Under the pieces are notes generated by a model. It worked only from the letters and a program-made list of their open reading frames with translations. It did not search any database and was not told where the DNA came from. The position numbers were made by a program, and so were the translations under genes. This document shows, piece after piece, positions 1-64,000 of a stretch of 64,000 nt of DNA. The stretch comes from Oceanispirochaeta crateris (lineage in GTDB: Bacteria; Spirochaetota; Spirochaetia; DSM-2461), in assembly GCF_008329965.1 (NCBI RefSeq), contig NZ_CP036150.1, forward strand, positions 2,666,001 to 2,730,000. The letters are read 5' to 3'. Within the stretch, counting starts at the first letter, position 1, and the number at the start of each line of letters is the position of its first letter.

Positions 1-1
1 A

Positions 2-1486
2 GAAGGAGGAGTCTACTTCTCCGCAGGGTCTTTTGAAACTTATGGCGCCGGCGGATGGATAAAGGGACCCCTCTCACCCGGCGGGACCCTCACCGGGGAT
101 CTATCCCTGGACGGCCGTTATACCGGGGGAGAATACGATTATCCCCAGGCAGAAGGAAGCCAGATCAGAACCAACAGCCAGGGCGAAGCCTTCAACGGAA
201 AGGCTGGATTGTCCTGGAACCGGGGAGGGATGGATAGTTCTATCCTGACCCTGGAAGCAAGCCTCTACCGCAGCAGCCGGGGTGTCCCGGGAATCATGGA
301 ATTTCTAACCCCCGAGGCACAAATGGAGGAATCCCGGGAAAGCGGATCTCTGGGATGGGTCTTAAAATCCCCCTCCTACAAAAAACTGACTCTGGATACG
401 GAAATTTCTGTACTCCACCAAAGCAGCAGCTACGAAAACCCGGCAGCCTCCATTGAAGACAATAACGACAACCTCTCTCTCAGGGGCAGGGTTGACGGGT
501 CCGCCATATTTGAGATGGACTCCTGGGTCCTGACTCCTTTTTTAGGAACGGTTCTTGATCTGGAGAGCCTGGAATCCACCAGCCTGAGAAGCAGTAATGG
601 GACCTCTCTTCCCGGAAAGGCGGAGCAGTTCAGCAGCGCCTTGTATGCCCGGGTAGAAGCTTCAAATGCTCTCATTTCACTCACTCCTGCCCTCCGTTGG
701 GATCAGAACAAGACGGAATACAAGGGATGGGAAGTGAGGGAAGACAGCAAGGGGTCCTGGTCTCTCACGGCAACTCTGACTCCCTTCCCGGAAGAGAAGA
801 TCAGCCTGAAAGGAAATGTGGGGACCGCCTACCATAACCCCGGTTTTGATGACCTTTTCTGGAGCAGCGGCTCCTTTGCCTCGGGGAATCCCGATCTCCT
901 CCCCGAGGAGAGTTTCAATTGGGACAGCGGCCTCTACTACAGCCCCTGGGGAGGAGTGGAGCTCTCAATCATATACTTCCAAAGTCACACGGAGAATCTG
1001 ATTCAGTGGTCTCCCACTGCCGGAGGAACCTGGCGGCCCGGCAACATTGGCATGGTGCTCTCACAGGGACTGGAGAATACACTATCCTGGCTGATTCCCC
1101 TCCAGCAGAAAAGCTTGAGCTTTATAGAACTCAAGGGAAACTATACCTGGATGACCGTCCGGGACCAAACTGCAGACTCTATCAATAAGGGAAACCAGCT
1201 GCCCTACCGTCCCCTTCATGCCGCCGATGGGTCCATCTCTTTTCTTCGTAAAAATAGTAGTCTCACTGGAAGCATACACACCATGGGGTACCGTTTTACA
1301 AATGCTGCCAATACCAAATACCTCGATTCACTGCTCACCTTCGACGCCGTATTCAAGACCAGTCTTGAGAAGGGATTCACTTTCACAGCAGGTGTTCTCA
1401 ATCTGGGAAACCTTCAGTATGTGGATAAGCTGGGGTATCCCGTTCCCGGAAGAGAATGGACTATCACTGGAGGATATAACTTTTGA
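2..1486 (+). CDS. TonB-dependent outer-membrane receptor, C-terminal part
   Basis: The frame is open to the left edge, so the gene begins before the window; about 494 residues of the beta-barrel are visible. Alternating Gly/aromatic and polar segments, repeated short strands and a C-terminus ending in a Gly-Gly-Tyr-Asn-Phe strand are typical of TonB-dependent receptors. The motif FxxLFW followed by GNPDLLPEES (around 855-920) is characteristic of BtuB/siderophore-type barrels. It would import a scarce ligand (cobalamin, siderophore or similar) across the outer membrane using TonB energy. The plug domain is not in the window, so the ligand cannot be assigned. The stop overlaps the TTG start of the next gene, which encodes a lipoprotein. 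A TonB-like protein lies convergently just downstream, which supports the class. Confidence 0.85.
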   Translation, partial: EGGVYFSAGSFETYGAGGWIKGPLSPGGTLTGDLSLDGRYTGGEYDYPQAEGSQIRTNSQGEAFNGKAGLSWNRGGMDSSILTLEASLYRSSRGVPGIMEFLTPEAQMEESRESGSLGWVLKSPSYKKLTLDTEISVLHQSSSYENPAASIEDNNDNLSLRGRVDGSAIFEMDSWVLTPFLGTVLDLESLESTSLRSSNGTSLPGKAEQFSSALYARVEASNALISLTPALRWDQNKTEYKGWEVREDSKGSWSLTATLTPFPEEKISLKGNVGTAYHNPGFDDLFWSSGSFASGNPDLLPEESFNWDSGLYYSPWGGVELSIIYFQSHTENLIQWSPTAGGTWRPGNIGMVLSQGLENTLSWLIPLQQKSLSFIELKGNYTWMTVRDQTADSINKGNQLPYRPLHAADGSISFLRKNSSLTGSIHTMGYRFTNAANTKYLDSLLTFDAVFKTSLEKGFTFTAGVLNLGNLQYVDKLGYPVPGREWTITGGYNF

Positions 1487-2856
1487 AATTTTTCTGCCTG
1501 AAAACACTCAAGACCGATTGGACTCTCATTTTATCAATGGGGACCATCTTTTTTCTCAGCCTTCTGTCCTGCTCCCCTGAAATAGAGACAGACTATCAGG
1601 AATTCTACAACAAGAATTATGATGAGATCCTATTTATTCTCAATGGAGACGCCGAGACCCTCAGTGCCTACAGCCCGGAAGACCTGAAAGTATACAAGGA
1701 CCTTCAGACCGTCGGTCACAACGGCAGCAGCGAAGCCTGGCCGAATGATCTGCTGTCCCTGGACGATGGTTTATATGCGGTCAGTTCCGGTCAAAATGTA
1801 ATTGAAAAATATGACAGCAGGACCTTGGATTATGAAGGAAAAATCTACCTTAAAAATGGATTTAATCCTCTGACCCTCTGCCTCCTGGGAACAGAAGGGC
1901 AGGCTGCCATCGCAGGATTTGAAACTGATGAAGTCGTCCTGGTGAATCTGAATGATCTCTCCATGACATCCGGTTTTCTAGACGTTTATGAAAGCTCTGA
2001 ATCCATAACGGACACAAATGCAACAGGAGACAATTACCAGCGCAGCCCGACGGGCATCGCCGCGTCAGAGAGCACCCTGTATGTGAGCAATGTCCGCTAC
2101 GATGCCTCCATCCTCCTCACCGATGATAATGGAGACGTCATAGAATACGACGGAGCAAATGCCCGGGCAGCAGGAAATTTCCGGGAAGGAACACTCTCGG
2201 TATTCTCTTTATACAGCGGAAAAACTTCGGCCACCCTGGTCAGGGAAATAGACCTGGATGGGCTACTCAGTGATGAAACAGGGACATCCTATTACCCCGG
2301 TGACGGATTGAATCCTCAGTCCCTGTTTATCCTGGAAGGAAAGCTTCACATCGTCTGTACCGGGACCAACGGCGGAGAAGCACGGTATTATACTGAAGGC
2401 GAATACATCCCTTCAGTATATAACGAAGGTGATCTTGTGCCCGGAACCGATCCGGACGACGGGGTCATTCTTGTCATGGACCTGACTGACCCCGAGAATC
2501 CGACTCTGGATAATGTCATTGAGATTGGCGGCTCTCCTTCGGGATTCCGCTATTCCGCAGATACTGACAGGAAGATCCTCTATTTGGCGGGAGTCGGCGG
2601 TATACAGTCCTACGACTATGAAGCAGAAACCGCGCTCAGGGATTCATCTAACCCAATACTCGCAGGATCTGATCCCTCCAGTGACTACTACTCCCACCTA
2701 TTTTACAGGGACGATATGATCTATATATCCAATTATTCGGAGAATAAATTGAACCGTATCCAGGTAATAGGCAGCGGGAAGACCCCGGTTTATACCCGTT
2801 TAGAAGATTTGCTGTGCGGAGACGGCCCAGGGGCCATGGCTTATTACGTTAAATGA
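1483..2856 (+). CDS. Surface lipoprotein, probable beta-propeller, partner of the receptor
   Basis: A 457-residue lipoprotein: a hydrophobic signal segment ends in the lipobox LLSC with the lipidated Cys at about residue 30. The TTG start at 1483 overlaps the receptor stop (TTGA), so translation is coupled. The body has repeated blade-like units (L-x-V-x-x-G, Y-V-S/S-N-V, G-x-P-S-G-F) resembling YncE/NHL-like propeller proteins, with many Asp-rich turns. Known receptor operons often pair the barrel with a lipid-anchored ligand-binding protein, so a role in capturing the same ligand is inferred. No catalytic motif is seen. It ends tail-to-tail with the TonB-like gene, overlapping by 8 bases. 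Confidence 0.75.
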   Translation: MKFFCLKTLKTDWTLILSMGTIFFLSLLSCSPEIETDYQEFYNKNYDEILFILNGDAETLSAYSPEDLKVYKDLQTVGHNGSSEAWPNDLLSLDDGLYAVSSGQNVIEKYDSRTLDYEGKIYLKNGFNPLTLCLLGTEGQAAIAGFETDEVVLVNLNDLSMTSGFLDVYESSESITDTNATGDNYQRSPTGIAASESTLYVSNVRYDASILLTDDNGDVIEYDGANARAAGNFREGTLSVFSLYSGKTSATLVREIDLDGLLSDETGTSYYPGDGLNPQSLFILEGKLHIVCTGTNGGEARYYTEGEYIPSVYNEGDLVPGTDPDDGVILVMDLTDPENPTLDNVIEIGGSPSGFRYSADTDRKILYLAGVGGIQSYDYEAETALRDSSNPILAGSDPSSDYYSHLFYRDDMIYISNYSENKLNRIQVIGSGKTPVYTRLEDLLCGDGPGAMAYYVK

Positions 2857-3562
2857 GGCGGAAGGAGAATTCCTTCCTGACCCGGAGAGGGTCTCGGCCC
2901 TTCGGAAAACGCCAATGCTTTTTGACAGTTGTTAAAACACTCTGATCCAACAATTCGTGTCCTGAGCTTTGATCTATAACAATATCTTCTGCCCGGCCCT
3001 TGCTGTTGATTGTAAATGTAATCAAAACATCCCCTTCCCAAGCCATCTGCTTTGCCATAGAGGGATAAACAGGGGCAGGCATTCGGGACCCTTCCAAATC
3101 CAGTTCATCCAGGAAAGGCTCTAAAGCACCAGAATCAAAGGCCGTTGGAGCCGTGGTATTCCCGCTGCCTGGTTGAACCTCCAATAAAGCTGCACTATCC
3201 GATGCGTCCATGATTTCTTCTGGTTCTGACGGCGTGGCCAAGTCAGCCGGAGTGTCAGGAAATGAAGAAGCCTCTACAGGAGCCGGAACCTTAGCTTCCG
3301 GGGGAGCCGGAGGGATTTCTTGAATGATGGGTACTGTTTCAGAAACAACAGAATGCTCTTTGGAAAGGACAGGACTCTCTTCTTCTGCAGACTCTCTTTC
3401 TATAGATAGGAAATTAACTTTCACCCTCTGATTTTCCATGGAAGTCACTACGGGCCCGGGAGGATTGAGTCGTACGATAAGTGCTAGTAAAACCACATGG
3501 AGGCTGAGTGAAACCAGGAGAGCTCTGCCAATGGGTTCCCGGAACCAGAACTGAAAAATCAT
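2849..3562 (-). CDS. TonB-type energy transducer
   Basis: A 237-residue protein with one N-terminal membrane helix (about residues 12-31), a Pro/Glu/Ala-rich periplasmic linker (about 60-140) and a C-terminal TonB domain with P-x-Y-P (residues in MPAPVYPSMA), G-x-V-x-x-x-F-T-I and a final K-x-W-R-F-P strand. It transmits proton-motive force to outer-membrane receptors. The start chosen is ATG at 3562, placing the helix near the N-terminus; the frame is open further to a TTG at 3658 inside the upstream Nudix gene, but that would add an unusual 32-residue extension. No clear ribosome site precedes 3562. ExbB/ExbD are not in the window. Its position opposite the receptor suggests a dedicated transducer. 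Confidence 0.8.
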   Translation of the reverse strand: MIFQFWFREPIGRALLVSLSLHVVLLALIVRLNPPGPVVTSMENQRVKVNFLSIERESAEEESPVLSKEHSVVSETVPIIQEIPPAPPEAKVPAPVEASSFPDTPADLATPSEPEEIMDASDSAALLEVQPGSGNTTAPTAFDSGALEPFLDELDLEGSRMPAPVYPSMAKQMAWEGDVLITFTINSKGRAEDIVIDQSSGHELLDQSVLTTVKKHWRFPKGRDPLRVRKEFSFRLI

Positions 3563-3632
3563 TGTATTAATATAGCCTGAAAAAGGGTTAAAAAGGAAGA
3601 TTCCTGGCATAAGGATACAAAAATAATGGAAT

Positions 3633-4202
3633 TCAAGTCTTAGGATAGAAAGCTTCAAAATATTTCATTTTTTCCACCATCCTACAAATAGAGTCACTGT
3701 TATTCAGCATACTCACATCCTCGATTGGTACCCATTTCAAGTCTTTGGATTCTTTACTGATTGAAAGAGATTCATTTGAGTCTGCAGTAAAAAGAAAGCG
3801 GATGTCAAAGTGGAAATGCTCAGCTTGTCCCTTATGCTCGGGAATGAGATGAGCATCAATATCGTAGATATTTTTATGAAGGAATTGAACTGACTTTAAA
3901 CCGGATTCTTCCTTTGCTTCCCGATATGAGGCATCAAGAGGACTCTCCCCTTCCTCAGCATGGCCTCCCAATTGAAACCACTTGTCCAGTTTGGCATGGT
4001 GAGTCATCAATGCCAGTTCACGATTTTGATTCACGATCCAGGCAGAACCGGTGAAGTGTCCCGCTCTTTGAGCTTTTGTCAAAGAAGGATCACCCCGTAA
4101 AAATAACTTAAACAAGGAAACTGAATCCTGTTCATCCTTATAGCTTTTCAGATAAACATTTAACATCGTCTCAATTTCATAGGCCAATTCCATTTTTTTC
4201 AT
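3633..4202 (-). CDS. Nudix hydrolase
   Basis: 189 residues with a perfect Nudix box at about residues 80-102: G, five residues, E, seven residues, then REAKEESGL (consensus GX5EX7REUXEEXGU). The two central Glu residues bind the catalytic metal. The family hydrolyses nucleoside diphosphates linked to another moiety. The N-terminal 45 residues are helical and not part of the Nudix fold, as in several small Nudix proteins that act on NTPs or sugar nucleotides. The substrate cannot be inferred. It precedes the TonB-like gene on the same strand with a 70-base gap, but no functional link is obvious. Confidence 0.85.
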   Translation of the reverse strand: MKKMELAYEIETMLNVYLKSYKDEQDSVSLFKLFLRGDPSLTKAQRAGHFTGSAWIVNQNRELALMTHHAKLDKWFQLGGHAEEGESPLDASYREAKEESGLKSVQFLHKNIYDIDAHLIPEHKGQAEHFHFDIRFLFTADSNESLSISKESKDLKWVPIEDVSMLNNSDSICRMVEKMKYFEAFYPKT

Positions 4203-4297
4203 GGTCTCAGAATATCACAGAACTCAGTCCCTTCAAGAGGGGTATTGTTTTGAAGAAAATGCCTTGCACATGATTCCCATGCAATTTATGGAGAGGA

Positions 4298-4320
4298 TAA
4301 AACAGGGAGCCGAAGCTCCC
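4298..4320 (-). terminator. Intrinsic terminator after the Ig-like lipoprotein gene
   Basis: Perfect 6-bp stem GGGAGC/GCTCCC (4305-4320). Read on the minus strand the loop is the very stable TTCG tetraloop, followed by TGTTTTA. It lies just downstream of the minus-strand stop at 4327. Confidence 0.7.
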
Positions 4321-4326
4321 GTTGGT

Positions 4327-5970
4327 TTAAAATCTGGATTTTGGAGAATAGAAATAACTCGCAAAGTAACGAGTTCCTGTTGGATCTAAGGCACTGTCAT
4401 ATAAATACACAGCCCAATAATATTTTTTCCCCAACTCCAATGAAAGATCATCAATGTTCACAGAGGGAAGGCGTCTCATATAGACATCAGCCTTATTTGA
4501 AACAGGACCAGGAACATTAGTCAGAGATGAAGGCGACAAGCCATAATAAATGGCATAGTATTTATCAGGGGCGTGAGTCCAAGCCAAATCACCGGAAAAA
4601 GTGCTGCCCGCTGATGGGAAAAAAAGAACATCAACCTTATTACTGTAAGGATAGATCAGATAATCAAGAGAGTCGGTAGCACCCGACCAATTGCCTGCCG
4701 CATCGGCCCCTCTGAACTGAATTGCGGAAACCCCGTATTCCAGGGATGGTTCAGACTTCCCCAGGACATAAGCTTTCCAGCTTCCGTTGTTCACCGAGTA
4801 CTGGAACTCACTCACACCACCCGATCCTGGAAAAAGAGAGAACTCGGGAGAATTATCGCTGGTAATTCTCACACCATCTTCAATGATACCATCGTCTGCT
4901 TCTAAAGTGATTGAAGGTGTACTCGGAGCAATGGTATCTCGCATTACAGGTCTTGAAACCATAGCCGAGTTCCCAAGAGAATCTGAGACAGTCACTTCTA
5001 TCATGTAATCAATAGCATCTGTATCCGGAATAACAGTCGTTGAACTACTAGTGGGAGAACCAAAGCTAATGCTTCCCGACCCGGATGTTTGTGCCCAGGA
5101 ATAGGAAGAAACTCCCGATCCATTGTCACTGGCATACACAATGGCCTTGGGTCCCGTCCCGCTACTTTCGTGCGCAGAGTTGAAATAGAGAGTCGTGGAT
5201 GAAATACTCAAAGTAGGAGGAAGGTTATCAAAAATAGTATCGGCCGATTCAATATTAGAAACATTAGCCGTTGCCGATTCATTAACGAGTTTATCCCGGA
5301 ACTTAACGTAGACAGAAGTAATACCATTTACCTGGTTAACAGAAAAGTCTGAAACCCTCTGAGGACTCTCTGTTATTTGAACCCAGCTATCTGAGGACTG
5401 AAGGGCCTCCAGATTGTTGCTGATGGAATAAAATGTGGCCCCTTCTGAGTAAATGTCCACATCCACGATGCCATCCTTGGTATAATCTTCCAAAATATCA
5501 GCATACCCTCTCGGGGCATCATTGGTATTAAAACTCCAGCTTTGTTTATCTCTCAGAGTACTGCCGTCAGTTCCTTTTATACCCGGTTGAATCTGGACCT
5601 GATATGTAGTCAATCCATCAAAATAAGGGACAGCTGTGATTGTCAGAATATTGGTTGTTTTATCAAAGGTATACTGAAGACTCTTGGAGTCAGAGCTCTC
5701 TCCGAAAGGAACCCCATCCTCATCGATGACAGACACGACTTGAGAAAGGGTGGTATCACTTATGGCCCGGTCGAATTCAATCCGAATATTCTCTCCGGGA
5801 TTTACATTCAGTGCATTTTCGGAGGGTGAAATATCAAGGACCTCCAGGTAAAGGCCATTGGCGACTTTGACATCATCTTCCAGTTTTCCCAAGAGATCTG
5901 ATACTGGATCACGGCAGGCAACGGCCATCAACAGTATGGTCAAGAGCAAAAGAGTGGCTTTAGTTTTCAT
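4327..5970 (-). CDS. Lipoprotein with bacterial Ig-like (SbsA/Big_5-type) domains
   Basis: 547 residues from the ATG at 5970, which overlaps the stop of the preceding gene (ATGA). A short signal segment ends in MAVAC with Cys at about residue 19, a relaxed lipobox of spirochaetal type. Residues about 45-150 match the SbsA-type Ig-like pattern (SPSENALNVNPGENIRIEF, then YQVQIQPGIKGTDG and W-S-F-N). Further Ig/FN3-like segments follow at about 230-340 and 345-450, with repeated D-N/D-T-I-A-P-S motifs. It is probably an envelope-anchored, possibly surface-exposed adhesive or structural protein; the function is not determined by sequence. An in-frame ATG at 5982 is a weaker alternative start. Confidence 0.75.
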   Translation of the reverse strand: MKTKATLLLLTILLMAVACRDPVSDLLGKLEDDVKVANGLYLEVLDISPSENALNVNPGENIRIEFDRAISDTTLSQVVSVIDEDGVPFGESSDSKSLQYTFDKTTNILTITAVPYFDGLTTYQVQIQPGIKGTDGSTLRDKQSWSFNTNDAPRGYADILEDYTKDGIVDVDIYSEGATFYSISNNLEALQSSDSWVQITESPQRVSDFSVNQVNGITSVYVKFRDKLVNESATANVSNIESADTIFDNLPPTLSISSTTLYFNSAHESSGTGPKAIVYASDNGSGVSSYSWAQTSGSGSISFGSPTSSSTTVIPDTDAIDYMIEVTVSDSLGNSAMVSRPVMRDTIAPSTPSITLEADDGIIEDGVRITSDNSPEFSLFPGSGGVSEFQYSVNNGSWKAYVLGKSEPSLEYGVSAIQFRGADAAGNWSGATDSLDYLIYPYSNKVDVLFFPSAGSTFSGDLAWTHAPDKYYAIYYGLSPSSLTNVPGPVSNKADVYMRRLPSVNIDDLSLELGKKYYWAVYLYDSALDPTGTRYFASYFYSPKSRF

Positions 5971-8012
5971 TCTTCGGTCCATTCATCTACCTCCCGGTTC
6001 TGAGCCGATGACGCTCTGGCGGCACCGACTGTACCCAGATGCATCAGCCCCTGAGCTGCCTCAGGATTGATGGCAGCCAATGTGGCCAATGCAGAATTGG
6101 CAGTATTATAATCCTCCAGTTCAGAACTAACCATGGCCAATCCCGTAAGGGCCTTCTCACTATTCGGTTTTGCATTCAAAGCCCTGGCATAGTATCGGGA
6201 AGCCTCGGAAGCATTCTTTTGCAGATAAAAAATATTTCCCAAATTGATCAAGCTCGGATAGAAATCCTGTTCATCAACGACTCTCTGGAACCAGGTCAAT
6301 GCTTCATCAAGAAACCCATAACGGGCATAGGTGACTCCCATCTTATTGTATAGGATATGAGATTTCCCTTCTTTACTGATCTGCTGCTCAATCATAGCCA
6401 GCTGAGTACTCAATTCCTGTCTCAGAAAACGTTTTAACTCCCTGTTATGCTGCTCCAACACCTCAGCCGGTGCAGGAAGATAGGCAATACCGCTGGATTC
6501 AAATTCAGCAGCGGGATAGGTCTGCCAGGCTTCCCGGACAGGGTAAAACTCATATTGCCCCTTATTTTCCCTGATTTGTCTTGCACCAGTTTGCCAGGAA
6601 AGGAGAAAACCACTGTCAACCAGGGTGACTTCTACAGGAAGCCATACATTATCATTGATAAATAGAAGATCATTGGCACCCGGAAATCTCCGCCGGGCCT
6701 CATGTTCCTTCATATCCAGTTGATACGCAACATAGATGTGGCCTGGTATGGTGATAAACGCTGCAGGAATCCCCGATGCTTCAAGCATGGAAGCATAAAG
6801 AACAGAAAGATCATCACAATCTCCGCCTTGGGAAATCAGGGTCTGCTGGGGAAATTGAATGTAATCTACAGCTGTCTGATCCTCAGAAAGTTCCACATAG
6901 GCTGATGAAGGATCAACGACGTAACCGAGACCGTAAAGGTTCAAAGATTCAAAGAGGCCCATTCCGATCTGAAAATTCTTGTCCAAAGAACTGATTGCTT
7001 CATTTCTGATTCTTCCAGAAAGACTCCTGGAATAACTATAAACAAGAGGATTATTGGCTGTAACAAAACTAGCAGCCTTTCGATCATCATCCCATGTCAT
7101 GGCATTCTTATTATTGATATGGACAGTCAGAGGGATAGATTTTGAATACTCTTTTCCATAATACAAGTATTCAACCTTAACTTCACCCGCGACCTTAAGG
7201 CCCTCATTGATCTCAAAAATTTGATTTGTGAACAGCCCCTGAAGAGACACTGTGGACGTTTCGCCCTTCAGCATCGTAGCAATAATTTCATCAGAGTACT
7301 TTGGCTGCTCCATATACTGGGGAACAAAAAAACTTGTCCGAATATTGCTTATTTTCTCAGAAGAGTTATTGATGATCTTCAACTCTCCCAATGGATTTTC
7401 ATCGTACCAGGTATAATAAAGGGGATAGATTTCATGAGTATTGGGATTGAATTGCAGTTCTGCACCACGATTTCCAACCTGGAAGTTATACCCAAGCCCC
7501 AAAGAGAGGCCTACGGTCTGATAAACTGTCCCGGCAGAGGATTCCCCCTGTATGTATTTTGCACCTAATCCCAGATTAACCGCAGGAGAAAGACGGAATG
7601 TTATATCCGTCCCTCCAACATAATAAGGGAAGAGAGTCGAGATTCCCTCATACATGGCATAAGAACCACCTCCACCAGCCCAAATTCTCAAAACCGATCG
7701 GGGAAAAGGAGTCAGTTTTACCCCTGCATTAACCCCAAAGTTAAAAAGGTTGAGTGACGTAGAACCTTCCTTTATAGGAAGTATGTCATATTCAAGTTGT
7801 GGACCAAAGTGCAAATAATTTAAGTTATCAAAATTGAATTCACCCTCCAGAAGGGCACCGCCTCCCAAGGAAAAGAACCCAGTATCCTGTTCTGTTGACG
7901 GTCCCAGAGGAACCAACAGGGTAGGTTGTGTTAAGAGCGTAAATGGAGCGTCTGCGGTGAGGGAAGCCAAAATCAAACATGAAAAGAAAAAGAAGAAATA
8001 TACTTTTTTCAT
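5967..8012 (-). CDS. Exported protein: barrel-like N-terminus, transglutaminase-like centre, TPR C-terminus
   Basis: 681 residues with a Sec signal peptide (about 1-21). Residues about 30-185 look like an outer-membrane barrel (Gly/aromatic alternating strands, PYYVGG, GLGLGYNF). The centre holds a transglutaminase-like core, with GGDCDD (Cys about 399) and GHIYVAY (His about 425), followed by NDNVWLPVEVT, consistent with a Cys-His-Asp arrangement. Residues about 545-665 form TPR-like helical repeats (KMGVTYARYGFLDEALTWF, INLGNIFYL, RALNAKPNSEKALTGLA). The combination suggests envelope peptide processing or assembly; the substrate is unknown. It is translationally coupled to the downstream Ig-like lipoprotein. 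Confidence 0.7.
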   Translation of the reverse strand: MKKVYFFFFFSCLILASLTADAPFTLLTQPTLLVPLGPSTEQDTGFFSLGGGALLEGEFNFDNLNYLHFGPQLEYDILPIKEGSTSLNLFNFGVNAGVKLTPFPRSVLRIWAGGGGSYAMYEGISTLFPYYVGGTDITFRLSPAVNLGLGAKYIQGESSAGTVYQTVGLSLGLGYNFQVGNRGAELQFNPNTHEIYPLYYTWYDENPLGELKIINNSSEKISNIRTSFFVPQYMEQPKYSDEIIATMLKGETSTVSLQGLFTNQIFEINEGLKVAGEVKVEYLYYGKEYSKSIPLTVHINNKNAMTWDDDRKAASFVTANNPLVYSYSRSLSGRIRNEAISSLDKNFQIGMGLFESLNLYGLGYVVDPSSAYVELSEDQTAVDYIQFPQQTLISQGGDCDDLSVLYASMLEASGIPAAFITIPGHIYVAYQLDMKEHEARRRFPGANDLLFINDNVWLPVEVTLVDSGFLLSWQTGARQIRENKGQYEFYPVREAWQTYPAAEFESSGIAYLPAPAEVLEQHNRELKRFLRQELSTQLAMIEQQISKEGKSHILYNKMGVTYARYGFLDEALTWFQRVVDEQDFYPSLINLGNIFYLQKNASEASRYYARALNAKPNSEKALTGLAMVSSELEDYNTANSALATLAAINPEAAQGLMHLGTVGAARASSAQNREVDEWTEE

Positions 8013-8118
8013 AATGAAATCCCGTTTATTTATATAATATAAGTTTACATCATATAATTGGATTCACAATAAAAAGATAGAACATTCTCACAAAGATTAC
8101 ATATTTACTATCATATAC

Positions 8119-8898
8119 CTACCTTTGGGCTCCCCTAATAAAGATCCAGTTCTGATCATCACTCAAGCTTTCAGAGAACTCATAGTTGTTGACCTTCATC
8201 TTTCTGATTTCTTCGGGTTCTTCCGTCTGCTCTAACAATAAATGCCGAAGCATTGCTCCCCGGGCAGCTTTGGCATACATGCCGACCGTCTTCAATCCAC
8301 CCTCGCTTTCTTCTCTGAAATGGACTGTGATCATCGGCCTGCCCAGGTTTGTAGAGTCAATGATACGGGAATATTCTCCCGAGGCTAGATTCAGAATGAA
8401 GGAATTCTTCCGGGCCAGACTTTCATCCTCTGTTAGAAATTCAGTTACCCTCTTTTTCCAAAAAACAGTGAGGTTTTTGTCCGCGCCCACAGAGAGGGCC
8501 GTCTTCATCTCGAGTCTGTAGGGAGAAATATGGTCTAGGGGTCTGAGGCAACCATACATCCCAGAAAGAATTCTCAGATGTTTCTGACCATAAAGGAGGG
8601 CCTCCTCTGGAAGAGTCTCTGCATCAAGGGAGAGAAAGGAAGTCCCGCTATAGGCATAAATGGCACTCTTTTTCTGAGCCGAATGAAAGCTGGAGATGTA
8701 CCGCTGAGTCTGCTCCGAAAGTGATAGGCTCATTTTCATTAGTACCGCCAGTCCTTCTTTTGAGTACTCGGAGAGGAGGCCATTGAGCCTAGCGGCTTCC
8801 TTTTGAAATGGGGGAGTATGATCCGAGTTCAAAACCTCATTTTTGGGAGAAGACTCTGAAAAGTTCATTTGTTTTGTGGGAGAAAAAATAATGATCAT
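8119..8898 (-). CDS. yaaA: Peroxide-stress protein YaaA (DUF328)
   Basis: 259 residues, the usual family length. It has the signature start IIIFSPTKQMNF and the core YSGTSFLSLDAE, then LRILSGMYGCLRPLD and PYRLEM, diagnostic of the UPF0246/YaaA family. In E. coli YaaA limits free iron and DNA damage under hydrogen peroxide and binds DNA. The C-terminus (VNNYEFSESLSDDQNWIFIR) is also family-typical. It stands alone, divergent from the YHS-protein gene; the 94-base gap holds both promoters. Confidence 0.92.
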   Translation of the reverse strand: MIIIFSPTKQMNFSESSPKNEVLNSDHTPPFQKEAARLNGLLSEYSKEGLAVLMKMSLSLSEQTQRYISSFHSAQKKSAIYAYSGTSFLSLDAETLPEEALLYGQKHLRILSGMYGCLRPLDHISPYRLEMKTALSVGADKNLTVFWKKRVTEFLTEDESLARKNSFILNLASGEYSRIIDSTNLGRPMITVHFREESEGGLKTVGMYAKAARGAMLRHLLLEQTEEPEEIRKMKVNNYEFSESLSDDQNWIFIRGAQR

Positions 8899-8992
8899 TT
8901 GACTGCAAAAGAATCCTTTATAGGGAATGATCAGAGTTTACATCATCCTCATTGGATGGAAAAGTCTCCTGGCTTCACTTAAACTTGTGTAA

Positions 8993-9448
8993 ATGAAACA
9001 GAAGATACTAAAACTAAGAAGGATACTCCTGATGGCAATCCTTGGGACAGCCATTTCCGCTGCGTTAACAGCCGGAGAGATAAATACGGATAGGAATAAT
9101 ACAGCCATTAAAGGCTATGATCCGGTAAGTTATTTTCTTGAAAGTGACGCCCGCAAGGGAAGCAGCAAATACAGCCTCGAATGGAAAGGAGCCACCTGGT
9201 ACTTTTCTACAGATGAGAATAGGAGCCTCTTTGCTTCCAATCCAGAAAAATATGCCCCCCGTTTTGGGGGGTATTGCGCTAACGGTCTATCTGACAGGCA
9301 TAAGATAGGAGGGAACCCCCAAATCTGGCTGATTCAGGAGGGAGAACTCTTCTTCTTCTTTTCAAGGAGAGGCCGCAGCGCCTGGATCGATGACTCGTCC
9401 AAAAAGCTGGCGGCCGAAAGCTATTGGAAGTTAGTTCAATTCCAATGA
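8993..9448 (+). CDS. Exported YHS-domain protein
   Basis: 151 residues with a hydrophobic signal segment (about 10-27) and a YHS-like domain (about 38-95: IKGYDPVSYFLE, WKGATWYFSTDENRSLFASNPEKYAPRFGGYCANGLS). YHS domains are thought to bind metal; this one has a single Cys in the GGYCA motif, as in many stand-alone exported versions. The cell role is unknown. No Shine-Dalgarno sequence precedes the ATG, and a TAAACT box lies only 8 bases upstream, so a very short leader is possible. The 3' end overlaps the convergent DUF4139 gene by 18 bases. Confidence 0.8.
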   Translation: MKQKILKLRRILLMAILGTAISAALTAGEINTDRNNTAIKGYDPVSYFLESDARKGSSKYSLEWKGATWYFSTDENRSLFASNPEKYAPRFGGYCANGLSDRHKIGGNPQIWLIQEGELFFFFSRRGRSAWIDDSSKKLAAESYWKLVQFQ

Positions 9449-11455
9449 TCCGATAAATCGGGCCAGATCACTGCGGGCCTTAAGGAGCTCCTGTTCTTTC
9501 TCTTCCACCTGTCTGTTCAAATTCTGGATGTCTTTTTCCTGGGCTTCTAATTGACCAGAATATTTCTTAAACAGGTCTGAGTCATATTCAAGGACTGCCA
9601 TATTATCTCTGACACGGCTCTGATCTCTTTCTAAACGGCCGATTCTGGCGGTCAGAGCTGCAGAATCTTCTTTTATACGCACTTCTGATCTTTTAAGCTC
9701 GGCCATTCTTTCAAGAGCATTTTTCATGGCAGGTGTCACATCGGCCCACTCCAGGTAATAGGAAAAGTCAGTGAGTCCAAAATTACTCAAGCTGTACTCA
9801 GAAGATAGGAGATATTCCTCACTGACAATGACCGGTTTATCACCCCAATCTTTCAATGTGAATCTGTAATCAGAAGACGTTTCCTCATCTATCTCGGGAT
9901 GCTCAGTCAGATTCCACCCGGTCTCTTTGGGATGGATAAGAATCAGCTCTTCTTCCTCTCCCTGTATGTAATATGCCGTCTTTCTTTCCATCTTATCCTG
10001 ACGATGCATCATACCGTCGCTTATTTTCAGCGATACGATTCTTTGAGGCTGAGGTTCCTGAATTTTTTGAACGTCCACAGATCCGTGCAAAGCATAACTG
10101 ATATAACGGCTTGAGCCGGGTATCATATCGGGAATGAGGGCATCACCGGCATAGCTCCTCCCTTCAGAAACAGAAACGGGTCCGGCGGCCCAATGGGCAT
10201 CACTCTTATTCTCCAAACGAAGCGCCTTGAAGACAACTCCTCCCTGGGCCGGGTCGTAGAGAACCAAAGAGCTTCCCACATCGGGCGAACTGAGTATGGG
10301 AATCATGGCGGAAGAGAGAGCTTCGACAGTCACAGGAGAATCCACGGTATATCTATAAAAATTACCGATACGCTCTCCCCCGGCCTGAGAGACGATGGGA
10401 ACAGGAGCATAGGATTCATTCACGCCATAATATGAATCGTCCATGAGTTCTGACTCTTCATACATCATGACCGGTGCAGATGATTTGGAACTCAGTTGTG
10501 AAGAAGAGCGATTAGGGACAACTCCACTGTCATATTCTACGGCTCCGATGGGGCTGGCTGAAGCGATGTCTACCGTTTCCCTATAAACATAACGGGGAGT
10601 CGCCATGTCCATGATAAAAGCATTGGGCTGACCTGCCACAAAGCTCAGTTTCACATTGGTCCAATCTTCATTCCCGGTGTTCTGAACCAGAGCCCAACCT
10701 TCCAGGCGGGGATTATTTTCTTCATCCACAATGATTCGATAACTGGTTTTCCATAAGGGAACAGCCTTTATATAACTCAGGCGGACAATCCGGGTTCCTG
10801 TCCCTTTTAGTGAGATTTTGAGCATACGGGAGGTCTTGACGCGAGCCTGGGCTATATCCCCCAGGGCATCCAGAAGCTCTTCCTGCAGGAGAGTATCCTT
10901 GAAACTCAAATTCCTCAATTCCAGAATATTCACTGTACTCAGTCCATCCTGATTCATCAGGTTTAAGTTTATCCGTCTGGAACCTTCTGCATTTCTGCTT
11001 TCTTCCACACTGAAGATCCGTCCTGAGAAACTGCCCTTATCGGTCACAACCGAGATTTCTTCTCCTTGCGTTCTTTTGAGGAACTCTATGATCCCGGGAG
11101 ATCCCGATGGATTGACCCTGAGTTCTGAAAGAGTGGCAGACAGAGGATTTTCACTGGTAAAATTCACAGAATCTACGATCCCGCCATCCAGGTCCTCCAC
11201 TGTTAGTGATTTCAGAATATCATTGAGGTCTTTATGCTCCACAGGAAAAGCAAGAACCTGATTTCCATCAACCTCGGTTTCATGGACAATCTGAGCAAGA
11301 CCAGCCGTATAGAGGGTCACAGCCTTGATAGGGAATTCTTGATCATTTAAGGACAAGCTGTCTCTCATAATAGATTCTGAAGAACCTTCACCGGCACTGA
11401 GAGCCGGGAAGCCAATGGACAATAGAATAATAAGTAATTTTATAAAGCGATTCAT
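9431..11455 (-). CDS. Exported DUF4139-domain protein
   Basis: 674 residues with a signal peptide (about 1-21). It has an N-terminal segment like the DUF4140/MuiA type (VTLYTAGLAQIVHETEVDG, near residue 45), a central DUF4139 beta-rich domain (YRIIVDEENNPRLEGWALVQNTGNEDW onward) and a C-terminal coiled coil (about 590-670, rich in E, K, R and L heptads). Such proteins are periplasmic or surface structural proteins of unknown function, sometimes called mucoidy-inhibitor-like. It is transcribed alone, divergent from the MATE exporter. No catalytic motif was recognised. Confidence 0.75.
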   Translation of the reverse strand: MNRFIKLLIILLSIGFPALSAGEGSSESIMRDSLSLNDQEFPIKAVTLYTAGLAQIVHETEVDGNQVLAFPVEHKDLNDILKSLTVEDLDGGIVDSVNFTSENPLSATLSELRVNPSGSPGIIEFLKRTQGEEISVVTDKGSFSGRIFSVEESRNAEGSRRINLNLMNQDGLSTVNILELRNLSFKDTLLQEELLDALGDIAQARVKTSRMLKISLKGTGTRIVRLSYIKAVPLWKTSYRIIVDEENNPRLEGWALVQNTGNEDWTNVKLSFVAGQPNAFIMDMATPRYVYRETVDIASASPIGAVEYDSGVVPNRSSSQLSSKSSAPVMMYEESELMDDSYYGVNESYAPVPIVSQAGGERIGNFYRYTVDSPVTVEALSSAMIPILSSPDVGSSLVLYDPAQGGVVFKALRLENKSDAHWAAGPVSVSEGRSYAGDALIPDMIPGSSRYISYALHGSVDVQKIQEPQPQRIVSLKISDGMMHRQDKMERKTAYYIQGEEEELILIHPKETGWNLTEHPEIDEETSSDYRFTLKDWGDKPVIVSEEYLLSSEYSLSNFGLTDFSYYLEWADVTPAMKNALERMAELKRSEVRIKEDSAALTARIGRLERDQSRVRDNMAVLEYDSDLFKKYSGQLEAQEKDIQNLNRQVEEKEQELLKARSDLARFIGSLELN

Positions 11456-11552
11456 AGTACCAGCATAAAGCAGGAAGATGGTTTTTCCAAGTTCAATGGC
11501 ACAAAACAGAAAATCAGTTTAATATCCTGAATAAAGTATATTAAGACGTTGC

Positions 11553-11568
11553 TTCGCAAATGTGCGAA
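11553..11568. promoter_or_regulatory. Palindromic operator-like site upstream of the MATE gene
   Basis: Perfect inverted repeat TTCGCA-AATG-TGCGAA, centred about 47 bases before the MATE start, in the divergent region between the DUF4139 and MATE genes. The size and symmetry suit a dimeric repressor such as a TetR- or MarR-type protein; no such regulator is encoded next to it. Confidence 0.45.
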
Positions 11569-11607
11569 ATGTGATAGTTGCCCAGATTGGCCGTGGAGAA
11601 ATAGTTG

Positions 11608-12975
11608 ATGAACAAGAATATGAAAATGATCACATCTGACAAGGAGGGACTCGTTCTAGTCAGGTTGACCCGGCCCATGACCATGGGGATTCTGGGGATG
11701 ATCATATTCAATCTGGTAGACACCTATTTTGTTGGGAAACTTGGTACAGTTCAATTAGCCGCACTCTCCTTCACCTTTCCGGTTGTCCTGACCATCAGCA
11801 GTGTGGCCCACGGTTTGGGAGTCGGTATGACAGCTGCCGTATCACGGGCAGTGGGAGAGCAGGACAGGCAAAAACAGACCCGGTTGATCACCTGGGGGAT
11901 GGGGCTCTCCTTCATGGTTGTTTTCTTTTTTGTTATTATTGGACAATTGACAATTGATCCGGTATTTACCCTGCTGGGTGCCGATGCGGAAACACTGGTT
12001 GTGATAAGGGAATATATGAGTGTCTGGTACTGGGGAGTCGCCTTCGTAGTTATCCCTATGACGGGAAACTCGGCCATTCGGGGAATGGGGGATACCAAGA
12101 CCCCCTCCAGGGTGATGCTCATTGCAGCCACCATAAACACAGTATTAGATCCTCTGCTCATCTTTGGAATAGGACCATTCCCGGAACTGGGAGTCACCGG
12201 AGCCGCCCTGGCCACTGTATTAGCCAGGACTGTGACCTTCACTGTGGCCTGGTATATCCTCATTTTCAGAGAAAAAGTGATTTCAATCCGTGATGGTTCC
12301 GTCAGAATTATCTTGAATGTTTGGAAGGAGATTCTCCATGTAGGAATCCCCACCACACTCTCTAAAATCATCATCCCCCTAAGCTCTGGAATCATCACAG
12401 GAATGATCGCATCTTTTGGAAGGGAAGCCGTGGCCGGTTTCGGGATAGCCACCAGACTGGATATGTTTGCTTTGATCATCATCAATGCCATGATTTCTAT
12501 CATCCCCGTATTTGTAGGTCAGAACTGGGGAGCCGGGTTCAAAGACAGAGTGGTCAAGGGTTTGAAAGTAGCCGATCTGTTTTCTTTAATTTATGGAATG
12601 GTGGTCTATCTCATCCTCCTCATCGCAGCCAAACCCATTATCCGCCTGGTGAATGATGATCCAAAGGTGATTGCCGTAGCGGTCCTCTATATGAAAATTG
12701 TGCCTTTGGCATATGGACTCCAGGGCATCATGCTCATTGCCGTAACAACTCTGAATGTGCTTAAAAAGCCCATCCATTCAGCCTTGCTGACCTTGGCTCA
12801 GATGTTTGGACTCTATATACCATTGGCTTTGTATGCTTCAAGAGTATTTGGGCTAGCAGGCATCTTTTCATCCCTGGTTTTGTCTTATGTGATCGCAGCT
12901 CCCCTGTGCAGTAGTATCAACAAGAAGGTGATATTCAACCAGATGCAGTCCAGGAATGAAGATCAAGAGTCCTGA
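11608..12975 (+). CDS. MATE-family multidrug/cation antiporter
   Basis: About 455 residues and 12 predicted membrane helices. MATE signatures are visible in the first half (MGILGMIIFNLVDTYFVGKLG) and in the internal repeat (GNSAIRGMGDTKTPS), with the late loop FGREAVAGFGIATRLD and PVFVGQNWGAG. These proteins export drugs or metabolites in exchange for Na+ or H+. The start used is ATG at 11608 after GGAGAA; a TTG lies one codon earlier. A palindrome sits in its leader, suggesting repressor control. The end overlaps the convergent 2-selenouridine synthase gene by 13 bases. Confidence 0.9.
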   Translation: MNKNMKMITSDKEGLVLVRLTRPMTMGILGMIIFNLVDTYFVGKLGTVQLAALSFTFPVVLTISSVAHGLGVGMTAAVSRAVGEQDRQKQTRLITWGMGLSFMVVFFFVIIGQLTIDPVFTLLGADAETLVVIREYMSVWYWGVAFVVIPMTGNSAIRGMGDTKTPSRVMLIAATINTVLDPLLIFGIGPFPELGVTGAALATVLARTVTFTVAWYILIFREKVISIRDGSVRIILNVWKEILHVGIPTTLSKIIIPLSSGIITGMIASFGREAVAGFGIATRLDMFALIIINAMISIIPVFVGQNWGAGFKDRVVKGLKVADLFSLIYGMVVYLILLIAAKPIIRLVNDDPKVIAVAVLYMKIVPLAYGLQGIMLIAVTTLNVLKKPIHSALLTLAQMFGLYIPLALYASRVFGLAGIFSSLVLSYVIAAPLCSSINKKVIFNQMQSRNEDQES

Positions 12976-13996
12976 GACTTTTCCAACAATTCTAAAATAG
13001 CTTCTGCAGCCCTTTGAGGCGATCCATCGGGGGAAAAGTAGCGACAGAGAACGGAACGGTTTTTTAGTTTACGATCGTACTCATAACTCTTATCATAATA
13101 ATCTAAAATAAGAGAGACTGCGCCCGAAAGATCCCCGGACTGCAAAGCCTCTATAGATTTAAAGGCACTCTCCGACCCCAGTCTTTTACTGATTTTACGA
13201 ATGGACTCCTCAAGGAGAGATTTACTTTCATGTCCATAATCACGACTCAGCCTGTCGATTCTATTTTGACGATCCATCTCTACCCGAACGAGAGGAGCCC
13301 TTTTCATCTGCTCAAAAAAAGGAAGCGGAAGGAATATTTTGCCGATGCTGAGGCTCTCGTCTTCTACCCAGATCCTCCGGGAATGCGAAAACTTCCTGAT
13401 CTTTTCAGAAAGATCATTTTCGAACTGTTCCGTCGAAGGTTGTCTCCCCATTCCCAATGATCCAAAGGCCGAACCTTTATGATGAGCAAGGCCTTCAAGA
13501 TCCAAGACCTGTTCTCCCATTTCTGAGAGGCATTTTAGAATCTCTGTCTTTCCACTGCCAGTCATTCCACCGAGGATGAGCAGAGGAAGAGTTTGTCCAA
13601 AAAGAAACTGAGCACCCCTTCGATATCCCTTATACCCCTGGTCCAACCTGTAAACCGTATATCCGTCATTATCAAGGAGAGAAGCGAATCTCTGGCTTCT
13701 TAACCCCCCCTGGCACAAAGGAGGAGGATTTTTTTATGGCGTGCAAGAATTTTAACCTGTTCCAGGTAGGTTGGAATTTTCGGCTCAGCAAAAGATTCAC
13801 CCAGCAGAATAGCCACATCCTGCCCCTTATGCTTGTAGGTCCACCCTATTTCGGCTCTTTGTTCATTCGAAAAAAGGGGGATATTAAAGCTTTCCGGAAT
13901 GTGAGCATGATCATATTCCACCGGAGATCGAACATCCACAATATTTAAAGACTCTCTCAGCTCCAGGAATCTGTCCAGACTTACTAATTCAACCAT
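12963..13996 (-). pseudogene. selU: tRNA 2-selenouridine synthase MnmH/SelU, split by a frameshift
   Basis: Two overlapping minus-strand frames together make one MnmH of about 343 residues, the normal length. The first (13996 to about 13704) is a rhodanese domain: DVRSPVEYDHAHIPE, then the catalytic-loop Cys in LLLCARGG, where it stops. The second (to 12963) continues GGLRSQRFASLL and carries the P-loop GGMTGSGKTEIL. The break is at a run of seven G (C on the plus strand, 13704-13710); eight G would restore CARGGLRSQ exactly. The enzyme converts 2-thiouridine to 2-selenouridine in tRNA wobble positions using selenophosphate. Sequencing error, a genuine mutation, phase variation or ribosomal slippage all fit; selD is not in the window. 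Confidence 0.85.
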
Positions 13997-14259
13997 AAAT
14001 ATATAACTACCTTCAGAAAACGGATGCGATCAAAAGCCTCCCGGTCTCTTCCTTCCCAATGATATTATATTAAACTATTGACCGCCAGGAGTCATCAGGA
14101 AACCCTATCCCATTGCGCTGAGTGGGGCTGTCTAAATGCTCCCGTAGAAAACGCTGATCTTAACCCAATTGAGGTAAAAGATGCAGGCTTCAAAAATAAA
14201 CTGTATAATACTTTAAGAAGAGCCATCTTGAAAATGGTGCCCATGATAGAGAGGAAGAG

Positions 14260-14793
14260 ATGAGAGTCGTTATTGAAACAGACAGACTCCTGTTAAGAAA
14301 CCTGAAGCTAAGTGATATGGATGATCTGTGCAATGTTCTTTGTGATCATGAATTAATGCAGCATTACCCTGCCACCTTCAGAAGAGACCAGGTGCGTTCC
14401 TGGATTGAATGGAATAAGAAAAATTACTCCGATTATGGATACGGACTATGGGCCGTGATACTCAAAAGAAATCAGATTTTTTTAGGAGACTGCGGCATTA
14501 CAATGCAGAACATTGAGGGAGAAGAGCTTCCTGAACTAGGATATCACATAAGGAAAGATTACTGTCAGCATGGATACGCAACAGAAGCGGCTGAAGCCTG
14601 CATCCGTTTTGGATTCCAAAACCTGGGACTCCATGCCCTCTATGCCTACACGACAAAGGACAATATCCCATCCATAAGAGTGGCCGAAAAAAACGGCATG
14701 ACCTTTGTCAAATATTTTAGAAAAACGGTGATGGGCTCAGAAGTAGAAGAAGTACTTTTTTCTCTAAAAAATGATTTCCCTTTCTCAAAATGA
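14260..14793 (+). CDS. GNAT N-acetyltransferase (RimJ/RimL type)
   Basis: 177 residues with the RimJ/RimL pattern: an N-terminal E-T-D-R-L-L-L-R-N-L strand, a central LGYHIRKDYCQHGYATEAAEA (acetyl-CoA pyrophosphate loop, Q/R-x-x-G-x-A form) and the C-terminal NIPSIRVAEKNGM. It transfers acetyl groups to amines of proteins or small molecules; the substrate is not predictable. AGAGGAAGAG precedes the ATG as a good ribosome site. A TATAAT box at 14204-14209 is a possible -10 element. Confidence 0.85.
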   Translation: MRVVIETDRLLLRNLKLSDMDDLCNVLCDHELMQHYPATFRRDQVRSWIEWNKKNYSDYGYGLWAVILKRNQIFLGDCGITMQNIEGEELPELGYHIRKDYCQHGYATEAAEACIRFGFQNLGLHALYAYTTKDNIPSIRVAEKNGMTFVKYFRKTVMGSEVEEVLFSLKNDFPFSK

Positions 14794-14853
14794 TTATCAT
14801 ATAGAATAACTCAAAAAAAGCCGCTAAACTGATTTGAAACTAAAGGGGGTGCA

Positions 14854-15315
14854 ATGCGACGCAAGGAAAAAGAAATTACTGACAGGGTTGAAATAGACTC
14901 GATACTGAAAACAGCCAGAATATGCCGGCTGGCCATGATAGATGGAGATACCCCCTACGTGATCCCCCTGAACTATGGTTACAGTCAGAACACCTTGTAT
15001 TTTCACTCTGCCAATGAGGGACGAAAAATTAATATACTTCATAAGAATCCCCGTGCTTGTTTTGAAGTAGAATGGGATACATCCCTTGTGGAGGGTAAGG
15101 ACCCCTGTCAATGGTCAATGAATTTTCAAAGTATAATTGGCAGCGGCCAGGTAGAGTTTATTGAATCCCCAGAACAAAAGGTGAAAGCATTGAGCATTAT
15201 AATGAGCCAATATTCTGAAAAAGAAGATTTCAGCTACCCAACTGAAGCTGTAAACGGTGTCACGGTGTTCAAATTAGCCATTGACGAGATTTGTGGAAAA
15301 CAATCCATCTCATAA
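14854..15315 (+). CDS. Pyridoxamine 5'-phosphate oxidase-like flavin protein (NimA type)
   Basis: 153 residues of the split-barrel flavin-binding fold: ICRLAMIDGDTPYVIPLNYGY, then LYFHSANEGRKINIL and ACFEVEWD, which match the NimA/nitroimidazole-resistance branch of the PNPOx-like superfamily. These proteins bind FMN or heme and act on small molecules; the specific reaction is unknown. AAGGGGGTG precedes the ATG. The HAD gene follows with an AAGGAGG site starting at the end of this gene, so the two are probably cotranscribed. Confidence 0.85.
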   Translation: MRRKEKEITDRVEIDSILKTARICRLAMIDGDTPYVIPLNYGYSQNTLYFHSANEGRKINILHKNPRACFEVEWDTSLVEGKDPCQWSMNFQSIIGSGQVEFIESPEQKVKALSIIMSQYSEKEDFSYPTEAVNGVTVFKLAIDEICGKQSIS

Positions 15316-15326
15316 GGAGGATCAGA

Positions 15327-15923
15327 TTGAATATTGTATTTGACCTAGGCGGGGTGGTTCTGCATTGGAATCCGGACGAACTGATTGCCCGAACATTTTC
15401 TGGAAAATCAGATCAAAAGATTGTAAAAGAGCAGTTTTTATCCCATCCAGATTGGGAAGCCATGGACAAGGGAACACTGGATGAAGAATCTGCTCTGCAG
15501 AATGCAGCACAAAGAACAGCTTTACCCTATGAAAAACTGAAAAAGATGATGGAAGATGTTCCTCCATTCCTAGAACCAAACAGTCAAACTATTGCTATCA
15601 TAAAAAAGGTTAAGGAAAGAGGTCATAAGCTCTATATCCTTTCCAATATGCATCATAATTCCATGGATTATCTGCTGGCGACCCATGATTTTTTTAACAT
15701 GTTTGACGGAATAGTAGCCTCCTGCAGGGTAGGCATGATAAAGCCTGAACCTGAAATTTATGAACACCTACTAAAAGAGTTCTCTCTGAACCCTGAAGAA
15801 ACAGCCTTTATAGATGATTTGAAACAGAATGTGGAGGCAGCATCGAAAAAGGGAATTCACCCCATACATTTCATTGATCCAGAACAATGCGAAGAGGCTC
15901 TCAAGGAGATACATTGTCTATGA
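15327..15923 (+). CDS. HAD-superfamily hydrolase (YihX-like)
   Basis: 198 residues from a TTG start at 15327, chosen because a perfect AAGGAGG lies 6 bases upstream and because the protein then begins directly with the catalytic motif. Motif I is FDLGGVVLHWN, in which the second Asp is replaced by Gly, as in YihX-type sugar phosphatases. Motif II is LSNMHHNS, the conserved Lys is in GMIKPEPEIYEHLL, and motif IV is FIDDLKQNVEAA. It probably dephosphorylates a small sugar phosphate (inference from family). It overlaps the csaA start by four bases (ATGA). Confidence 0.88.
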   Translation: MNIVFDLGGVVLHWNPDELIARTFSGKSDQKIVKEQFLSHPDWEAMDKGTLDEESALQNAAQRTALPYEKLKKMMEDVPPFLEPNSQTIAIIKKVKERGHKLYILSNMHHNSMDYLLATHDFFNMFDGIVASCRVGMIKPEPEIYEHLLKEFSLNPEETAFIDDLKQNVEAASKKGIHPIHFIDPEQCEEALKEIHCL

Positions 15924-16258
15924 AAGAGATCAGTTGGGACGATTTTACTCAAGTAGAGCTCAGAATCGGAAGGATAATCAAGACCGAACCCTTCCCGGAA
16001 GCACGAAAACCAGCCTATAAACTACTGCTGGATTTTGGAGAAGAGATAGGCCTGAAAAAGTCTAGCGCTCAGATCACTGTCCACTATACTCCTGAAGAGC
16101 TGGTAGGAAAACAGGTTCTTGCGGTCATCAACTTTCCTGTAAAACAAATTGGTCCCATGAGGTCGGAGTGCCTGGTGACTGGATTTTACGATAGCAATGG
16201 GGACGTAATTCTTTGCAAACCCGACAAGGAACTTCCTTTGGGTAGCAAGCTTCTCTGA
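15920..16258 (+). CDS. csaA: CsaA-type tRNA-binding domain protein
   Basis: 112 residues from the ATG at 15920, coupled to the HAD gene by an ATGA overlap. It is a stand-alone tRNA-binding OB fold: FTQVELRIGRIIKTEPFPEARKPAYKL at the N-terminus and SECLVTGFYD, then LCKPDKELPLGSKLL at the end, matching CsaA almost throughout. CsaA has been described as a secretion-related chaperone in Bacillus and binds tRNA in vitro; the physiological role is uncertain. Confidence 0.93.
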   Translation: MKEISWDDFTQVELRIGRIIKTEPFPEARKPAYKLLLDFGEEIGLKKSSAQITVHYTPEELVGKQVLAVINFPVKQIGPMRSECLVTGFYDSNGDVILCKPDKELPLGSKLL

Positions 16259-16364
16259 GTTTGAAATAAAGAGTGTTGTAATCTAAAATGGATTCCCCTG
16301 TTCTTTTTAGAAGACCCCACATCCAAATTTAATATATAATTGAGAATCAACGGGGAGGTCTGTC

Positions 16365-17087
16365 ATGAGAAAAATTGGATTGCTTGGCGGAATGAGCTGG
16401 GAAAGCACCCAAGACTATTATCGCAGAATTAACGAAGGAATCAAAAAAAAACGAGGAGGACTTCATTCTGCGGAAATCATACTCTACAGTGTCGACTTTG
16501 CCCCTATTGAAAAGCTCCAGCATAGTGGTGACTGGGCAGGAACCGAGGCAGTTTTGATCAATGCCGCCCGGTCCATTGAAGCGGCAGGAGCTGAGTTCCT
16601 TTTAATCTGCACAAATACAATGCATAAGGTTGCCCCGGGAATTGAAAAAGCCATATCCATACCTCTATTACACATTGCAGATGCAACAGCTGAAACTCTT
16701 ATCCAGGATGGAATATCCTGTGTCGGACTCTTAGGAACAGCCTTCACCATGGAACAGGACTTTTACAAAGGACGATTGGAAAAAGAATTTGGACTGGATG
16801 TTTTGATTCCCGGTCAAGAGGAACGAAATACAGTTCATAGAATTATATATGAGGAGCTTTGCCTCGGTAAAACAACAAACGAGTCAGCCCGGGAGTTCTA
16901 CAGAATCATGGAAAATCTGGCTCAAAGGGGCGCTGAAGCGGTCATCCTGGGCTGTACAGAGATAGGCCAGCTGGTGAAACAGCAAGAGACTCCAATAAAA
17001 CTATATGACACCACGGAGATTCATGCCGACCAGGCAGTAGATTATGCTCTGTCTTACCTTGAAAAGTTTGACTCCTTAGAAGATTGA
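16365..17087 (+). CDS. Aspartate/glutamate racemase family protein
   Basis: 240 residues. Family signatures: IGLLGGMSWEST at the N-terminus, the first catalytic Cys in LICTNTMHKV, and the second in VILGCTEIGQL. The two Cys residues form the PLP-independent two-base racemisation pair. The sequence is closest in pattern to the aspartate racemase/YgeA branch, giving D-Asp or D-Glu for peptidoglycan or signalling (inference). GGGGAGG lies 8 bases before the ATG. Confidence 0.92.
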   Translation: MRKIGLLGGMSWESTQDYYRRINEGIKKKRGGLHSAEIILYSVDFAPIEKLQHSGDWAGTEAVLINAARSIEAAGAEFLLICTNTMHKVAPGIEKAISIPLLHIADATAETLIQDGISCVGLLGTAFTMEQDFYKGRLEKEFGLDVLIPGQEERNTVHRIIYEELCLGKTTNESAREFYRIMENLAQRGAEAVILGCTEIGQLVKQQETPIKLYDTTEIHADQAVDYALSYLEKFDSLED

Positions 17088-17142
17088 ACTCACCTTGCGG
17101 ACCCAATATATTTCAATTTGAGATAGACAAAGCAATCATATA

Positions 17143-17709
17143 TCAGCTTTTTAGCCTGGCCAGAAGAAGAATGGAATCCTCATGTTCAAATTCCTTATAT
17201 ACTTTAAGATGCAGAATATCAAACAGGGTACCGAAAAGGTCATTGATTTCATTTTCCAGATAATACTGAAAGAATAAGCCTTCCATTGTCTCATGTGTGG
17301 TTCCTCTCCAAAAGGAGTGACAGATGATTCCTCCCGAATTCAAAATCTCAGTCTGACGGTGTACTGACTGAATCAACTCGTCCTTCTTTAAATGATGGAG
17401 GACCTTATTCGAATAAAGAGCATCAAAGGTTCTGTCTGTTTCCAATGTTCGGACATCCAGTTTTAACAAATCACTCTCTGGATGTTTCTCCCTGTACAGG
17501 TCCAGAAATACAGTTGAAGAATCAGAACCACAGGCCTTAAATGTATTCTTTAAAAGATTCAGATCCCTGCCCGGTCCCATTCCCAATTCAAGAACGGACG
17601 CCCCGTCAGGAAGTTCTGTTCTCAAGAGTTCGACCAGTTCCCGGCCGTCATCATCTCCAATCATGCCGATGTACTCGTCCACATTCTTTCTGTCTTGAAA
17701 AAAATCCAT
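17143..17709 (-). CDS. SAM-dependent methyltransferase
   Basis: 188 residues from the ATG at 17709, which overlaps the creC stop (TAATG) and is preceded by AAAGGAG. Class I methyltransferase motif I is VLELGMGPGRDLNLL; the later DALYSNKVLHHL and GGIICHSFW match motifs II/III of small-molecule methyltransferases. The substrate is unknown. Its placement makes it the last gene of the creB-creC operon, an association not known from E. coli. Confidence 0.8.
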   Translation of the reverse strand: MDFFQDRKNVDEYIGMIGDDDGRELVELLRTELPDGASVLELGMGPGRDLNLLKNTFKACGSDSSTVFLDLYREKHPESDLLKLDVRTLETDRTFDALYSNKVLHHLKKDELIQSVHRQTEILNSGGIICHSFWRGTTHETMEGLFFQYYLENEINDLFGTLFDILHLKVYKEFEHEDSILLLARLKS

Positions 17710-19286
17710 TAGAAACTCCTTTGAAAAGTTAAAGAAAAGACAGCTCCACCTCCTGTTCGATTTCTGCAAGACACGGAACCGCCGTAAGCTTTCATTATAG
17801 ACTGAACAATGGAAAGACCCAAACCGGAATGATTTTTCTTATCACCTTCAAAGCGGTCTGAGAAGAAACGTTTATACAACAGAGGTAAATTCCCCTCAGG
17901 GATGCCGGGACCTCTATCCAAGACGGAGAGAATAACATTCAGGTCCGAAACTTCCATACGGACCAGGATTGTCTCATTCATGGGGGAGAAGCTTTCTGCA
18001 TTGTCCATCAGATTCACAAGGCACTGAACTATTCTGGCTTCTGAAGCACGAATATGGACAATCCCATCCTTGGGAGGGACCCTTTCAAAGAGAAAGCGAT
18101 TGCCACGGGTATTTTTCATATCGATTAACTCGCAAACCAGTCTCTCTACATCCAAAGTGACTCTTGATTCCTCACCAATTTGCAAGTCAATTTGACTTAT
18201 ATTTCTCAAATCATCAATCAGCCTTTGAATCCGTCCGGCTTCCTTCTCAATGATTCCGGTCAATTTATCCCGGTCATATGCCTCAGCATCCCGGCTGAGT
18301 TCTGCCGCATTCAGAATGGACGCTACAGGATTCTTGAGTTCATGAGAAAGGTCTGAGGAAAAACCATCCATGAAGCTGACATACTCTTCCAACCTTTGGG
18401 AAATACCATCTAAGGAACGGGAGAGATCGCCAATCTCATCCTTGTTTTTCAATGACAGGAAACTCCCCTTGATACGGCCCCGGTGATCCAGGAAACTCTC
18501 AGCCTGATCTCTCAGTTTCTTAACAGGAATAGTAATGGTCCGGGCCAGAACAAGAGAAAGCCCCCCCGCCACAAAAAGAGAAAGAAAGAAGACTCGCACC
18601 ATGTCCAGGCGAAGCTTATACAGATCTGTCAGAATACGGTAGGTTGAGCGGGAAACAAGCACGGCTCCACACACCCCGGAGGAAGCAAAGACAGGCAGGG
18701 CCGAATAAAGATTCACAGACCTCTGCCCCCCTCCGGAATAGCGGGTATAGGCTCCGTATTGCCCCTGAAGTGCCGCCTTGATTTCAGGACCGAGAAGTTG
18801 TGTCGAAGAACTGTAATACTCGGCAGATGCCAGGGGCACAGCAGGGGCGGAAATAAACCTTTTAAGAAGATTCAAGGGATAAACCGCAGTTTTATAAAGC
18901 CAATGGTCTCTCAAGGATGAAGGGAGTTCTTCATAAAGGGAACTATCCCGGTTGCTGATCTTACTGACTGTTGCCATCCCCTCCTCCCTCTGCGACGGCA
19001 ACAAAAAGGGAGAACTTGAATCGGCCAGAATATGCCCTGTTTCATCAACAATCCTGATACGGGCATCCTGATGACCTTCCAGATTCCTGAGAAGCCTCAG
19101 GGCATCCTCTTCAAGATTTTCTGAATTCCTCAAAGAAGCCGAAATCAGACGGCCCTGCTGCACCATGGAATTTTCCATGCCTGTTAAAAGCTGTTTTTCA
19201 TATGTATCCAGGTAAAGGAACATGCCTATGGGGAAAAAAACCAGTAGGATGTTAAAAACCAAAAGTCGAAGAGTCAGCTTAGACAT
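17709..19286 (-). CDS. creC: CreC-like sensor histidine kinase
   Basis: 525 residues. A membrane helix at about 7-26, a large periplasmic sensor region and a second helix at about 228-250 followed by HAMP (TIPVKKLRDQAESFL). The phospho-accepting His is in DLSHELKNPVAS. The ATPase boxes are N (LMDNAESFSP), G1 (DRGPGIPEG) and G2 (GLGLSIV). The layout and the creB and creD neighbours identify it as the CreC type, a metabolic and envelope-stress sensor. The start codon overlaps the end of creB. The assignment relies on context as much as sequence. Confidence 0.8.
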   Translation of the reverse strand: MSKLTLRLLVFNILLVFFPIGMFLYLDTYEKQLLTGMENSMVQQGRLISASLRNSENLEEDALRLLRNLEGHQDARIRIVDETGHILADSSSPFLLPSQREEGMATVSKISNRDSSLYEELPSSLRDHWLYKTAVYPLNLLKRFISAPAVPLASAEYYSSSTQLLGPEIKAALQGQYGAYTRYSGGGQRSVNLYSALPVFASSGVCGAVLVSRSTYRILTDLYKLRLDMVRVFFLSLFVAGGLSLVLARTITIPVKKLRDQAESFLDHRGRIKGSFLSLKNKDEIGDLSRSLDGISQRLEEYVSFMDGFSSDLSHELKNPVASILNAAELSRDAEAYDRDKLTGIIEKEAGRIQRLIDDLRNISQIDLQIGEESRVTLDVERLVCELIDMKNTRGNRFLFERVPPKDGIVHIRASEARIVQCLVNLMDNAESFSPMNETILVRMEVSDLNVILSVLDRGPGIPEGNLPLLYKRFFSDRFEGDKKNHSGLGLSIVQSIMKAYGGSVSCRNRTGGGAVFSLTFQRSF

Positions 19287-19996
19287 CAGATCTTCTCCCT
19301 GAAACGATACCCCAGGCCATAGACAGTTTCGATCCTGTCAAAACCTTCATCCACTTGGGTAATTTTTTTCCGAAGCCTCTTGATATGGCTGTCAATGGAC
19401 CGGTCACTCACATAATTATCCAGGGGGAATGCGGCTTGTATCAGCTGCTCCCGGGACCGGACGGCTCCCGGGACCTCTGTTAGTTCTAAAAGGATGCGGA
19501 ACTCACTGATTGAAAGAGGCAGCAAATCTCCCTTCCACCAGGCCCTGTAACTATCGCTGCATATTTTTAAATGAACCTCTATTTCCTTAGACCGGAGCAA
19601 CTCTTGATTTGGAGAGTTGTCCAGTCTTGTATTCCTCTCTCTACGCAACAGGACCTTCACCCTCGTACAAAGCTCCCGCAAAGAAAAGGGCTTGCACAGA
19701 TAATCGTCCCCACCAATCTCAAGCCCGAGTATACGGTCAAACTCTTCATCCCGGGAAGAAAGAAAGATAAGGGGAATCCTTTCATCGACCTGCCTGATTC
19801 TCCGGCACAGCTCCAGACCATCCATCCTGGGCATCATAATATCCAGGATCATCAGGTCAGGTCTTTCATGTCCGAATCCCCTCCAAGCCTGTTCACCATC
19901 TGCAAAAGCCAAAACAGAATGCCCGTCCTTTTCAAGAGCGAAGGTCAATGTTTCTCTCAAACTTTCTTCATCATCTACGATTGCTATCCTTGCCAT
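19286..19996 (-). CDS. creB: CreB-like response regulator (OmpR/PhoB type)
   Basis: 236 residues. Receiver domain with acidic pocket DDE, phospho-acceptor Asp about 52 in ILDIMMPRMDG, and K in YLCKPFS. C-terminal winged helix (RSREQLIQAAFPLDNYVSDRSIDSHIKRLRKK pattern, about residues 175-225). The first gene of the creB-creC-methyltransferase operon. A CRP-type palindrome lies three bases upstream of its ATG, where a bound protein would block its initiation region. Confidence 0.85.
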   Translation of the reverse strand: MARIAIVDDEESLRETLTFALEKDGHSVLAFADGEQAWRGFGHERPDLMILDIMMPRMDGLELCRRIRQVDERIPLIFLSSRDEEFDRILGLEIGGDDYLCKPFSLRELCTRVKVLLRRERNTRLDNSPNQELLRSKEIEVHLKICSDSYRAWWKGDLLPLSISEFRILLELTEVPGAVRSREQLIQAAFPLDNYVSDRSIDSHIKRLRKKITQVDEGFDRIETVYGLGYRFREKI

Positions 19997-19998
19997 GA

Positions 19999-20014
19999 TG
20001 TGAAGTGTATCACA
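19999..20014. promoter_or_regulatory. CRP/FNR-type palindrome between creB and creD
   Basis: TGTGAAGTGTATCACA: exact TGTGA and TCACA half-sites with a 6-base spacer, the E. coli CRP consensus. It overlaps the creB leader and lies about 150 bases upstream of creD. Whether this organism has a CRP with that specificity cannot be seen here. Confidence 0.45.
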
Positions 20015-20161
20015 GCTTTTACCAGGGTTTCACTGAGAGGATTCCAATTGCCTCAATTCTGCCACATTTGTGCCCTCATTCTGCCGGAAGCAAGAGGCAT
20101 ACTACCTTTAACCCAGGCATTGCAGAGCCTCAATACCAAGAAAACTCAATGGAGAAAAAAA

Positions 20162-21547
20162 ATGAAAGACATTAAGAACAAAGACATTTCAAGGCAGGAT
20201 TGGAAGTCCCCGCTGTTGCATTTAGGACGCTCTGGGAGCCCGTCCTTCGGTTTCAAGGTAATTTTCATTATAATAATGATATTCCTATTCCTCATCCCCC
20301 TGGGAATGATCAAAGATCTCATCTGGGAAAGAGAATCCAGGAAGATGGAAGCCCGGGAAGATGTGGTGTCTTCCTGGGGAGGGAGAAGTGCCCTGGGCGG
20401 CCCCGTTCTAGTCATACCCCGACGCATAGAGAGAGAGTTTTTGGAAGAAGGAGGAAAATCTCATAGGACCGAAGAGTACATTGAGAATGTCTATTTGCTT
20501 CCCCGGAGCCTGGACATGGAAATACACAGTCGGAATGAAATGAAATACAGAGGGATATTCGAAATTCCGGTGTTCACTCTGGATCTGAACAGTAGTGGAG
20601 AATTCTCTCTGGAAGCTCTTTATAAACACTACAATCCCGCAAACCTCCTGTGGGATCAAGCCTATCTCCAGTTCAGTTACCATCAGTTAAAAGGGATGAA
20701 AAAGACAGAACCTCTTCTCTGGGGTGGCAGAGAAATTGATTTCGAACCGGGGGATAATGCTCAATCATTCTATAATGCGGCTCTGAAAGTCCCGGTAGAT
20801 ATTGGGTCGGGAGAGATTCAAAATATTAGCCGAATCTATCCCTTCAGATTCAATCAGCAGATTCAAGGGGGGACTTCCTTAGAGTTCTTACCTCTAGGGG
20901 GAGTTACAAAGGTTTTGCTGGAGTCCGACTGGGGTTCTCCTTCCTTTCAGGGCTACTATCTCCCTGGAGAACAATCCATCACAGAGACAGGGTTCTCCGC
21001 AGAATGGGAACTCCATTCATTGAGCCGCGGCATTCCTGAAACCTGGATGGAATCGGATGCTTCAATTTTTCAAAAGATGAGAGAGACTGCCTTTGGCTTA
21101 ACCTATTACCCTGAGCTTGACTCATACAGCAAGACCAGAAGGACTGTGGATTACGGCATTCTCTTCCTAACCATTCCTTTTTTAACCTTCTTTCTTTTTG
21201 AATTGATCAGCAAGGTCAGGATTCACCCCATTCAGTATTTATTGGCAGGCTTCGGTAATATTTTATTCTACCTGATACTGCTTTCTCTCTCGGAACACAC
21301 AGGGTTTTCACCATCCTACCTCATAGCCTCATTATCGGTGACAGCATTACTCTCATTATATACATTAACTATCGCAGGCATCGGATGGAAGGGACTGACT
21401 CTGATACCTGTCATGGCTGCCGGGTACGGATACCTCTTCTTTGTTTTAAAATCTGAGGATTATGCCCTTTTGATGGGTACGGCAGGCCTCTTTGCAGCCT
21501 TGGCAATAACGATGTTTCTGACCAGAAAAATCCAATGGTATGACTGA
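20162..21547 (+). CDS. creD: Inner-membrane protein CreD
   Basis: 461 residues from the ATG at 20162 (GGAGAA upstream); the longer open frame upstream is antisense to creB and is not coding. An N-terminal membrane helix (about 34-53) is followed by a long periplasmic region starting VSSWGGRSALGGPVLVIPR, a CreD hallmark (QTLxGPVLVVPY-like), and five or six C-terminal helices (about 325-455). CreD is a conserved target of CreBC of unknown biochemical function, linked to envelope integrity and beta-lactam response. It is divergent from creBC and so probably controlled by them. Confidence 0.9.
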   Translation: MKDIKNKDISRQDWKSPLLHLGRSGSPSFGFKVIFIIIMIFLFLIPLGMIKDLIWERESRKMEAREDVVSSWGGRSALGGPVLVIPRRIEREFLEEGGKSHRTEEYIENVYLLPRSLDMEIHSRNEMKYRGIFEIPVFTLDLNSSGEFSLEALYKHYNPANLLWDQAYLQFSYHQLKGMKKTEPLLWGGREIDFEPGDNAQSFYNAALKVPVDIGSGEIQNISRIYPFRFNQQIQGGTSLEFLPLGGVTKVLLESDWGSPSFQGYYLPGEQSITETGFSAEWELHSLSRGIPETWMESDASIFQKMRETAFGLTYYPELDSYSKTRRTVDYGILFLTIPFLTFFLFELISKVRIHPIQYLLAGFGNILFYLILLSLSEHTGFSPSYLIASLSVTALLSLYTLTIAGIGWKGLTLIPVMAAGYGYLFFVLKSEDYALLMGTAGLFAALAITMFLTRKIQWYD

Positions 21548-21553
21548 TTTTAC

Positions 21554-21587
21554 CGAAAAAACCGGAGGCATTTTGAGTGCCTCCGGT
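21554..21587 (-). terminator. Intrinsic terminator of cstA
   Basis: Perfect 10-bp stem ACCGGAGGCA/TGCCTCCGGT with a 7-base loop. Read on the minus strand it is followed by six T, so it terminates cstA. It also lies 14 bases after the creD stop and may serve both convergent genes. Confidence 0.85.
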
Positions 21588-21611
21588 AGGAATTCTTACA
21601 GAAGAGAAGTG

Positions 21612-23042
21612 TTATGCTGGTTCAGGATCTCCGGCAGTCTTTATTTTTTGTGTTTTGACGATAAAGACGCCTAAAAGAATGACGGCAACAACGATCCCTA
21701 TAGGCTGAGAAATAGTAGCCGGTAGTTGAAATCCTTCTGGAGCCTGAAGGATATAGGTCGTCACTACAGCAGACATAAAGGTTGCAGGAATAGTGGCGAT
21801 CCAGTGAAGCTTCTTGCTTCTAAACAGATAGACGGCAGAAGCCCACAGAACAATGGTGGCCAGAGTCTGGTTGGACCATGCAAAGTATCTCCAGATGATG
21901 GAGAAATCAATGAAGTTCAGAACAAACCCCAGGGTTAACAGAGGAACGGCAATAATAAGCCTGTTCTTAATCCCATCCTGTTTCATATTCATTGAGTCTG
22001 CAATCGTAAGACGTGCAGATCTGAAAGCCGTATCACCAGAACTGATAGGACAAGCCACAACACCGAGCATAGCCAGCATTCCGCCGACGGTTCCCAAGAG
22101 ACCCACAGAGATCTCTTTGACAACAAGACCGGCACCACCCTGGCCGATAACACCTGCCAGTCCATCAATACCACCGAAAAAAGTAACAGAAGCGGCGGCC
22201 CATACAAGAGCAATAACACCTTCGGCAATCATGGCACCATAGAAAATGGGACGTCCCATTTTTTCGTTGGGAAGACAGCGTGCCATAATAGGAGACTGGG
22301 TGGCATGAAAACCGCTGATGGCACCACAGGCAATGGTAATAAACAGCATGGGGAAGAAAGAAAGGCCTTTGGGATGCATATTGGTCAGACTAATTTCAGG
22401 AATGCTATGTTCACCGAATACGAGCATGATTCCCACACCCAATGCCATGACCAAAAGGACGACACCGAAAACGGGGTAAATTCTTGCGATAATCTTATCA
22501 ATGGGGAGGATGGTAGCTACAAAGTAGTAAACCAGAATAATCGTGAGCCAGAACCACTTGTTCGCAAAGATTCCAGTCATGCCCAAATTGGCGAGAAGAC
22601 CGGCGGGACCTGCCATAAATACGGTTCCCACAAGGAGGAGTAAAATCACAGAGAAAACTCTCATGACCTGTCTCATCCCGTTACCGAGGTAAATACCAGT
22701 GATCTCGGAAATACTCTTACCGTCATGGCGGACACTCATCATTCCAGAGAAGAAGTCATGTACTGCTCCGGCGAAAATGCACCCAAAAACAATCCACAAA
22801 AAAGAAGCGGTTCCAAAAAGGGCTCCCATAATGGCACCATAGATTGGACCGAGTCCCGCAATGTTCAAGACCTGAATGAGAAATATTCTCCAGGGTTTAA
22901 TGGGTACGAAGTCGACTCCATCCTGCATGGTGTAAGCAGGGGTTTTTCTATCGGGTTCAATCCCGAAGATAGTTTCGACTATCTTACCATAGACAAAATA
23001 GCCGACAACAAGGGCGGCCAGACAAACTAAAAAACTGATCAT
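21612..23042 (-). CDS. cstA: CstA/BtsT-family peptide or pyruvate transporter
   Basis: 476 residues from the ATG at 23042, with AAAGGAG 7 bases upstream. Signature segments: DGVDFVPIKPWRIFLIQVLNIAGLGPIYGAIMGALFG, then VHDFFSGMMSVRHDGKSI and GAISGFHATQSPIMARCL, all diagnostic of the carbon-starvation family. About 13 helices; it lacks the long C-terminal part of E. coli CstA/BtsT (about 700 residues), as other short members do. E. coli BtsT imports pyruvate under control of the LytS/LytTR-type BtsS-BtsR. The same kind of two-component system lies immediately upstream here, so pyruvate uptake is the favoured role (inference). Confidence 0.9.
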   Translation of the reverse strand: MISFLVCLAALVVGYFVYGKIVETIFGIEPDRKTPAYTMQDGVDFVPIKPWRIFLIQVLNIAGLGPIYGAIMGALFGTASFLWIVFGCIFAGAVHDFFSGMMSVRHDGKSISEITGIYLGNGMRQVMRVFSVILLLLVGTVFMAGPAGLLANLGMTGIFANKWFWLTIILVYYFVATILPIDKIIARIYPVFGVVLLVMALGVGIMLVFGEHSIPEISLTNMHPKGLSFFPMLFITIACGAISGFHATQSPIMARCLPNEKMGRPIFYGAMIAEGVIALVWAAASVTFFGGIDGLAGVIGQGGAGLVVKEISVGLLGTVGGMLAMLGVVACPISSGDTAFRSARLTIADSMNMKQDGIKNRLIIAVPLLTLGFVLNFIDFSIIWRYFAWSNQTLATIVLWASAVYLFRSKKLHWIATIPATFMSAVVTTYILQAPEGFQLPATISQPIGIVVAVILLGVFIVKTQKIKTAGDPEPA

Positions 23043-23112
23043 AAAGACTCCTTTGGATATGACATAATGAGGCATACTTTAGGGATGAGAAGGGAATTCG
23101 GTGTTGGTTTTT

Positions 23113-23147
23113 GGAACGAATGGTAAGAAATCGGGAACGAATGGTAA
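23113..23147. promoter_or_regulatory. Direct-repeat operator, probable LytTR binding site for cstA
   Basis: GGAACGAATGGTAA occurs twice, perfectly, at 23113-23126 and 23134-23147: a 21-bp period, two helical turns. On the minus strand each reads TTACCATTCGTTCC, and its ACCATTCGT core fits the LytTR half-site pattern (8 of 9 positions of the AgrA/LytTR consensus) and resembles the BtsR repeat. It lies 71-105 bases before the cstA ATG and just after the regulator's stop, upstream of a CATTAT -10-like box with no good -35, as expected for an activator. Confidence 0.75.
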
Positions 23148-23160
23148 AAAAAGCAGAAAA

Positions 23161-23934
23161 TCAGTCCATGTGAAGGATTTCTTTCAATGCGGCCGTGTGG
23201 GAGCGGCTGACAGGAATCCGGTCATCCACATATTTTAACTTGATCAAATAGGCATTGTTAAACCAGGGTTCCACGGCCTCAATGTAATTCAAATTAACCG
23301 TATAGCTTCTATGACACTTAAAAAGAGCGTCATCAGTGACGAGCTCCTCCAACTGACTCAGAGACTTCCGATAGGAATAGGACCCTTTTGTAGTATAGAT
23401 AAGGGAATGCTTCTCTTCGGCTGTTAACATGACAATGTTGTCAAAGTCTATGGGAATAAACCGCCCGTCAGAATAAACTGTCAGTTTTCGAAGATCACCA
23501 GGGCCAGCCTGTTTCTCAGAGCTGACCAGATTCATAATCCTTTGTCCCAATCCGACAAGTTCATCCTGTTTCATCAAGCGGTTACGAGCCCTGTTCAACC
23601 CCCGGGTTAAACGTTCTTCCTCAATAGGCTTTAAAAGATAGTCCAGGGCGTTCACATCAAAGGCTTCAATGGCAAACTGATCATAGGCTGTCACAAAAAT
23701 GATTTGGGGGTAGGGAGGATGTGACAGAATCTGACGGGCTGTCTCTAAACCTGTCAATCCAGGCATCTGAATATCAAGAAGGATAAGATCGACTTCTTCA
23801 TCTTTGAGGTATTCAAGAGCCTTCATTCCGTTCTCAGCTTCGGCGACAACCTTAATGTCCCTGTTTTTTTCCAATAACCAGCACAACTCATCACGGGCCG
23901 GTTTTTCATCATCCACAACCAAAACCCGGATCAT
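23161..23934 (-). CDS. LytTR-family response regulator (BtsR/LytR type)
   Basis: 257 residues from the ATG at 23934, which overlaps the kinase stop (ATGA). Receiver domain with DDE near the start, phospho-acceptor Asp about 54 in LLDIQMPGLTG, and K in YLLKPIEEE. The C-terminal LytTR DNA-binding domain shows the usual DALFKCHRSYTVNLNYI and IPVSRSHTAALKE pattern. LytTR proteins bind direct repeats spaced by two helical turns, and such a repeat lies directly downstream in front of cstA. The natural reading is an activator of the transporter. Confidence 0.92.
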   Translation of the reverse strand: MIRVLVVDDEKPARDELCWLLEKNRDIKVVAEAENGMKALEYLKDEEVDLILLDIQMPGLTGLETARQILSHPPYPQIIFVTAYDQFAIEAFDVNALDYLLKPIEEERLTRGLNRARNRLMKQDELVGLGQRIMNLVSSEKQAGPGDLRKLTVYSDGRFIPIDFDNIVMLTAEEKHSLIYTTKGSYSYRKSLSQLEELVTDDALFKCHRSYTVNLNYIEAVEPWFNNAYLIKLKYVDDRIPVSRSHTAALKEILHMD

Positions 23935-25634
23935 GAGGAGACCCCTGAAGGAATAAAGATAGAAGCGGTTGTACCTTCTCCCTGCTTGCATATGAGATGG
24001 AGTGTTGAGGACGGACCATATAAATTGAGAAGCCTTTGCCTGATATTATCAATTCCAATGGATTTACACTTTGCATCTTCTGGATCATCACAAAACTCAT
24101 CACATTTAAATCCCTGTCCATTATCATGAACCATCAGAAAAGTCCCCCCTTCGGCATCCATAGCCCGGATGGTGACAGTTCCGCCATCGGGAAAGGGCTG
24201 AATACCATGAATCACGGCATTCTCCACCAGTGGCTGCAGTAGAAGAGGAGGAAGATCCAGTTTCAGGCCGGGCTGTATATCATACACAACATTCAACCGG
24301 TCTCCAAAACGGGCTTTCTCTATTTCCAAATAGGCTTTTATATGTTTAATTTCAGTTTCAAGAGAGACCGAAGTATCCCCTGCCTGCAAATTGTTTCTGT
24401 AAAATGTTCCCAAATGTACAAGGAGTTCACGGCCTTTCTCGGGGTCTGTACGAATAAGAGAAACAATTGTATTGATGGCATTAAAAAGGAAGTGAGGATT
24501 TATCTGAGCCTGGAGAGCCAGCATTTGAGCCTGACGGAGGAGCTTCTTCTGTTCTTCCAGCCGGCTTAATTCCAACTGTGAAGATATGAGAGTTGCCAGC
24601 CCTCTTGCCGTTTCAATGTCTGCCTGATTAATGGCATTTTCCTGCCCCTTATACAGCTTAAGCGTCCCTATACATTCATCATCTCTAAGAAGAGGAGCAA
24701 TAACAGCAGATTTGAGAGCACATTCCGGATGAAAACAGCCAATCTCATCGGCAGTACCGGCAGTCATTAGCAAACCGCTTCTCATGGCTTCCTTGGTAAT
24801 CCGGGTCAACATGGACTGTGAGGAATTATGATGATCATCCCCGGCTCCTGAATGTACAAGGATTCTGTCACGGTCAGTAAAGGAGACGGCAATCAGTGAC
24901 ATCTCCTTACGGATAATCTCCGCAGCAGCCGTTGCTGTTTCAGGATTCAGCCCTCTTCTGAAAAGGGCCAAGGTTTGATCCGCAATCTTAAGAACCTGAT
25001 GAGACTGACGGGCAGCCATCCTCTCTCCCTCACTGAATAAGTTTTCAAAAACCAGAATGATGAGGGAACAGCCGATCGCGTTGGCAATAATCATAGGCAT
25101 ACTGATGACCTTGACCAGGTTAACAGCATCGGGAAAAGGCCTGGCTGTGATCAAAATCAGGATCATCTGCATGACTTCGGCAATGGCCGCAGTCCACAGG
25201 GCAAAAAGAGGCTTCCGGGAAGACCTATAAAAATAGGGACTCAGAAAACCTGCCAAAGCTCCTTCGGCAATGGTTGAAACCATACAGGACACAGCGGTAA
25301 AACCACCCACATCAATGCCCCAGCGGTGAATTCCTGCAATTAAACCGGCAAAGATGCCGACAACAGGACCACCTAGCAACCCTCCGACAAAAACAGGAAC
25401 CATCCTGGCATTGGCAAGAGCACCCTGAATCGGAATCCCCGTATAGGTACCCAGGGTACCCAATATTCCCAGAACAAGAATGGGAAACAGAACATCCTTA
25501 AGCTCATGATTCCGATTACGGATAATCCGGGTAAACATGCCCAGCCGGGACAATAAAAGGGCGACAATAATATTCAACCCGGTTTGCTGGACCAGGGCAA
25601 TAATAATCTGGATGATGACCGTTTCACTATTCAT
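23931..25634 (-). CDS. LytS/BtsS-type sensor histidine kinase
   Basis: 567 residues. Residues about 5-200 form the 5TMR-LYT membrane sensor (motifs NARMVPVFVGGLLGGP, GIHRW and AEGALAGF). A GAF-like domain spans about 215-355, with two Cys (GCFHPEC) that could be redox or metal sensitive. Then comes the His_kinase domain with H381 in INPHFLFNAI, and an ATPase domain with LQPLVENAVIHG and DNGQGF. E. coli BtsS of this class responds to external pyruvate. It is cotranscribed with the LytTR regulator. Confidence 0.92.
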   Translation of the reverse strand: MNSETVIIQIIIALVQQTGLNIIVALLLSRLGMFTRIIRNRNHELKDVLFPILVLGILGTLGTYTGIPIQGALANARMVPVFVGGLLGGPVVGIFAGLIAGIHRWGIDVGGFTAVSCMVSTIAEGALAGFLSPYFYRSSRKPLFALWTAAIAEVMQMILILITARPFPDAVNLVKVISMPMIIANAIGCSLIILVFENLFSEGERMAARQSHQVLKIADQTLALFRRGLNPETATAAAEIIRKEMSLIAVSFTDRDRILVHSGAGDDHHNSSQSMLTRITKEAMRSGLLMTAGTADEIGCFHPECALKSAVIAPLLRDDECIGTLKLYKGQENAINQADIETARGLATLISSQLELSRLEEQKKLLRQAQMLALQAQINPHFLFNAINTIVSLIRTDPEKGRELLVHLGTFYRNNLQAGDTSVSLETEIKHIKAYLEIEKARFGDRLNVVYDIQPGLKLDLPPLLLQPLVENAVIHGIQPFPDGGTVTIRAMDAEGGTFLMVHDNGQGFKCDEFCDDPEDAKCKSIGIDNIRQRLLNLYGPSSTLHLICKQGEGTTASIFIPSGVSS

Positions 25635-25708
25635 ATTGAGAGTATAAACGGGAGTATCCCTGGTGGGAAGAAAAAAGATTCAAAAGGAAGGCCTTCCGTC
25701 TCCCAAAA

Positions 25709-26641
25709 TCAGAATTGAATGCTCTCCATATCATCACGGCTGGGAGGATTAGCCCCACTGCGGCTGCAGTTTATACCGGCAGCTTTATTTGCAAAAGCTC
25801 CCAACTCGGATAGTTCTTTTTCACTTATGGCTGATATTTGATCTTTGGAAAAAAGCTCCCGAAGGTGAAGCCAGCTCAACATGGCTCCATGAAAAGTATC
25901 TCCTGCACCAATAGTATCCGCCACGGGAAGATCAAAGAGAGGAGAAAGAACCCGATGGGTCTTTGTTATCAAACTAGCCCCTTTTTTCCCCTCGGTTAGA
26001 GCCACAAGAGCCGCACCAAAAGAAAGAATTCTCAAAATACCATCCTCCAGACTCAGATCGGGATAAAGCCATTGAATGTCTTCATCACTCAGTTTTACAA
26101 CTGTGCAAACCTTGCAAAGATTCTCAAACCGTTTCAAATACACATCTCTATCCGGAACCAAAGAAGGTCTAATGTTTGGATCAAAGGAAAGAAGATAAGA
26201 TGAACAACTGGTAATTAAGAAATCACTGAGAACCCTACCGCAGGGTTCCTGAGAGAGAGAAATAGACCCGAAATGAATGATTTTTGTGTCTCCGGGAAGG
26301 GATATCTGACCCAACTCTTCTTCACGCCAGGATTTATCCGCGGTCTGATTGGCAAAAAAGGCATATTTTGCCTGGCCATCCTTTTGTTTCTGCACAAATG
26401 ACAGAGTTGACGATTCATCGGTACGGATCACAAGCTTTGTCCCCACTCCGTTTTTTTCCAAATACTCCATCAGCTGATTTCCAAATAAGTCGGTACTGAC
26501 ACGACCCAGATACTGACAGGGAATGCCCATCCTAGCGATGGCGACAGAGGTATTGTAAGGCGACCCCCCTGGAAATCCTATAAACTCCAGATCCTTCTGG
26601 CTGACAAAATCGATCAACGCTTCACCTAAACTGACAATCAT
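25709..26641 (-). CDS. PfkB-family carbohydrate kinase (fructokinase-like)
   Basis: 310 residues. Both PfkB signatures are present: GFPGGSPYNTSVAIARMG with GRVSTDLFG (signature 1) and DTIGAGDTFHGAML (signature 2), which contains the catalytic Asp and the anion hole. The sequence resembles fructokinases, but the sugar cannot be fixed. It follows the LacI-type gene by 25 bases with an AGGAGGGGG ribosome site, so the two form an operon, divergent from the aldolase-symporter pair. The kinase probably phosphorylates the keto-sugar that the aldolase splits. Confidence 0.88.
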   Translation of the reverse strand: MIVSLGEALIDFVSQKDLEFIGFPGGSPYNTSVAIARMGIPCQYLGRVSTDLFGNQLMEYLEKNGVGTKLVIRTDESSTLSFVQKQKDGQAKYAFFANQTADKSWREEELGQISLPGDTKIIHFGSISLSQEPCGRVLSDFLITSCSSYLLSFDPNIRPSLVPDRDVYLKRFENLCKVCTVVKLSDEDIQWLYPDLSLEDGILRILSFGAALVALTEGKKGASLITKTHRVLSPLFDLPVADTIGAGDTFHGAMLSWLHLRELFSKDQISAISEKELSELGAFANKAAGINCSRSGANPPSRDDMESIQF

Positions 26642-26666
26642 ATCCCCCTCCTTCTATTGTGATATT

Positions 26667-27665
26667 CTATTTTTTATTCTGACTTCCGCACGATTCCCGC
26701 ACGACCATTTCCCAGTTATGAATGATATCTTTCCGCCCTTCAGGACATGTCCCTCCAATCAATTCTATGATCTTCTGAATAGCCGATCGGCCTATTTCTT
26801 CAGTTGGCTGACGCAGCACTGTCAGTGGTGTTTTCAACAGGCTCAGCCAGCGTGCATCGTCATATCCGATAATTTTAAGGTCTTGAGGAACATCCACCTT
26901 ATTCTCTTCTGCAGCCAATAATGCATAGTATGAGAGGACTTCATTCGTGCATAAAAGGCCATCTGGACAAACCTGCCGCATCCACACGGCAAGGGAATCA
27001 AGAGATTCTCCCCGGTGTTCTGATATAAATTGATAGGGGGGGAGACCTGCCGATTCAAGAGCATTCAAATATCCCCTGCGACGCTCTCCCATCGTATAAA
27101 ACAGATCTTTGTACCCTATGAAACCTATTTTTTGACATCCATTCTCTATGAGAATTTCAACCGCTCTTTGAGCCGAACCTGCATTATCGATACCAATAAA
27201 AGAGCCCTTCGCTTTTTGTATTTTTCGATCTATCTGAACATAGGGTTTGGATGTTTGATTCTCCCACTGAAACTCTTTGTATTGATCCACAGGGGCGATG
27301 ATCAATCCATCGGCGCCCTTTTGCAGGAGTAAATGGATGTAAAGATCTTCTTTCTCACTGCTTCCTTCGGAATCGCAGAGCATAATGTTATACCCTTCTT
27401 CTCCGGCGGTCTTTTCAATTGATTTTACAATTTCAGAAAAAAAAGTTTCGCTAATATCAGAAACAATGATACCGATTGTTTTCGTGCCCTTCCCCTTGAG
27501 GCTTTGTGCCAGAATGTTAGGGACATATCCCAGCTCCTGCACGCATTTGAGCACTCGATTCTTCGTTGCCTGATCGACAAATCGGGTGCCATTCAAGGCA
27601 TGTGAAACGGTTGTGACAGACACCCCCACAGACTGGGCAACATCCTTCATTGTGATCCTCTTCAA
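26667..27665 (-). CDS. LacI-family transcriptional regulator
   Basis: 332 residues. N-terminal helix-turn-helix and hinge (ITMKDVAQSVGVSVTTVSHALNG, about 4-26; VPNILAQSLKG, about 50-60), then a periplasmic-binding-protein-like effector domain (IGIIVSDISETFFSEIV; GLLCTNEVLSYYALLAA; IIGYDDARW). A likely operator lies 23 bases upstream of its start, so it probably represses itself and the divergent aldolase-symporter operon until a sugar is bound. Confidence 0.93.
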   Translation of the reverse strand: MKRITMKDVAQSVGVSVTTVSHALNGTRFVDQATKNRVLKCVQELGYVPNILAQSLKGKGTKTIGIIVSDISETFFSEIVKSIEKTAGEEGYNIMLCDSEGSSEKEDLYIHLLLQKGADGLIIAPVDQYKEFQWENQTSKPYVQIDRKIQKAKGSFIGIDNAGSAQRAVEILIENGCQKIGFIGYKDLFYTMGERRRGYLNALESAGLPPYQFISEHRGESLDSLAVWMRQVCPDGLLCTNEVLSYYALLAAEENKVDVPQDLKIIGYDDARWLSLLKTPLTVLRQPTEEIGRSAIQKIIELIGGTCPEGRKDIIHNWEMVVRESCGSQNKK

Positions 27666-27687
27666 AATCGCAAAGACCTCTCAAATT

Positions 27688-27703
27688 CAAACGCAATCGT
27701 TTG
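27688..27703. promoter_or_regulatory. LacI-type operator
   Basis: Perfect inverted repeat CAAACG-CAAT-CGTTTG with a central CG in each arm, the form used by LacI-family proteins. It is located between lacI and the divergent aldolase gene. A second, imperfect AATCG-TTTT element follows at about 27707. Confidence 0.65.
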
Positions 27704-27800
27704 GCTAATCGTTTTCTTCAGTTTTACACGGATTTTTTGGAATGTCAATTTTTAGAATCAACTCTAGAAAAACACAGGAAAAGAACTGTATAATTCAATT

Positions 27801-28451
27801 ATGAGATATCAAAAACAAAGGGAGGCCGTTGCCTCCACAATGCGCCGCCTTTACCGCCAGGGACTGACCACTTGCTCGGGAGGCAATATAAGTTTCAGAG
27901 TCGATGACCACCATGTATTGATAACACCCGCCGCTCTAGACAAGGGAATCATAAATTTCAGACAGATTGCCCTCATGACTCTTGATGGTGAGAACCTGAC
28001 TCCAGCTCTCAGGCCCAGCATAGAAACGGATATGCATCTCAAAATACTACGAAGCAGAAAAGATATCTCTGCGGTTGTTCATGCCCATCCCCTGAATGCC
28101 AGTCTGATGACAGCGACAGAAACCCCTACTATCCGGACAGATCTGCTTGCCGAAGCACGCTACCTCCTGAAAGATCCCATATTTGTTCCCTATGCCCTGA
28201 TGGGTACTGAAGGCTTAGGAAACAATGTATCTGAGGCCTTATCTGATGGGGCTGTCGCAGCTCTTCTCGAAAACCACGGTGTTTTAACAATTGGAACAAC
28301 CCTGCTTCAGGCTTTCGACCGCCTGGAAGTACTGGAAGCCGCAGCGGCTATGACCATAAAAATGAAGGGCCTTGTCAAAGGGGTCGCACTGAGTCAGAGG
28401 CAGCTCTCAGAAATCGATGGTATGCATACTCAGCCAATCGTTGAAAAATAA
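27801..28451 (+). CDS. Class II aldolase (L-fuculose-phosphate aldolase-like)
   Basis: 216 residues, the usual length for FucA. The Gly-rich phosphate loop is TCSGGNISFR. The zinc/catalytic set is Glu75 (SIETDMH), His94 and His96 (VHAHPLN) and His159 (LLENHGVL), lining up with FucA Glu73, His92, His94 and His155. It cleaves a phosphorylated ketose to dihydroxyacetone phosphate plus an aldehyde, or acts as a related epimerase. No ribosome site is visible at the ATG; TATAAT lies 6 bases upstream (27789-27794), so a leaderless transcript is possible. It is cotranscribed with a GPH symporter. Confidence 0.88.
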   Translation: MRYQKQREAVASTMRRLYRQGLTTCSGGNISFRVDDHHVLITPAALDKGIINFRQIALMTLDGENLTPALRPSIETDMHLKILRSRKDISAVVHAHPLNASLMTATETPTIRTDLLAEARYLLKDPIFVPYALMGTEGLGNNVSEALSDGAVAALLENHGVLTIGTTLLQAFDRLEVLEAAAAMTIKMKGLVKGVALSQRQLSEIDGMHTQPIVEK

Positions 28452-28461
28452 GGGAAATAAA

Positions 28462-28494
28462 ATGACTCTAATAAATTTGAATGAGCTAGTATGA
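28462..28494 (+). CDS. Possible 10-codon upstream ORF
   Basis: Begins at ATG 28462 after AGGGAAATAAA and ends in a TGA that overlaps the symporter ATG (ATGA). It encodes MTLINLNELV. The best ribosome site of the interval belongs to this short frame, so it may exist to bring ribosomes to the symporter start by coupling. It could equally be chance. Confidence 0.25.
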   Translation: MTLINLNELV

Positions 28495-29840
28495 GAGCCC
28501 CCCATGTCAAAGTGAATATGCGGGTTAAGCTTGGCTTTGGAATAGGTGACCTCGGAGGGAACCTGTTCTTTACGTTTATCGGTTTTTACCTCCTGTATTT
28601 TCTGACTGACGTATTGGGTCTTTCTGCAGCACTGGCGGGAACGACTCTTATGATTGGTAAGGTATGGGATGCGGTGACAGACCCTGTGACAGGCTATGCT
28701 TCAGACAGGACAATCAGTCCCTGGGGACGGCGGCGTCCATATATTTTCGTGGGGGCGATAATATCACTCCTGGCCATGTATCTCCTCTTCTCGATCTCTC
28801 CCGGGCAGAACCAAATGGACTTATTTATCCTAACCACCCTCTATTTCTGCCTCTTGAATACAGCGTACACCCTGGTGAATATTCCCTATACGGCGCTCCT
28901 TCCGGAACTGACAAGAGATTATGACGAAAAGACTCTTTTAACGGCTTATCGTATGTGTTTTGCCGTGATTGGGACTTTTGTAGGAGCGGCGGCAGTCATG
29001 CCTCTAGTGAATCTTTTTCCCAATGAACAAACAGGTTGGACCATCATGGCTTCCATTCTGGGAGGGATTATGATGGGAACGGCCTTTATCACTGTCTGGG
29101 CAATTCGGGAGCCTCAGCATAAAAAAGAAGAAGTCAAAGGCCATGGATTCTTTAAAACATACCTGGAAGCACTCAGTTTTAAGGTCTTTCTACTGGTACT
29201 AATCCCCTGGACTCTCTTCATAGCTGGTACAAGTATGATCCAGGGGGCCATGGTGTATTATTTTAAATATATTTTTAAAGACGAAGCATCTTTTCAACTT
29301 GCCCTGGTTGCTCTTTTGTCAGTAAGTCTCCTTTTCATCCCCATATGGGCCCGAATCTCACGCAGAATAAGCAAAAAGAACTGTTACAACATTGGAATGC
29401 TTATTTTAACTGTAGCTGTCCTTCTTTTCTCATTCAGCGGAGGATTTTGGCCTGTTTCATCTGCCATTTTGATTATGGGATTCGCGGGGATAGGCCTTTC
29501 CACCCATTACATCATGCCCCACTCCATCCTCCCCGATGTTGTAGAATACGATGCCATTGAAAATAATGGCCTCCGTCGAGAGGGTGTCTTCTCTGGTCTA
29601 TGGACTTTCACGAGCAAATTGGGACAAGCCCTTGCGCTAGCCCTGAATGGATGGATACTGAGTCTGTTTCACTATAAACCTGATGTTGTGCAAACACCCG
29701 AAGCCATAAAGGGAATTCAACTCATTTGCGGTCCCCTACCGGCTCTATTTTACATCACAGGGATATTTATCCTGATGCGATTTCCCATTAACAGGGATTT
29801 TTACAACAAAATGATTCATTCTGAAGAGCCGGCCTCCTAA
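28491..29840 (+). CDS. GPH-family sugar:cation symporter
   Basis: 449 residues and 12 predicted helices. Family signatures: KLGFGIGDLGGNLFFTFIGFYLLYFLTDVLG at the N-terminus, IGKVWDAVTDPVTGYASDRT and WGRRRPYIFVGA (the loop 2-3 motif), and later SILPDVVEYDAIENNGLRREG. These carriers import glycosides, pentosides or hexuronides with Na+ or H+. Together with the aldolase, kinase and LacI regulator it makes a small sugar-utilisation locus. Translation is coupled to a short upstream ORF. Confidence 0.92.
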   Translation: MRAPHVKVNMRVKLGFGIGDLGGNLFFTFIGFYLLYFLTDVLGLSAALAGTTLMIGKVWDAVTDPVTGYASDRTISPWGRRRPYIFVGAIISLLAMYLLFSISPGQNQMDLFILTTLYFCLLNTAYTLVNIPYTALLPELTRDYDEKTLLTAYRMCFAVIGTFVGAAAVMPLVNLFPNEQTGWTIMASILGGIMMGTAFITVWAIREPQHKKEEVKGHGFFKTYLEALSFKVFLLVLIPWTLFIAGTSMIQGAMVYYFKYIFKDEASFQLALVALLSVSLLFIPIWARISRRISKKNCYNIGMLILTVAVLLFSFSGGFWPVSSAILIMGFAGIGLSTHYIMPHSILPDVVEYDAIENNGLRREGVFSGLWTFTSKLGQALALALNGWILSLFHYKPDVVQTPEAIKGIQLICGPLPALFYITGIFILMRFPINRDFYNKMIHSEEPAS

Positions 29841-29959
29841 TGACTGCTTAAATTACGTGTTCTTATATAAATTTTAGACAATTAACCCTCAACTCATCAT
29901 TTCCTCACAAGCCTTCGTCACACTCGACCAAAACAGCGCCTAGAAAAGGAAAAACAACC

Positions 29960-30844
29960 ATGGTTGTAAGCAAAGAGATATCGGGCAATGCCGCCATCTA
30001 TCATTTGAATGGTGAAATGGATCTTTACACATCCCAGAGTGTCAGAGAGCAAATAAAAGAAGCTCTCACAGATGGCTTCAAAAGGATAATTCTAAATTGC
30101 AAAGGCCTTGAGTACATCGATTCAAGTGGTATAGGTGTACTGATATCCCTGTTTACTACCTTGAGAAAGAAAGGGGGAACCATGTGTCTGTGCAGTTTAA
30201 CGAAACCCGTAGAATCTGTTATTTCCTTCACAAAGCTCAATGGCTTCCTCGATATAACCAAGACTCTTGAAGAAGCCAAAGGATCTGTTCGGATACAAGT
30301 GGATGAAAAAATCGAAGCCGTTTTACCGGGTCAAAGAATCGGGATTATTCAAGACGATAATCATATTTTGATGAATTCCGATGGCATGTATTCAAAAGAA
30401 TTCAATTTGGACCTCCGCAGAGTGAGACGGCTCAGCCAACTGATCTTACAGAAAGCTCCTCCGGAGATAAAAGAAATAAATCTGCTGGAACAGCAAATAA
30501 GCGAGATCATTAAAAACGGTGTCAGACATGGGAATAAAAATGATCCGAATAAAAAAATTAAGATATGGTTTTCCTTTTCAAAGACTCATGCCCATATAAT
30601 TCTACAAGATGAAGGAAACGGTTTTAAGAACATCCAGCACTGGAATGATTTTTATAGGCGGAAAATGAAAGCCTACGATGAGAGAGATTTTGAAACTCTG
30701 ATCAACTACCTGTCCTACAGAACCTCCGACAGTAAGGATGAAGATGGTGGAAATGCACTGTTTGCAGCGGTTGAATTCTGGAATAAGGGAGTCGTCATTT
30801 CTCAAAAGGGAAATACAATTGCAGTGAAGCGGGAGTATTCCTGA
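29960..30844 (+). CDS. STAS-domain protein fused to a GHKL (RsbW-like) ATPase domain
   Basis: 294 residues. Residues 1-105 are a STAS anti-sigma-factor antagonist domain with YIDSSGIGVLISL, where Ser55 or Ser56 is the usual phosphorylation site. Residues about 140-290 look like an RsbW/HATPase_c_2 domain: the N-box is EIIKNGVRHGN and the G1 motif is DEGNGF; the end (SDSKDEDGGNALFAAV) replaces the usual lid. In partner switching these two activities normally sit on separate, mutually binding proteins. The fusion faces a SpoIIE-type phosphatase gene, tail to tail with a 4-base gap. It may be a self-contained switch. Confidence 0.75.
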   Translation: MVVSKEISGNAAIYHLNGEMDLYTSQSVREQIKEALTDGFKRIILNCKGLEYIDSSGIGVLISLFTTLRKKGGTMCLCSLTKPVESVISFTKLNGFLDITKTLEEAKGSVRIQVDEKIEAVLPGQRIGIIQDDNHILMNSDGMYSKEFNLDLRRVRRLSQLILQKAPPEIKEINLLEQQISEIIKNGVRHGNKNDPNKKIKIWFSFSKTHAHIILQDEGNGFKNIQHWNDFYRRKMKAYDERDFETLINYLSYRTSDSKDEDGGNALFAAVEFWNKGVVISQKGNTIAVKREYS

Positions 30845-30848
30845 CCAG

Positions 30849-32057
30849 TTATTCCTCTTCAGGATGTGGGTGACGGATCAGTAGGAAAGTCATATCATCA
30901 TGATAGGGAGTATCTTGCCTGAATGATTCAAAATCCTGAAGGATTGTATCTCTGATCTCTTCCAGGGAACAATCACTATTCAGGCGGATCAAGTCATACA
31001 TGCGGGAAATATCATAGCATTCACCAAAACTGTCCTTTTGTTCCACCAGTCCATCAGTCACAGTAAGAATAATATCACCATGCTTGAGCAGTAAACGTCC
31101 CGCCTTGGGTGTAAGGTCATCTGTTATTCCGATGGGAAGATTTTCCATCTCTGAATTCAATAGAACTAACTTTCCGTTTCTTATCAAATTGAGATAGGAA
31201 TGCCCCATGTCCAGAATGGTGACCTTCCCCGTATCCTCATTGAATATCATGAAGATTCCCGTAAGAAACCTGTCACCACGAAAGGTATCAAAAATCATCT
31301 CATTCAGATCACGGACAAAAGTCTTAATCCCTTTACCAAAATCATAAGTTCTGGTGATCCCGTACAGCATAGCAGTAACAATGGATGCGGCTACTCCTTT
31401 TCCTGAAACATCACAAAGGATAATGACCCATTCACTCCCGGAGATTTTTCTTGTGAGATAAAAATCTCCTCCCACCCCCTGTGCCGGAGTAAAAGAGGAA
31501 GCGACTTCCAGTCCAAAAGCCAAAACATTATGCCTGTTTTTTACCATGCTGTTTTGAACATCCCTGGCCAAGTTCATATCCATCCGGTTCTGATCCGACA
31601 TATGAATCAGAAGATCCCTGGTAGAAAAAATGCCTGCAAAGCGATCATGATTATCCAGAACGGCATAGAAACTCTCTTTTTGCAGTTTCATATCATGCTT
31701 CAACTCCTCACTGACCGTCTGAAGAGCTGTTTTAAGATGAAAGATTCCAGGGGAAATAGTTACTTTAGAAACCGGTTTTTTCTTTAAAACATCAATCCCG
31801 AAGGGGCGACTGATCAACTTCATCAGCTCTTTACGGATAATAATGCCTTTAAACTCATTTTCCCCGGAGACGACTCCAACAGCATTTACCTCAGATCCTT
31901 TCTCATTAAAAAGAGTCACCAAATCCTGTATAGGAAGATCTTCCTCCACATAAAACTGACTGGATAAGAGTCTGGCAACTGTAAATCCTGAGTTTCGATA
32001 CTGGCTTTCTACCTGAAAGATTACATCTGGCTGTTCTGTAATGGTCATGGCTGGCAA
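30849..32057 (-). CDS. SpoIIE/RsbU-type PP2C phosphatase with CBS domains
   Basis: 402 residues. The N-terminal half (about 20-160) is a CBS-pair-like region (VEEDLPIQDLVTLF, GIIIRKELMKLI, FAGIFSTRDLLIHM). The C-terminal half is a PPM phosphatase: VGGDFYLTRKISGSEWVIILCDVSGKGVAAS carries metal-binding Asp residues, followed by DMGHSYLNLI, LPIGI and TDGLVEQ. It would dephosphorylate a STAS-domain Ser, most likely that of the adjacent fusion protein. The CBS pair may sense adenine nucleotides (family knowledge). Confidence 0.85.
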   Translation of the reverse strand: MPAMTITEQPDVIFQVESQYRNSGFTVARLLSSQFYVEEDLPIQDLVTLFNEKGSEVNAVGVVSGENEFKGIIIRKELMKLISRPFGIDVLKKKPVSKVTISPGIFHLKTALQTVSEELKHDMKLQKESFYAVLDNHDRFAGIFSTRDLLIHMSDQNRMDMNLARDVQNSMVKNRHNVLAFGLEVASSFTPAQGVGGDFYLTRKISGSEWVIILCDVSGKGVAASIVTAMLYGITRTYDFGKGIKTFVRDLNEMIFDTFRGDRFLTGIFMIFNEDTGKVTILDMGHSYLNLIRNGKLVLLNSEMENLPIGITDDLTPKAGRLLLKHGDIILTVTDGLVEQKDSFGECYDISRMYDLIRLNSDCSLEEIRDTILQDFESFRQDTPYHDDMTFLLIRHPHPEEE

Positions 32058-32162
32058 CTCCCGGTTATATCATTTGCCAAAGGAAACAGGGAGAACCTGA
32101 TGGCTTGATACAACATTTATACTCTGGAGGAAGATTATTAAAATAAGATGAGAATCGGATGA

Positions 32163-32217
32163 AATCTCATGACCGGCTTATGAGATTCCCCGTGCTGTAC
32201 AGAGCCTCCCATAAGCC
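32163..32217 (+). promoter_or_regulatory. Two mutually exclusive hairpins in the recQ leader
   Basis: AATCTCAT (32163-32170) pairs perfectly with ATGAGATT (32180-32187). The overlapping GGCTTATG (32175-32182) pairs perfectly with CATAAGCC (32210-32217). Both cannot form at once. The second ends 12 bases before the recQ ATG, where no clear ribosome site is visible. Confidence 0.4.
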
Positions 32218-32229
32218 TGTAAGATAGCC

Positions 32230-34032
32230 ATGATGACAGACCCTTTAAAGATTCTACAAATCCAGTTTGGTTATGACTCCTTCCGCCCCAATCAAAGAGA
32301 GATCATCGATGCTGTCCTGGAGGGAAAAGATGTCTTTGCCTCCATGCCGACAGGGGGAGGAAAGTCCATCTGTTATCAGATTCCGGCGCTCTGTTTAGAA
32401 GGGGTGACCCTTGTGATCAGTCCTCTCATTGCCTTGATGAAAGACCAGGTAGATGCCGCCCTGGAGACAGGAATTCCAGCTGCATTTATCAACAGCACTC
32501 TCAAGGCTGCCGAGGCGGCTTCTGTGTATTCCAGACTGTATAGCGGAGAGATCAAACTCCTCTACATTTCTCCAGAGCGGCTGGCCCTGGAAGGATACCT
32601 TGAAAAACTGAAACAACTGCCCATCCGTTTTTTCGCTGTGGATGAAGCGCACTGCCTCTCCGAATGGGGTCATGACTTCAGGCCCGACTACCTCAGCCTG
32701 GCCCGCATCAGAGATGCTTTCCCCGGGATACCCATTGCCGCCTTTACTGCAACAGCGACCCAAAAAGTACAGGACGATATCATCCGGATTCTGCACCTCT
32801 CCAGCCCCTACCTGGTGAGGGCTTCTTTTAATAGGAAGGAACTCTTTTACCGTGTAGACCGGAAAGAAAAAGTTCTGCCCCAAATCACCGAATTCATCAA
32901 AGATCACGAAGGCCAGGCAGGCATTGTGTACCGAACCAGCCGGAAAGATGTTGAGAAGACAGCTGCTCACCTCAACACAAAGGGGATCAAGGCTCTCCCC
33001 TACCACGCGGGGTTGTCCCAAAAGCTCCGGGAAACCAATCAGGATAAATTCAACAATGATGACGTCCAGGTTATATGTGCCACCATTGCCTTTGGAATGG
33101 GAATAGACAAGTCCAACATCCGCTTTGTAATCCATGGTGACCTTCCTAAAAGCATGGAGGGCTATTACCAGGAAACAGGACGTGCCGGGCGGGACGGCCT
33201 GGAATCCCATTGCCTCCTCCTATATTCAGCGGGAGACCTTGTCAAACAGCAGTACTTCATAGATCAGATGTCAGATCCTGAAGAACAGAAAAAAGCCAAG
33301 GCCAATTTGAGCAGGATGGCCCGATTTGCCGCAGTGAATGTGTGCAGGCGTAAACAGATATTGGAATACTTTAACGAAAGTGCCGCCGATGATTGCGGAT
33401 TCTGTGATATCTGCACCGGCGAACTGGAAAAGATCAACGCCTCAGTGGATGCTCAGAAAATTCTCTCTGCGGTTATGAGAACAGAAGAACGCTTTGGCCT
33501 GACCCATATCATTGATATTGTTCTTGGCGCCGACACGGAAAAGATCCGTCGGATGGGCCATGAGAAGATCAAGACATACGGTGTCGGCCGGGATAAGAGT
33601 AAGAAATGGTGGCGGGGCATTGTAGAGGAACTCATCAGCCAAGAGGCGGTCTTTCAGGATGGAGAATCCTACAATGCCTTGATCATTACAGAAAAAGGCA
33701 AGAGGATTTTATTTGGAAAGGAATCCTTCTACATCCTAAAACGAGAAGATACCCTTCCTGCCCTTCCCTCTCCGGAAGAAGATCTATTTGCCAAAAGCGG
33801 GAAGTATGATGAATCTCTCTTTGACCAATTAAAAGAGCTGAGGATGGAGCTGGCCAGAAAAAGACGAGTCCCTCCCTATGTAATATTTTCAGATAAAACC
33901 ATGAGGGAGATGAGCGCCCTCAAGCCTACAGACAACAGCAGCTTTCTAAGAGTATCAGGAGTGGGTGAAACAAAGCTGGAACAATACGGCCCGTTTTTTA
34001 TTCTAAAGATTCGGGAATACCTAGGGTATTAA
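32230..34032 (+). CDS. recQ: ATP-dependent DNA helicase RecQ
   Basis: 600 residues, normal for RecQ. FGYDSFRPNQREII (motif 0), MPTGGGKSICYQ (Walker A, Lys45), VDEAHCLSEWGHDFRPDY (DEAH plus the aromatic-rich loop), TATAT, YHAGLS and QETGRAGRDG are all present. The zinc-binding Cys residues are in VNVCRRKQIL and DDCGFCDICTG. An RQC winged helix (about 415-500) and a C-terminal HRDC domain (about 525-595) complete it. It unwinds DNA in recombination and repair of stalled forks. The ATG has no obvious Shine-Dalgarno; the start is supported by the RecQ N-terminal motif. Confidence 0.97.
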   Translation: MMTDPLKILQIQFGYDSFRPNQREIIDAVLEGKDVFASMPTGGGKSICYQIPALCLEGVTLVISPLIALMKDQVDAALETGIPAAFINSTLKAAEAASVYSRLYSGEIKLLYISPERLALEGYLEKLKQLPIRFFAVDEAHCLSEWGHDFRPDYLSLARIRDAFPGIPIAAFTATATQKVQDDIIRILHLSSPYLVRASFNRKELFYRVDRKEKVLPQITEFIKDHEGQAGIVYRTSRKDVEKTAAHLNTKGIKALPYHAGLSQKLRETNQDKFNNDDVQVICATIAFGMGIDKSNIRFVIHGDLPKSMEGYYQETGRAGRDGLESHCLLLYSAGDLVKQQYFIDQMSDPEEQKKAKANLSRMARFAAVNVCRRKQILEYFNESAADDCGFCDICTGELEKINASVDAQKILSAVMRTEERFGLTHIIDIVLGADTEKIRRMGHEKIKTYGVGRDKSKKWWRGIVEELISQEAVFQDGESYNALIITEKGKRILFGKESFYILKREDTLPALPSPEEDLFAKSGKYDESLFDQLKELRMELARKRRVPPYVIFSDKTMREMSALKPTDNSSFLRVSGVGETKLEQYGPFFILKIREYLGY

Positions 34033-34115
34033 AAAAAATATCCATAGAATTCATGTCCTATTAACATAGAACCGAGCTGCCCACCTCTTGTGAAAACAGA
34101 CCTTATGCCTAGTTC

Positions 34116-34148
34116 TTGTATAAGTAAAAAACCATATTATATATACAA
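34116..34148 (+). promoter_or_regulatory. Promoter/operator of the photoreceptor-lipid operon
   Basis: TTGTAT (34116) and TATATA (34140-34145), 18 bases apart, form a good -35/-10 pair. The same bases are part of a perfect 7-bp inverted repeat TTGTATA (34116-34122)/TATACAA (34142-34148), which fits the TACA-containing sites reported for CarH/LitR-type regulators. A bound repressor would cover both promoter boxes. A second candidate promoter, TTGACA (34164-34169), 17 bases, GATTCA, would give a leaderless transcript. Confidence 0.5.
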
Positions 34149-34198
34149 ATATTGATAGTTTTCTTGACAACTCAATCTAAATAGCTGATTCATTATAT

Positions 34199-35125
34199 AT
34201 GAACAACTTCTATACTATTGGTATGGCAGCTCAATTGAGCGGATTAACAGACCTCTCTATCCGAACATGGGAGAACAGATACCAAGCCGTAAAACCTAAA
34301 AGAAGCTCTGGCAACCAGAGGTTATATTCAGATGAAGATGTTAAGAGGTTGTCCATATTAGCCAAAGGGGTAAAAACCGGACTCCGTATCAGTACATTAG
34401 TTCAAATGACCAATAAAGAGATTGAAGAATCGATTCAAAAAAAACTGGACAGGTATGAAAACAACTACATACACCTTGCCCATAAAGCTCTTAAGAACTT
34501 AGAACTAAATCAATTAAACGAGCTTTTTGAGTCGGCCTCCATAGAAATGGGAGTCATTCAGGCTATGGATGAAGTGATTTTTCCTTTTATGAATCAGTTG
34601 GGAGAACACTGGAACAAAGGAGAATTAAATATTTACCAGGAACACCTGGCTAGTGAAACAGTAAATTCATTTTTAAACAACCAGTTACGATCCTATCAAA
34701 GTTCAAAACAGAACCCTATTGCTCTAATTGCTACACTTCCAGGACAGGTTCATAATCTGGGAGCCGCGGCATCGGCTGTAACGGCCGCAATTGCCGGTTT
34801 TCATACACTAAATTTAGGCTACGAACTCCCCTCTGAAGAGTTGATTAAGATAACCAAAAAATCCCATGCCGCCGTGCTGGGCATCAGTATCGTATTCCCT
34901 GGAAATACAAGTCTTGTCAGAAAAGAGCTCGAAGTGCTTCATAAAAAAACTCCGGATCATTGCCGTTTGATTCTGGGAGGCTGTTCCTCAAGAGCCTTTA
35001 ATACAAAACAAGTCTTTCATGAGAGCCGTGATCTGCAGCACTTCAAAGAAATCCTGCTTGATTTTCGGAACGTGATTACAAACGGCCCAGAAAAGAATGA
35101 TTTATATAGAAACAAAAAGGAGTGA
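34199..35125 (+). CDS. CarH/LitR-like B12-binding MerR regulator, probable photoreceptor
   Basis: 308 residues. MerR helix-turn-helix at about 4-72 (YTIGMAAQLSG, RTWENRY, NQRLYSDEDVKRL). The four-helix cobalamin-cap region spans about 85-170 and the B12-binding fold about 172-290. W138, nine residues, then E148-H149 is the Wx9EH signature of adenosylcobalamin photoreceptors (Thermus CarH W131/E141/H142). H185 in GQVHNLG is placed like the cobalt ligand H177; the usual acidic residue before it is Gln183. GISIVFPGN and LILGGCSSRAF complete the fold. In known CarH, light breaks the Co-C bond and the repressor leaves DNA. It is the first gene of a lipid operon; the lipocalin gene starts 4 bases after its stop. 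Confidence 0.85.
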   Translation: MNNFYTIGMAAQLSGLTDLSIRTWENRYQAVKPKRSSGNQRLYSDEDVKRLSILAKGVKTGLRISTLVQMTNKEIEESIQKKLDRYENNYIHLAHKALKNLELNQLNELFESASIEMGVIQAMDEVIFPFMNQLGEHWNKGELNIYQEHLASETVNSFLNNQLRSYQSSKQNPIALIATLPGQVHNLGAAASAVTAAIAGFHTLNLGYELPSEELIKITKKSHAAVLGISIVFPGNTSLVRKELEVLHKKTPDHCRLILGGCSSRAFNTKQVFHESRDLQHFKEILLDFRNVITNGPEKNDLYRNKKE

Positions 35126-35129
35126 CCAC

Positions 35130-35669
35130 ATGAAAATATTCTTAGCATCAGTTATGACACTGATCATCCTCGCATCTTGTGCAACGACTAGAAAGGAGCC
35201 CTTTCAAGAAACGGAAGAGTACGTCGATATTGAAAGATTCACAGGAGACTGGTATGTCATCGCCCTTCTCCCGACGGCATTTGAGAAGGATGCAACCAAC
35301 GGCATTGAAAACTACAGCCTCACCGAAGAAGGAAATATCCGGGTACAATACACCTTTAGAAAAGATTCGCCCCAAGGAAAAGAAAAAATCATGACTCAGA
35401 AAGGGTGGATTTACAATAAGGAAAGCAATGCAGACTGGAGAGTCAGGCCATTGTGGCCTCTAAAACTCCCCTATTACATCTTGGAAATAGATGAAGATTA
35501 TCAATATACGGTGATCGGTACTAATAACTTCAAATACCTCTGGATCATGTCCAGAAATCCAAAAATGGATGAACAACTGATCCAGCAGATATCCAGTCGC
35601 ATGACTGACAGGGGCTACGATATGTCGGAAATTCAATATATGGAACAGAGTTGGGGATCAAATCAATGA
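35130..35669 (+). CDS. blc: Blc-type outer-membrane lipocalin lipoprotein
   Basis: 179 residues from the ATG at 35130, with AAGGAG 8 bases upstream. The signal peptide ends in ILASC, lipidated Cys17. The lipocalin GxW motif is in RFTGDWYVIALLPTAFEKDATN, followed by the bacterial-lipocalin pattern (NYSLTEEGNIRVQYTFRK; GWIYNKESNADWRVRP; PYYILEIDEDYQYTVIG; YLWIMSRNPKMDE). Blc-type lipocalins bind fatty acids and lysophospholipids and sit in the outer membrane. The end overlaps the FakA-FakB-like gene (ATGA). Lipocalins are recurrent members of LitR/CarH regulons (family knowledge). Confidence 0.93.
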   Translation: MKIFLASVMTLIILASCATTRKEPFQETEEYVDIERFTGDWYVIALLPTAFEKDATNGIENYSLTEEGNIRVQYTFRKDSPQGKEKIMTQKGWIYNKESNADWRVRPLWPLKLPYYILEIDEDYQYTVIGTNNFKYLWIMSRNPKMDEQLIQQISSRMTDRGYDMSEIQYMEQSWGSNQ

Positions 35670-37480
35670 TGAAGACAGTAAACGGTGTCCTCCTCTATAA
35701 TGCATTCCTAGCAGGGTACTTTAAAATAGACGGCAATCGTGAATATATGAACCAAATCAATGTTTTTCCCGTTAGAGACGGGGATACAGGCTCCAATATC
35801 GTTTCCATGTTCAGATTGACAACAGAGAATTTAGTATCCTGTAAATCTGTTGGAAAATTGATGAATAGGATTGCCCGCCTCTCACTGGAAGGGGCAAGGG
35901 GGAATTCTGGAATGATTATTTCTCAATTTCTCAACAGTATGTCCAAAAACATCTTCAATAAAGAAACAATATCACTCCCCGAGTTAGGAAAGATTTTACA
36001 AATGGCTGCCAATGATGCCTATGAAGCGGTTGAAAACCCTCAGGAAGGGACAATTTTGACTGTAATGAAAATATGGGCAGATTCTTTTTTAGAAAATTCC
36101 GCAAAAGATATGAACCTTGAAGACATCATGAATGAAGCCCTTGTAAAAGCAAAAGAGGCTCTGGATAAGACACAGGAGCAACTATCTGTTTTAAAAGAAA
36201 ACAATGTTGTCGATGCAGGAGCCTGGGGTTTTGTCTGTTTCCTGGAAGGTATCGCAGGCTTAGGCCATAAGGGGATTCTCCCGCTAGCAGTAAGAAAAAC
36301 ACTCAGGAATCCTGATATTCCCATGATAGAGCCAACAAAACAAAGTGTTCACATATTCAATAAGGAGATTAAATACAGGTACTGCACAGAAGTGCTCATG
36401 GCAGATGTCACCACAGGACAGGAAGAATTGAAGGAAATTCTCAATCCTCTGGGAGATTCTCTGATTGTCACTTCCGGATTGGAAAGAACACGCATCCATA
36501 TCCATACAAACAAGCCACAAAATGTGATAGCAGAGATGTATAAAGTAGGCAGAATTATTCAGCAAAAGGCAGATGATATGATCAGGCAGGAACAGGTGGT
36601 TAATAAACGGATTGCCAAAGTTGCAGTGGTCACAGACTCAATAGCCGATTTATCCCATGAAATACTGGATCAGTTCCAAATTCATGTCATAAATCTTCAC
36701 CTCCACTGGGATGATGAGGAGTATTTAGACAGACTCACAATAAGACCTGATGATTTTTATACAATGCAATCCTACAGAACATCATTTCCAAGTAGTTCCT
36801 TCCCCCCCGGCCGTGAAGTAGAAATGTACTATGAATACCTCTTAGATCACTATGAGGCTTTAATTGTTCTTTCAGTAGCGAAAGAGTTAAGCGGAACATG
36901 GCAGCGGATGAAACTCTCGGCTGAAAAATTTAATACGAAACAACAAAAAATTGCTGTAGTTGATACTTGTCTGAATTCCGTTGCCCAGGGATTGCTTGTC
37001 AAAATGATTGCTCAAAAAGCAGCAGAGGGTTCCAGTTTAAATGAGCTTGTAGAGGCAGCGGAAGAGCTTAAAAGCCGGATCAGAATATTCGTCATGGTTA
37101 AAACCTTCAAATTCATGATCAAGGGAGGGAGGGTAAGCCCTCTCAAGGGGTTCATTGCCAAGATTCTGAACCTCAAACCCATCGTATCCCTTGATCAAAA
37201 TGGAAAAGGTGTTGCGTTTGAGAAATCATTCTCATCCAGAGGACTGATGAAAAAGATAACTCGCCTGGTGAGTACAATAGAGGGAGACAACGGCATAGAA
37301 GAATACGCCATAGTACACGCTTCAGCCAGGGAACGCGCCGAAAAATGGGGAGATTTCATACATGAAATAACCCGCAAAAGTCCCTCTTATATCACAGATA
37401 TATCCCCTATCGTCGGAATGCATTCAGGCAAAGGTGCCATAGCCATAGGTTTAGTAGAAAAAAAGAAAAGGAGATCATGA
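35666..37480 (+). CDS. Single-chain fatty-acid kinase: FakA-like (DhaL) plus DegV/FakB fusion
   Basis: 604 residues from the ATG at 35666 (overlapping the lipocalin stop; 35669 is also possible). Residues about 5-200 are a DhaL/FakA ATP-binding domain: NVFPVRDGDTGSN (metal-binding Asp residues 38 and 40), EGARGNSGMIISQ and NNVVDAGAWG. A FakA-type linker domain follows (YRYCTEVLM; RIHIHTNKP). From about 318 to the end is a DegV/FakB fatty-acid-binding domain: VVTDSIADLS, LSVAKELSGTW, DTCLNSVAQG, MIKGGRVSPL and LKPIVSLDQNG. Separate FakA and FakB convert free fatty acids to acyl-phosphate, the substrate of PlsY, which is encoded two genes downstream. A DegV fusion is unusual relative to the Firmicute two-protein system. 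Confidence 0.82.
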   Translation: MMKTVNGVLLYNAFLAGYFKIDGNREYMNQINVFPVRDGDTGSNIVSMFRLTTENLVSCKSVGKLMNRIARLSLEGARGNSGMIISQFLNSMSKNIFNKETISLPELGKILQMAANDAYEAVENPQEGTILTVMKIWADSFLENSAKDMNLEDIMNEALVKAKEALDKTQEQLSVLKENNVVDAGAWGFVCFLEGIAGLGHKGILPLAVRKTLRNPDIPMIEPTKQSVHIFNKEIKYRYCTEVLMADVTTGQEELKEILNPLGDSLIVTSGLERTRIHIHTNKPQNVIAEMYKVGRIIQQKADDMIRQEQVVNKRIAKVAVVTDSIADLSHEILDQFQIHVINLHLHWDDEEYLDRLTIRPDDFYTMQSYRTSFPSSSFPPGREVEMYYEYLLDHYEALIVLSVAKELSGTWQRMKLSAEKFNTKQQKIAVVDTCLNSVAQGLLVKMIAQKAAEGSSLNELVEAAEELKSRIRIFVMVKTFKFMIKGGRVSPLKGFIAKILNLKPIVSLDQNGKGVAFEKSFSSRGLMKKITRLVSTIEGDNGIEEYAIVHASARERAEKWGDFIHEITRKSPSYITDISPIVGMHSGKGAIAIGLVEKKKRRS

Positions 37481-38283
37481 TGTTTTTTGAATTTGATATT
37501 TACAATATTGTCTCATCACTGCTGATAAGCATGCTTATACAGGCTGTATTCTTCACAATTGCCTATGCCAATAAGACAGATAAGGTAACCGATTTTTCCT
37601 ACAGTCTCTCATTTATAAGCATGACAGCCTTCTTCACTGTAACGAACAAAGCATACAACCCCATACAATTGATAATGGCGACCTTCATTATCCTTTGGGG
37701 CCTCAGACTGGGAGCATACCTTCTAACACGAATCATTCGTATTGGAAAGGATAAACGCTTTGATGACAAAAGAGAAAACTTCATAAGATTTCTTGGTTTT
37801 TGGATACTTCAGGCATCTGCGGTATGGCTGGTAATGATGCCTTCGGTTGTATTTCTGACACGTCCCGCTCCAGAATCCATTGGTGTTTTCACCATAGTGG
37901 GGATCGTATTTTGGATCTTGGGATTTATCATAGAAGTGATCAGTGATCATCAAAAATTTCAATTCAAATCAAAGGGAGAGAATGATGGACGTTGGATTGA
38001 GGAAGGACTGTGGAAGTACTCAAGGCATCCTAACTATTTTGGTGAAACCATCCTTTGGTGGGCCCTATTCATTATGGCAATCCCCTCTCTCAATGCTTGG
38101 CTGTACCTCACTGTGATTGGCCCCATATTTATCACCCTTCTACTGCTTTTTGTTTCAGGAATTCCCTTACTGGAAAAGAGTGCAGAGAAACAATATGGTT
38201 TGAATCCTGAATATCAGGACTATAAGAGGAGAACCAGTATTTTCGTCCTCCTTCCTCCCCAAAAAAAGGTAATCCATGATTGA
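37477..38283 (+). CDS. DUF1295 (steroid 5-alpha-reductase-like) membrane protein
   Basis: 268 residues and about seven membrane helices. The C-terminal signature SKGENDGRWIEEGLWKYSRHPNYFGETILWW is typical of DUF1295 and of the related isoprenylcysteine methyltransferase/5-alpha-reductase fold; the RHPNYFGE motif binds the cofactor in relatives. The N-terminus VTDFSYSLSF is also family-typical. The reaction is unknown; a lipid or isoprenoid substrate is likely. The start overlaps the preceding stop and follows AAAAGGAGATC. DUF1295 genes recur in light-induced LitR regulons (family knowledge). Confidence 0.88.
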   Translation: MMFFEFDIYNIVSSLLISMLIQAVFFTIAYANKTDKVTDFSYSLSFISMTAFFTVTNKAYNPIQLIMATFIILWGLRLGAYLLTRIIRIGKDKRFDDKRENFIRFLGFWILQASAVWLVMMPSVVFLTRPAPESIGVFTIVGIVFWILGFIIEVISDHQKFQFKSKGENDGRWIEEGLWKYSRHPNYFGETILWWALFIMAIPSLNAWLYLTVIGPIFITLLLLFVSGIPLLEKSAEKQYGLNPEYQDYKRRTSIFVLLPPQKKVIHD

Positions 38284-38328
38284 AGTATTCATAGGGATGA
38301 TATTCAAAACTCACGAGGAGGCCGTAAA

Positions 38329-38994
38329 ATGCTCAACTTATGGATGATAGCTCTTTTAAGCTACCTTGTAGGATCGTTTCCCACAAGTTTACTCATGGGC
38401 AGGATTTTCAGACAGGGACTCGATATTAGAGATCACGGAAGCGGCAATATGGGAGCCACGAATTCGTTCAGGATCTTCGGGTGGAGATTAGGCCTCACTG
38501 TTGCTTTTATCGATATATTTAAGGGCTTTGCAGTCGTTCATTGGATTGCTCCATTAGCAGTGTTTGAGAATTCCTATCCCGGTAATGTCTTATTCATTAT
38601 GGCAACTCTCGCAGTCGTCCTGGGACATATTTTTCCCGTTTTTTCGGGGTTTAGAGGAGGAAAAGGATTCGGAGCCGCTGTCGGTGCTGTCATATCTTAT
38701 TTTCCCCTGGCCGCTCCTTTTTGTTTATTGATCTTTTTTATAACACTGGGATTCACAGGTTATGTATCCATATGTGCCTTAGCAGCATCTGCAGCCCTAC
38801 CCTTCTTGTATGCCCTCATCACAGGCTTACAGGGAAACATGATTGATCCTACCATTCTGACCTTTTTTATTTTGATTTTCCTGGTTGTTGCCATAAGTGT
38901 CAGAAAAAGGGTGAAGCTTTATTTAAATGGTGAAGTTGAAATATTCAAAGCAGCAAGAATATTCAGGCCCGGCGGGGGTAGAGATGGGGAATAA
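38329..38994 (+). CDS. plsY: Acyl-phosphate:glycerol-3-phosphate acyltransferase PlsY
   Basis: 221 residues with five or more membrane helices. All three PlsY motifs are present: GSFPTSLLMGR, then DIRDHGSGNMGATNSFRIFGW, and GHIFPVFSGFRGGKGFGAAVG; SVRKRVKLYLNGE ends the catalytic core. The enzyme uses acyl-phosphate to make lysophosphatidic acid, the first step of phospholipid synthesis. GAGGAGG precedes the ATG. Its presence with a fatty-acid kinase in one operon completes the route from free fatty acid to phospholipid precursor. The gap from the DUF1295 gene is 45 bases. Confidence 0.96.
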   Translation: MLNLWMIALLSYLVGSFPTSLLMGRIFRQGLDIRDHGSGNMGATNSFRIFGWRLGLTVAFIDIFKGFAVVHWIAPLAVFENSYPGNVLFIMATLAVVLGHIFPVFSGFRGGKGFGAAVGAVISYFPLAAPFCLLIFFITLGFTGYVSICALAASAALPFLYALITGLQGNMIDPTILTFFILIFLVVAISVRKRVKLYLNGEVEIFKAARIFRPGGGRDGE

Positions 38995-39694
38995 ATTTAC
39001 ATTCATATGTTTACTGCTCAGTTTGATTTTCATAGGTCATGTTTCGGCCAATGAAGTATTCAATGCCCGAATATATGTGAAGGGAGACAGGGACACTATC
39101 GTATTCTACTACGATTCCGAAAAGACAATACAGGGAGATGATGTGATACTGTCCCATACATATAAGACTCCCGAAGGGGAGGTTTTTGCCCGGGAAACAC
39201 TAATATTGCATGAGGGAGAATTCTCGGTACATGAAACCAGCTTCCCTATTCTTGATGAGTATTCCAAACAGGTGCGGGATGAAGAGGGAATGACGACATC
39301 ATTCAAAAGTAACAACAAAGAGAAATCAAAGGCTATCAAGGTCCCGGAAAACCTTATTTTTGGACCGACTCAGCAAGATTTCATTACGGAAAATTTAGAG
39401 AGCCTCAAAGAAGGAGAAAAGTTAACTTTTTCTCTTCCTGTCCCTCAATTTTTGACAACCGTAAAATTCACCTTAAAAAAGATTGAGAACAAGACATTAG
39501 ATAAACCTGGCATGATCACTTTACAGATGAAATCAAACAACCCTTTTTTATGGTTTATTGCCAAACCGATACACTTCCTCATTAATGAGGAGAACAGTCT
39601 TATTCAGGAGATTCATGGTCCGACGATCTTAAAAATAAAAGTCAATGAGAAATGGGAGTTCTTCGATTCAGAAATCTATTTCAAATACCTTTAG
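38984..39694 (+). CDS. Exported protein of unknown function, last gene of the lipid operon
   Basis: 236 residues from the ATG at 38984, which overlaps plsY by 11 bases and follows GGCGGGGGT. A signal peptide (about 1-22, FTFICLLLSLIFIGHVSA) precedes a beta-rich, charged domain with no recognised motif; features include YYDSEKTIQGDDV, a Lys/Glu-rich middle (about 110-130) and a hydrophobic stretch NPFLWFIAKPIHF near 195. A periplasmic lipid-handling role is only a guess from context. It faces an AraC gene, tail to tail. Confidence 0.75.
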   Translation: MGNKFTFICLLLSLIFIGHVSANEVFNARIYVKGDRDTIVFYYDSEKTIQGDDVILSHTYKTPEGEVFARETLILHEGEFSVHETSFPILDEYSKQVRDEEGMTTSFKSNNKEKSKAIKVPENLIFGPTQQDFITENLESLKEGEKLTFSLPVPQFLTTVKFTLKKIENKTLDKPGMITLQMKSNNPFLWFIAKPIHFLINEENSLIQEIHGPTILKIKVNEKWEFFDSEIYFKYL

Positions 39695-39707
39695 GAGAAA
39701 AACTGTG

Positions 39708-40649
39708 TCATTGAACCTCAAAAGACGCGTTTTCATCAGAGGATTTTCGCCCTAAATCTCTCACAGTCTCCCTATACGCAGAGGGAGTGCAGTCAAAGGC
39801 CTCCCTGAAAAACCGGTTAAAACGGGAGATATCAGAAAATCCGCAGTCGTGGCTGATGGTCAGGATCTTATCATTACTCATCCTTAGTCTTTGTACCGCT
39901 GCGGCAAGCCGCCTCTGCTTTAGATATTCCCCGGTACTCATCCCTGTAAACTCCTTAAATCTCCGGCAGAGATTGGCCGGATTCAAGCCGCTTAACAAGC
40001 ACAGGTCATCTAGACGGATGGAACTTGTGAAGTTCTTTTCCAGATAGGTACACACCTTCTCAATCCTGCCGCTATACCCGGAGGCAGGCAAATCTTCCCG
40101 AACCGGTGCGGCCCGGCACAATTCAATGAGGAAGAGCCGAAACAGGGCCTGAATAGCCGCTTCCTGACCGGCTACCTCCCGATTCTGTTCTTCAAGAATC
40201 ATCATGAGGAGGCTCTTTATTTTATCCGTATCTCCAACCTTCAAATGACGAATGCTGTTAAACCGGTTCCCCAGCTCAGGATGGAGGGGAATCAATTCAT
40301 AGAGCCTGGAGGCCAGTGGCTCCGGGAGAACTGGCAGAGGATACAATGCGGGTTTCAAGTAGATGTTCATAAGTTCCACAGGGCCATCAGGAGTTCTCAG
40401 AGAGTGGTACTGTCTATCATTAACGATGGTAAGTCCGCCCATGGATTCATCAAAGCTGCTTTCAGCTGTCACATGGCGGAAACTCCCCTGGAGAACAAAG
40501 AGGATTTCAATAAAATCATGGCCATGAAAATCATGCTGATTCTGTTCAAATGCCGGAAAGTATTCGAGGGCCAAACCTGTTCGATCCAGACGGTGTTCTG
40601 TCTGACCGAGGTTGGGCTTTTTGATTCCCTGTAAATATTCGCTCTGCAT
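39708..40649 (-). CDS. AraC-family transcriptional regulator
   Basis: 313 residues from the ATG at 40649; an upstream in-frame TTG (40667) is less likely. An N-terminal cupin-like sensor (HDFHGHDFIEILFVLQGSF, with His pairs) and a C-terminal double helix-turn-helix (SIRLDDLCLLSGLNPANLCRRFKEFTGMSTGEYLKQRRL; ILTISHDCGFSDISRFNRFFREAF). It is divergent from the URO-D-family gene, which it probably controls. Many cupin-type AraC proteins respond to sugars or small aromatics. Confidence 0.92.
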   Translation of the reverse strand: MQSEYLQGIKKPNLGQTEHRLDRTGLALEYFPAFEQNQHDFHGHDFIEILFVLQGSFRHVTAESSFDESMGGLTIVNDRQYHSLRTPDGPVELMNIYLKPALYPLPVLPEPLASRLYELIPLHPELGNRFNSIRHLKVGDTDKIKSLLMMILEEQNREVAGQEAAIQALFRLFLIELCRAAPVREDLPASGYSGRIEKVCTYLEKNFTSSIRLDDLCLLSGLNPANLCRRFKEFTGMSTGEYLKQRRLAAAVQRLRMSNDKILTISHDCGFSDISRFNRFFREAFDCTPSAYRETVRDLGRKSSDENASFEVQ

Positions 40650-40730
40650 TTTGTAAATATAAACCAAGATTTCAGATATTTAAAGGCTTATCTTGACATC
40701 AGAGGGTCCGTTGGTCCTAAGCTGGAAATC

Positions 40731-40755
40731 AAAGAGACTCCTTCAGAGCCTCTTT
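40731..40755 (+). promoter_or_regulatory. Hairpin in the leader of the URO-D-family gene
   Basis: AAAGAG-A-CTC pairs with GAG-C-CTCTTT around the loop CTTCA, with one internal mismatch, followed by a further T. It lies between the divergent AraC gene and the ATG at 40776. It could act as a weak attenuator. Confidence 0.3.
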
Positions 40756-40775
40756 TCAAAAATTGGAGATTTTGT

Positions 40776-41831
40776 ATGAATGCAAGAGAACGCGTCTTAG
40801 CCGTATTGAATAGAGAAAAACCTGACAGGGTCCCCGTGGATATCTGGCTGGTTCCCGAATTGGTAGAACAGTTCAAAAAAGAACTGAATGTTGAAGATGA
40901 ATTGGATATTTACCGCAAACTGGATGTAGATAAAATCGTATGGCTGGGGATACCTTACAAGGGTGTCATTTTAAAAGATCCCAACGAACATCAGGAGATC
41001 AATCACTGGGGGGTCAAATTTGAGGCAGTCCAGGCTAATCAGGGCGTGGAATATGGGGAAGTCTCCTTTAACCCGCTCAAGGGACTCGAAACCTTAGAAG
41101 AACTGGATGCCTATCCCTGGCCCAGTCCGGATGATTTCGACTATGTAACAGCCGCAGCAGAGGCCAAAGAACTGGCAAAAGAGTTTGTAACCCTGGGACC
41201 ATGGGTTTCCCTTTTTGAGGTGTATTGTCAAATGCGGGGCCTGGAGGATGCTTTGATGGACACTGTGATGAATCCTGAATTCCTTCACAAAGCTCTGGAC
41301 TATATAGCCGATTCTCAAGGGGAGATGGTACGCCGCTTTCTGGAAGCTGCAGAAGGTGCTATCGATCTGGTCTTTCTCAGTGATGACATGGGTTCACAGA
41401 CAAGCCTTTTAATGTCTCCCGATTCATTTGATGAGTTCCTCTTTCCAAGGATGAAAAAGTGGTGTGATATGATTCATTCCTATGGAGCAAGGGTCTTGTT
41501 TCACACAGATGGAGCTTCCGAACCCATAATCCCTCGTTTAATTGAAGCAGGTGTGGATGTACTGAATCCGATACAGCATGTCTGTACCGGAATGGATTGC
41601 AAATCGATCAAGGCTAAGTATGGAGATAAGATCATTTTCCATGGCGGTGTGGAAAATCAGAAGATCCTCCCCTTCGGCACAGCAGAAGAAGTGGCTCAGG
41701 AAACAAAAATGTGCCTTGAAGAACTAGGCCCTCAGGGTTATCTCCCCTGCTCCTGTCACTTTGCCCAGGCGGGAACGCCTATTGCAAATGTAATGGCGCT
41801 CATTGAGACAGTTCAGAATTTCTCTTTATAG
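40776..41831 (+). CDS. URO-D/MtaA-superfamily protein
   Basis: 351 residues, with the N-terminus NARERVLAVLNREKPDRVPVDIW and the barrel motifs LSDDMGSQTSLLMSPDSFDEFLFPRMKKW, FHTDGASEPIIPRLIEAGVDVLNPIQ and FHGGVENQKILPFGT. It belongs to the uroporphyrinogen-decarboxylase-like superfamily, whose non-haem members are corrinoid methyltransferases (MtaA/CmuA) or enzymes of unknown reaction. The zinc-type His-x-Cys of MtaA is not evident. Regulation by the divergent AraC protein is likely. TTGGAG precedes the ATG. Confidence 0.85.
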   Translation: MNARERVLAVLNREKPDRVPVDIWLVPELVEQFKKELNVEDELDIYRKLDVDKIVWLGIPYKGVILKDPNEHQEINHWGVKFEAVQANQGVEYGEVSFNPLKGLETLEELDAYPWPSPDDFDYVTAAAEAKELAKEFVTLGPWVSLFEVYCQMRGLEDALMDTVMNPEFLHKALDYIADSQGEMVRRFLEAAEGAIDLVFLSDDMGSQTSLLMSPDSFDEFLFPRMKKWCDMIHSYGARVLFHTDGASEPIIPRLIEAGVDVLNPIQHVCTGMDCKSIKAKYGDKIIFHGGVENQKILPFGTAEEVAQETKMCLEELGPQGYLPCSCHFAQAGTPIANVMALIETVQNFSL

Positions 41832-41846
41832 TGTATAGAATTATTA

Positions 41847-41886
41847 AATTTTCATTCCGGCCGAAGAAGCCTGGCCGGAATGAGAA
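41847..41886. terminator. Hairpin between convergent genes, probable terminator
   Basis: CATTCCGGCC (41853-41862) and GGCCGGAATG (41873-41882) form a perfect 10-bp stem, extendable to 14 bp with a wobble pair. It lies between the URO-D-family and epimerase-like genes. T-runs are poor, so a bidirectional stop is likely but not certain. Confidence 0.55.
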
Positions 41887-41904
41887 CTTACGCCGACCCG
41901 GCCA

Positions 41905-42768
41905 TTATGTTAGGGTCAAACTGTAGGAGCAGGAAAACTCCTGCCCCTTTTTCAACCTGATTAAGCCTTCTTTCTTCTCGAAATCAGCCGAATCCCCCTG
42001 AGTAGAATCCACACCAAACCAGGGTTCCAAACAGACATAGGGTGCATTTTTCTTCTGCATCGTCCAAATTCCAAAGTCAGGGAATCCAGTAAAATCCATA
42101 GTGACAGAAGAGGATGTCTTCTCTGATTTGAGGGTAATTTTGTCAGACTTCAGGCCGGAAAGAATGATAGCACCACGGTCAAAAAGACTATGGTTCAGAT
42201 TCAGGCGGTTCTGATCCTTGAGAACTGGAGATGTTTCACCAGTCAAATACTCATCTTTATACCGGCGGCTAATCGTCTCATTCCGGTTAAACTCCAGGTA
42301 ATAGTCTTCAAATTGTGTGCCAGAACTAAGGGGACAATTGAATCCGGGATGGGCGCCGATTGAAAAGAGCAGATCTTCAGTTTGGGGATTATTGACTGAA
42401 AAACCAACTTTGAGAACAGACTCTGTCAGCTTGTAAGTAACTTCTAAAACAAAGGCGAAGGGATAGTGCTTTTGAGTCTCTTCTGAATTACTGAGGCCTA
42501 GGCGGCAGAAATCCTCTTTTTCTTCTAAGATTTCAAAGGGCAATTGCCGTGCAAAACCATGATTATCCAGAAAAATAGTTTTATCCTTGTACTCCCAGCC
42601 ATGGGGGAGAGATTGACCAATGATGGGAAAAAGGAGTGGAGAACGGCCTCTCCAGGAAGAAGAACTCCCCTGCCAGAGGTACTCTCTGCCCTCATATTGA
42701 AGACTTGTCAGCTCTCCTCCCAGGGGATCTATTAACGCTTTGATACGATTATTCTTTAGTTGAATCAT
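41905..42768 (-). CDS. Aldose 1-epimerase-like protein (YeaD/LacX type)
   Basis: 287 residues of the galactose-mutarotase beta-supersandwich: PLGGELTSLQYEGREYLWQG at the N-terminus, SPLLFPIIG, LDNHGFAR with the substrate His, FSIGAHPGFNCPL with the second His, and CLEPWFGV near the end. It interconverts anomers of sugars or sugar 6-phosphates. It is transcribed after the lysoplasmalogenase gene with a 94-base gap. Confidence 0.88.
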   Translation of the reverse strand: MIQLKNNRIKALIDPLGGELTSLQYEGREYLWQGSSSSWRGRSPLLFPIIGQSLPHGWEYKDKTIFLDNHGFARQLPFEILEEKEDFCRLGLSNSEETQKHYPFAFVLEVTYKLTESVLKVGFSVNNPQTEDLLFSIGAHPGFNCPLSSGTQFEDYYLEFNRNETISRRYKDEYLTGETSPVLKDQNRLNLNHSLFDRGAIILSGLKSDKITLKSEKTSSSVTMDFTGFPDFGIWTMQKKNAPYVCLEPWFGVDSTQGDSADFEKKEGLIRLKKGQEFSCSYSLTLT

Positions 42769-42862
42769 GAGCCATGGTACACCCTCAATAGAGGAGAACG
42801 CAACTGATTCACCCGAAATAATGAAAAGATCAGAACATGACTATTGAGAAGGACCCGTCCCT

Positions 42863-43519
42863 TCAAGCTGTAAACTGAACATAGCCCAAAACCAGGAAGA
42901 ACTGACCGGCTAGGTAGCTTGTCATCGTCAGAACCCGTTCATGGGGAATGACTTTTACAAATCGGTTCCAGGCATTCATGGTGTCAGAAATCATAAAAAT
43001 CAGGGCTCCCAAAAGGGAGATCCACACGGCATTCCGCGGCTGAATACCAAAACATAAGGTCGTTGAAACTCCCATCAAAGCTATTACAGCAATATATACG
43101 GTGATGGGACCAAAGAGCTTCCCCATAAAGTTTTTCATTCCGAGAAAAACAAGAAATCCAAAGAGGAGAAATCCCATAGCTGGTATAAAAGCCGGAGAAA
43201 AAAGAGCAGAGAGACTGCCTTTCTTAAAAAACGCCATCACATAAAATAGATGGCCCACTAAAAAGGAGATCAGTCCCAGCTTAAACCAAGTCTTTTTATT
43301 CCCCTTGTCGGGTAACATTAGAAAGAGATCTCCCACCCATCCGCCGGCTAAAGCCGCAATGAACAGAAAAGAAAAGTTGAATTCTGTCAGGATATAAAAA
43401 AAAGCCAGCAGTGGCATGAGCAGGGGTTTGGTGCCATGACGTATCATCCTGGAATTGGCAACTTCACCAAGGACATGAAGTATTGAAATCAAAAGAAATG
43501 GTAGTGCTGGAAACAACAT
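42863..43519 (-). CDS. Lysoplasmalogenase (YhhN/TMEM86 family)
   Basis: 218 residues and eight predicted helices. Family signatures are KPLLMPLLAFF in the second helix, ALAGGWVGDLFLML, and a late ALIFMISDTMNAWNRF, with the conserved Asp residues of the YhhN/TMEM86 fold. Members hydrolyse the vinyl-ether bond of lysoplasmalogens. Plasmalogens occur in several anaerobic spirochaetes, so the role fits; the assignment is by family. It is divergent from cheW. Confidence 0.88.
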   Translation of the reverse strand: MLFPALPFLLISILHVLGEVANSRMIRHGTKPLLMPLLAFFYILTEFNFSFLFIAALAGGWVGDLFLMLPDKGNKKTWFKLGLISFLVGHLFYVMAFFKKGSLSALFSPAFIPAMGFLLFGFLVFLGMKNFMGKLFGPITVYIAVIALMGVSTTLCFGIQPRNAVWISLLGALIFMISDTMNAWNRFVKVIPHERVLTMTSYLAGQFFLVLGYVQFTA

Positions 43520-43672
43520 GACAGAAACTCCTGATGATTAAGATAAGGACTATTCATTTTATGCCCCTCCTGGGGGAGGCTGTCAAGAAAAAGGTTACGA
43601 AACTATCACTGTGTATTTTACATTTTCAGATTGAAGAATTATCCTTTAGAAGAATGAACTCTGGAGGAAGGA

Positions 43673-44152
43673 ATGGAAGAAACAAAACTAAACCAATATT
43701 TAACATTTCGAATTACCGACGAACTCTACGCCATAAATGTAAGCTACATAAAGGAAGTTCTTGAATTCCAGTCAGTGTCCAGGGTTCCCAGGATGCCTGA
43801 TTTTATGAGAGGGGTCATAAATCTGAGAGGAACTGTAGTTCCCGTTCTAGACCTCAAAATGAAATTCGGCCTGGGGGTGACCGAAAAAGGCATCGATACA
43901 AGCGTCATTGTTACCGAAATATCCATGGATAATGAAATAGTTGTGATTGGTTTGCTTGCCGATGCAGTTTATGAAGTGTTGGAGTTGGAAGAGGACGAAA
44001 TAGAAGCGCCCCCCTACATTGGAACCCATGTCAACACTGAGTTTATCCAGGGAATGGGTAAAAAAGATGACAGCTTTATCATCGTCCTGGACATCCATAA
44101 AATCCTGACTTTTCAAGAGATACAAGCCACCCTTTCCGAAACAGGAAACTGA
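43673..44152 (+). CDS. cheW: Chemotaxis coupling protein CheW
   Basis: 159 residues with the CheW core: YLTFRITDELYAINVSYIKEVLEF, then RVPRMPDFMRGVINLRGTVVPVLDLKMKFG and the C-terminal DSFIIVLDIHKIL. It links chemoreceptors to the CheA kinase. CTGGAGGAAGG precedes the ATG. It is followed after 5 bases by a class III cyclase gene, implying cotranscription and perhaps shared control of motility and second-messenger output. Confidence 0.95.
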   Translation: MEETKLNQYLTFRITDELYAINVSYIKEVLEFQSVSRVPRMPDFMRGVINLRGTVVPVLDLKMKFGLGVTEKGIDTSVIVTEISMDNEIVVIGLLADAVYEVLELEEDEIEAPPYIGTHVNTEFIQGMGKKDDSFIIVLDIHKILTFQEIQATLSETGN

Positions 44153-44157
44153 GAATC

Positions 44158-45801
44158 ATGACTTCCGATTTGAAAGTGCTGCGTCTCAAACAGAAGCTGA
44201 ATGACAATTTCGACAGGGCCATCGAAATGTGCCTACTGGAAAAGCTCCCCATGCAAAAGGCCCTTGGACGGGTACTCCCTCTGATCTGCCGCATAATCGG
44301 CGCACAAGAGATGATGATCCGTACCATGGATGAAAATTTGAATCAGATCAGCCTGAGGTCTAAGGGCTTTCAGAAGAACTGGGTTCACCTGGTTCCCCGG
44401 GACTTGCCGGAGAGGGATTTTGAGCCTAAGGCCTATTCCCTTGAAAATACCCGGCTGGTGGTGGCTTCATTGGATGTTGTTCATAGGGTCATCGGCCTAT
44501 GCGCCTTTGCCTTCAATGCAGAATTGACCGTGGAAGAGATCCGTATAAAGGTCGATCTCGTGAACTCTGCAACAGAGCTATTGGACAACTACCTGGAAGG
44601 AATTGCCTCCAATGCCAGGAAACAAAATATCATCCAGTATTCCACTGAAGCCCTGAGAGACAGAGTTTTTGAAACAGGGGCAGACAAGGCTGTCAAGCAG
44701 CTCTGTGATGAGTTGAACCTGGCTGAATTTATTCTTGTGTATGGAGATATGGATGCCGCAGGAGGAGAGGATCTACGCTATAGATACTACAGTCACGGAA
44801 AATTGATTCATAATTCCATCGATAAACCGGATGAAACCTATACAATTATCCTTCAGGACAAGGATAAAGCTCTCAACCAGGATGACCACTCCTTTTCTGC
44901 TCTGCTCAAGGGGGAAGGAATCATGGAAAAAGCCCTGCACAACGGCATGAATACAAATTTGATTGGCAAATTGATCATACGTCCCGAAGGTGGTGGCTTG
45001 AATTCGGAAAGCCGGGATATCATCCGGATTTTTGCTGAATGCTTGTGTCAGAGGCTCTTTGACTACAACAGAGAACGTAGATACTTATCCCGGTGTTTCT
45101 GTGCCAAAGACGTCCAAAGGCTTCTGGGAGAGCCTGAATTTTATAAACGATACCTCAGTCCCAGAGAAGAGAATATTGTCATTTTATACACGGATATCAC
45201 CTCCTTCACAGCAATTTGCGAAAAAGTTCTGGACAATGCATCGGAGATTGGAGCCTTGGTAAATGCATGGTCCCGTATGGTTCTGGATATCCTATATGGC
45301 TACGATGGGGTTTTTGATAAGATGGTAGGAGACTGTGTCATAGGTCTTTTCGGCCCTCCCTTCTTTGAATCATCCATGGAGAAGCGGACAGAGAATGCCA
45401 TTTCTGCCGCGGCGGCAATTGTCAAAGGCACCATTGAATTGGGTCAATCTATGGGACTGGAGGAACGAATAAAAAAGGCAAATGTCGCAGATCATCTGAC
45501 CACATCCAATGGAATCCATTGCGGTCCGACTTCGGTAGGATTCTTCGGGCCTAACGAGGACTACACAGGATTCTCATCTGCCATGAACCATGCGGCAAGG
45601 TTGCAGGGCCATGCCTCGGGAGGAGAGGTCTTAATCACCTCCAATCTCCTTGAAAACCTGCCTGGTGGTCCTCTGGGGATAGCCCCTCAGGAAGATCTGA
45701 CAGTCGAGTTTGCCGGCCCTTGGGAAATTGCCGTTAAAAATGTGACAAAACCTTTGGAATATTACCGCTGTTTCTTCAATAAGGAAGTTAAATATGTCTA
45801 A
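44158..45801 (+). CDS. Class III adenylate/guanylate cyclase with GAF-like sensor region
   Basis: 547 residues. Two GAF-like regions (about 20-150 and 165-300) precede a complete cyclase domain: D346 in LYTDITSFTAICE, D392 in KMVGDCVIGLFGP, the purine-specifying Lys388, and N477/R481 in SAMNHAARLQ. The second specificity residue, usually Asp or Thr, is Ser474, which leans to ATP but is not decisive. The cytosolic location suggests sensing of an internal ligand. It overlaps tag by eight bases. Confidence 0.9.
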   Translation: MTSDLKVLRLKQKLNDNFDRAIEMCLLEKLPMQKALGRVLPLICRIIGAQEMMIRTMDENLNQISLRSKGFQKNWVHLVPRDLPERDFEPKAYSLENTRLVVASLDVVHRVIGLCAFAFNAELTVEEIRIKVDLVNSATELLDNYLEGIASNARKQNIIQYSTEALRDRVFETGADKAVKQLCDELNLAEFILVYGDMDAAGGEDLRYRYYSHGKLIHNSIDKPDETYTIILQDKDKALNQDDHSFSALLKGEGIMEKALHNGMNTNLIGKLIIRPEGGGLNSESRDIIRIFAECLCQRLFDYNRERRYLSRCFCAKDVQRLLGEPEFYKRYLSPREENIVILYTDITSFTAICEKVLDNASEIGALVNAWSRMVLDILYGYDGVFDKMVGDCVIGLFGPPFFESSMEKRTENAISAAAAIVKGTIELGQSMGLEERIKKANVADHLTTSNGIHCGPTSVGFFGPNEDYTGFSSAMNHAARLQGHASGGEVLITSNLLENLPGGPLGIAPQEDLTVEFAGPWEIAVKNVTKPLEYYRCFFNKEVKYV

Positions 45802-46369
45802 TCACCGCTGCTCCTGGTGTGGAAGCGATCCATTGTATACAGCCTACCATGATGAAGAATGGGGCGTTCCTGTGTATGAGAATGAAACGAAACACTTTGA
45901 AAACCTTGTACTTGAATCGGCTCAAGCCGGTCTCAGCTGGATTACAATCCTGAAGAGAAGAAAAACCTACAGACTCGCCTACGAGGGCTTTGATCCCTAC
46001 CAGATTGCCTCCTGGGGAGAAAAGGATGTTCAAAGACTCCTTCAAAACCCGGGAGTTATACGAAACAGACTCAAGATCGAATCATCAATTAACAATGCCC
46101 GCTGTTTTCTCAAGGTGAAAGAGGAGTTTAGTAGTTTTTCGGACTATTACTGGCATTTTCAGGAGGGCCGCCCCATCATTAATCACTGGGATAATGAAGC
46201 AGAGATTCCCTCAAAGACCCCTCTGTCGGAAACCATATCAAAGGATATGAAGAAAAGAGGTTTTACATTCCTAGGACCCACAGTGACCTATGCGAACATG
46301 CAGTCCCTGGGCATGGTAAATGACCATATTAGGAGTTGTTTCAGATACAAAGAAGTCATGAAAAAATAA
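45794..46369 (+). CDS. tag: DNA-3-methyladenine glycosylase I
   Basis: 191 residues, the usual length. HRCSWCGSDPLYTAYHDEEWGVP at the start, FENLVLESAQAGLSWITILKRR with the Glu that recognises 3-methyladenine, and VNDHIRSCF at the end with the zinc-binding His-x3-Cys. It excises 3-methyladenine from alkylated DNA. It overlaps the cyclase gene end. Confidence 0.97.
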   Translation: MSNHRCSWCGSDPLYTAYHDEEWGVPVYENETKHFENLVLESAQAGLSWITILKRRKTYRLAYEGFDPYQIASWGEKDVQRLLQNPGVIRNRLKIESSINNARCFLKVKEEFSSFSDYYWHFQEGRPIINHWDNEAEIPSKTPLSETISKDMKKRGFTFLGPTVTYANMQSLGMVNDHIRSCFRYKEVMKK

Positions 46370-46398
46370 AACCCTTTCTGGCGACTCTACAACGGGTA

Positions 46399-47148
46399 TC
46401 AATCCAACGAAGCAAAAAACATCTCATGGGATTCGGGTGTTCCGTAGTCTTCTATCTGATCAAGAGAGAGGCCAGGCGTATTCACGGTTGTGGTCACAAT
46501 TTTCCTGTTGAAGGGATGGGTATCCGGATGATTCAAATACTCTTCCAAAGGCATCCAGTGAGCCTCTGAGATTTCTGAAGTTTCAATGGTGATCTCGCTG
46601 CTCAAGGGTTTCAGCCGGCATACAAAATAAATATCCGACATACCATAACGGTAACCATGCCAATGGCGGAAACAGTTCAGAGAGATAAACTCACTTTTAA
46701 TCCCCGTCTCTTCCAACACTTCCCTGACAACAGCGTCGGCAATATGCTCACCTGGCTCGAGGGCTCCTCCGGGCAGCTTGTAATGCCTTCGGGTATGATG
46801 CTTCTCCTGAATGACCAAGATTCGGTTCTGTTCATCTATGAGAACGCCGCCGGCACCAAGGTAGTGGGTAGCGTAGCCGGGAACAAAGGCATCGGGCTGA
46901 AGCTTCAGGATCAATTGCAGTCCCTCCTCATTGGCATGATGATAGATAAAACCCTGAGAAACAGCCGTATGAATTAGAGGGGAAAGTTTCAAAGGTAAAT
47001 ACATCCACACCAGCTGAAGCCCCTGTGTGCGGAAATCCGTAATAGTATCACCCAATACCTTGTTAAAATATGCAGGATCTTCGGGAAAACTGTTCTCATC
47101 CAGAACAGCCCCTCCGAAGGGATTTAATTCATATGTCAAAAAATTCAT
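46399..47148 (-). CDS. Nudix hydrolase with pre-Nudix domain
   Basis: 249 residues. The Nudix box is GGALEPGEHIADAVVREVLEETGI (about 126-149), matching the consensus exactly. The N-terminal 95 residues (LQLVWMYLPLKLSPLIHTAVSQGFIYHHA) form the pre-Nudix domain seen in NUDT6-like proteins. The substrate is unknown. It is divergent from the rsgA leader and convergent with tag. Confidence 0.85.
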   Translation of the reverse strand: MNFLTYELNPFGGAVLDENSFPEDPAYFNKVLGDTITDFRTQGLQLVWMYLPLKLSPLIHTAVSQGFIYHHANEEGLQLILKLQPDAFVPGYATHYLGAGGVLIDEQNRILVIQEKHHTRRHYKLPGGALEPGEHIADAVVREVLEETGIKSEFISLNCFRHWHGYRYGMSDIYFVCRLKPLSSEITIETSEISEAHWMPLEEYLNHPDTHPFNRKIVTTTVNTPGLSLDQIEDYGTPESHEMFFASLD

Positions 47149-47286
47149 GCTTCAGATTACAGGGAAAAGGCATCTCCTTCAAGGTTGAGAATCCAATATT
47201 TTACCTTGCAATGCCATCGTTCATCCCCAGAAGAAGAATACAAGAAGAACGATGATGCTCTATTTTGGTTTCAGAGAATGTTTTTC

Positions 47287-47316
47287 TTGCATCCTCAATG
47301 GAGAGGGTTCTATACT
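47287..47316 (+). promoter_or_regulatory. Promoter of the rsgA leader
   Basis: TTGCAT (47287-47292), 18 bases, TATACT (47311-47316): four of six and five of six consensus matches. Transcription would start near 47323, 14 bases before a strong GGAGG ribosome site. This lies in the 325-base interval 47149-47473 between the Nudix gene and rsgA; the rest of it holds the short ORF and inverted repeats listed separately, and nothing else recognised. Confidence 0.5.
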
Positions 47317-47347
47317 GTAAAAAAGAAAACACTTGAGGAGGACGTAT

Positions 47348-47401
47348 ATGTCAACAATTGCAATGGAAAATGGTCCTGTTCAGGGAAAATCCAGAATCTA
47401 A
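47348..47401 (+). CDS. Possible 17-residue leader peptide upstream of rsgA
   Basis: MSTIAMENGPVQGKSRI, with GAGGAGGA 6 bases before the ATG, the best ribosome site near here, and a good promoter 30 bases upstream. Its codons 9-14 lie in the left arms of inverted repeats that span to 47455. No match to a known leader peptide is recognised. It could be a regulatory ORF or a small protein. Confidence 0.35.
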   Translation: MSTIAMENGPVQGKSRI

Positions 47402-47455
47402 GCCATTCGTACTTCTTTCCCCTTAGACAAACCAACTCGGTCTTTTGAACAGGAC
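47373..47455 (+). promoter_or_regulatory. Nested inverted repeats between the short ORF and rsgA
   Basis: GTCCTGTTCA (47373-47382) is perfectly complementary to TGAACAGGAC (47446-47455). The adjoining GGGAAA (47383-47388) is complementary to TTTCCC (47416-47421). The arms lie inside the short ORF, so translation would disturb the structure. Confidence 0.4.
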
Positions 47456-47473
47456 TCCTACACCATATGTATT

Positions 47474-48607
47474 ATGAATATTCTATGCAGGAGAAAATCA
47501 TTGGACAAATCAGACTTACATCAAAACCCCGTTAAAATTGAAGATTGGGGATGGAATACACAATGGGAAGAAGCCTTTTCACTCTATAGAACACAGGGTT
47601 TGGACTGTGGCCGGGTTATAAGGGAGTCCCACCATATCTACACCCTTATAACAGCTCAAGGAGAGTGCCTATGCGAAGTTTCAGGCGCATTCCAATACAA
47701 AGCCATCGGTCCTCAGGACTACCCTGTCACGGGAGACTGGTGTGCCTTAAGAAGAGCCGGTAAGGGCCATGGCGTTCTGGAAGCACGGCTTCCCCGAAAA
47801 ACAGCCTTTTCAAGACAAACCGCAGGAAACAGGAGCGATGAGCAGGTGCTGGCGGCCAATATCGATACCATCGGACTGGTATTTGCCATCGATGGTGGAA
47901 GGAACTTTACAAAAGGGAGCCTGGAGCGCTACTACACACTGGCAAAACACTCTGGAGCAGAGATACAGATTCTGCTGAACAAGGCGGACCTCTGCAGCGA
48001 GGAAGAAAGGTCTTGGGCTCTTAATTCAGCTGCAGAAGCAGCTCCAGGCTGCAGGATTTTATTGGTCAGCGCTCTCACAGGCCTGGGACTGGACCAGTGT
48101 AATAGAAAGAAAGGCGAAACCATAGCTCTCACCGGCCCATCAGGGGTGGGAAAATCGACTCTAATCAATTCTTTATCGGGCACAAATCTCCAAAAAACCA
48201 GATCTCAAAGGGAGAATGACAAGAGAGGACGGCATACCACCACACACCGGCAGATGTTTCGCCTGCCCTCAGGAGCTCTCTTTATTGATACACCAGGCAT
48301 GAAAGAACTCCAAATGTGGGGGGATTTACAGGATGTAGACGCTGTTTTTACCGACATTGTCCAGATCGCAGAGGCTTGTCAATTCAGTGATTGTCGCCAT
48401 GAACAGGAACCCGGCTGCGCCCTGCAGGCCGCCTTGCAATCGGGAGAATTGGATGAAAGGCGCTATGCAAACTATCTGAAACTCAAGAGGGAAATTGATT
48501 TCCTGAACCGTCGTCAGAATGACCAGGCTAAGAGGAATGAAAAAGATCGCTGGAAAAAAATCGCAAAGTTCCAAAAAGAGATGACAAAAGAGAGAAGAAA
48601 CAGATAG
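47474..48607 (+). CDS. rsgA: Small ribosomal subunit biogenesis GTPase RsgA
   Basis: 377 residues. An OB-fold N-terminus, then a circularly permuted GTPase with the G motifs in the order NKAD (G4), VSAL (G5), GPSGVGKSTLI (G1), RGRHTTTH (switch) and DTPGMKE (G3). The zinc knuckle is CQFSDCRHEQEPGC. RsgA helps the late maturation of the 30S subunit. An alternative TTG start at 47501 has AGGAG upstream, whereas the ATG at 47474 has none, so translation may begin there instead. Confidence 0.95.
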   Translation: MNILCRRKSLDKSDLHQNPVKIEDWGWNTQWEEAFSLYRTQGLDCGRVIRESHHIYTLITAQGECLCEVSGAFQYKAIGPQDYPVTGDWCALRRAGKGHGVLEARLPRKTAFSRQTAGNRSDEQVLAANIDTIGLVFAIDGGRNFTKGSLERYYTLAKHSGAEIQILLNKADLCSEEERSWALNSAAEAAPGCRILLVSALTGLGLDQCNRKKGETIALTGPSGVGKSTLINSLSGTNLQKTRSQRENDKRGRHTTTHRQMFRLPSGALFIDTPGMKELQMWGDLQDVDAVFTDIVQIAEACQFSDCRHEQEPGCALQAALQSGELDERRYANYLKLKREIDFLNRRQNDQAKRNEKDRWKKIAKFQKEMTKERRNR

Positions 48608-48657
48608 TATTCAATCATCAATGCCGGCTTAGAACGGCAGCTTAGGGGAGTGTCACA

Positions 48658-49485
48658 ATGGAAAAGATCATCAGTACAATGCAGGATATTCTGAGACAGG
48701 AGGCGGGGATCACAGACGACGCCAGTCCAACCCTTCTCCCTTTTTTCCTGGACACCCCCGAGGACTGTCCCTGTATTTTGATACTTCCGGGAGGTGGTTA
48801 TCGTCTTACATCGCCCCGGGAGGCAGAGCCCATAGCCCGGGCCTTTAACAAACATGGCTTTCATGCCCTGGTCCTCCATTACAGAGTGGCCCCCCATCAG
48901 CATCCGGCCCCTCTTCTGGATGCCTCCAATACTCTAGCCCTACTCAGAAAAAATGCGACAGAACTGAGAGTGGATGCTCATAAAATTGTCCTTTGCGGTT
49001 TCTCCGCAGGAGGACATCTGGCGGCATCATTAGGGACACACTGGAACAAAGCTTATCTTCAAAATAAAATATGCACATCCCCCGGACTAAACCGCCCGGA
49101 CGGACTGATACTCAGTTACCCGGTCATTACATCTGGGATTCATGCACACCGGGGATCTTTTGAACATTTACTGGGAGACGGGGGAGATCCGGCATTGCTG
49201 GAAGAAATGAGTCTTGAAAAACAGGTGACCAAGAACATGCCACCCTGTTTTATTTGGCATACAGGAGAGGACCAAGCGGTTTCAGTCGAAAATGCCTTCC
49301 TTTTGGCAGAAGCCTTGAGAAAAGAAAAGATTCCCATGGAAATGCATATATTCCCCGAAGGTCCCCATGGACTTTCACTGGCCACGGAGGAAACTGACGA
49401 AACGGAGGATGCCAGTATGACGATTCCCCATGTTAGCATCTGGATGGACCTGTGCGCCCGATGGGTAAAGATGTTTATTAGGTGA
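48658..49485 (+). CDS. Alpha/beta-hydrolase esterase (BD-FAE/acetylxylan esterase-like)
   Basis: 275 residues. ILILPGGGYRLTS is the oxyanion-hole loop of the BD-FAE/AXE2-like family, CGFSAGGHLAAS carries the nucleophile Ser, HTGEDQAVSVENAF the Asp, and PEGPHGLSLA the His. Family members deacetylate sugars or hydrolyse small esters. It has no signal peptide, so it acts in the cytoplasm. GGGGAGTG precedes the ATG. The end overlaps the convergent plsC-like gene by 8 bases. Confidence 0.88.
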   Translation: MEKIISTMQDILRQEAGITDDASPTLLPFFLDTPEDCPCILILPGGGYRLTSPREAEPIARAFNKHGFHALVLHYRVAPHQHPAPLLDASNTLALLRKNATELRVDAHKIVLCGFSAGGHLAASLGTHWNKAYLQNKICTSPGLNRPDGLILSYPVITSGIHAHRGSFEHLLGDGGDPALLEEMSLEKQVTKNMPPCFIWHTGEDQAVSVENAFLLAEALRKEKIPMEMHIFPEGPHGLSLATEETDETEDASMTIPHVSIWMDLCARWVKMFIR

Positions 49486-50212
49486 AGCCTTTGATCCTGT
49501 CAATTTCAAGATCTACATGGCCGCCTTCCTGATCGATCTTTCCCTGAATCAGATCTCTAACCTGGTCTGCCAGCTCGGATGATTTCTTTTTTAAGGATTC
49601 TCCGGGTTTCACAAGACCAGCGGTTGGAATGGGAGGCAGAATATGGATATGCACCCTCGCAGGGACCCAGGGAGAGTGCCTGATGAACCTGTTTCCATAA
49701 AGAACAACCGCTATGGGAATGATGGGGACTTCATTTTCTAGGGCAAGATAAAAGGCTCCCTTGTTAAAGGGGAGGAGTTTTTGTCCCCGGTATGTCATTT
49801 TCCCCTCTGGAAAAATTGTGACATATTCATTGCGGGTCATAGACTGTTTAACAGATGAAGCGATAGACATGGGATAGGTGTCATAAATCCCGAAAGCCCC
49901 ATTGATCCGATGCAGCCACCCCACATCTTTCCTGAGAACATTGTTGGCTTCCACCGCATACCAGGTCGTTCGAGGCCAGGTTGTAGACCCAATATAATAG
50001 GCATCTAAATTCAAACAGTGGTTGGATATGATAATCCCTTTGGGTGTTTCTTTAAGGTAATTCTTACCATAAATCCGCAAGCCGCTGTATACATAAAAGA
50101 AGGGTCTCCAGAATACGGCGGTGATTAAATTGGCAAAGAAGACAAGGACCCTGAAAGCCCGTGTATGATTAATACGGAACAAATGGTTTTTTGAGTTCCC
50201 TAATCCTGTCAT
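49478..50212 (-). CDS. Lysophospholipid acyltransferase (PlsC family)
   Basis: 244 residues. The catalytic HX4D motif is in IISNHCLNLDAYY; the phosphate-binding FPEGKMTYRG and IIPIAVVLYG motifs follow. A hydrophobic N-terminal segment (about 20-45) anchors it in the membrane. It adds the second acyl chain to lysophosphatidic acid or a related lysolipid. It starts 3 bases after the TPR-protein stop, so the two are an operon. Confidence 0.88.
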   Translation of the reverse strand: MTGLGNSKNHLFRINHTRAFRVLVFFANLITAVFWRPFFYVYSGLRIYGKNYLKETPKGIIISNHCLNLDAYYIGSTTWPRTTWYAVEANNVLRKDVGWLHRINGAFGIYDTYPMSIASSVKQSMTRNEYVTIFPEGKMTYRGQKLLPFNKGAFYLALENEVPIIPIAVVLYGNRFIRHSPWVPARVHIHILPPIPTAGLVKPGESLKKKSSELADQVRDLIQGKIDQEGGHVDLEIDRIKGFT

Positions 50213-50215
50213 TTT

Positions 50216-51043
50216 CTATATTCCTTCTTTGGCAACTTTCATCAATCCTGATAGATACATGTTGCCTGGATAAATTTCTTCGGCTTTTTCCAGCCATGTG
50301 AGAGCTTCAGAATGTCGTTCATTCGAAACTAGGCCGTAAGCAATATGAGTATAGATATTAAATAAATCTTCCCGGTCTGCCGACCCCATTGTCAATGCCC
50401 TCTTAAGCACTTCAATTCCGGCGATGTAATCTCCTCCGTATTTTTTTGGAGTATAGATATCACTGGCGCCGTCTGCAATGAGAGCCTTTACATTTCCAGG
50501 ATCGAGTTTAAGAGACTTTTTAAGGGTTCGTTTGACACTTAATCCATGAGCCAGAACATAACTGACCGGCTTCAAGAGGATCAACTCTCCCTGAATCTCC
50601 GAATACTGCTGATATCCTAAACTATCGGGATTCAGTTCTAGATACTCATTGATATAGTCCAAAGATTTCTCATAAAAATATATGGCTTCTTCCGGAGCCG
50701 TATAAAAATCCCTCAATTTCAGGTATTTCCCATTGCGGACCAAAACGTGGTGATCCACCACGGTCTGAGTATCGTCAAAGGATTGATAAGCTCTGGCCAT
50801 CCAGTAATCGATCATGGAGTTATAGTAGTAGAATTCACTGGTATTCAGAGCTAGAGAATTTAGATCCGATTTTTTATCTTCATAATACTCTCTGACTTCC
50901 TGGTCACTATAGTCTTGCTGAAAGACAATTTCCCTCAAGTCATAAATGATTTTGTCAGCATCTTCATTTGTTCCTGCAAAAAGGGGAGACTGTATTAGAA
51001 TGAGAAGCAACAATATACTTCTCCTTATTAAACGCTTTTTCAT
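50216..51043 (-). CDS. Exported TPR-like protein
   Basis: 275 residues from the ATG at 51043, after TTGAGGGA, with a signal peptide (about 1-23, IRRSILLLLILIQSPLFAG). The body is helical, with tetratricopeptide-like units (AIYFYEKSLDYINEYLELNPDS; YTHIAYGLVSNERHSEALTWLEKAEEIYPGN). A periplasmic scaffold role is likely; the partner is unknown. Cotranscription with a PlsC-type enzyme hints at envelope lipids. Confidence 0.7.
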   Translation of the reverse strand: MKKRLIRRSILLLLILIQSPLFAGTNEDADKIIYDLREIVFQQDYSDQEVREYYEDKKSDLNSLALNTSEFYYYNSMIDYWMARAYQSFDDTQTVVDHHVLVRNGKYLKLRDFYTAPEEAIYFYEKSLDYINEYLELNPDSLGYQQYSEIQGELILLKPVSYVLAHGLSVKRTLKKSLKLDPGNVKALIADGASDIYTPKKYGGDYIAGIEVLKRALTMGSADREDLFNIYTHIAYGLVSNERHSEALTWLEKAEEIYPGNMYLSGLMKVAKEGI

Positions 51044-51155
51044 AAGCAATGATAATCCCTCAATCGTCTGTATTTTTAATACGGATAATTTTAACACCCC
51101 TGAACTCATTAGTGAAGTATAAGAGTGTTTATGTATTCTTTTCCTGAATATTGAA

Positions 51156-51219
51156 GCAAAAAAGTCCTCCAGGTCAGCTCGTTCATGTTTAAATGGACCT
51201 TTTGATACCAGAAGGACTT
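51156..51219 (-). terminator. Intrinsic terminator of the SDR-type reductase gene
   Basis: Arms 51162-51174 and 51207-51219 pair over 13 bp with two mismatches. On the minus strand the second arm runs into six T. It starts 7 bases after the reductase stop codon. Confidence 0.75.
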
Positions 51220-51225
51220 CTTAAC

Positions 51226-52266
51226 TTAAATCAGTTGGTCTTTTTTCAATTGCTCTACTTGATCCATAACGGTCTTTTCCAAAGGAGTATATTCCATTTT
51301 AAGGTCCCTAAGGCTTTTACTGTTATCTACGGAAACAGAAAATCCGACATTATCCCTCACAAACTGACGGGAAAAACCTAGAGAGGGAGCTAAGAGCCAC
51401 AGAAGCCATTTTGGAACCAGCCCTCGGGGAACCTTATATTGTCCCGGTTTAGAAGCTTCAATGATTTTTGCAAGAGTCAGGAGATTACCGCTTTCATGGG
51501 CAATAATATAACGTCCCTTTGCTTCTGGAGTGAAGGCGGCAAGGATATGACCTCTGGAGATATCCCGGACATCGGAAAAGACAAATCCCAAATCAGGGGC
51601 GCCTGATTTTATTTCTCCGCGGAGTATTCTCAGCAATGTTGAAATGCTGGTTGAATCGATCCTTTTAGTCAAAGAAGGACCCAAGACGAATCCTGGATTA
51701 ATGGTGACCAGTTCCCATTGGTCCTGCTTTTTAACGATTTCCCATGCGGCTTTTTCGGCTTCTGTCTTTGAATAACTATAGGCATTACGGCTTAAGGAAC
51801 TACTCTGATTCCACATGGTTTCGTCTAAAGCTGAGATTCCTTGTTCTTTTAATTCTCTTGAATCTCCATAAATTGCCGCCACACTGCTGGTGAGAACAAC
51901 CCGCTTAACCGTTCCCGATCGATGAACCGAATCCAACACATTCTGAGTTCCCTTCACAGCCGGATCCACCAGATTTTTCTGAGCATCTCCTCCATCATCG
52001 AGAAAGAATGGTGAGGCCGTATGCATCACGTATTCAGCACCGGCTATGGCTTTATCAAAGGAACCGAGTGCTAATAGATCCGCTTCATAAATATCCAATG
52101 ACCCATCTGTTTTATTTTCTATATCCAGAAGGTGCTGGTATTTCTCCTTATTGGATTTATCACGGACAGTAATGCGGACTCGATGCCCCTCCCGGAGCAG
52201 ATCGCTTACGATCCAGGAAGCAATATATCCGGTTCCACCGGTGACAGTTATGGTTAATTTATTCAT
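51226..52266 (-). CDS. Extended SDR, dihydroflavonol-reductase-like
   Basis: 346 residues from the ATG at 52266 (AAGGA upstream). TVTGGTGYIASWIVSDLL is the NAD(P)-binding Gly motif, VLTSSVAAIYG holds the catalytic Ser region and YSYSKTEAEKAAW the Tyr-x3-Lys pair. INPGFVLGPSL is typical of the DFR/cinnamoyl-CoA-reductase branch. It reduces or oxidises a carbonyl in a small substrate; which one is unknown. It is divergent from the amino-acid ABC operon. Confidence 0.9.
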   Translation of the reverse strand: MNKLTITVTGGTGYIASWIVSDLLREGHRVRITVRDKSNKEKYQHLLDIENKTDGSLDIYEADLLALGSFDKAIAGAEYVMHTASPFFLDDGGDAQKNLVDPAVKGTQNVLDSVHRSGTVKRVVLTSSVAAIYGDSRELKEQGISALDETMWNQSSSLSRNAYSYSKTEAEKAAWEIVKKQDQWELVTINPGFVLGPSLTKRIDSTSISTLLRILRGEIKSGAPDLGFVFSDVRDISRGHILAAFTPEAKGRYIIAHESGNLLTLAKIIEASKPGQYKVPRGLVPKWLLWLLAPSLGFSRQFVRDNVGFSVSVDNSKSLRDLKMEYTPLEKTVMDQVEQLKKDQLI

Positions 52267-52375
52267 AATTTTCCTTCTAAGTCTCATATTTTACACAACC
52301 TAACATTAGTGATTAGAATCCGAGCAGTCAAATAAAAGGAAAATTAGTTCTATAAAGAAGTAAGGAAACATTCTA

Positions 52376-52404
52376 TTTACAGAATTCACTCCTCTCCCTA
52401 TACT
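52376..52404 (+). promoter_or_regulatory. Promoter of the amino-acid ABC operon
   Basis: TTTACA (52376-52381), 17 bases, TATACT (52399-52404). The predicted start near 52411 precedes the GGAG ribosome site and TTG start of the binding-protein gene. Confidence 0.6.
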
Positions 52405-52438
52405 GGGACTAACAATATTATCACGACTGGAGAAACCT

Positions 52439-53245
52439 TTGAAAAAAGCAATTACTTTATTATTAATGACAATTTGTGCTACCGCACTTTTTGCCGGTGG
52501 AGCAAAAGAAAATGCAGAGGGAGACAACTCTCTGAAATACATTCAGGACAAGGGCGTTCTGATCCTAGGTTTGGATGACAGCTTCCCTCCCATGGGATTT
52601 AGAGATGAAAATGGCGAAGTAGCAGGTTTCGATATAGACCTGGCTAAAGAAGTTGCAAAAAGAATGGGAGTAGAATTGAAAATGCAGCCCATTGACTGGG
52701 ATGCTAAAATCCTTGATTTAAACAGCAAAGATATCGATGTTATCTGGAATGGTTTGACCATAACCGAAGATAGAATTGAGAAAATTGAATTTTCAAAGCC
52801 CTATATTGCAAACAGACAGATTGTGATTGTTCAAAAAGATTCCGGGATTGATACCAAGGCAGATCTGGCAGGGAAATCCATGGGAATCCAGATGAGTAGC
52901 AGCGCCGACAATGCGGTCAACGGAGATGCTTCGACTGTGGCCACTTTCAAAGAGCTCGTTAAATATCAGGACAATGTTCAGGCCCTTATGGATCTGGCGA
53001 CAGGCCGCATCGATGCGGTTGTAGTAGATGAAATTATGGGTCGTTATTATATTTCTAAAAAACCCGGTGTTTATGCCGTGGCCGCAGAAGATTTCGGCGC
53101 AGAAGAATATGGAATCGGATTTAGAAAAGGCGAAGTTGCTTTTGTAAACGAAGTAGACCGCATCCTGGACGAAATGGTAAAAGACGGAACTGCCGCTGCC
53201 ATTTCAAACAAATGGTTTGCTGAAGATATCCTCCTTCCCCGTTAA
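52439..53245 (+). CDS. Polar amino-acid ABC transporter substrate-binding protein
   Basis: 268 residues from a TTG at 52439, 6 bases after GGAG; no nearby ATG gives the signal peptide (about 1-20, ITLLLMTICATALFAGG). The SBP_bac_3 pattern: DKGVLILGLDDSFPPMGFRDENGEVAGFDIDLAKEVAKRMG, then WNGLTITEDRIEKIEFSKPY and the C-terminal YGIGFRKGE. No lipobox Cys is seen, so it may be released into the periplasm. It captures a polar amino acid such as Cys, Gln or His. Confidence 0.93.
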   Translation: MKKAITLLLMTICATALFAGGAKENAEGDNSLKYIQDKGVLILGLDDSFPPMGFRDENGEVAGFDIDLAKEVAKRMGVELKMQPIDWDAKILDLNSKDIDVIWNGLTITEDRIEKIEFSKPYIANRQIVIVQKDSGIDTKADLAGKSMGIQMSSSADNAVNGDASTVATFKELVKYQDNVQALMDLATGRIDAVVVDEIMGRYYISKKPGVYAVAAEDFGAEEYGIGFRKGEVAFVNEVDRILDEMVKDGTAAAISNKWFAEDILLPR

Positions 53246-53892
53246 TGGAATATCTTTTAAGTTCAACACATTACATCCTGCAGGGCTGTTCTGTAACGCT
53301 GAAACTCTTTGCCATAACACTGATAATCTCTATTCCTCTTGGATTTTCCTGTGCCATGGCAAAGACCTCCCGCATTAAAGGATTACGGATTCTTATGGAA
53401 GTCTATACTTCCGTTGTGCGGGGAACACCTCTCCTACTGCAGATTTTCTTTGTCTACTATGGTCTTCCCATTCTGCTACCCGGATTGAGACTGGAGAGGT
53501 TTTCTGCGGCGGCTCTGACCTTTGTTCTTAACTATGGAGCCTACTTTACGGAAATATTCCGGGGTGGAATACAGTCCATAGACAAGGGTCAGTATGAGGC
53601 GTCCCGTGTTTTAGGGATGAACTACAGCCAGACCATGGTTCGCATCATTCTCCCCCAGACGGTGAAGAGAGTTCTTCCTCCTGTGGCAAATGAAGCCATC
53701 ACACTGGTCAAAGACACAGCCCTGATTGTGGTGCTTGGTATTGGTGATATACTTCGGAACTCAAAGGAAATCGTCGCCAGGGATTTCACCATCAGCCCCT
53801 TTGTGATAGCCGCCTGTATCTACCTGATATTAAATTACGGCGTTGTACTCTTCTTTAAAAAACTGGAGCAGAAATATGCCGTCTATGAATGA
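53245..53892 (+). CDS. Polar amino-acid ABC transporter permease
   Basis: 215 residues, five helices of the HisM/GlnP class. The N-terminus SVTLKLFAITLIISIPLG and the EAA loop YEASRVLGMNYSQTMVRIILPQ are signature features; SVVRGTPLLLQIFFVYYGLP is the family motif near residue 55. The start shares one base with the stop of the binding-protein gene. It forms a homodimeric channel with the ATPase below. Confidence 0.95.
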   Translation: MEYLLSSTHYILQGCSVTLKLFAITLIISIPLGFSCAMAKTSRIKGLRILMEVYTSVVRGTPLLLQIFFVYYGLPILLPGLRLERFSAAALTFVLNYGAYFTEIFRGGIQSIDKGQYEASRVLGMNYSQTMVRIILPQTVKRVLPPVANEAITLVKDTALIVVLGIGDILRNSKEIVARDFTISPFVIAACIYLILNYGVVLFFKKLEQKYAVYE

Positions 53893-54643
53893 CAATCAGC
53901 TTATGATAGAGGTTGAAGGTCTCTGTAAGTCCTTTGGCACTCTGGAGGTTGTCAAAAATGTCAATCTCACGGTCCGCAAAGGGGAGATTTATTCAATCAT
54001 AGGGCCTTCAGGTTCTGGAAAGAGCACCCTGCTGAGAACTTTGATTCATCTTGAGAAAGCCTCATCCGGAAGCATCCGCATCGAGGGAAAAGAGATCCTC
54101 AATGAAAATGGTACGCCTGTCCATGAGAGTAAAATAAGACAGCGCTGCCGCAAACTGGGAATGGTCTTTCAGAACTTCAACCTTTTTCCCCACATGACTG
54201 CATTGGAAAATGTGATTGAAGGACCCCTGACGGTTCTCAAAGTCTCAAAGGCAGAGGCTCTTAAAAAAGGGGAAGCTCTTTTGGCCAAGGTTGGCCTTGC
54301 AGATCAGAAAGACCAGTATCCCTGCACCCTTTCGGGAGGACAAAAGCAGCGTGTTGCCATTGCCAGAGCCATGGCCATGGAACCGGACATAATGCTCTTT
54401 GATGAACCGACTTCCGCACTGGACCCGGAACTGATTGGCGAAGTTCTTTCTGTCATAAAAAAACTGGCGTCTGAGCATATGACCATGATTGTTGTAACCC
54501 ATGAAATGGGGTTTGCCCGGGAAGTTTCAGATCAGATTGTATTTATGGATGAAGGCTGTATTCTTGAAAAAGCCTCACCGGATAAGTTGTTCAACAATCC
54601 GGATCATCCCAGGATCAAGACCTTCCTGGAGAAAATGATTTAA
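53876..54643 (+). CDS. Polar amino-acid ABC transporter ATP-binding protein
   Basis: 255 residues from the ATG at 53876 (GGAG upstream), overlapping the permease by 17 bases; the ATG at 53885 is an alternative. Walker A GPSGSGKST, Q-loop FQNFNLFPH, signature LSGGQKQR, Walker B IMLFDEPTSALD and the H-loop VTHEMGFA are all intact. This is the standard GlnQ/HisP family. No terminator is obvious before the convergent LeuA-like gene. Confidence 0.96.
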   Translation: MPSMNDNQLMIEVEGLCKSFGTLEVVKNVNLTVRKGEIYSIIGPSGSGKSTLLRTLIHLEKASSGSIRIEGKEILNENGTPVHESKIRQRCRKLGMVFQNFNLFPHMTALENVIEGPLTVLKVSKAEALKKGEALLAKVGLADQKDQYPCTLSGGQKQRVAIARAMAMEPDIMLFDEPTSALDPELIGEVLSVIKKLASEHMTMIVVTHEMGFAREVSDQIVFMDEGCILEKASPDKLFNNPDHPRIKTFLEKMI

Positions 54644-54742
54644 TTCAGTTGCTCCAGAATCATGACTTCATATTTTGAACAGGAGAGACTTTTACGCCAG
54701 ACAAAGTATCGGGCTGGTATTGAGTCTATCCTGTTGGCGACT

Positions 54743-55966
54743 TCAGCTCTGGGGACTGTGTAATCCGTAGTCTGACATAATGGCTTTGAATTCATTTATG
54801 TTCAGCAATCGTCTTTTCTCGGCTCCCATCTTCTTCACTTCTTGGAGAATCAAATCAACTGTCCCTCCATCTACATCTACGATACCCAGGGATTCAAGGG
54901 TATAGACCACAGACATCCTGCCACTTTTTTTCCCTAAGGCCACATCTCCGGTTTTCCCTAGCATTTGCGGATCAATGGAGAACATGGCAAGAGGCTTCTT
55001 CATCACCAGGTCGACCCCGATGCCGGACTCTCTCGTATAGTTAAATTTTCCAGTGACTGGTTTATTCCTGGGAATGGGAATCCCTGTCAACTCTGAAAGG
55101 TATTCACATAGGGCAGTCAGTTTATGGATGTCATAATGATTATCCACTCCGTATAGGAGTTTCAAACATAGAATCAGGTCTTCTAAAGCAGCATTCCCTG
55201 TCCTCTCACCCATTCCATTCACACAGCTGTGGACAACAGATGCACCCGCGGTGACTGCCGCCAGCTCTGTGGCAACTCCCATTCCAAAATCATTGTGAGT
55301 ATGGATTTCTATGGGAAGCTTGGACATTTCTTTTGTTTTTTTGACTAAATAACGGATGGCCTCTGGAGTCGCGCAGCCCATTGTATCCACAATACCAATC
55401 GAATCGGGCAAAGCGTTCTTGCATATTTTTTGAATGAGATTATCATAATCCTCTTCCCGGGCTCTCGTCGTATCATAAGGGAAAAAGACGGCGTACAGGC
55501 CTTTTTCTTTTGCATAATTAATTACATCTGCACTCTTATTATAAACATCCTCCCAGGTCCAGTTAAACTGATACTTCAGTTTGGGATACCCGATGGGAAC
55601 TTCAATCACAACACCATGAGCCCCACAATCGACAGCCATATCGATGTCTGATTTCATGGCTCTTGCAAAGGTAAAGATCTGGGCGTTCTTGACTCTCTTA
55701 CTTATTTCTTTAATGGCTTCAAAATCTTCCTTTGATACAGCGGGCATACCCGCTTCTATTCTTTCTATCCCGATGGAATCAAGCTGCTCGGCAATTCTGA
55801 CCTTATCATCCTTTCTAAAGACAATCCCGGGAGTTTGCTCTCCATCCCTAAGAGTCGCATCATGGATGATCACCTCATTAGGAATTGACAACGTCTTTTG
55901 AACCTCATCTATATAATTAAAGGGGCTAACCCACCAGCTATTTTCTTTATAGTACTTGTCTTTCAT
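54743..55966 (-). CDS. LeuA-like acyl-CoA condensing enzyme (HMGL-like domain)
   Basis: 407 residues. HDATLRDGEQTPGI at the catalytic start (metal-binding Asp and the RDGEQ motif), IETHTHND-type loop in IEIHTHNDFGMGVAT, and NGMGERTGNAALED, as in isopropylmalate, homocitrate, citramalate and Re-citrate synthases. It lacks the C-terminal LeuA regulatory domain; the last 80 residues are the linker part. Substrate is not predictable from motifs alone. It stands alone, with no leucine or lysine genes nearby, which favours a homocitrate- or Re-citrate-synthase-like role (inference). Confidence 0.85.
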   Translation of the reverse strand: MKDKYYKENSWWVSPFNYIDEVQKTLSIPNEVIIHDATLRDGEQTPGIVFRKDDKVRIAEQLDSIGIERIEAGMPAVSKEDFEAIKEISKRVKNAQIFTFARAMKSDIDMAVDCGAHGVVIEVPIGYPKLKYQFNWTWEDVYNKSADVINYAKEKGLYAVFFPYDTTRAREEDYDNLIQKICKNALPDSIGIVDTMGCATPEAIRYLVKKTKEMSKLPIEIHTHNDFGMGVATELAAVTAGASVVHSCVNGMGERTGNAALEDLILCLKLLYGVDNHYDIHKLTALCEYLSELTGIPIPRNKPVTGKFNYTRESGIGVDLVMKKPLAMFSIDPQMLGKTGDVALGKKSGRMSVVYTLESLGIVDVDGGTVDLILQEVKKMGAEKRRLLNINEFKAIMSDYGLHSPQS

Positions 55967-56246
55967 AATGACTCCTAAAAATTAGATTTGATCCCGTATA
56001 TGGCTGCTTTTGATATTCAATCAATTTAATTTCAAATCCAGTTCTGCACAGATTCTACATGGTCATATACTGATTTGTCAGATTTTTTTAGTTTTTTTTC
56101 ATCAATCGCTTCTCTCAGGATTGGACCTCCATCCGCCTGAGGCAAAGCTCTCGTTGTATTTTGATTCGAATGGAAAAGGAAGAATGCCAATTAAGAATGT
56201 TATTGCCAAAGGGGCGAGCAGAGTTTACCATGGGAATATAGACCAT

Positions 56247-56317
56247 GCGGCCGTCGTATACTGGTATTACCCCAGCTTCCCAAGCTGGAGAAGCGGGTTC
56301 GATTCCCGTCGGCCGCT
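56247..56317 (+). tRNA. tRNA-Gly (anticodon CCC)
   Basis: Full cloverleaf: acceptor GCGGCCG/CGGCCGC, D arm near 56256-56270, anticodon stem CCAGC/GCTGG with loop TTCCCAA (anticodon CCC at 56279-56281), T arm GCGGG/CCCGT around TTCGATT, discriminator T. CCA is not encoded. The interval 55967-56246 before it holds no gene I can support. Confidence 0.95.
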
Positions 56318-56367
56318 TCATATTCTACCAACAACAATAGACAAATCCATGTAAGGAAGCAGAAAAA

Positions 56368-57216
56368 ATGGAGGACTCAAAATATATCGGCCCCCATGTC
56401 AGCATTGCCGGCGGCATTGAAAATGCCCCCCTGAATGCACGTAAAGTTAGCGCCACAGGATTTGGGATGTTCACAAAGAACCAAAGGCAATGGGTAGCCA
56501 AAGATTTCACAGAGCAGAGCATCCAAAACTTCAAGAAGAATATGAAAGAGTGTTCATTCACTGCGGATGCGGTACTCCCCCACGACTCCTATTTGATTAA
56601 TCTGGGCCATCCAGAAACTGAAAAACTTGAAAAATCAAGGATTGCCTTTCAGGACGAAATAAGAAGAGTGGAGCAGCTGGGACTCAAATACCTGAACTTC
56701 CACCCGGGAAGTCACCTGAGGTCCATAGCGCCCTCAGACTGTCTGGACCGGATTGCCCAAAGCTTGAACCAGGCCATTGACCAGAGCGAATCGGCGGTGC
56801 TTCTCATAGAAAACACGGCAGGACAAGGGTCCAATATGGGCAGCCGCTTCGAAGAGATAGCCCGCATCATTGAAGGAATCAAAGACCAGACAAGAATCGC
56901 TGTTTGTCTGGATACCTGCCATCTCTTTGCGGCCGGTTATGACTTGAGGACTCCCGAATCCATGGACAATGTATGGACAGACTTTAATCGGATAATCGGT
57001 TTCAACTTCCTAAGAGGGATGCACCTCAATGATGCTAAAGCTACATTAGGGAGTCATCTGGACAGGCATCACAGTCTGGGAAAGGGCAATATTGGCTGGG
57101 AAGCCTTTGAGATGATAGCTGCCGATCCCCGGTTTAACGGGATACCCCTTGTTCTTGAAACCATTGATGAGGCTCTCTGGCCTCAGGAGATCAACACATT
57201 ATTAGAATATAGATAA
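56368..57216 (+). CDS. nfo: Deoxyribonuclease IV (AP endonuclease Nfo)
   Basis: 282 residues. IGPHVSIAGGIENA at the start with the first metal His, LPHDSYLINLG, LNFHPGSHL, LLIENTAGQG with the metal Glu, CLDTCHLFAAGYD, MHLNDAK and RHHSLGKGNIG: all the zinc ligands of the Nfo family are visible. It cleaves DNA at abasic sites in base-excision repair. It starts 50 bases after the tRNA. Confidence 0.97.
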   Translation: MEDSKYIGPHVSIAGGIENAPLNARKVSATGFGMFTKNQRQWVAKDFTEQSIQNFKKNMKECSFTADAVLPHDSYLINLGHPETEKLEKSRIAFQDEIRRVEQLGLKYLNFHPGSHLRSIAPSDCLDRIAQSLNQAIDQSESAVLLIENTAGQGSNMGSRFEEIARIIEGIKDQTRIAVCLDTCHLFAAGYDLRTPESMDNVWTDFNRIIGFNFLRGMHLNDAKATLGSHLDRHHSLGKGNIGWEAFEMIAADPRFNGIPLVLETIDEALWPQEINTLLEYR

Positions 57217-57257
57217 TCACCAAAGACCTCAGAATGCAGATATTCAGAATTAATTGA

Positions 57258-57286
57258 TTTACATTGAAGAATAAATCTTTCATACT
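57258..57286 (+). promoter_or_regulatory. Promoter upstream of the hypothetical lipoprotein
   Basis: TTTACA (57258-57263), 17 bases, CATACT (57281-57286), 38 bases before the ATG at 57325. Confidence 0.45.
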
Positions 57287-57324
57287 TTTTATCAATACTG
57301 TTTGAAGGTGTAAATAGAGAGACG

Positions 57325-58218
57325 ATGAAGAAAGGAATGATTTTTTCGCTGGGATTTTCCCTATTACTCATTTCTATGAGTTGTCAACTGTCATCGGATT
57401 ACGACAGCAGCCACAATGAGAACTTCCAGGGAGTTTGGGAATCTGAGGATGGAAAGCAAATCAAGTTTGAAGATGAAAGTATATTCCTGAATTTTTTGGA
57501 TGCCTCAGATCTAAGCTGGGAGAATGATGAGACAATTCTTTACATAAGCAATGAAAGCGAAACTAAAGAATACAACTATCGATATGATTACAGTGATAAG
57601 GTGCTTTACATCTTCAGCGAAGTGTTTTACCCCAGTGAGAATGATTTTGCCATGCTCTCTTCAGATCAGTATATTACAGATATTTTTGATTCCTATGTGA
57701 ATCCCCTTGATACATTTATAGAACAGATTGTAACCCTGACTCTGGAAGAAGCCGATCCTGCTGAAATTTCAACGGCTACCATAGACGGAGATTCTGTTAT
57801 TATGGATGAATCCATCGAACATGTCAGCACCATAACCACCACGTCCTATTATGACGGCATGGATCCCGTATCATCCACTATAAGCTCTACTTGGTTGACC
57901 TATCATCCTGATAGCGAATTTGGCAATGGATCTGTTGTCCCTACATTTACATACGAAACATCAGAGGATGTGATTACCCTTGATGAGGTAGAGTTCGGTC
58001 CGGTCAATCTGGTGGGAACCTGGTCAGAAAATGGAACCGACACTGATTTTACGGTATCAACAGACGGCACAATTGACGGCACATTGGATGGGTATATTAT
58101 TGACAGGGATGGAACTGATTACATATTCAACAATGGTTTGGGCTCTGAGTTATCTCTGAGTTATGATACAAGCAATGATGAACTGATGGCAGATGGCACT
58201 GTTTATCAGAAAATATAA
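57325..58218 (+). CDS. Hypothetical acidic lipoprotein
   Basis: 297 residues. Signal peptide ending ISMSC (Cys about 20). The mature part is strongly acidic and beta-rich (repeated G-x-W-x-x-x-D-G patterns such as FQGVWESEDGKQIKFEDES and LVGTWSENGTDTDFTVSTDGTIDG), resembling two copies of a lipocalin-like or DUF-type module. No family was recognised. It is probably outer-membrane anchored. Confidence 0.7.
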   Translation: MKKGMIFSLGFSLLLISMSCQLSSDYDSSHNENFQGVWESEDGKQIKFEDESIFLNFLDASDLSWENDETILYISNESETKEYNYRYDYSDKVLYIFSEVFYPSENDFAMLSSDQYITDIFDSYVNPLDTFIEQIVTLTLEEADPAEISTATIDGDSVIMDESIEHVSTITTTSYYDGMDPVSSTISSTWLTYHPDSEFGNGSVVPTFTYETSEDVITLDEVEFGPVNLVGTWSENGTDTDFTVSTDGTIDGTLDGYIIDRDGTDYIFNNGLGSELSLSYDTSNDELMADGTVYQKI

Positions 58219-58331
58219 ATATTGTAGTCTATTCCACCATCAACGAACTTTAGGATTGACTGCATAAAAAATGATGATCAGCTCCATTATCCCAATGGGA
58301 TATGCTGACAGCTTGATCTCATATCTGTACA

Positions 58332-59177
58332 ATGCCTCCCATGGTCACGTTATTCGCCTCATTATCCGCCTTAACCTATGGTTCTGCAGATTTTTACGGG
58401 GGTCTGGCTTCCCGAAAGAGCTCTGCCACGGCTGTCGTTGCCTGGTCACAGGGAGTGGGACTCTTAACGGCCCTGCTTGCCGCACCTCTTATGGGCACCT
58501 CCTTTGTTGAAGCTTCAGACATTTTTTGGGGAATCGCCGCCGGTCTGGTGGGAGCCTCAGGTGTGGGTATTTTATACAGGGGACTGGCTACAGGACTAGC
58601 CTCTGTTGTGTCTCCCATGGCGGCCCTCACCGGGGCAGTCCTTCCTGTTTTCTTCGGCCTCATCACAGGAGAAAGACCGAACCTGCTGACATGGTGCGGT
58701 ATAAGCCTGGCCCTCCCAGCAATTATATTGCTCTCGGCAGAAAAGGAGGAAAAGAAGGATCATGTTCTACAATCCCTGAAAATGGGATTTCTGTCCGGCA
58801 TTGGGTTCAGCGGATTTTTTATTCTCATTGCCCAGAGCGGCGACAATTCCGGGTTGTGGTCCCTGGTTGCCGCCAGAGCCGCCACGGTCCCTTTATTCTT
58901 AATCATTACTCTCCTGCGCCGACACCCTCTGTTCCTGACAAGGGGAAGCAGTATCCATGCAGTCTTGGCCGGTGCTCTGGATATGGCTGCCAATATTTTT
59001 TACCTCCTGGCAACCCGGACTGGTTTTCTTGTAACAGCCGTGGTCATAACGGCCCTGTATCCAGCACCCACAGTCTTCCTTCAAAGGATGGTACTCCAGG
59101 AAAAACTGAGCAAATCCCGAGTATACGGTTTGATTCTGGCCATAGCCGGAGCAGCGATGATTGGAATTGGCGGCTAA
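58332..59177 (+). CDS. EamA-family (DMT) transporter
   Basis: 281 residues, ten predicted helices in two EamA repeats (LSALTYGSADFYGGLASRKS; AGLVGASGVGILYRGLATGLASVVSPMAALTGAVLPVFFG; later VTAVVITALYPAPTVFLQRMVLQEKLS). The family exports or imports small metabolites. The substrate is unknown. No Shine-Dalgarno is visible before the ATG at 58332; a second ATG lies at 58341. It stands alone. Confidence 0.88.
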   Translation: MPPMVTLFASLSALTYGSADFYGGLASRKSSATAVVAWSQGVGLLTALLAAPLMGTSFVEASDIFWGIAAGLVGASGVGILYRGLATGLASVVSPMAALTGAVLPVFFGLITGERPNLLTWCGISLALPAIILLSAEKEEKKDHVLQSLKMGFLSGIGFSGFFILIAQSGDNSGLWSLVAARAATVPLFLIITLLRRHPLFLTRGSSIHAVLAGALDMAANIFYLLATRTGFLVTAVVITALYPAPTVFLQRMVLQEKLSKSRVYGLILAIAGAAMIGIGG

Positions 59178-59250
59178 AACAGAGAGCGAATTCATAGACA
59201 GACAAGAGAATCTGTGGTGAAATTATGAAACTCTTGTAAGGAAGAACACC

Positions 59251-59676
59251 ATGAATCCAATGACTCCCATGAACAATAATATTGCAGCGTCTATGAAGTT
59301 TCACCATATTGCCATAAAATGTGCCGATTTTGACAAATCAAAAGCCTTTTACACCGAAACCCTGGGCATGAATGTCGCCCTTCAGTGGGGAGAAGGTGAT
59401 GATCGAGGATGTATGATGGACATCGGCGGCGGAAGTTATATTGAAATATTCGCAGGAGGAACCAAAACTGATTCTCCTGAAAATTCAGTAATCCATTTTT
59501 GTATCCTCGTGGAGGATTGTGACCTCTATTACAATAGGGTCCTAAAATCCGGCTATGCGGGTAAGGATGCTCCTTTTGACCTCGTGATCAAAGCCAAAGA
59601 AAAGGAACTCCCCATCCGCATTGCATTTGTGTACGGTCCGGATAATGAAGTCATTGAGTTTTTCCAGTACAGATAG
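59251..59676 (+). CDS. VOC-family (glyoxalase-like) protein
   Basis: 141 residues. MKFHHIAIKCADFDKSKAFYTETLGM is the classic VOC start with the first metal His; the second half ends with the Glu in DNEVIEFFQY. One or two metal-binding residues are present in each half. Members include glyoxalase I, dioxygenases and resistance proteins; the reaction here is not known. AAGGAAG lies upstream of the ATG; the protein might also start at the internal Met before KFHH. Confidence 0.85.
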   Translation: MNPMTPMNNNIAASMKFHHIAIKCADFDKSKAFYTETLGMNVALQWGEGDDRGCMMDIGGGSYIEIFAGGTKTDSPENSVIHFCILVEDCDLYYNRVLKSGYAGKDAPFDLVIKAKEKELPIRIAFVYGPDNEVIEFFQYR

Positions 59677-59765
59677 AGAGATTCTGCTCACCTAAGAACA
59701 AAGGTTGAATGGTATACCGATTAGGTTTCTGCCATTTCACCGTGACTATCTCTGCCCGCTTACTG

Positions 59766-59803
59766 AAAAAGGATCACCGGAACACCATCTGCTCATCCTT
59801 TTT
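59766..59803 (+). terminator. Probable intrinsic terminator after the VOC gene
   Basis: AAAAAGGAT (59766-59774) pairs perfectly with ATCCTTTTT (59795-59803), with a 20-base loop and five T at the end of the second arm. Confidence 0.5.
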
Positions 59804-59926
59804 CCTTTGATGAACCATCCGATGATCCAGAGCAATAGGGCTTAAAAAGCTTCCCATAGAAGCGATATAAGTGATAGATTATTTATATTAAAATCAACAT
59901 TTTTTAATTTTAATCAGGAGAAATAC

Positions 59927-60412
59927 ATGAAAAAGAAAAATATAATTTTCTTTCTATTCACATTATTTACCATAAGCACAACTTATTCCTACACGGGATT
60001 AGGAGCCGCCTATACCTTTGGGTTAGACAGCGAAGGCAACAACAAGGGGGCCGCATTGAGCATCAATACTCCAGCGATTCCCGGAACCGTTCAGAATGTC
60101 AGATTAGCATTCAATGGCTCCGAATATTTCAATTTCAGTATCAGTGATGACTGGTGGGTCATACAGGAGAATATCTCCGGCGATCTGGATTTCTATGTTG
60201 GTCTCGGTTTCTATACAGGTATTGTCATAACTGAAGATGATAGCGACTTCAGCCTGGGCGGCCGTGTCCCAATCGGGTTAACAATGAAACCCATCGACTT
60301 TCTGGAGTTTTTCCTGGAAGTAGCCCCTGCCATGGGAGTAGGATTCAAACCGACGATTTACTTTCCTTCCTGGAACGTCCAGGCGGCTCTTGGAATGCGC
60401 CTCTGGTTCTAA
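59927..60412 (+). CDS. Small exported, barrel-like hypothetical protein
   Basis: 161 residues. Signal peptide (about 1-20, NIIFFLFTLFTISTTYS), then alternating Gly/aromatic strands (GLGAAYTFGL; DLDFYVGLGFYTGIV; SLGGRVPIGL) and a C-terminal strand ending in Leu-Trp-Phe, typical of small outer-membrane barrels. TCAGGAGAAA precedes the ATG. The glycosidase-like lipoprotein gene follows after 5 bases. Confidence 0.75.
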   Translation: MKKKNIIFFLFTLFTISTTYSYTGLGAAYTFGLDSEGNNKGAALSINTPAIPGTVQNVRLAFNGSEYFNFSISDDWWVIQENISGDLDFYVGLGFYTGIVITEDDSDFSLGGRVPIGLTMKPIDFLEFFLEVAPAMGVGFKPTIYFPSWNVQAALGMRLWF

Positions 60413-60417
60413 AGGGA

Positions 60418-61794
60418 ATGATCCGCACCCTGGCTTTGATTCTCATTTTCGCAGGAGGATTGGCTGGGTGCCGCAGCTATAGGGGAAACACACTCCTTCA
60501 CAACCCGGAAGGCCATGAAAGTCTCCAATTCGGGACCTGCCAACCTGGAGCAATCTGGCCTCAGGAAAACAATCACTTCAAGAGTTCTCCCCTGGCGAAT
60601 GAACGCTACAACTGGGCAGCTTATCTTCAATCAACAGACAAACAAAACCTTTTTGATGATATGGGAATTCAGTGGGTTCGCAGTGATTTTTCATGGAAAA
60701 GGATAGAACCACAACAGGGAGAATGGAATTTTGAGCAGTACGACTGGCTGATAGACGGAGCTGTCCAAAGAAACCATAAAGTACTGGCTCTCCTCGTATA
60801 CGATGTTCCCTGGATCTATGAAAAAGAAGGTACGAGCCGGAATATTACCAAGGATGAACGTGAACACTATCTGAATTATGTCAGAACCGTGGCCCGCCGA
60901 TATGGAGAGAAAATCGGAGGATTTGAGATATGGAATGAGCCAAACTTTCCCCGTTTTTGGCGAGGAAGCGACGAAGACTTCTTTGCCCTCACCAGAGAGG
61001 CCATTCAAGTTCTAAAAGAAGAAGCACCCGGGGTTCCTGTTGCCGTGGGAGCCTTATCCTATCATCCCATGATGGGTGGAAAATCATTTTTGAAGAAGAT
61101 GATGGCCGCAGGTGCTCTCGAAGGTGCCGATGCCCTGTCTCTTCATCCCTATTCCATGTCCCTTGAGGCCGCTGCCCACCGAGTAGCCGATGCTAAAGCC
61201 CTCCTCAGGGATGAGGGTTATACCCATCAAATATGGATCACCGAAATGGGTTTTCCAACAACTGGACTCTATCCGCATAAGGTGTCAATTGGAAACCATT
61301 TTAACAAGACGGTGAAGGCTCTGACTCTGATGACCGCAGCCGGTGCAAATCTGATTACCTGGTACAAGGTCTTTGACTCCTACAATCCCGAAGACATCCG
61401 ATTCATCGTTCCTTCCGAACGCAGTTTCGGCTTGATGAGCCGAAAAAAGGAGTGGAAACCCGGTGCCTATGCTTTTGCGATGATGACATCTGTACTGAAT
61501 AACAAGGAATACAACCCATCCAGACTGGTGCTGGAGGGCCTTCAAAAATCACTGTTACAGGCATTTTTATATGATGACAAAAACGGTGAGACCATCATTG
61601 TAGTTTGGTCCAGAAATCCCGGGAAAAACATTGATATTTCTGTAGAAGGAATGAATGAGTTTCAGATCATTACAGAAGATTCATCTTATAAGGGTTCCCC
61701 GGAATCCGTGCTTGTAAGTAGCGGGGCTCCTCTTGTTATAAAAGGTGAATCGAATGACAAGATTCTCATAACTGTGAGGCTGGACGCAGAATAG
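60418..61794 (+). CDS. Glycoside hydrolase (clan GH-A) lipoprotein
   Basis: 458 residues. Lipobox LAGC, Cys about 18. A TIM-barrel glycosidase: RSDFSWKRIEPQQGEWNFEQYDWLID (barrel start), GFEIWNEPNFPRFW with the acid/base Glu after Asn, and QIWITEMGFPT with the nucleophile Glu. This is the clan GH-A arrangement, closest by motif to GH39-like and related families. It is probably anchored in the envelope to trim oligosaccharides; the sugar is unknown. The pairing with a small barrel protein suggests joint uptake or processing. Confidence 0.85.
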   Translation: MIRTLALILIFAGGLAGCRSYRGNTLLHNPEGHESLQFGTCQPGAIWPQENNHFKSSPLANERYNWAAYLQSTDKQNLFDDMGIQWVRSDFSWKRIEPQQGEWNFEQYDWLIDGAVQRNHKVLALLVYDVPWIYEKEGTSRNITKDEREHYLNYVRTVARRYGEKIGGFEIWNEPNFPRFWRGSDEDFFALTREAIQVLKEEAPGVPVAVGALSYHPMMGGKSFLKKMMAAGALEGADALSLHPYSMSLEAAAHRVADAKALLRDEGYTHQIWITEMGFPTTGLYPHKVSIGNHFNKTVKALTLMTAAGANLITWYKVFDSYNPEDIRFIVPSERSFGLMSRKKEWKPGAYAFAMMTSVLNNKEYNPSRLVLEGLQKSLLQAFLYDDKNGETIIVVWSRNPGKNIDISVEGMNEFQIITEDSSYKGSPESVLVSSGAPLVIKGESNDKILITVRLDAE

Positions 61795-61838
61795 CCAAAG
61801 GTCTAAGTGAAAGGATTCCCCCTGCCGTCCTGTGAGAC

Positions 61839-63245
61839 TCAAGGATCTTCGGAAATATCCCGGTCAAGAGCATAAACGGCAGCTTCTCTTCCCGCAATTT
61901 CACCAAAAACCATGGCATCAATAAGAGAATTCCCTCCCAGACGATCTTTACCATGGATGCCTCCTGTCGCTTCGCCGGCGGCATAGAGCCCCGCAATAGT
62001 TCCGTCCTGGGTGTCCAAAACCTGAGCCTGCTCATTAATTGCCAAACCACCCATGCAGTAATGGATTCCCGGTGTGACTTTGATCGCATAATAGGGAGGA
62101 TTTTCAAGGGGGACGGAGAGGTCCTGCCTCTGAAACAGATTGTCCACACCTTGTCGTACAGACTCGTTCCAGACTTGCAGAGTCGTTTCCAGATTCGTTT
62201 CAGGCAATGCAATTTTTTCTGCCAGAGTAAGGATCGTATCTCCCGCCCAAACCAGTTCTTTTTCAAAATAATACTCCGAAGAGAGAAGACTTTCTCTCAC
62301 ACCCTGATCAAATATCAACCAGATAAAGTCTTCATTTTCTTCCTGTATTTTCCGGGTCAAAACCTCACGGAAGGCCAATTCGTCGGTGAATCTCAGACCC
62401 TGACTATTCACGAGGATGCCTCCATTCCCCCTCAGAGCTTCGGTGATTAGAATTCCGAAATCGGGTTCGACCGTGGGATGGGTCTGTATATCTTCTAAAT
62501 GAACAAGCTTAACAGGCAGATCTCGGGTGAGGTTGATAAAATCTCCCGAAGCGCCCGGTGAATTGGTTGTATTGAACCCTTTCATTTTAGGATTATACCG
62601 GACGACCATTTCTAGATTGCCGCCAAATCCACCGGTGGCGATGATCACAGAACGGGCTCGAATCCGATATTCCCGTCCGGTAGGATTCTGGACTAAAACC
62701 ATGAGGCTGTTCTTTTTTTGGGTAATAGAAAGGGCCTTGTTTTCCGTCCTAAGGTCAATCCCCTGCTTGGTCACAGCCCGTAACAATACAGATGTGATTT
62801 CCCGCCCCACGGGAGAACCGCCAGAAGGACGAAAGGTCCTTCGATGACCGTGCCCCGCCAAGAGGCCCCTGTCAGATAAATCTGCACCTTGATCCTGCAA
62901 CCACTTTAGCGCCTCCCCACTGTGTTCTATCATGATCCTGATCAAGGATTCATTCCCCTGAAAATGCCCGGCCTCCATGGTATCTCTCTGATAAGCCATC
63001 TGATCCTGAGTGGACAGTGCCGCATTAAATCCTCCCGAAGCCCGGTTACTGTTCCCTCCAGGGTATGACATCTTTTCCAGCAGGATAATCTTATCCGTAT
63101 ATAGTCGACTCTCCATAGCGGCTCTCATGCCGGCAGCTCCAGCGCCAATGATGACAATATCCGCCCTCTCGGGAATATACTTCGGAGCCACCAGCAGAAA
63201 AAAGACAGCCAGTACGGTTATAAAAACAGAGCTAAGAATTCTCAC
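61839..63245 (-). CDS. Membrane-anchored fumarate-reductase-type flavoprotein
   Basis: 468 residues. An uncleaved N-terminal anchor (about 5-22) suggests an external, periplasm-facing enzyme. The FAD motif is ADIVIIGAGAAGMRAAMES; NSNRASGGFNAA, THPTVEP, GLRFTDE, HYCMGGLAIN and the active-site Arg in DRLGGNSLIDA match the fumarate reductase/urocanate reductase flavodomain of flavocytochrome c. No heme-binding CxxCH or FMN-binding domain is fused, so another donor must supply electrons. Its start overlaps the regulator stop (ATGA), so it is the output of that two-component system. Confidence 0.88.
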   Translation of the reverse strand: MRILSSVFITVLAVFFLLVAPKYIPERADIVIIGAGAAGMRAAMESRLYTDKIILLEKMSYPGGNSNRASGGFNAALSTQDQMAYQRDTMEAGHFQGNESLIRIMIEHSGEALKWLQDQGADLSDRGLLAGHGHRRTFRPSGGSPVGREITSVLLRAVTKQGIDLRTENKALSITQKKNSLMVLVQNPTGREYRIRARSVIIATGGFGGNLEMVVRYNPKMKGFNTTNSPGASGDFINLTRDLPVKLVHLEDIQTHPTVEPDFGILITEALRGNGGILVNSQGLRFTDELAFREVLTRKIQEENEDFIWLIFDQGVRESLLSSEYYFEKELVWAGDTILTLAEKIALPETNLETTLQVWNESVRQGVDNLFQRQDLSVPLENPPYYAIKVTPGIHYCMGGLAINEQAQVLDTQDGTIAGLYAAGEATGGIHGKDRLGGNSLIDAMVFGEIAGREAAVYALDRDISEDP

Positions 63246-63925
63246 AGATGATCCTTTAAATGATAATAATGTTGGGGACGCCCCACCTTGCCATACTGAA
63301 GTTCCACTGTCAGTAACTCCTGTTTCTCCATAAAATCTAGGTAGCGCCGAATGGTTACCCTGGCAATTCCGAGACGTTCTCCCATCTGTTCGGCCGTGAA
63401 GGGTTCCTTGGTCTTCATCACCTCATCATGAACCGTTTTATAAGTTTTATAACTCATCCCCTTGTCCAGATCATGAGACTGATGAACCGGCTTTTCCCCG
63501 GTTTTATGAAACATATGATCCAGAGAGTCCTGATCAAAATCCCGAACGTTCTGGATTCCCATGATTCTTCTATGGGCATCCTCCAGGGCGTCTGTAAACC
63601 GCTCGAGGGTGAAGGGTTTTACTAAATAATCCAGGGCTCCCAGATGCAGGGCCCTTTCCACTGTTCCCGGACTATTATCGGCAGTGATGAAAATGACATC
63701 CAAGGATATTTTTCTACTCCGTATCCACTGGAGAAGATCAGGCCCGCGGCCTGTGGGAAAATAGACATCCAGCAGAAGGAGATCAAATTCTCGTCTGCTG
63801 AGGAGATCCTTTGCTTCAGCCAGACTGGACGCGATGACAATGTCTTTGACAAATGACTGTTTGGAAGCAAATTTTTGATTAATCTGCCCAACCATGGGGT
63901 CATCTTCCACTATAAGAATATTCAT
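63242..63925 (-). CDS. DcuR/CitB-like response regulator
   Basis: 227 residues. Receiver: VEDDP at the start, phospho-acceptor Asp in LLLLDVYFPTGRG, K in YLVKPFTLERF. The C-terminal part (MGERLGIARVTIRRYLDFMEKQELLTVELQYGKVGRPQHYY) is the winged-helix-like DcuR/CitB effector type. These regulators control C4-dicarboxylate or citrate use. It is coupled upstream to a sensor kinase (stop overlaps its start) and downstream to the flavoprotein, fitting fumarate respiration. Confidence 0.92.
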   Translation of the reverse strand: MNILIVEDDPMVGQINQKFASKQSFVKDIVIASSLAEAKDLLSRREFDLLLLDVYFPTGRGPDLLQWIRSRKISLDVIFITADNSPGTVERALHLGALDYLVKPFTLERFTDALEDAHRRIMGIQNVRDFDQDSLDHMFHKTGEKPVHQSHDLDKGMSYKTYKTVHDEVMKTKEPFTAEQMGERLGIARVTIRRYLDFMEKQELLTVELQYGKVGRPQHYYHLKDHL

Positions 63926-64000
63926 AAAACCTCTTCTTCAATATAGGGAATTTCAACAATAAATTCAGTATGTCCCGGTCTTGTTTCAAGAGAGATATGC
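63922..64000 (-). CDS. Sensor histidine kinase, C-terminal end only
   Basis: The last 25 codons on the minus strand read HISLETRPGHTEF and end VEIP-YIEEEVL before a TGA that overlaps the regulator ATG. This matches the end of a DcuS/CitA-type kinase ATPase domain (T/SxPGxGTxFxVxIP). The rest lies outside the window. Confidence 0.75.
   Translation of the reverse strand, partial: HISLETRPGHTEFIVEIPYIEEEVL

Follow-up and report, generated by a model that had tools for sequence, protein, structure and literature searches.

A CarH-type cobalamin-sensor gene heads a putative lipid salvage operon in the spirochaete Oceanispirochaeta crateris

CarH-type photoreceptors are known mainly for turning on carotenoid synthesis, on which the targets of the CarH or class I LitR proteins centre, whereas the operon of Oceanispirochaeta crateris described here encodes an acyl-phosphate kinase and PlsY. 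The described proteins of this type (Thermus thermophilus, structures 3whp and 5c8d; Bacillus megaterium LitR; Myxococcus CarH) have a MerR head, a cobalamin domain composed of a four-helix bundle and a Rossmann subdomain, the Wx9EH motif, and a lower-ligand His. The regulator of O. crateris is alike in all these respects, and its gene likewise heads the operon that it probably controls. The class II LitR/PplR regulon of Pseudomonas (PhrB, UfaM, FolE, CryB, RudS) is a set of light-response genes that covers lipid modification, photolyase, and RudS (PMC9758184, PMC11417400), the latter two of which are also found in the lipid clusters of two relatives of O. crateris. Unlike the regulator considered here, however, class II LitR does not have the full cobalamin-binding region and acts via LOV proteins. 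The HTH-CBD proteins predicted by SignatureFinder (PMC11796333) likewise join a light-responsive cobalamin domain to a helix-turn-helix head; the main text of that work names no XRE heads, spirochaetes, or target operons, whereas the XRE-CBD group analyzed here is tied to a lipid module. As for the enzymes, the closest system is the FakA/FakB–PlsY incorporation of fatty acids in Firmicutes, in which Fak makes acyl-phosphate from free fatty acid and PlsY uses the product. In contrast to this system, FakA and FakB of O. crateris are fused, FakA_C is lost, there is no PlsX, and the regulation would involve a cobalamin sensor.

The locus is located in a 64-kb stretch of the O. crateris genome, referred to below as the window, where six genes occupy positions 34199–39694 of the plus strand (Table 1). 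The regulator gene is separated from blc by 4 nt, the blc/fakAB and fakAB/DUF1295 junctions are ATGA overlaps, the spacing between DUF1295 and plsY is 45 nt, and plsY overlaps the exported-protein gene by 11 nt. These six genes are one operon, which is ended by a convergent AraC-type gene at 39708. An Rfam search of the 64-kb window revealed no riboswitch. The GC content of the operon is 0.405 versus 0.449 for the whole window; given that 13% of the window segments are equally low, horizontal transfer was not inferred from this difference.

Table 1. Features of the O. crateris operon and the DNA upstream of it (positions in the window).
Feature	Position	Strand	Basis of assignment
Intergenic DNA, promoter/operator candidate	34033..34198	+	Motif scan, TGTATA comparison across orthologues
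MerR-type regulator with CarH/LitR-type cobalamin-binding sensor, 308 aa	34199..35125	+	Pfam, NCBIfam, PDB search, tree, motifs
blc, bacterial lipocalin lipoprotein (Lipocalin_2; lipobox ASCA)	35130..35669	+	Pfam, motif
fakAB, FakA kinase and middle domain fused to FakB/DegV (Dak2 + FakA_M + DegV)	35666..37480 (start 35666/35669)	+	Pfam, motifs
DUF1295 integral membrane protein, steroid-5-alpha-reductase fold	37477..38283	+	Pfam, AlphaFold, Foldseek
plsY, acyl-phosphate:glycerol-3-phosphate acyltransferase	38329..38994	+	Pfam PF02660, motifs
Exported beta-rich protein	38984..39694	+	No Pfam match; structure model, conservation with module

The N terminus of the regulator is a MerR_1 helix-turn-helix domain (PF13411, 9.9e-13). 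The B12-binding_2 helix bundle (PF02607) scores 37.6 bits, above the cut-off, and the B12-binding Rossmann subdomain (PF02310) scores 31.4 bits, slightly below its cut-off of 32.1 bits. A PDB search indicated Thermus LitR/CarH (3whp and 5c8d) as the nearest solved structures, and the alignment to 5c8d extends to residue 232. The motifs G135xxW138, E148-H149 (Wx9EH), G182xxH185, and G207xxxP211 make up the full GxxW/EH/GxxH/GxxxP signature of light-responsive cobalamin domains, which was published by Yu et al. and tested on new proteins (PMC11796333). Taken together, these features support the membership of the regulator in the CarH photosensor type (class I LitR-type). It was classed as CarH-type and not as a CarH equivalog since its score against the NCBIfam CarH equivalog model is 105.5 bits and does not reach the 400-bit cut-off. 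The position after the Trp is occupied by Asn139, where Thermus CarH has His; therefore, a bis-His state identical to that of Thermus CarH is not to be expected after illumination. Judging by its domains and motifs, the regulator would bind AdoCbl, act as a repressor, and respond to light. It is the only MerR-cobalamin regulator in the 4.01-Mb single-contig genome, in which the search for XRE sensors gave no match apart from this MerR protein at E 1e-20. The original prediction had placed the six genes in an operon on the basis of overlaps and short gaps and had assigned the regulator to the CarH/LitR type by W138, E148, H149, and H185; every part was found in its place, the junctions and the four residues are as described, and the assignment now extends to the MerR head, the cobalamin sensor, the full signature, and the best-matching structures.

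The FakA part of the fusion has intact DGDTG and GARGNSG motifs, C239, and H277/H279, while LSGTW, GRVS, and H585 are intact in the FakB part. The FakA_C domain was not detected in the fusion by Pfam. The catalytic Cys and His of FakA are known, and in S. aureus its kinase and middle domains retain activity on their own (PMC9136124), so a fusion devoid of FakA_C can work. With the nucleotide site, the Cys-His-His set, the FakB fold, and the ligand motifs kept, the fusion is predicted to function as a fatty-acid kinase. PlsY matches PF02660 with 140 bits, over the cut-off, and its GSFPTS, GSGNMGATN, and GGKG motifs are intact. For the DUF1295 protein, the AlphaFold model (pLDDT 94) gave steroid 5-alpha-reductases 7bw1 and 7c83 as the top Foldseek matches (probability 1.00, E near 0.1). 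The model of the exported protein (pLDDT 83) has a beta-rich fold with weak similarity to periplasmic DUF1849 and LolA-like folds.

The genome of O. crateris contains exactly one PlsY copy, seven matches to PlsC-type acyltransferases, and two ketoacyl synthases. PlsX was not found in this genome, while the controls were positive, and it is missing from 109 of the 118 related genomes that formed the comparison set. The absence of PlsX and the single PlsY make the FakAB fusion the only evident source of acyl-phosphate, and PlsY would be fed by the fused kinase alone, unless an unknown acyl-phosphate source exists. Ordinary phospholipid synthesis probably runs on the PlsC-type acyltransferases, given that these are present and PlsX is not. 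The supply of acyl-phosphate from FakAB to PlsY, which the original prediction had assumed, is strengthened by a genome with this enzyme content.

Within the family, 14 relatives have a FakAB fusion of full or partial length. The fusion shares its cluster with PlsY in 13 of them, and in the fourteenth (G002) the contig ends. DUF1295 also belongs to the cluster in 11 relatives, blc lies upstream of the fusion in seven, and the exported-protein gene is intact in the module of four; in one more module (G012) there is an apparent broken remnant of it. The commonest layout in the relatives is (regulator)-blc-fakAB divergent from exp-DUF1295-plsY, and all module genes are on one strand only in the window. 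The original prediction had proposed a search for the same gene order in other spirochaetes. The exact six-gene order was found in the window genome only, among the 118 related genomes, and its conservation as such was rejected; what is conserved is the lipid module alone, with related regulation. A regulator with a CarH-type sensor is in the same cluster as FakAB in seven of the 14 relatives, and the module has no adjacent cobalamin sensor in the other seven. The original prediction had counted against itself an order confined to this genome together with unrelated regulation; the regulation found in the relatives is related.

In the seven relatives with a cluster regulator, this protein consists of an XRE (Cro/C1, HTH_3) head and the cobalamin sensor. 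A comparison of the window MerR protein with the XRE proteins indicated G135, W138, E148, H149, H185, G200, G207, P211, S230, and G261 as invariant columns. The photosensor residues G, W, E, H, H, G, and P are thus invariant in the XRE-head sensors, and the Gly of GxxH is Ser in some of them. When one XRE protein was searched against the PDB, CarH sensor structures ranked first. On the maximum likelihood tree of the sensors, the window protein groups with the MerR-CarH proteins of two congeners (99/97), and the MerR clade that includes it (100/100) is separate from all XRE rows. The tree rejects the assumption that the window regulator and the module-adjacent regulators of the relatives are one and the same gene. 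The module-adjacent regulators do not form an exclusive clade either, as XRE regulators located beside RND pumps fall among them.

In most cases, the MerR-CarH orthologues of the relatives are located at other sites, in divergent orientation to a fasciclin-domain gene (L043–L046, L050); in G001, the orthologue adjoins the same RecQ gene as the window regulator does. An intermediate arrangement can be noted in a congener (G003, locus L043), in which the fasciclin, MerR-CarH, fakAB, XRE regulator, DUF1295, and plsY genes are neighbours. The most economical interpretation is that the window lineage lost both the XRE regulator and fasciclin, and MerR-CarH took over the module. One sensor type is thus joined to one lipid module via two unrelated DNA-binding heads. 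No other finding speaks as strongly for a functional link between the sensor and the module as this double attachment.

Outside the spirochaetes, the FakAB fusion was found in Clostridia, Lactobacillales, Bacteroidales, Aminicenantes, Neomarinimicrobiota, and others, and the idea that the fusion itself is new was rejected because of its presence in many phyla. DUF1295 is located immediately downstream of the fusion in 40 of the 80 loci examined. No CarH-type sensor adjoins FakAB in the non-spirochaete loci examined, one Paenibacillus gene being about 2 kb off; hence, FakAB–DUF1295 is an old general partnership, to which the spirochaetes seem to have added cobalamin control. This distribution, along with the seven relatives in which the module has no regulator and the gene order unique to the window genome, would also suit a module of constitutive envelope-lipid housekeeping, beside which the regulator was placed by a chance rearrangement and controls itself or other genes only. 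However, the close packing of the genes, whose start codons overlap the preceding stop codons at some junctions, and the XRE-type CarH sensors that accompany this module in seven relatives argue against such an accident, which we consider improbable.

Two sequences in the 166 bp upstream of the regulator gene, TTGTATAAGTA at 34116 and TATATATACAA at 34138, match the CarH 11-bp repeat nAnnTnnACAn on opposite strands, a number near the chance expectation for AT-rich DNA. TGTATA occurs 11 times upstream of five CarH genes (that of the window and four orthologues) versus 1.3 times in shuffles, an eight-fold excess for a pattern picked post hoc. In the XRE genomes, several module promoters share an element resembling ATAGTAATTATTAT, which is present, for example, in the divergent promoter of the XRE-sensor gene at L053:9231–10100 and also in genomes where the XRE gene lies elsewhere (G007, G008, G012); this element is absent from the MerR-CarH genomes and from the window. 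The TGTATA and ATAGTAATTATTAT-like elements are candidate operators, to be taken as leads and not as proof. A TTGACA sequence is located at 34164, upstream of the regulator gene; a simple sigma-70 scan gave fewer promoter-like matches than were obtained with shuffled sequence, and we therefore do not claim a promoter.

We propose, with a little more confidence than doubt, that the locus constitutes a regulon of the CarH type (class I LitR type), in which the AdoCbl-bound regulator represses a lipid salvage and repair operon and light or AdoCbl shortage derepresses it. In the dark, the AdoCbl-loaded regulator would oligomerise and repress its own operon. Green or blue light would break the Co–C bond to the adenosyl ligand, or AdoCbl shortage would withhold this ligand, and the repression would be released. 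Blc, as an outer-membrane lipocalin, and the exported protein would then deal with free fatty acids or lysolipids of the envelope, the presumed substrate of the salvage line; damaged fatty acids, which the original prediction had named as well, may be another. FakAB would bind the fatty acid and phosphorylate it, and PlsY would move the acyl-phosphate onto glycerol-3-phosphate, with no PlsX-fed alternative in this genome. The likely task of the DUF1295 protein, a membrane enzyme resembling steroid 5-alpha-reductases, is to modify or reduce a lipid or fatty acid.

The neighbourhoods of the XRE regulators bear on the choice of signal. In Spirochaetaceae SZUA-368 (G018) and in G009, one cluster contains blc, fakAB, photolyase, RudS, plsY, the XRE sensor, and an RND pump, with blc beyond the contig end in G009. 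In another family, XRE-sensor genes directly adjoin photolyase-like genes (L203 and L206 by Pfam, L208 by resemblance). RudS genes are known from light-responsive operons with photolyases (PMC11417400), and a lipocalin gene is light-induced in Chryseobacterium lacus (PMC7064467). DUF1295 and fasciclin genes, the latter being the neighbours of the CarH orthologues in relatives, respond to singlet oxygen in Chlamydomonas (PMC4067076). Light control of the operon may be deduced from such company. The genome of O. crateris, in which neither a photolyase nor a fasciclin gene was found, has a PduO-type adenosyltransferase, so AdoCbl can be made from cobalamin. These features fit a regulator that senses AdoCbl supply instead of light and derepresses the lipid operon upon AdoCbl shortage, a metabolic cue in an organism rarely lit. 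The XRE-version relative SZUA-368, which we take to be a deep-sea hydrothermal MAG, points the same way; however, its cluster itself holds photolyase and RudS, the regulator retains the light signature and the Wx9EH motif, which caps the adenosyl group, and the known proteins of the CarH type are photoreceptors. Pure supply sensing is thus possible but rather doubtful.

Another reading is that the regulator responds to cobalamin oxidation or redox state (reactive or singlet oxygen), with light as one source, and that the operon repairs peroxidised lipid. It is in line with the genes of oxidative- or light-stress type in the context of the relatives (fasciclin, RND pumps, photolyase) and with the singlet-oxygen-induced genes of Chlamydomonas, which include DUF1295 and fasciclin (PMC4067076). 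Direct evidence for dark redox sensing by such sensors was not found, and we regard this reading as very unlikely. Returning to the proposed regulon, it seems likely that acyl transfer independent of PlsX is controlled by light or B12. A more specific version, in which we place somewhat less than even trust, is that a cobalamin photoreceptor gates the sole acyl-phosphate/PlsY branch of phospholipid synthesis in this PlsX-less bacterium. Light or B12 status would then switch on membrane lipid repair independently of de novo synthesis, and the XRE/Cro-C1 repressor with the CarH sensor would be a distinct photoreceptor class doing the same job in the family.

Among the papers searched, none was found to link CarH or another cobalamin photoreceptor to DUF1295, PlsY, or a fatty-acid kinase, and the original prediction had known of no described operon joining such a photoreceptor to the acyl-phosphate kinase and PlsY. 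What is new is the regulatory wiring of known parts and the presence of this sensor on a second type of head; the sensor and the enzymes are not new kinds. The data suggest that membrane repair in these spirochaetes is under the control of light or B12 status. If this is true, non-phototrophic spirochaetes would salvage membrane lipid in response to light or B12, PlsY would have a role in bacteria without PlsX, and the widespread, unexplained pair of the FakAB fusion and DUF1295 would gain a testable physiological setting.

The FakA-FakB fusion and DUF1295 are a conserved pair: DUF1295 immediately follows the fusion in 40 of the 80 fetched fusion loci (L074-L153), which come from Firmicutes, Bacteroidota, Thermotogae, and others. 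In genome G004, the fused module adjoins a second, split set of PlsY, FakA, and DegV genes, in which FakA is full-length and includes FakA_C.

At the module promoters of five loci (L056, L057, L059, L053, and L043), an AT-rich, palindrome-like element, ATAGTAATTATTAT, can be noted; these genomes have XRE-sensor regulators, in which a Cro/C1 head is joined to a CarH-type sensor. RND efflux operons, made up of HlyD-type plus AcrB-type genes, repeatedly adjoin these regulators (L195, L196, L198, L201, L205-L208, and L213), and a tocopherol-cyclase-like gene also adjoins one of them. Three genomes from a different spirochaete family (L203, L206, and L208) have a DNA photolyase-like gene directly after the regulator gene, and photolyase and RudS accompany such a regulator in two members of the family of O. 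crateris (L054 and L063).

Shortly downstream of the operon, beyond the convergent AraC-type gene, lies a URO-D family protein gene, possibly encoding a corrinoid-methyltransferase-type enzyme. Two more weak cobalamin-domain matches were found in the O. crateris genome; of the open frames holding them, the shorter probably encodes a corrinoid protein, and the longer probably encodes a methionine-synthase-like one.

Positions of the features discussed (G000, O. crateris genome)
Feature	Position	Details
URO-D family protein	window 40776-41831	PF01208, 101 bits
Weak cobalamin-domain match	G000:C1:2124570-2124977	226-aa open frame
Weak cobalamin-domain match	G000:C1:3838542-3838970	874-aa open frame
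Split set of G004	L051:12366-15591	
Tocopherol-cyclase-like gene	L213:5823-6770
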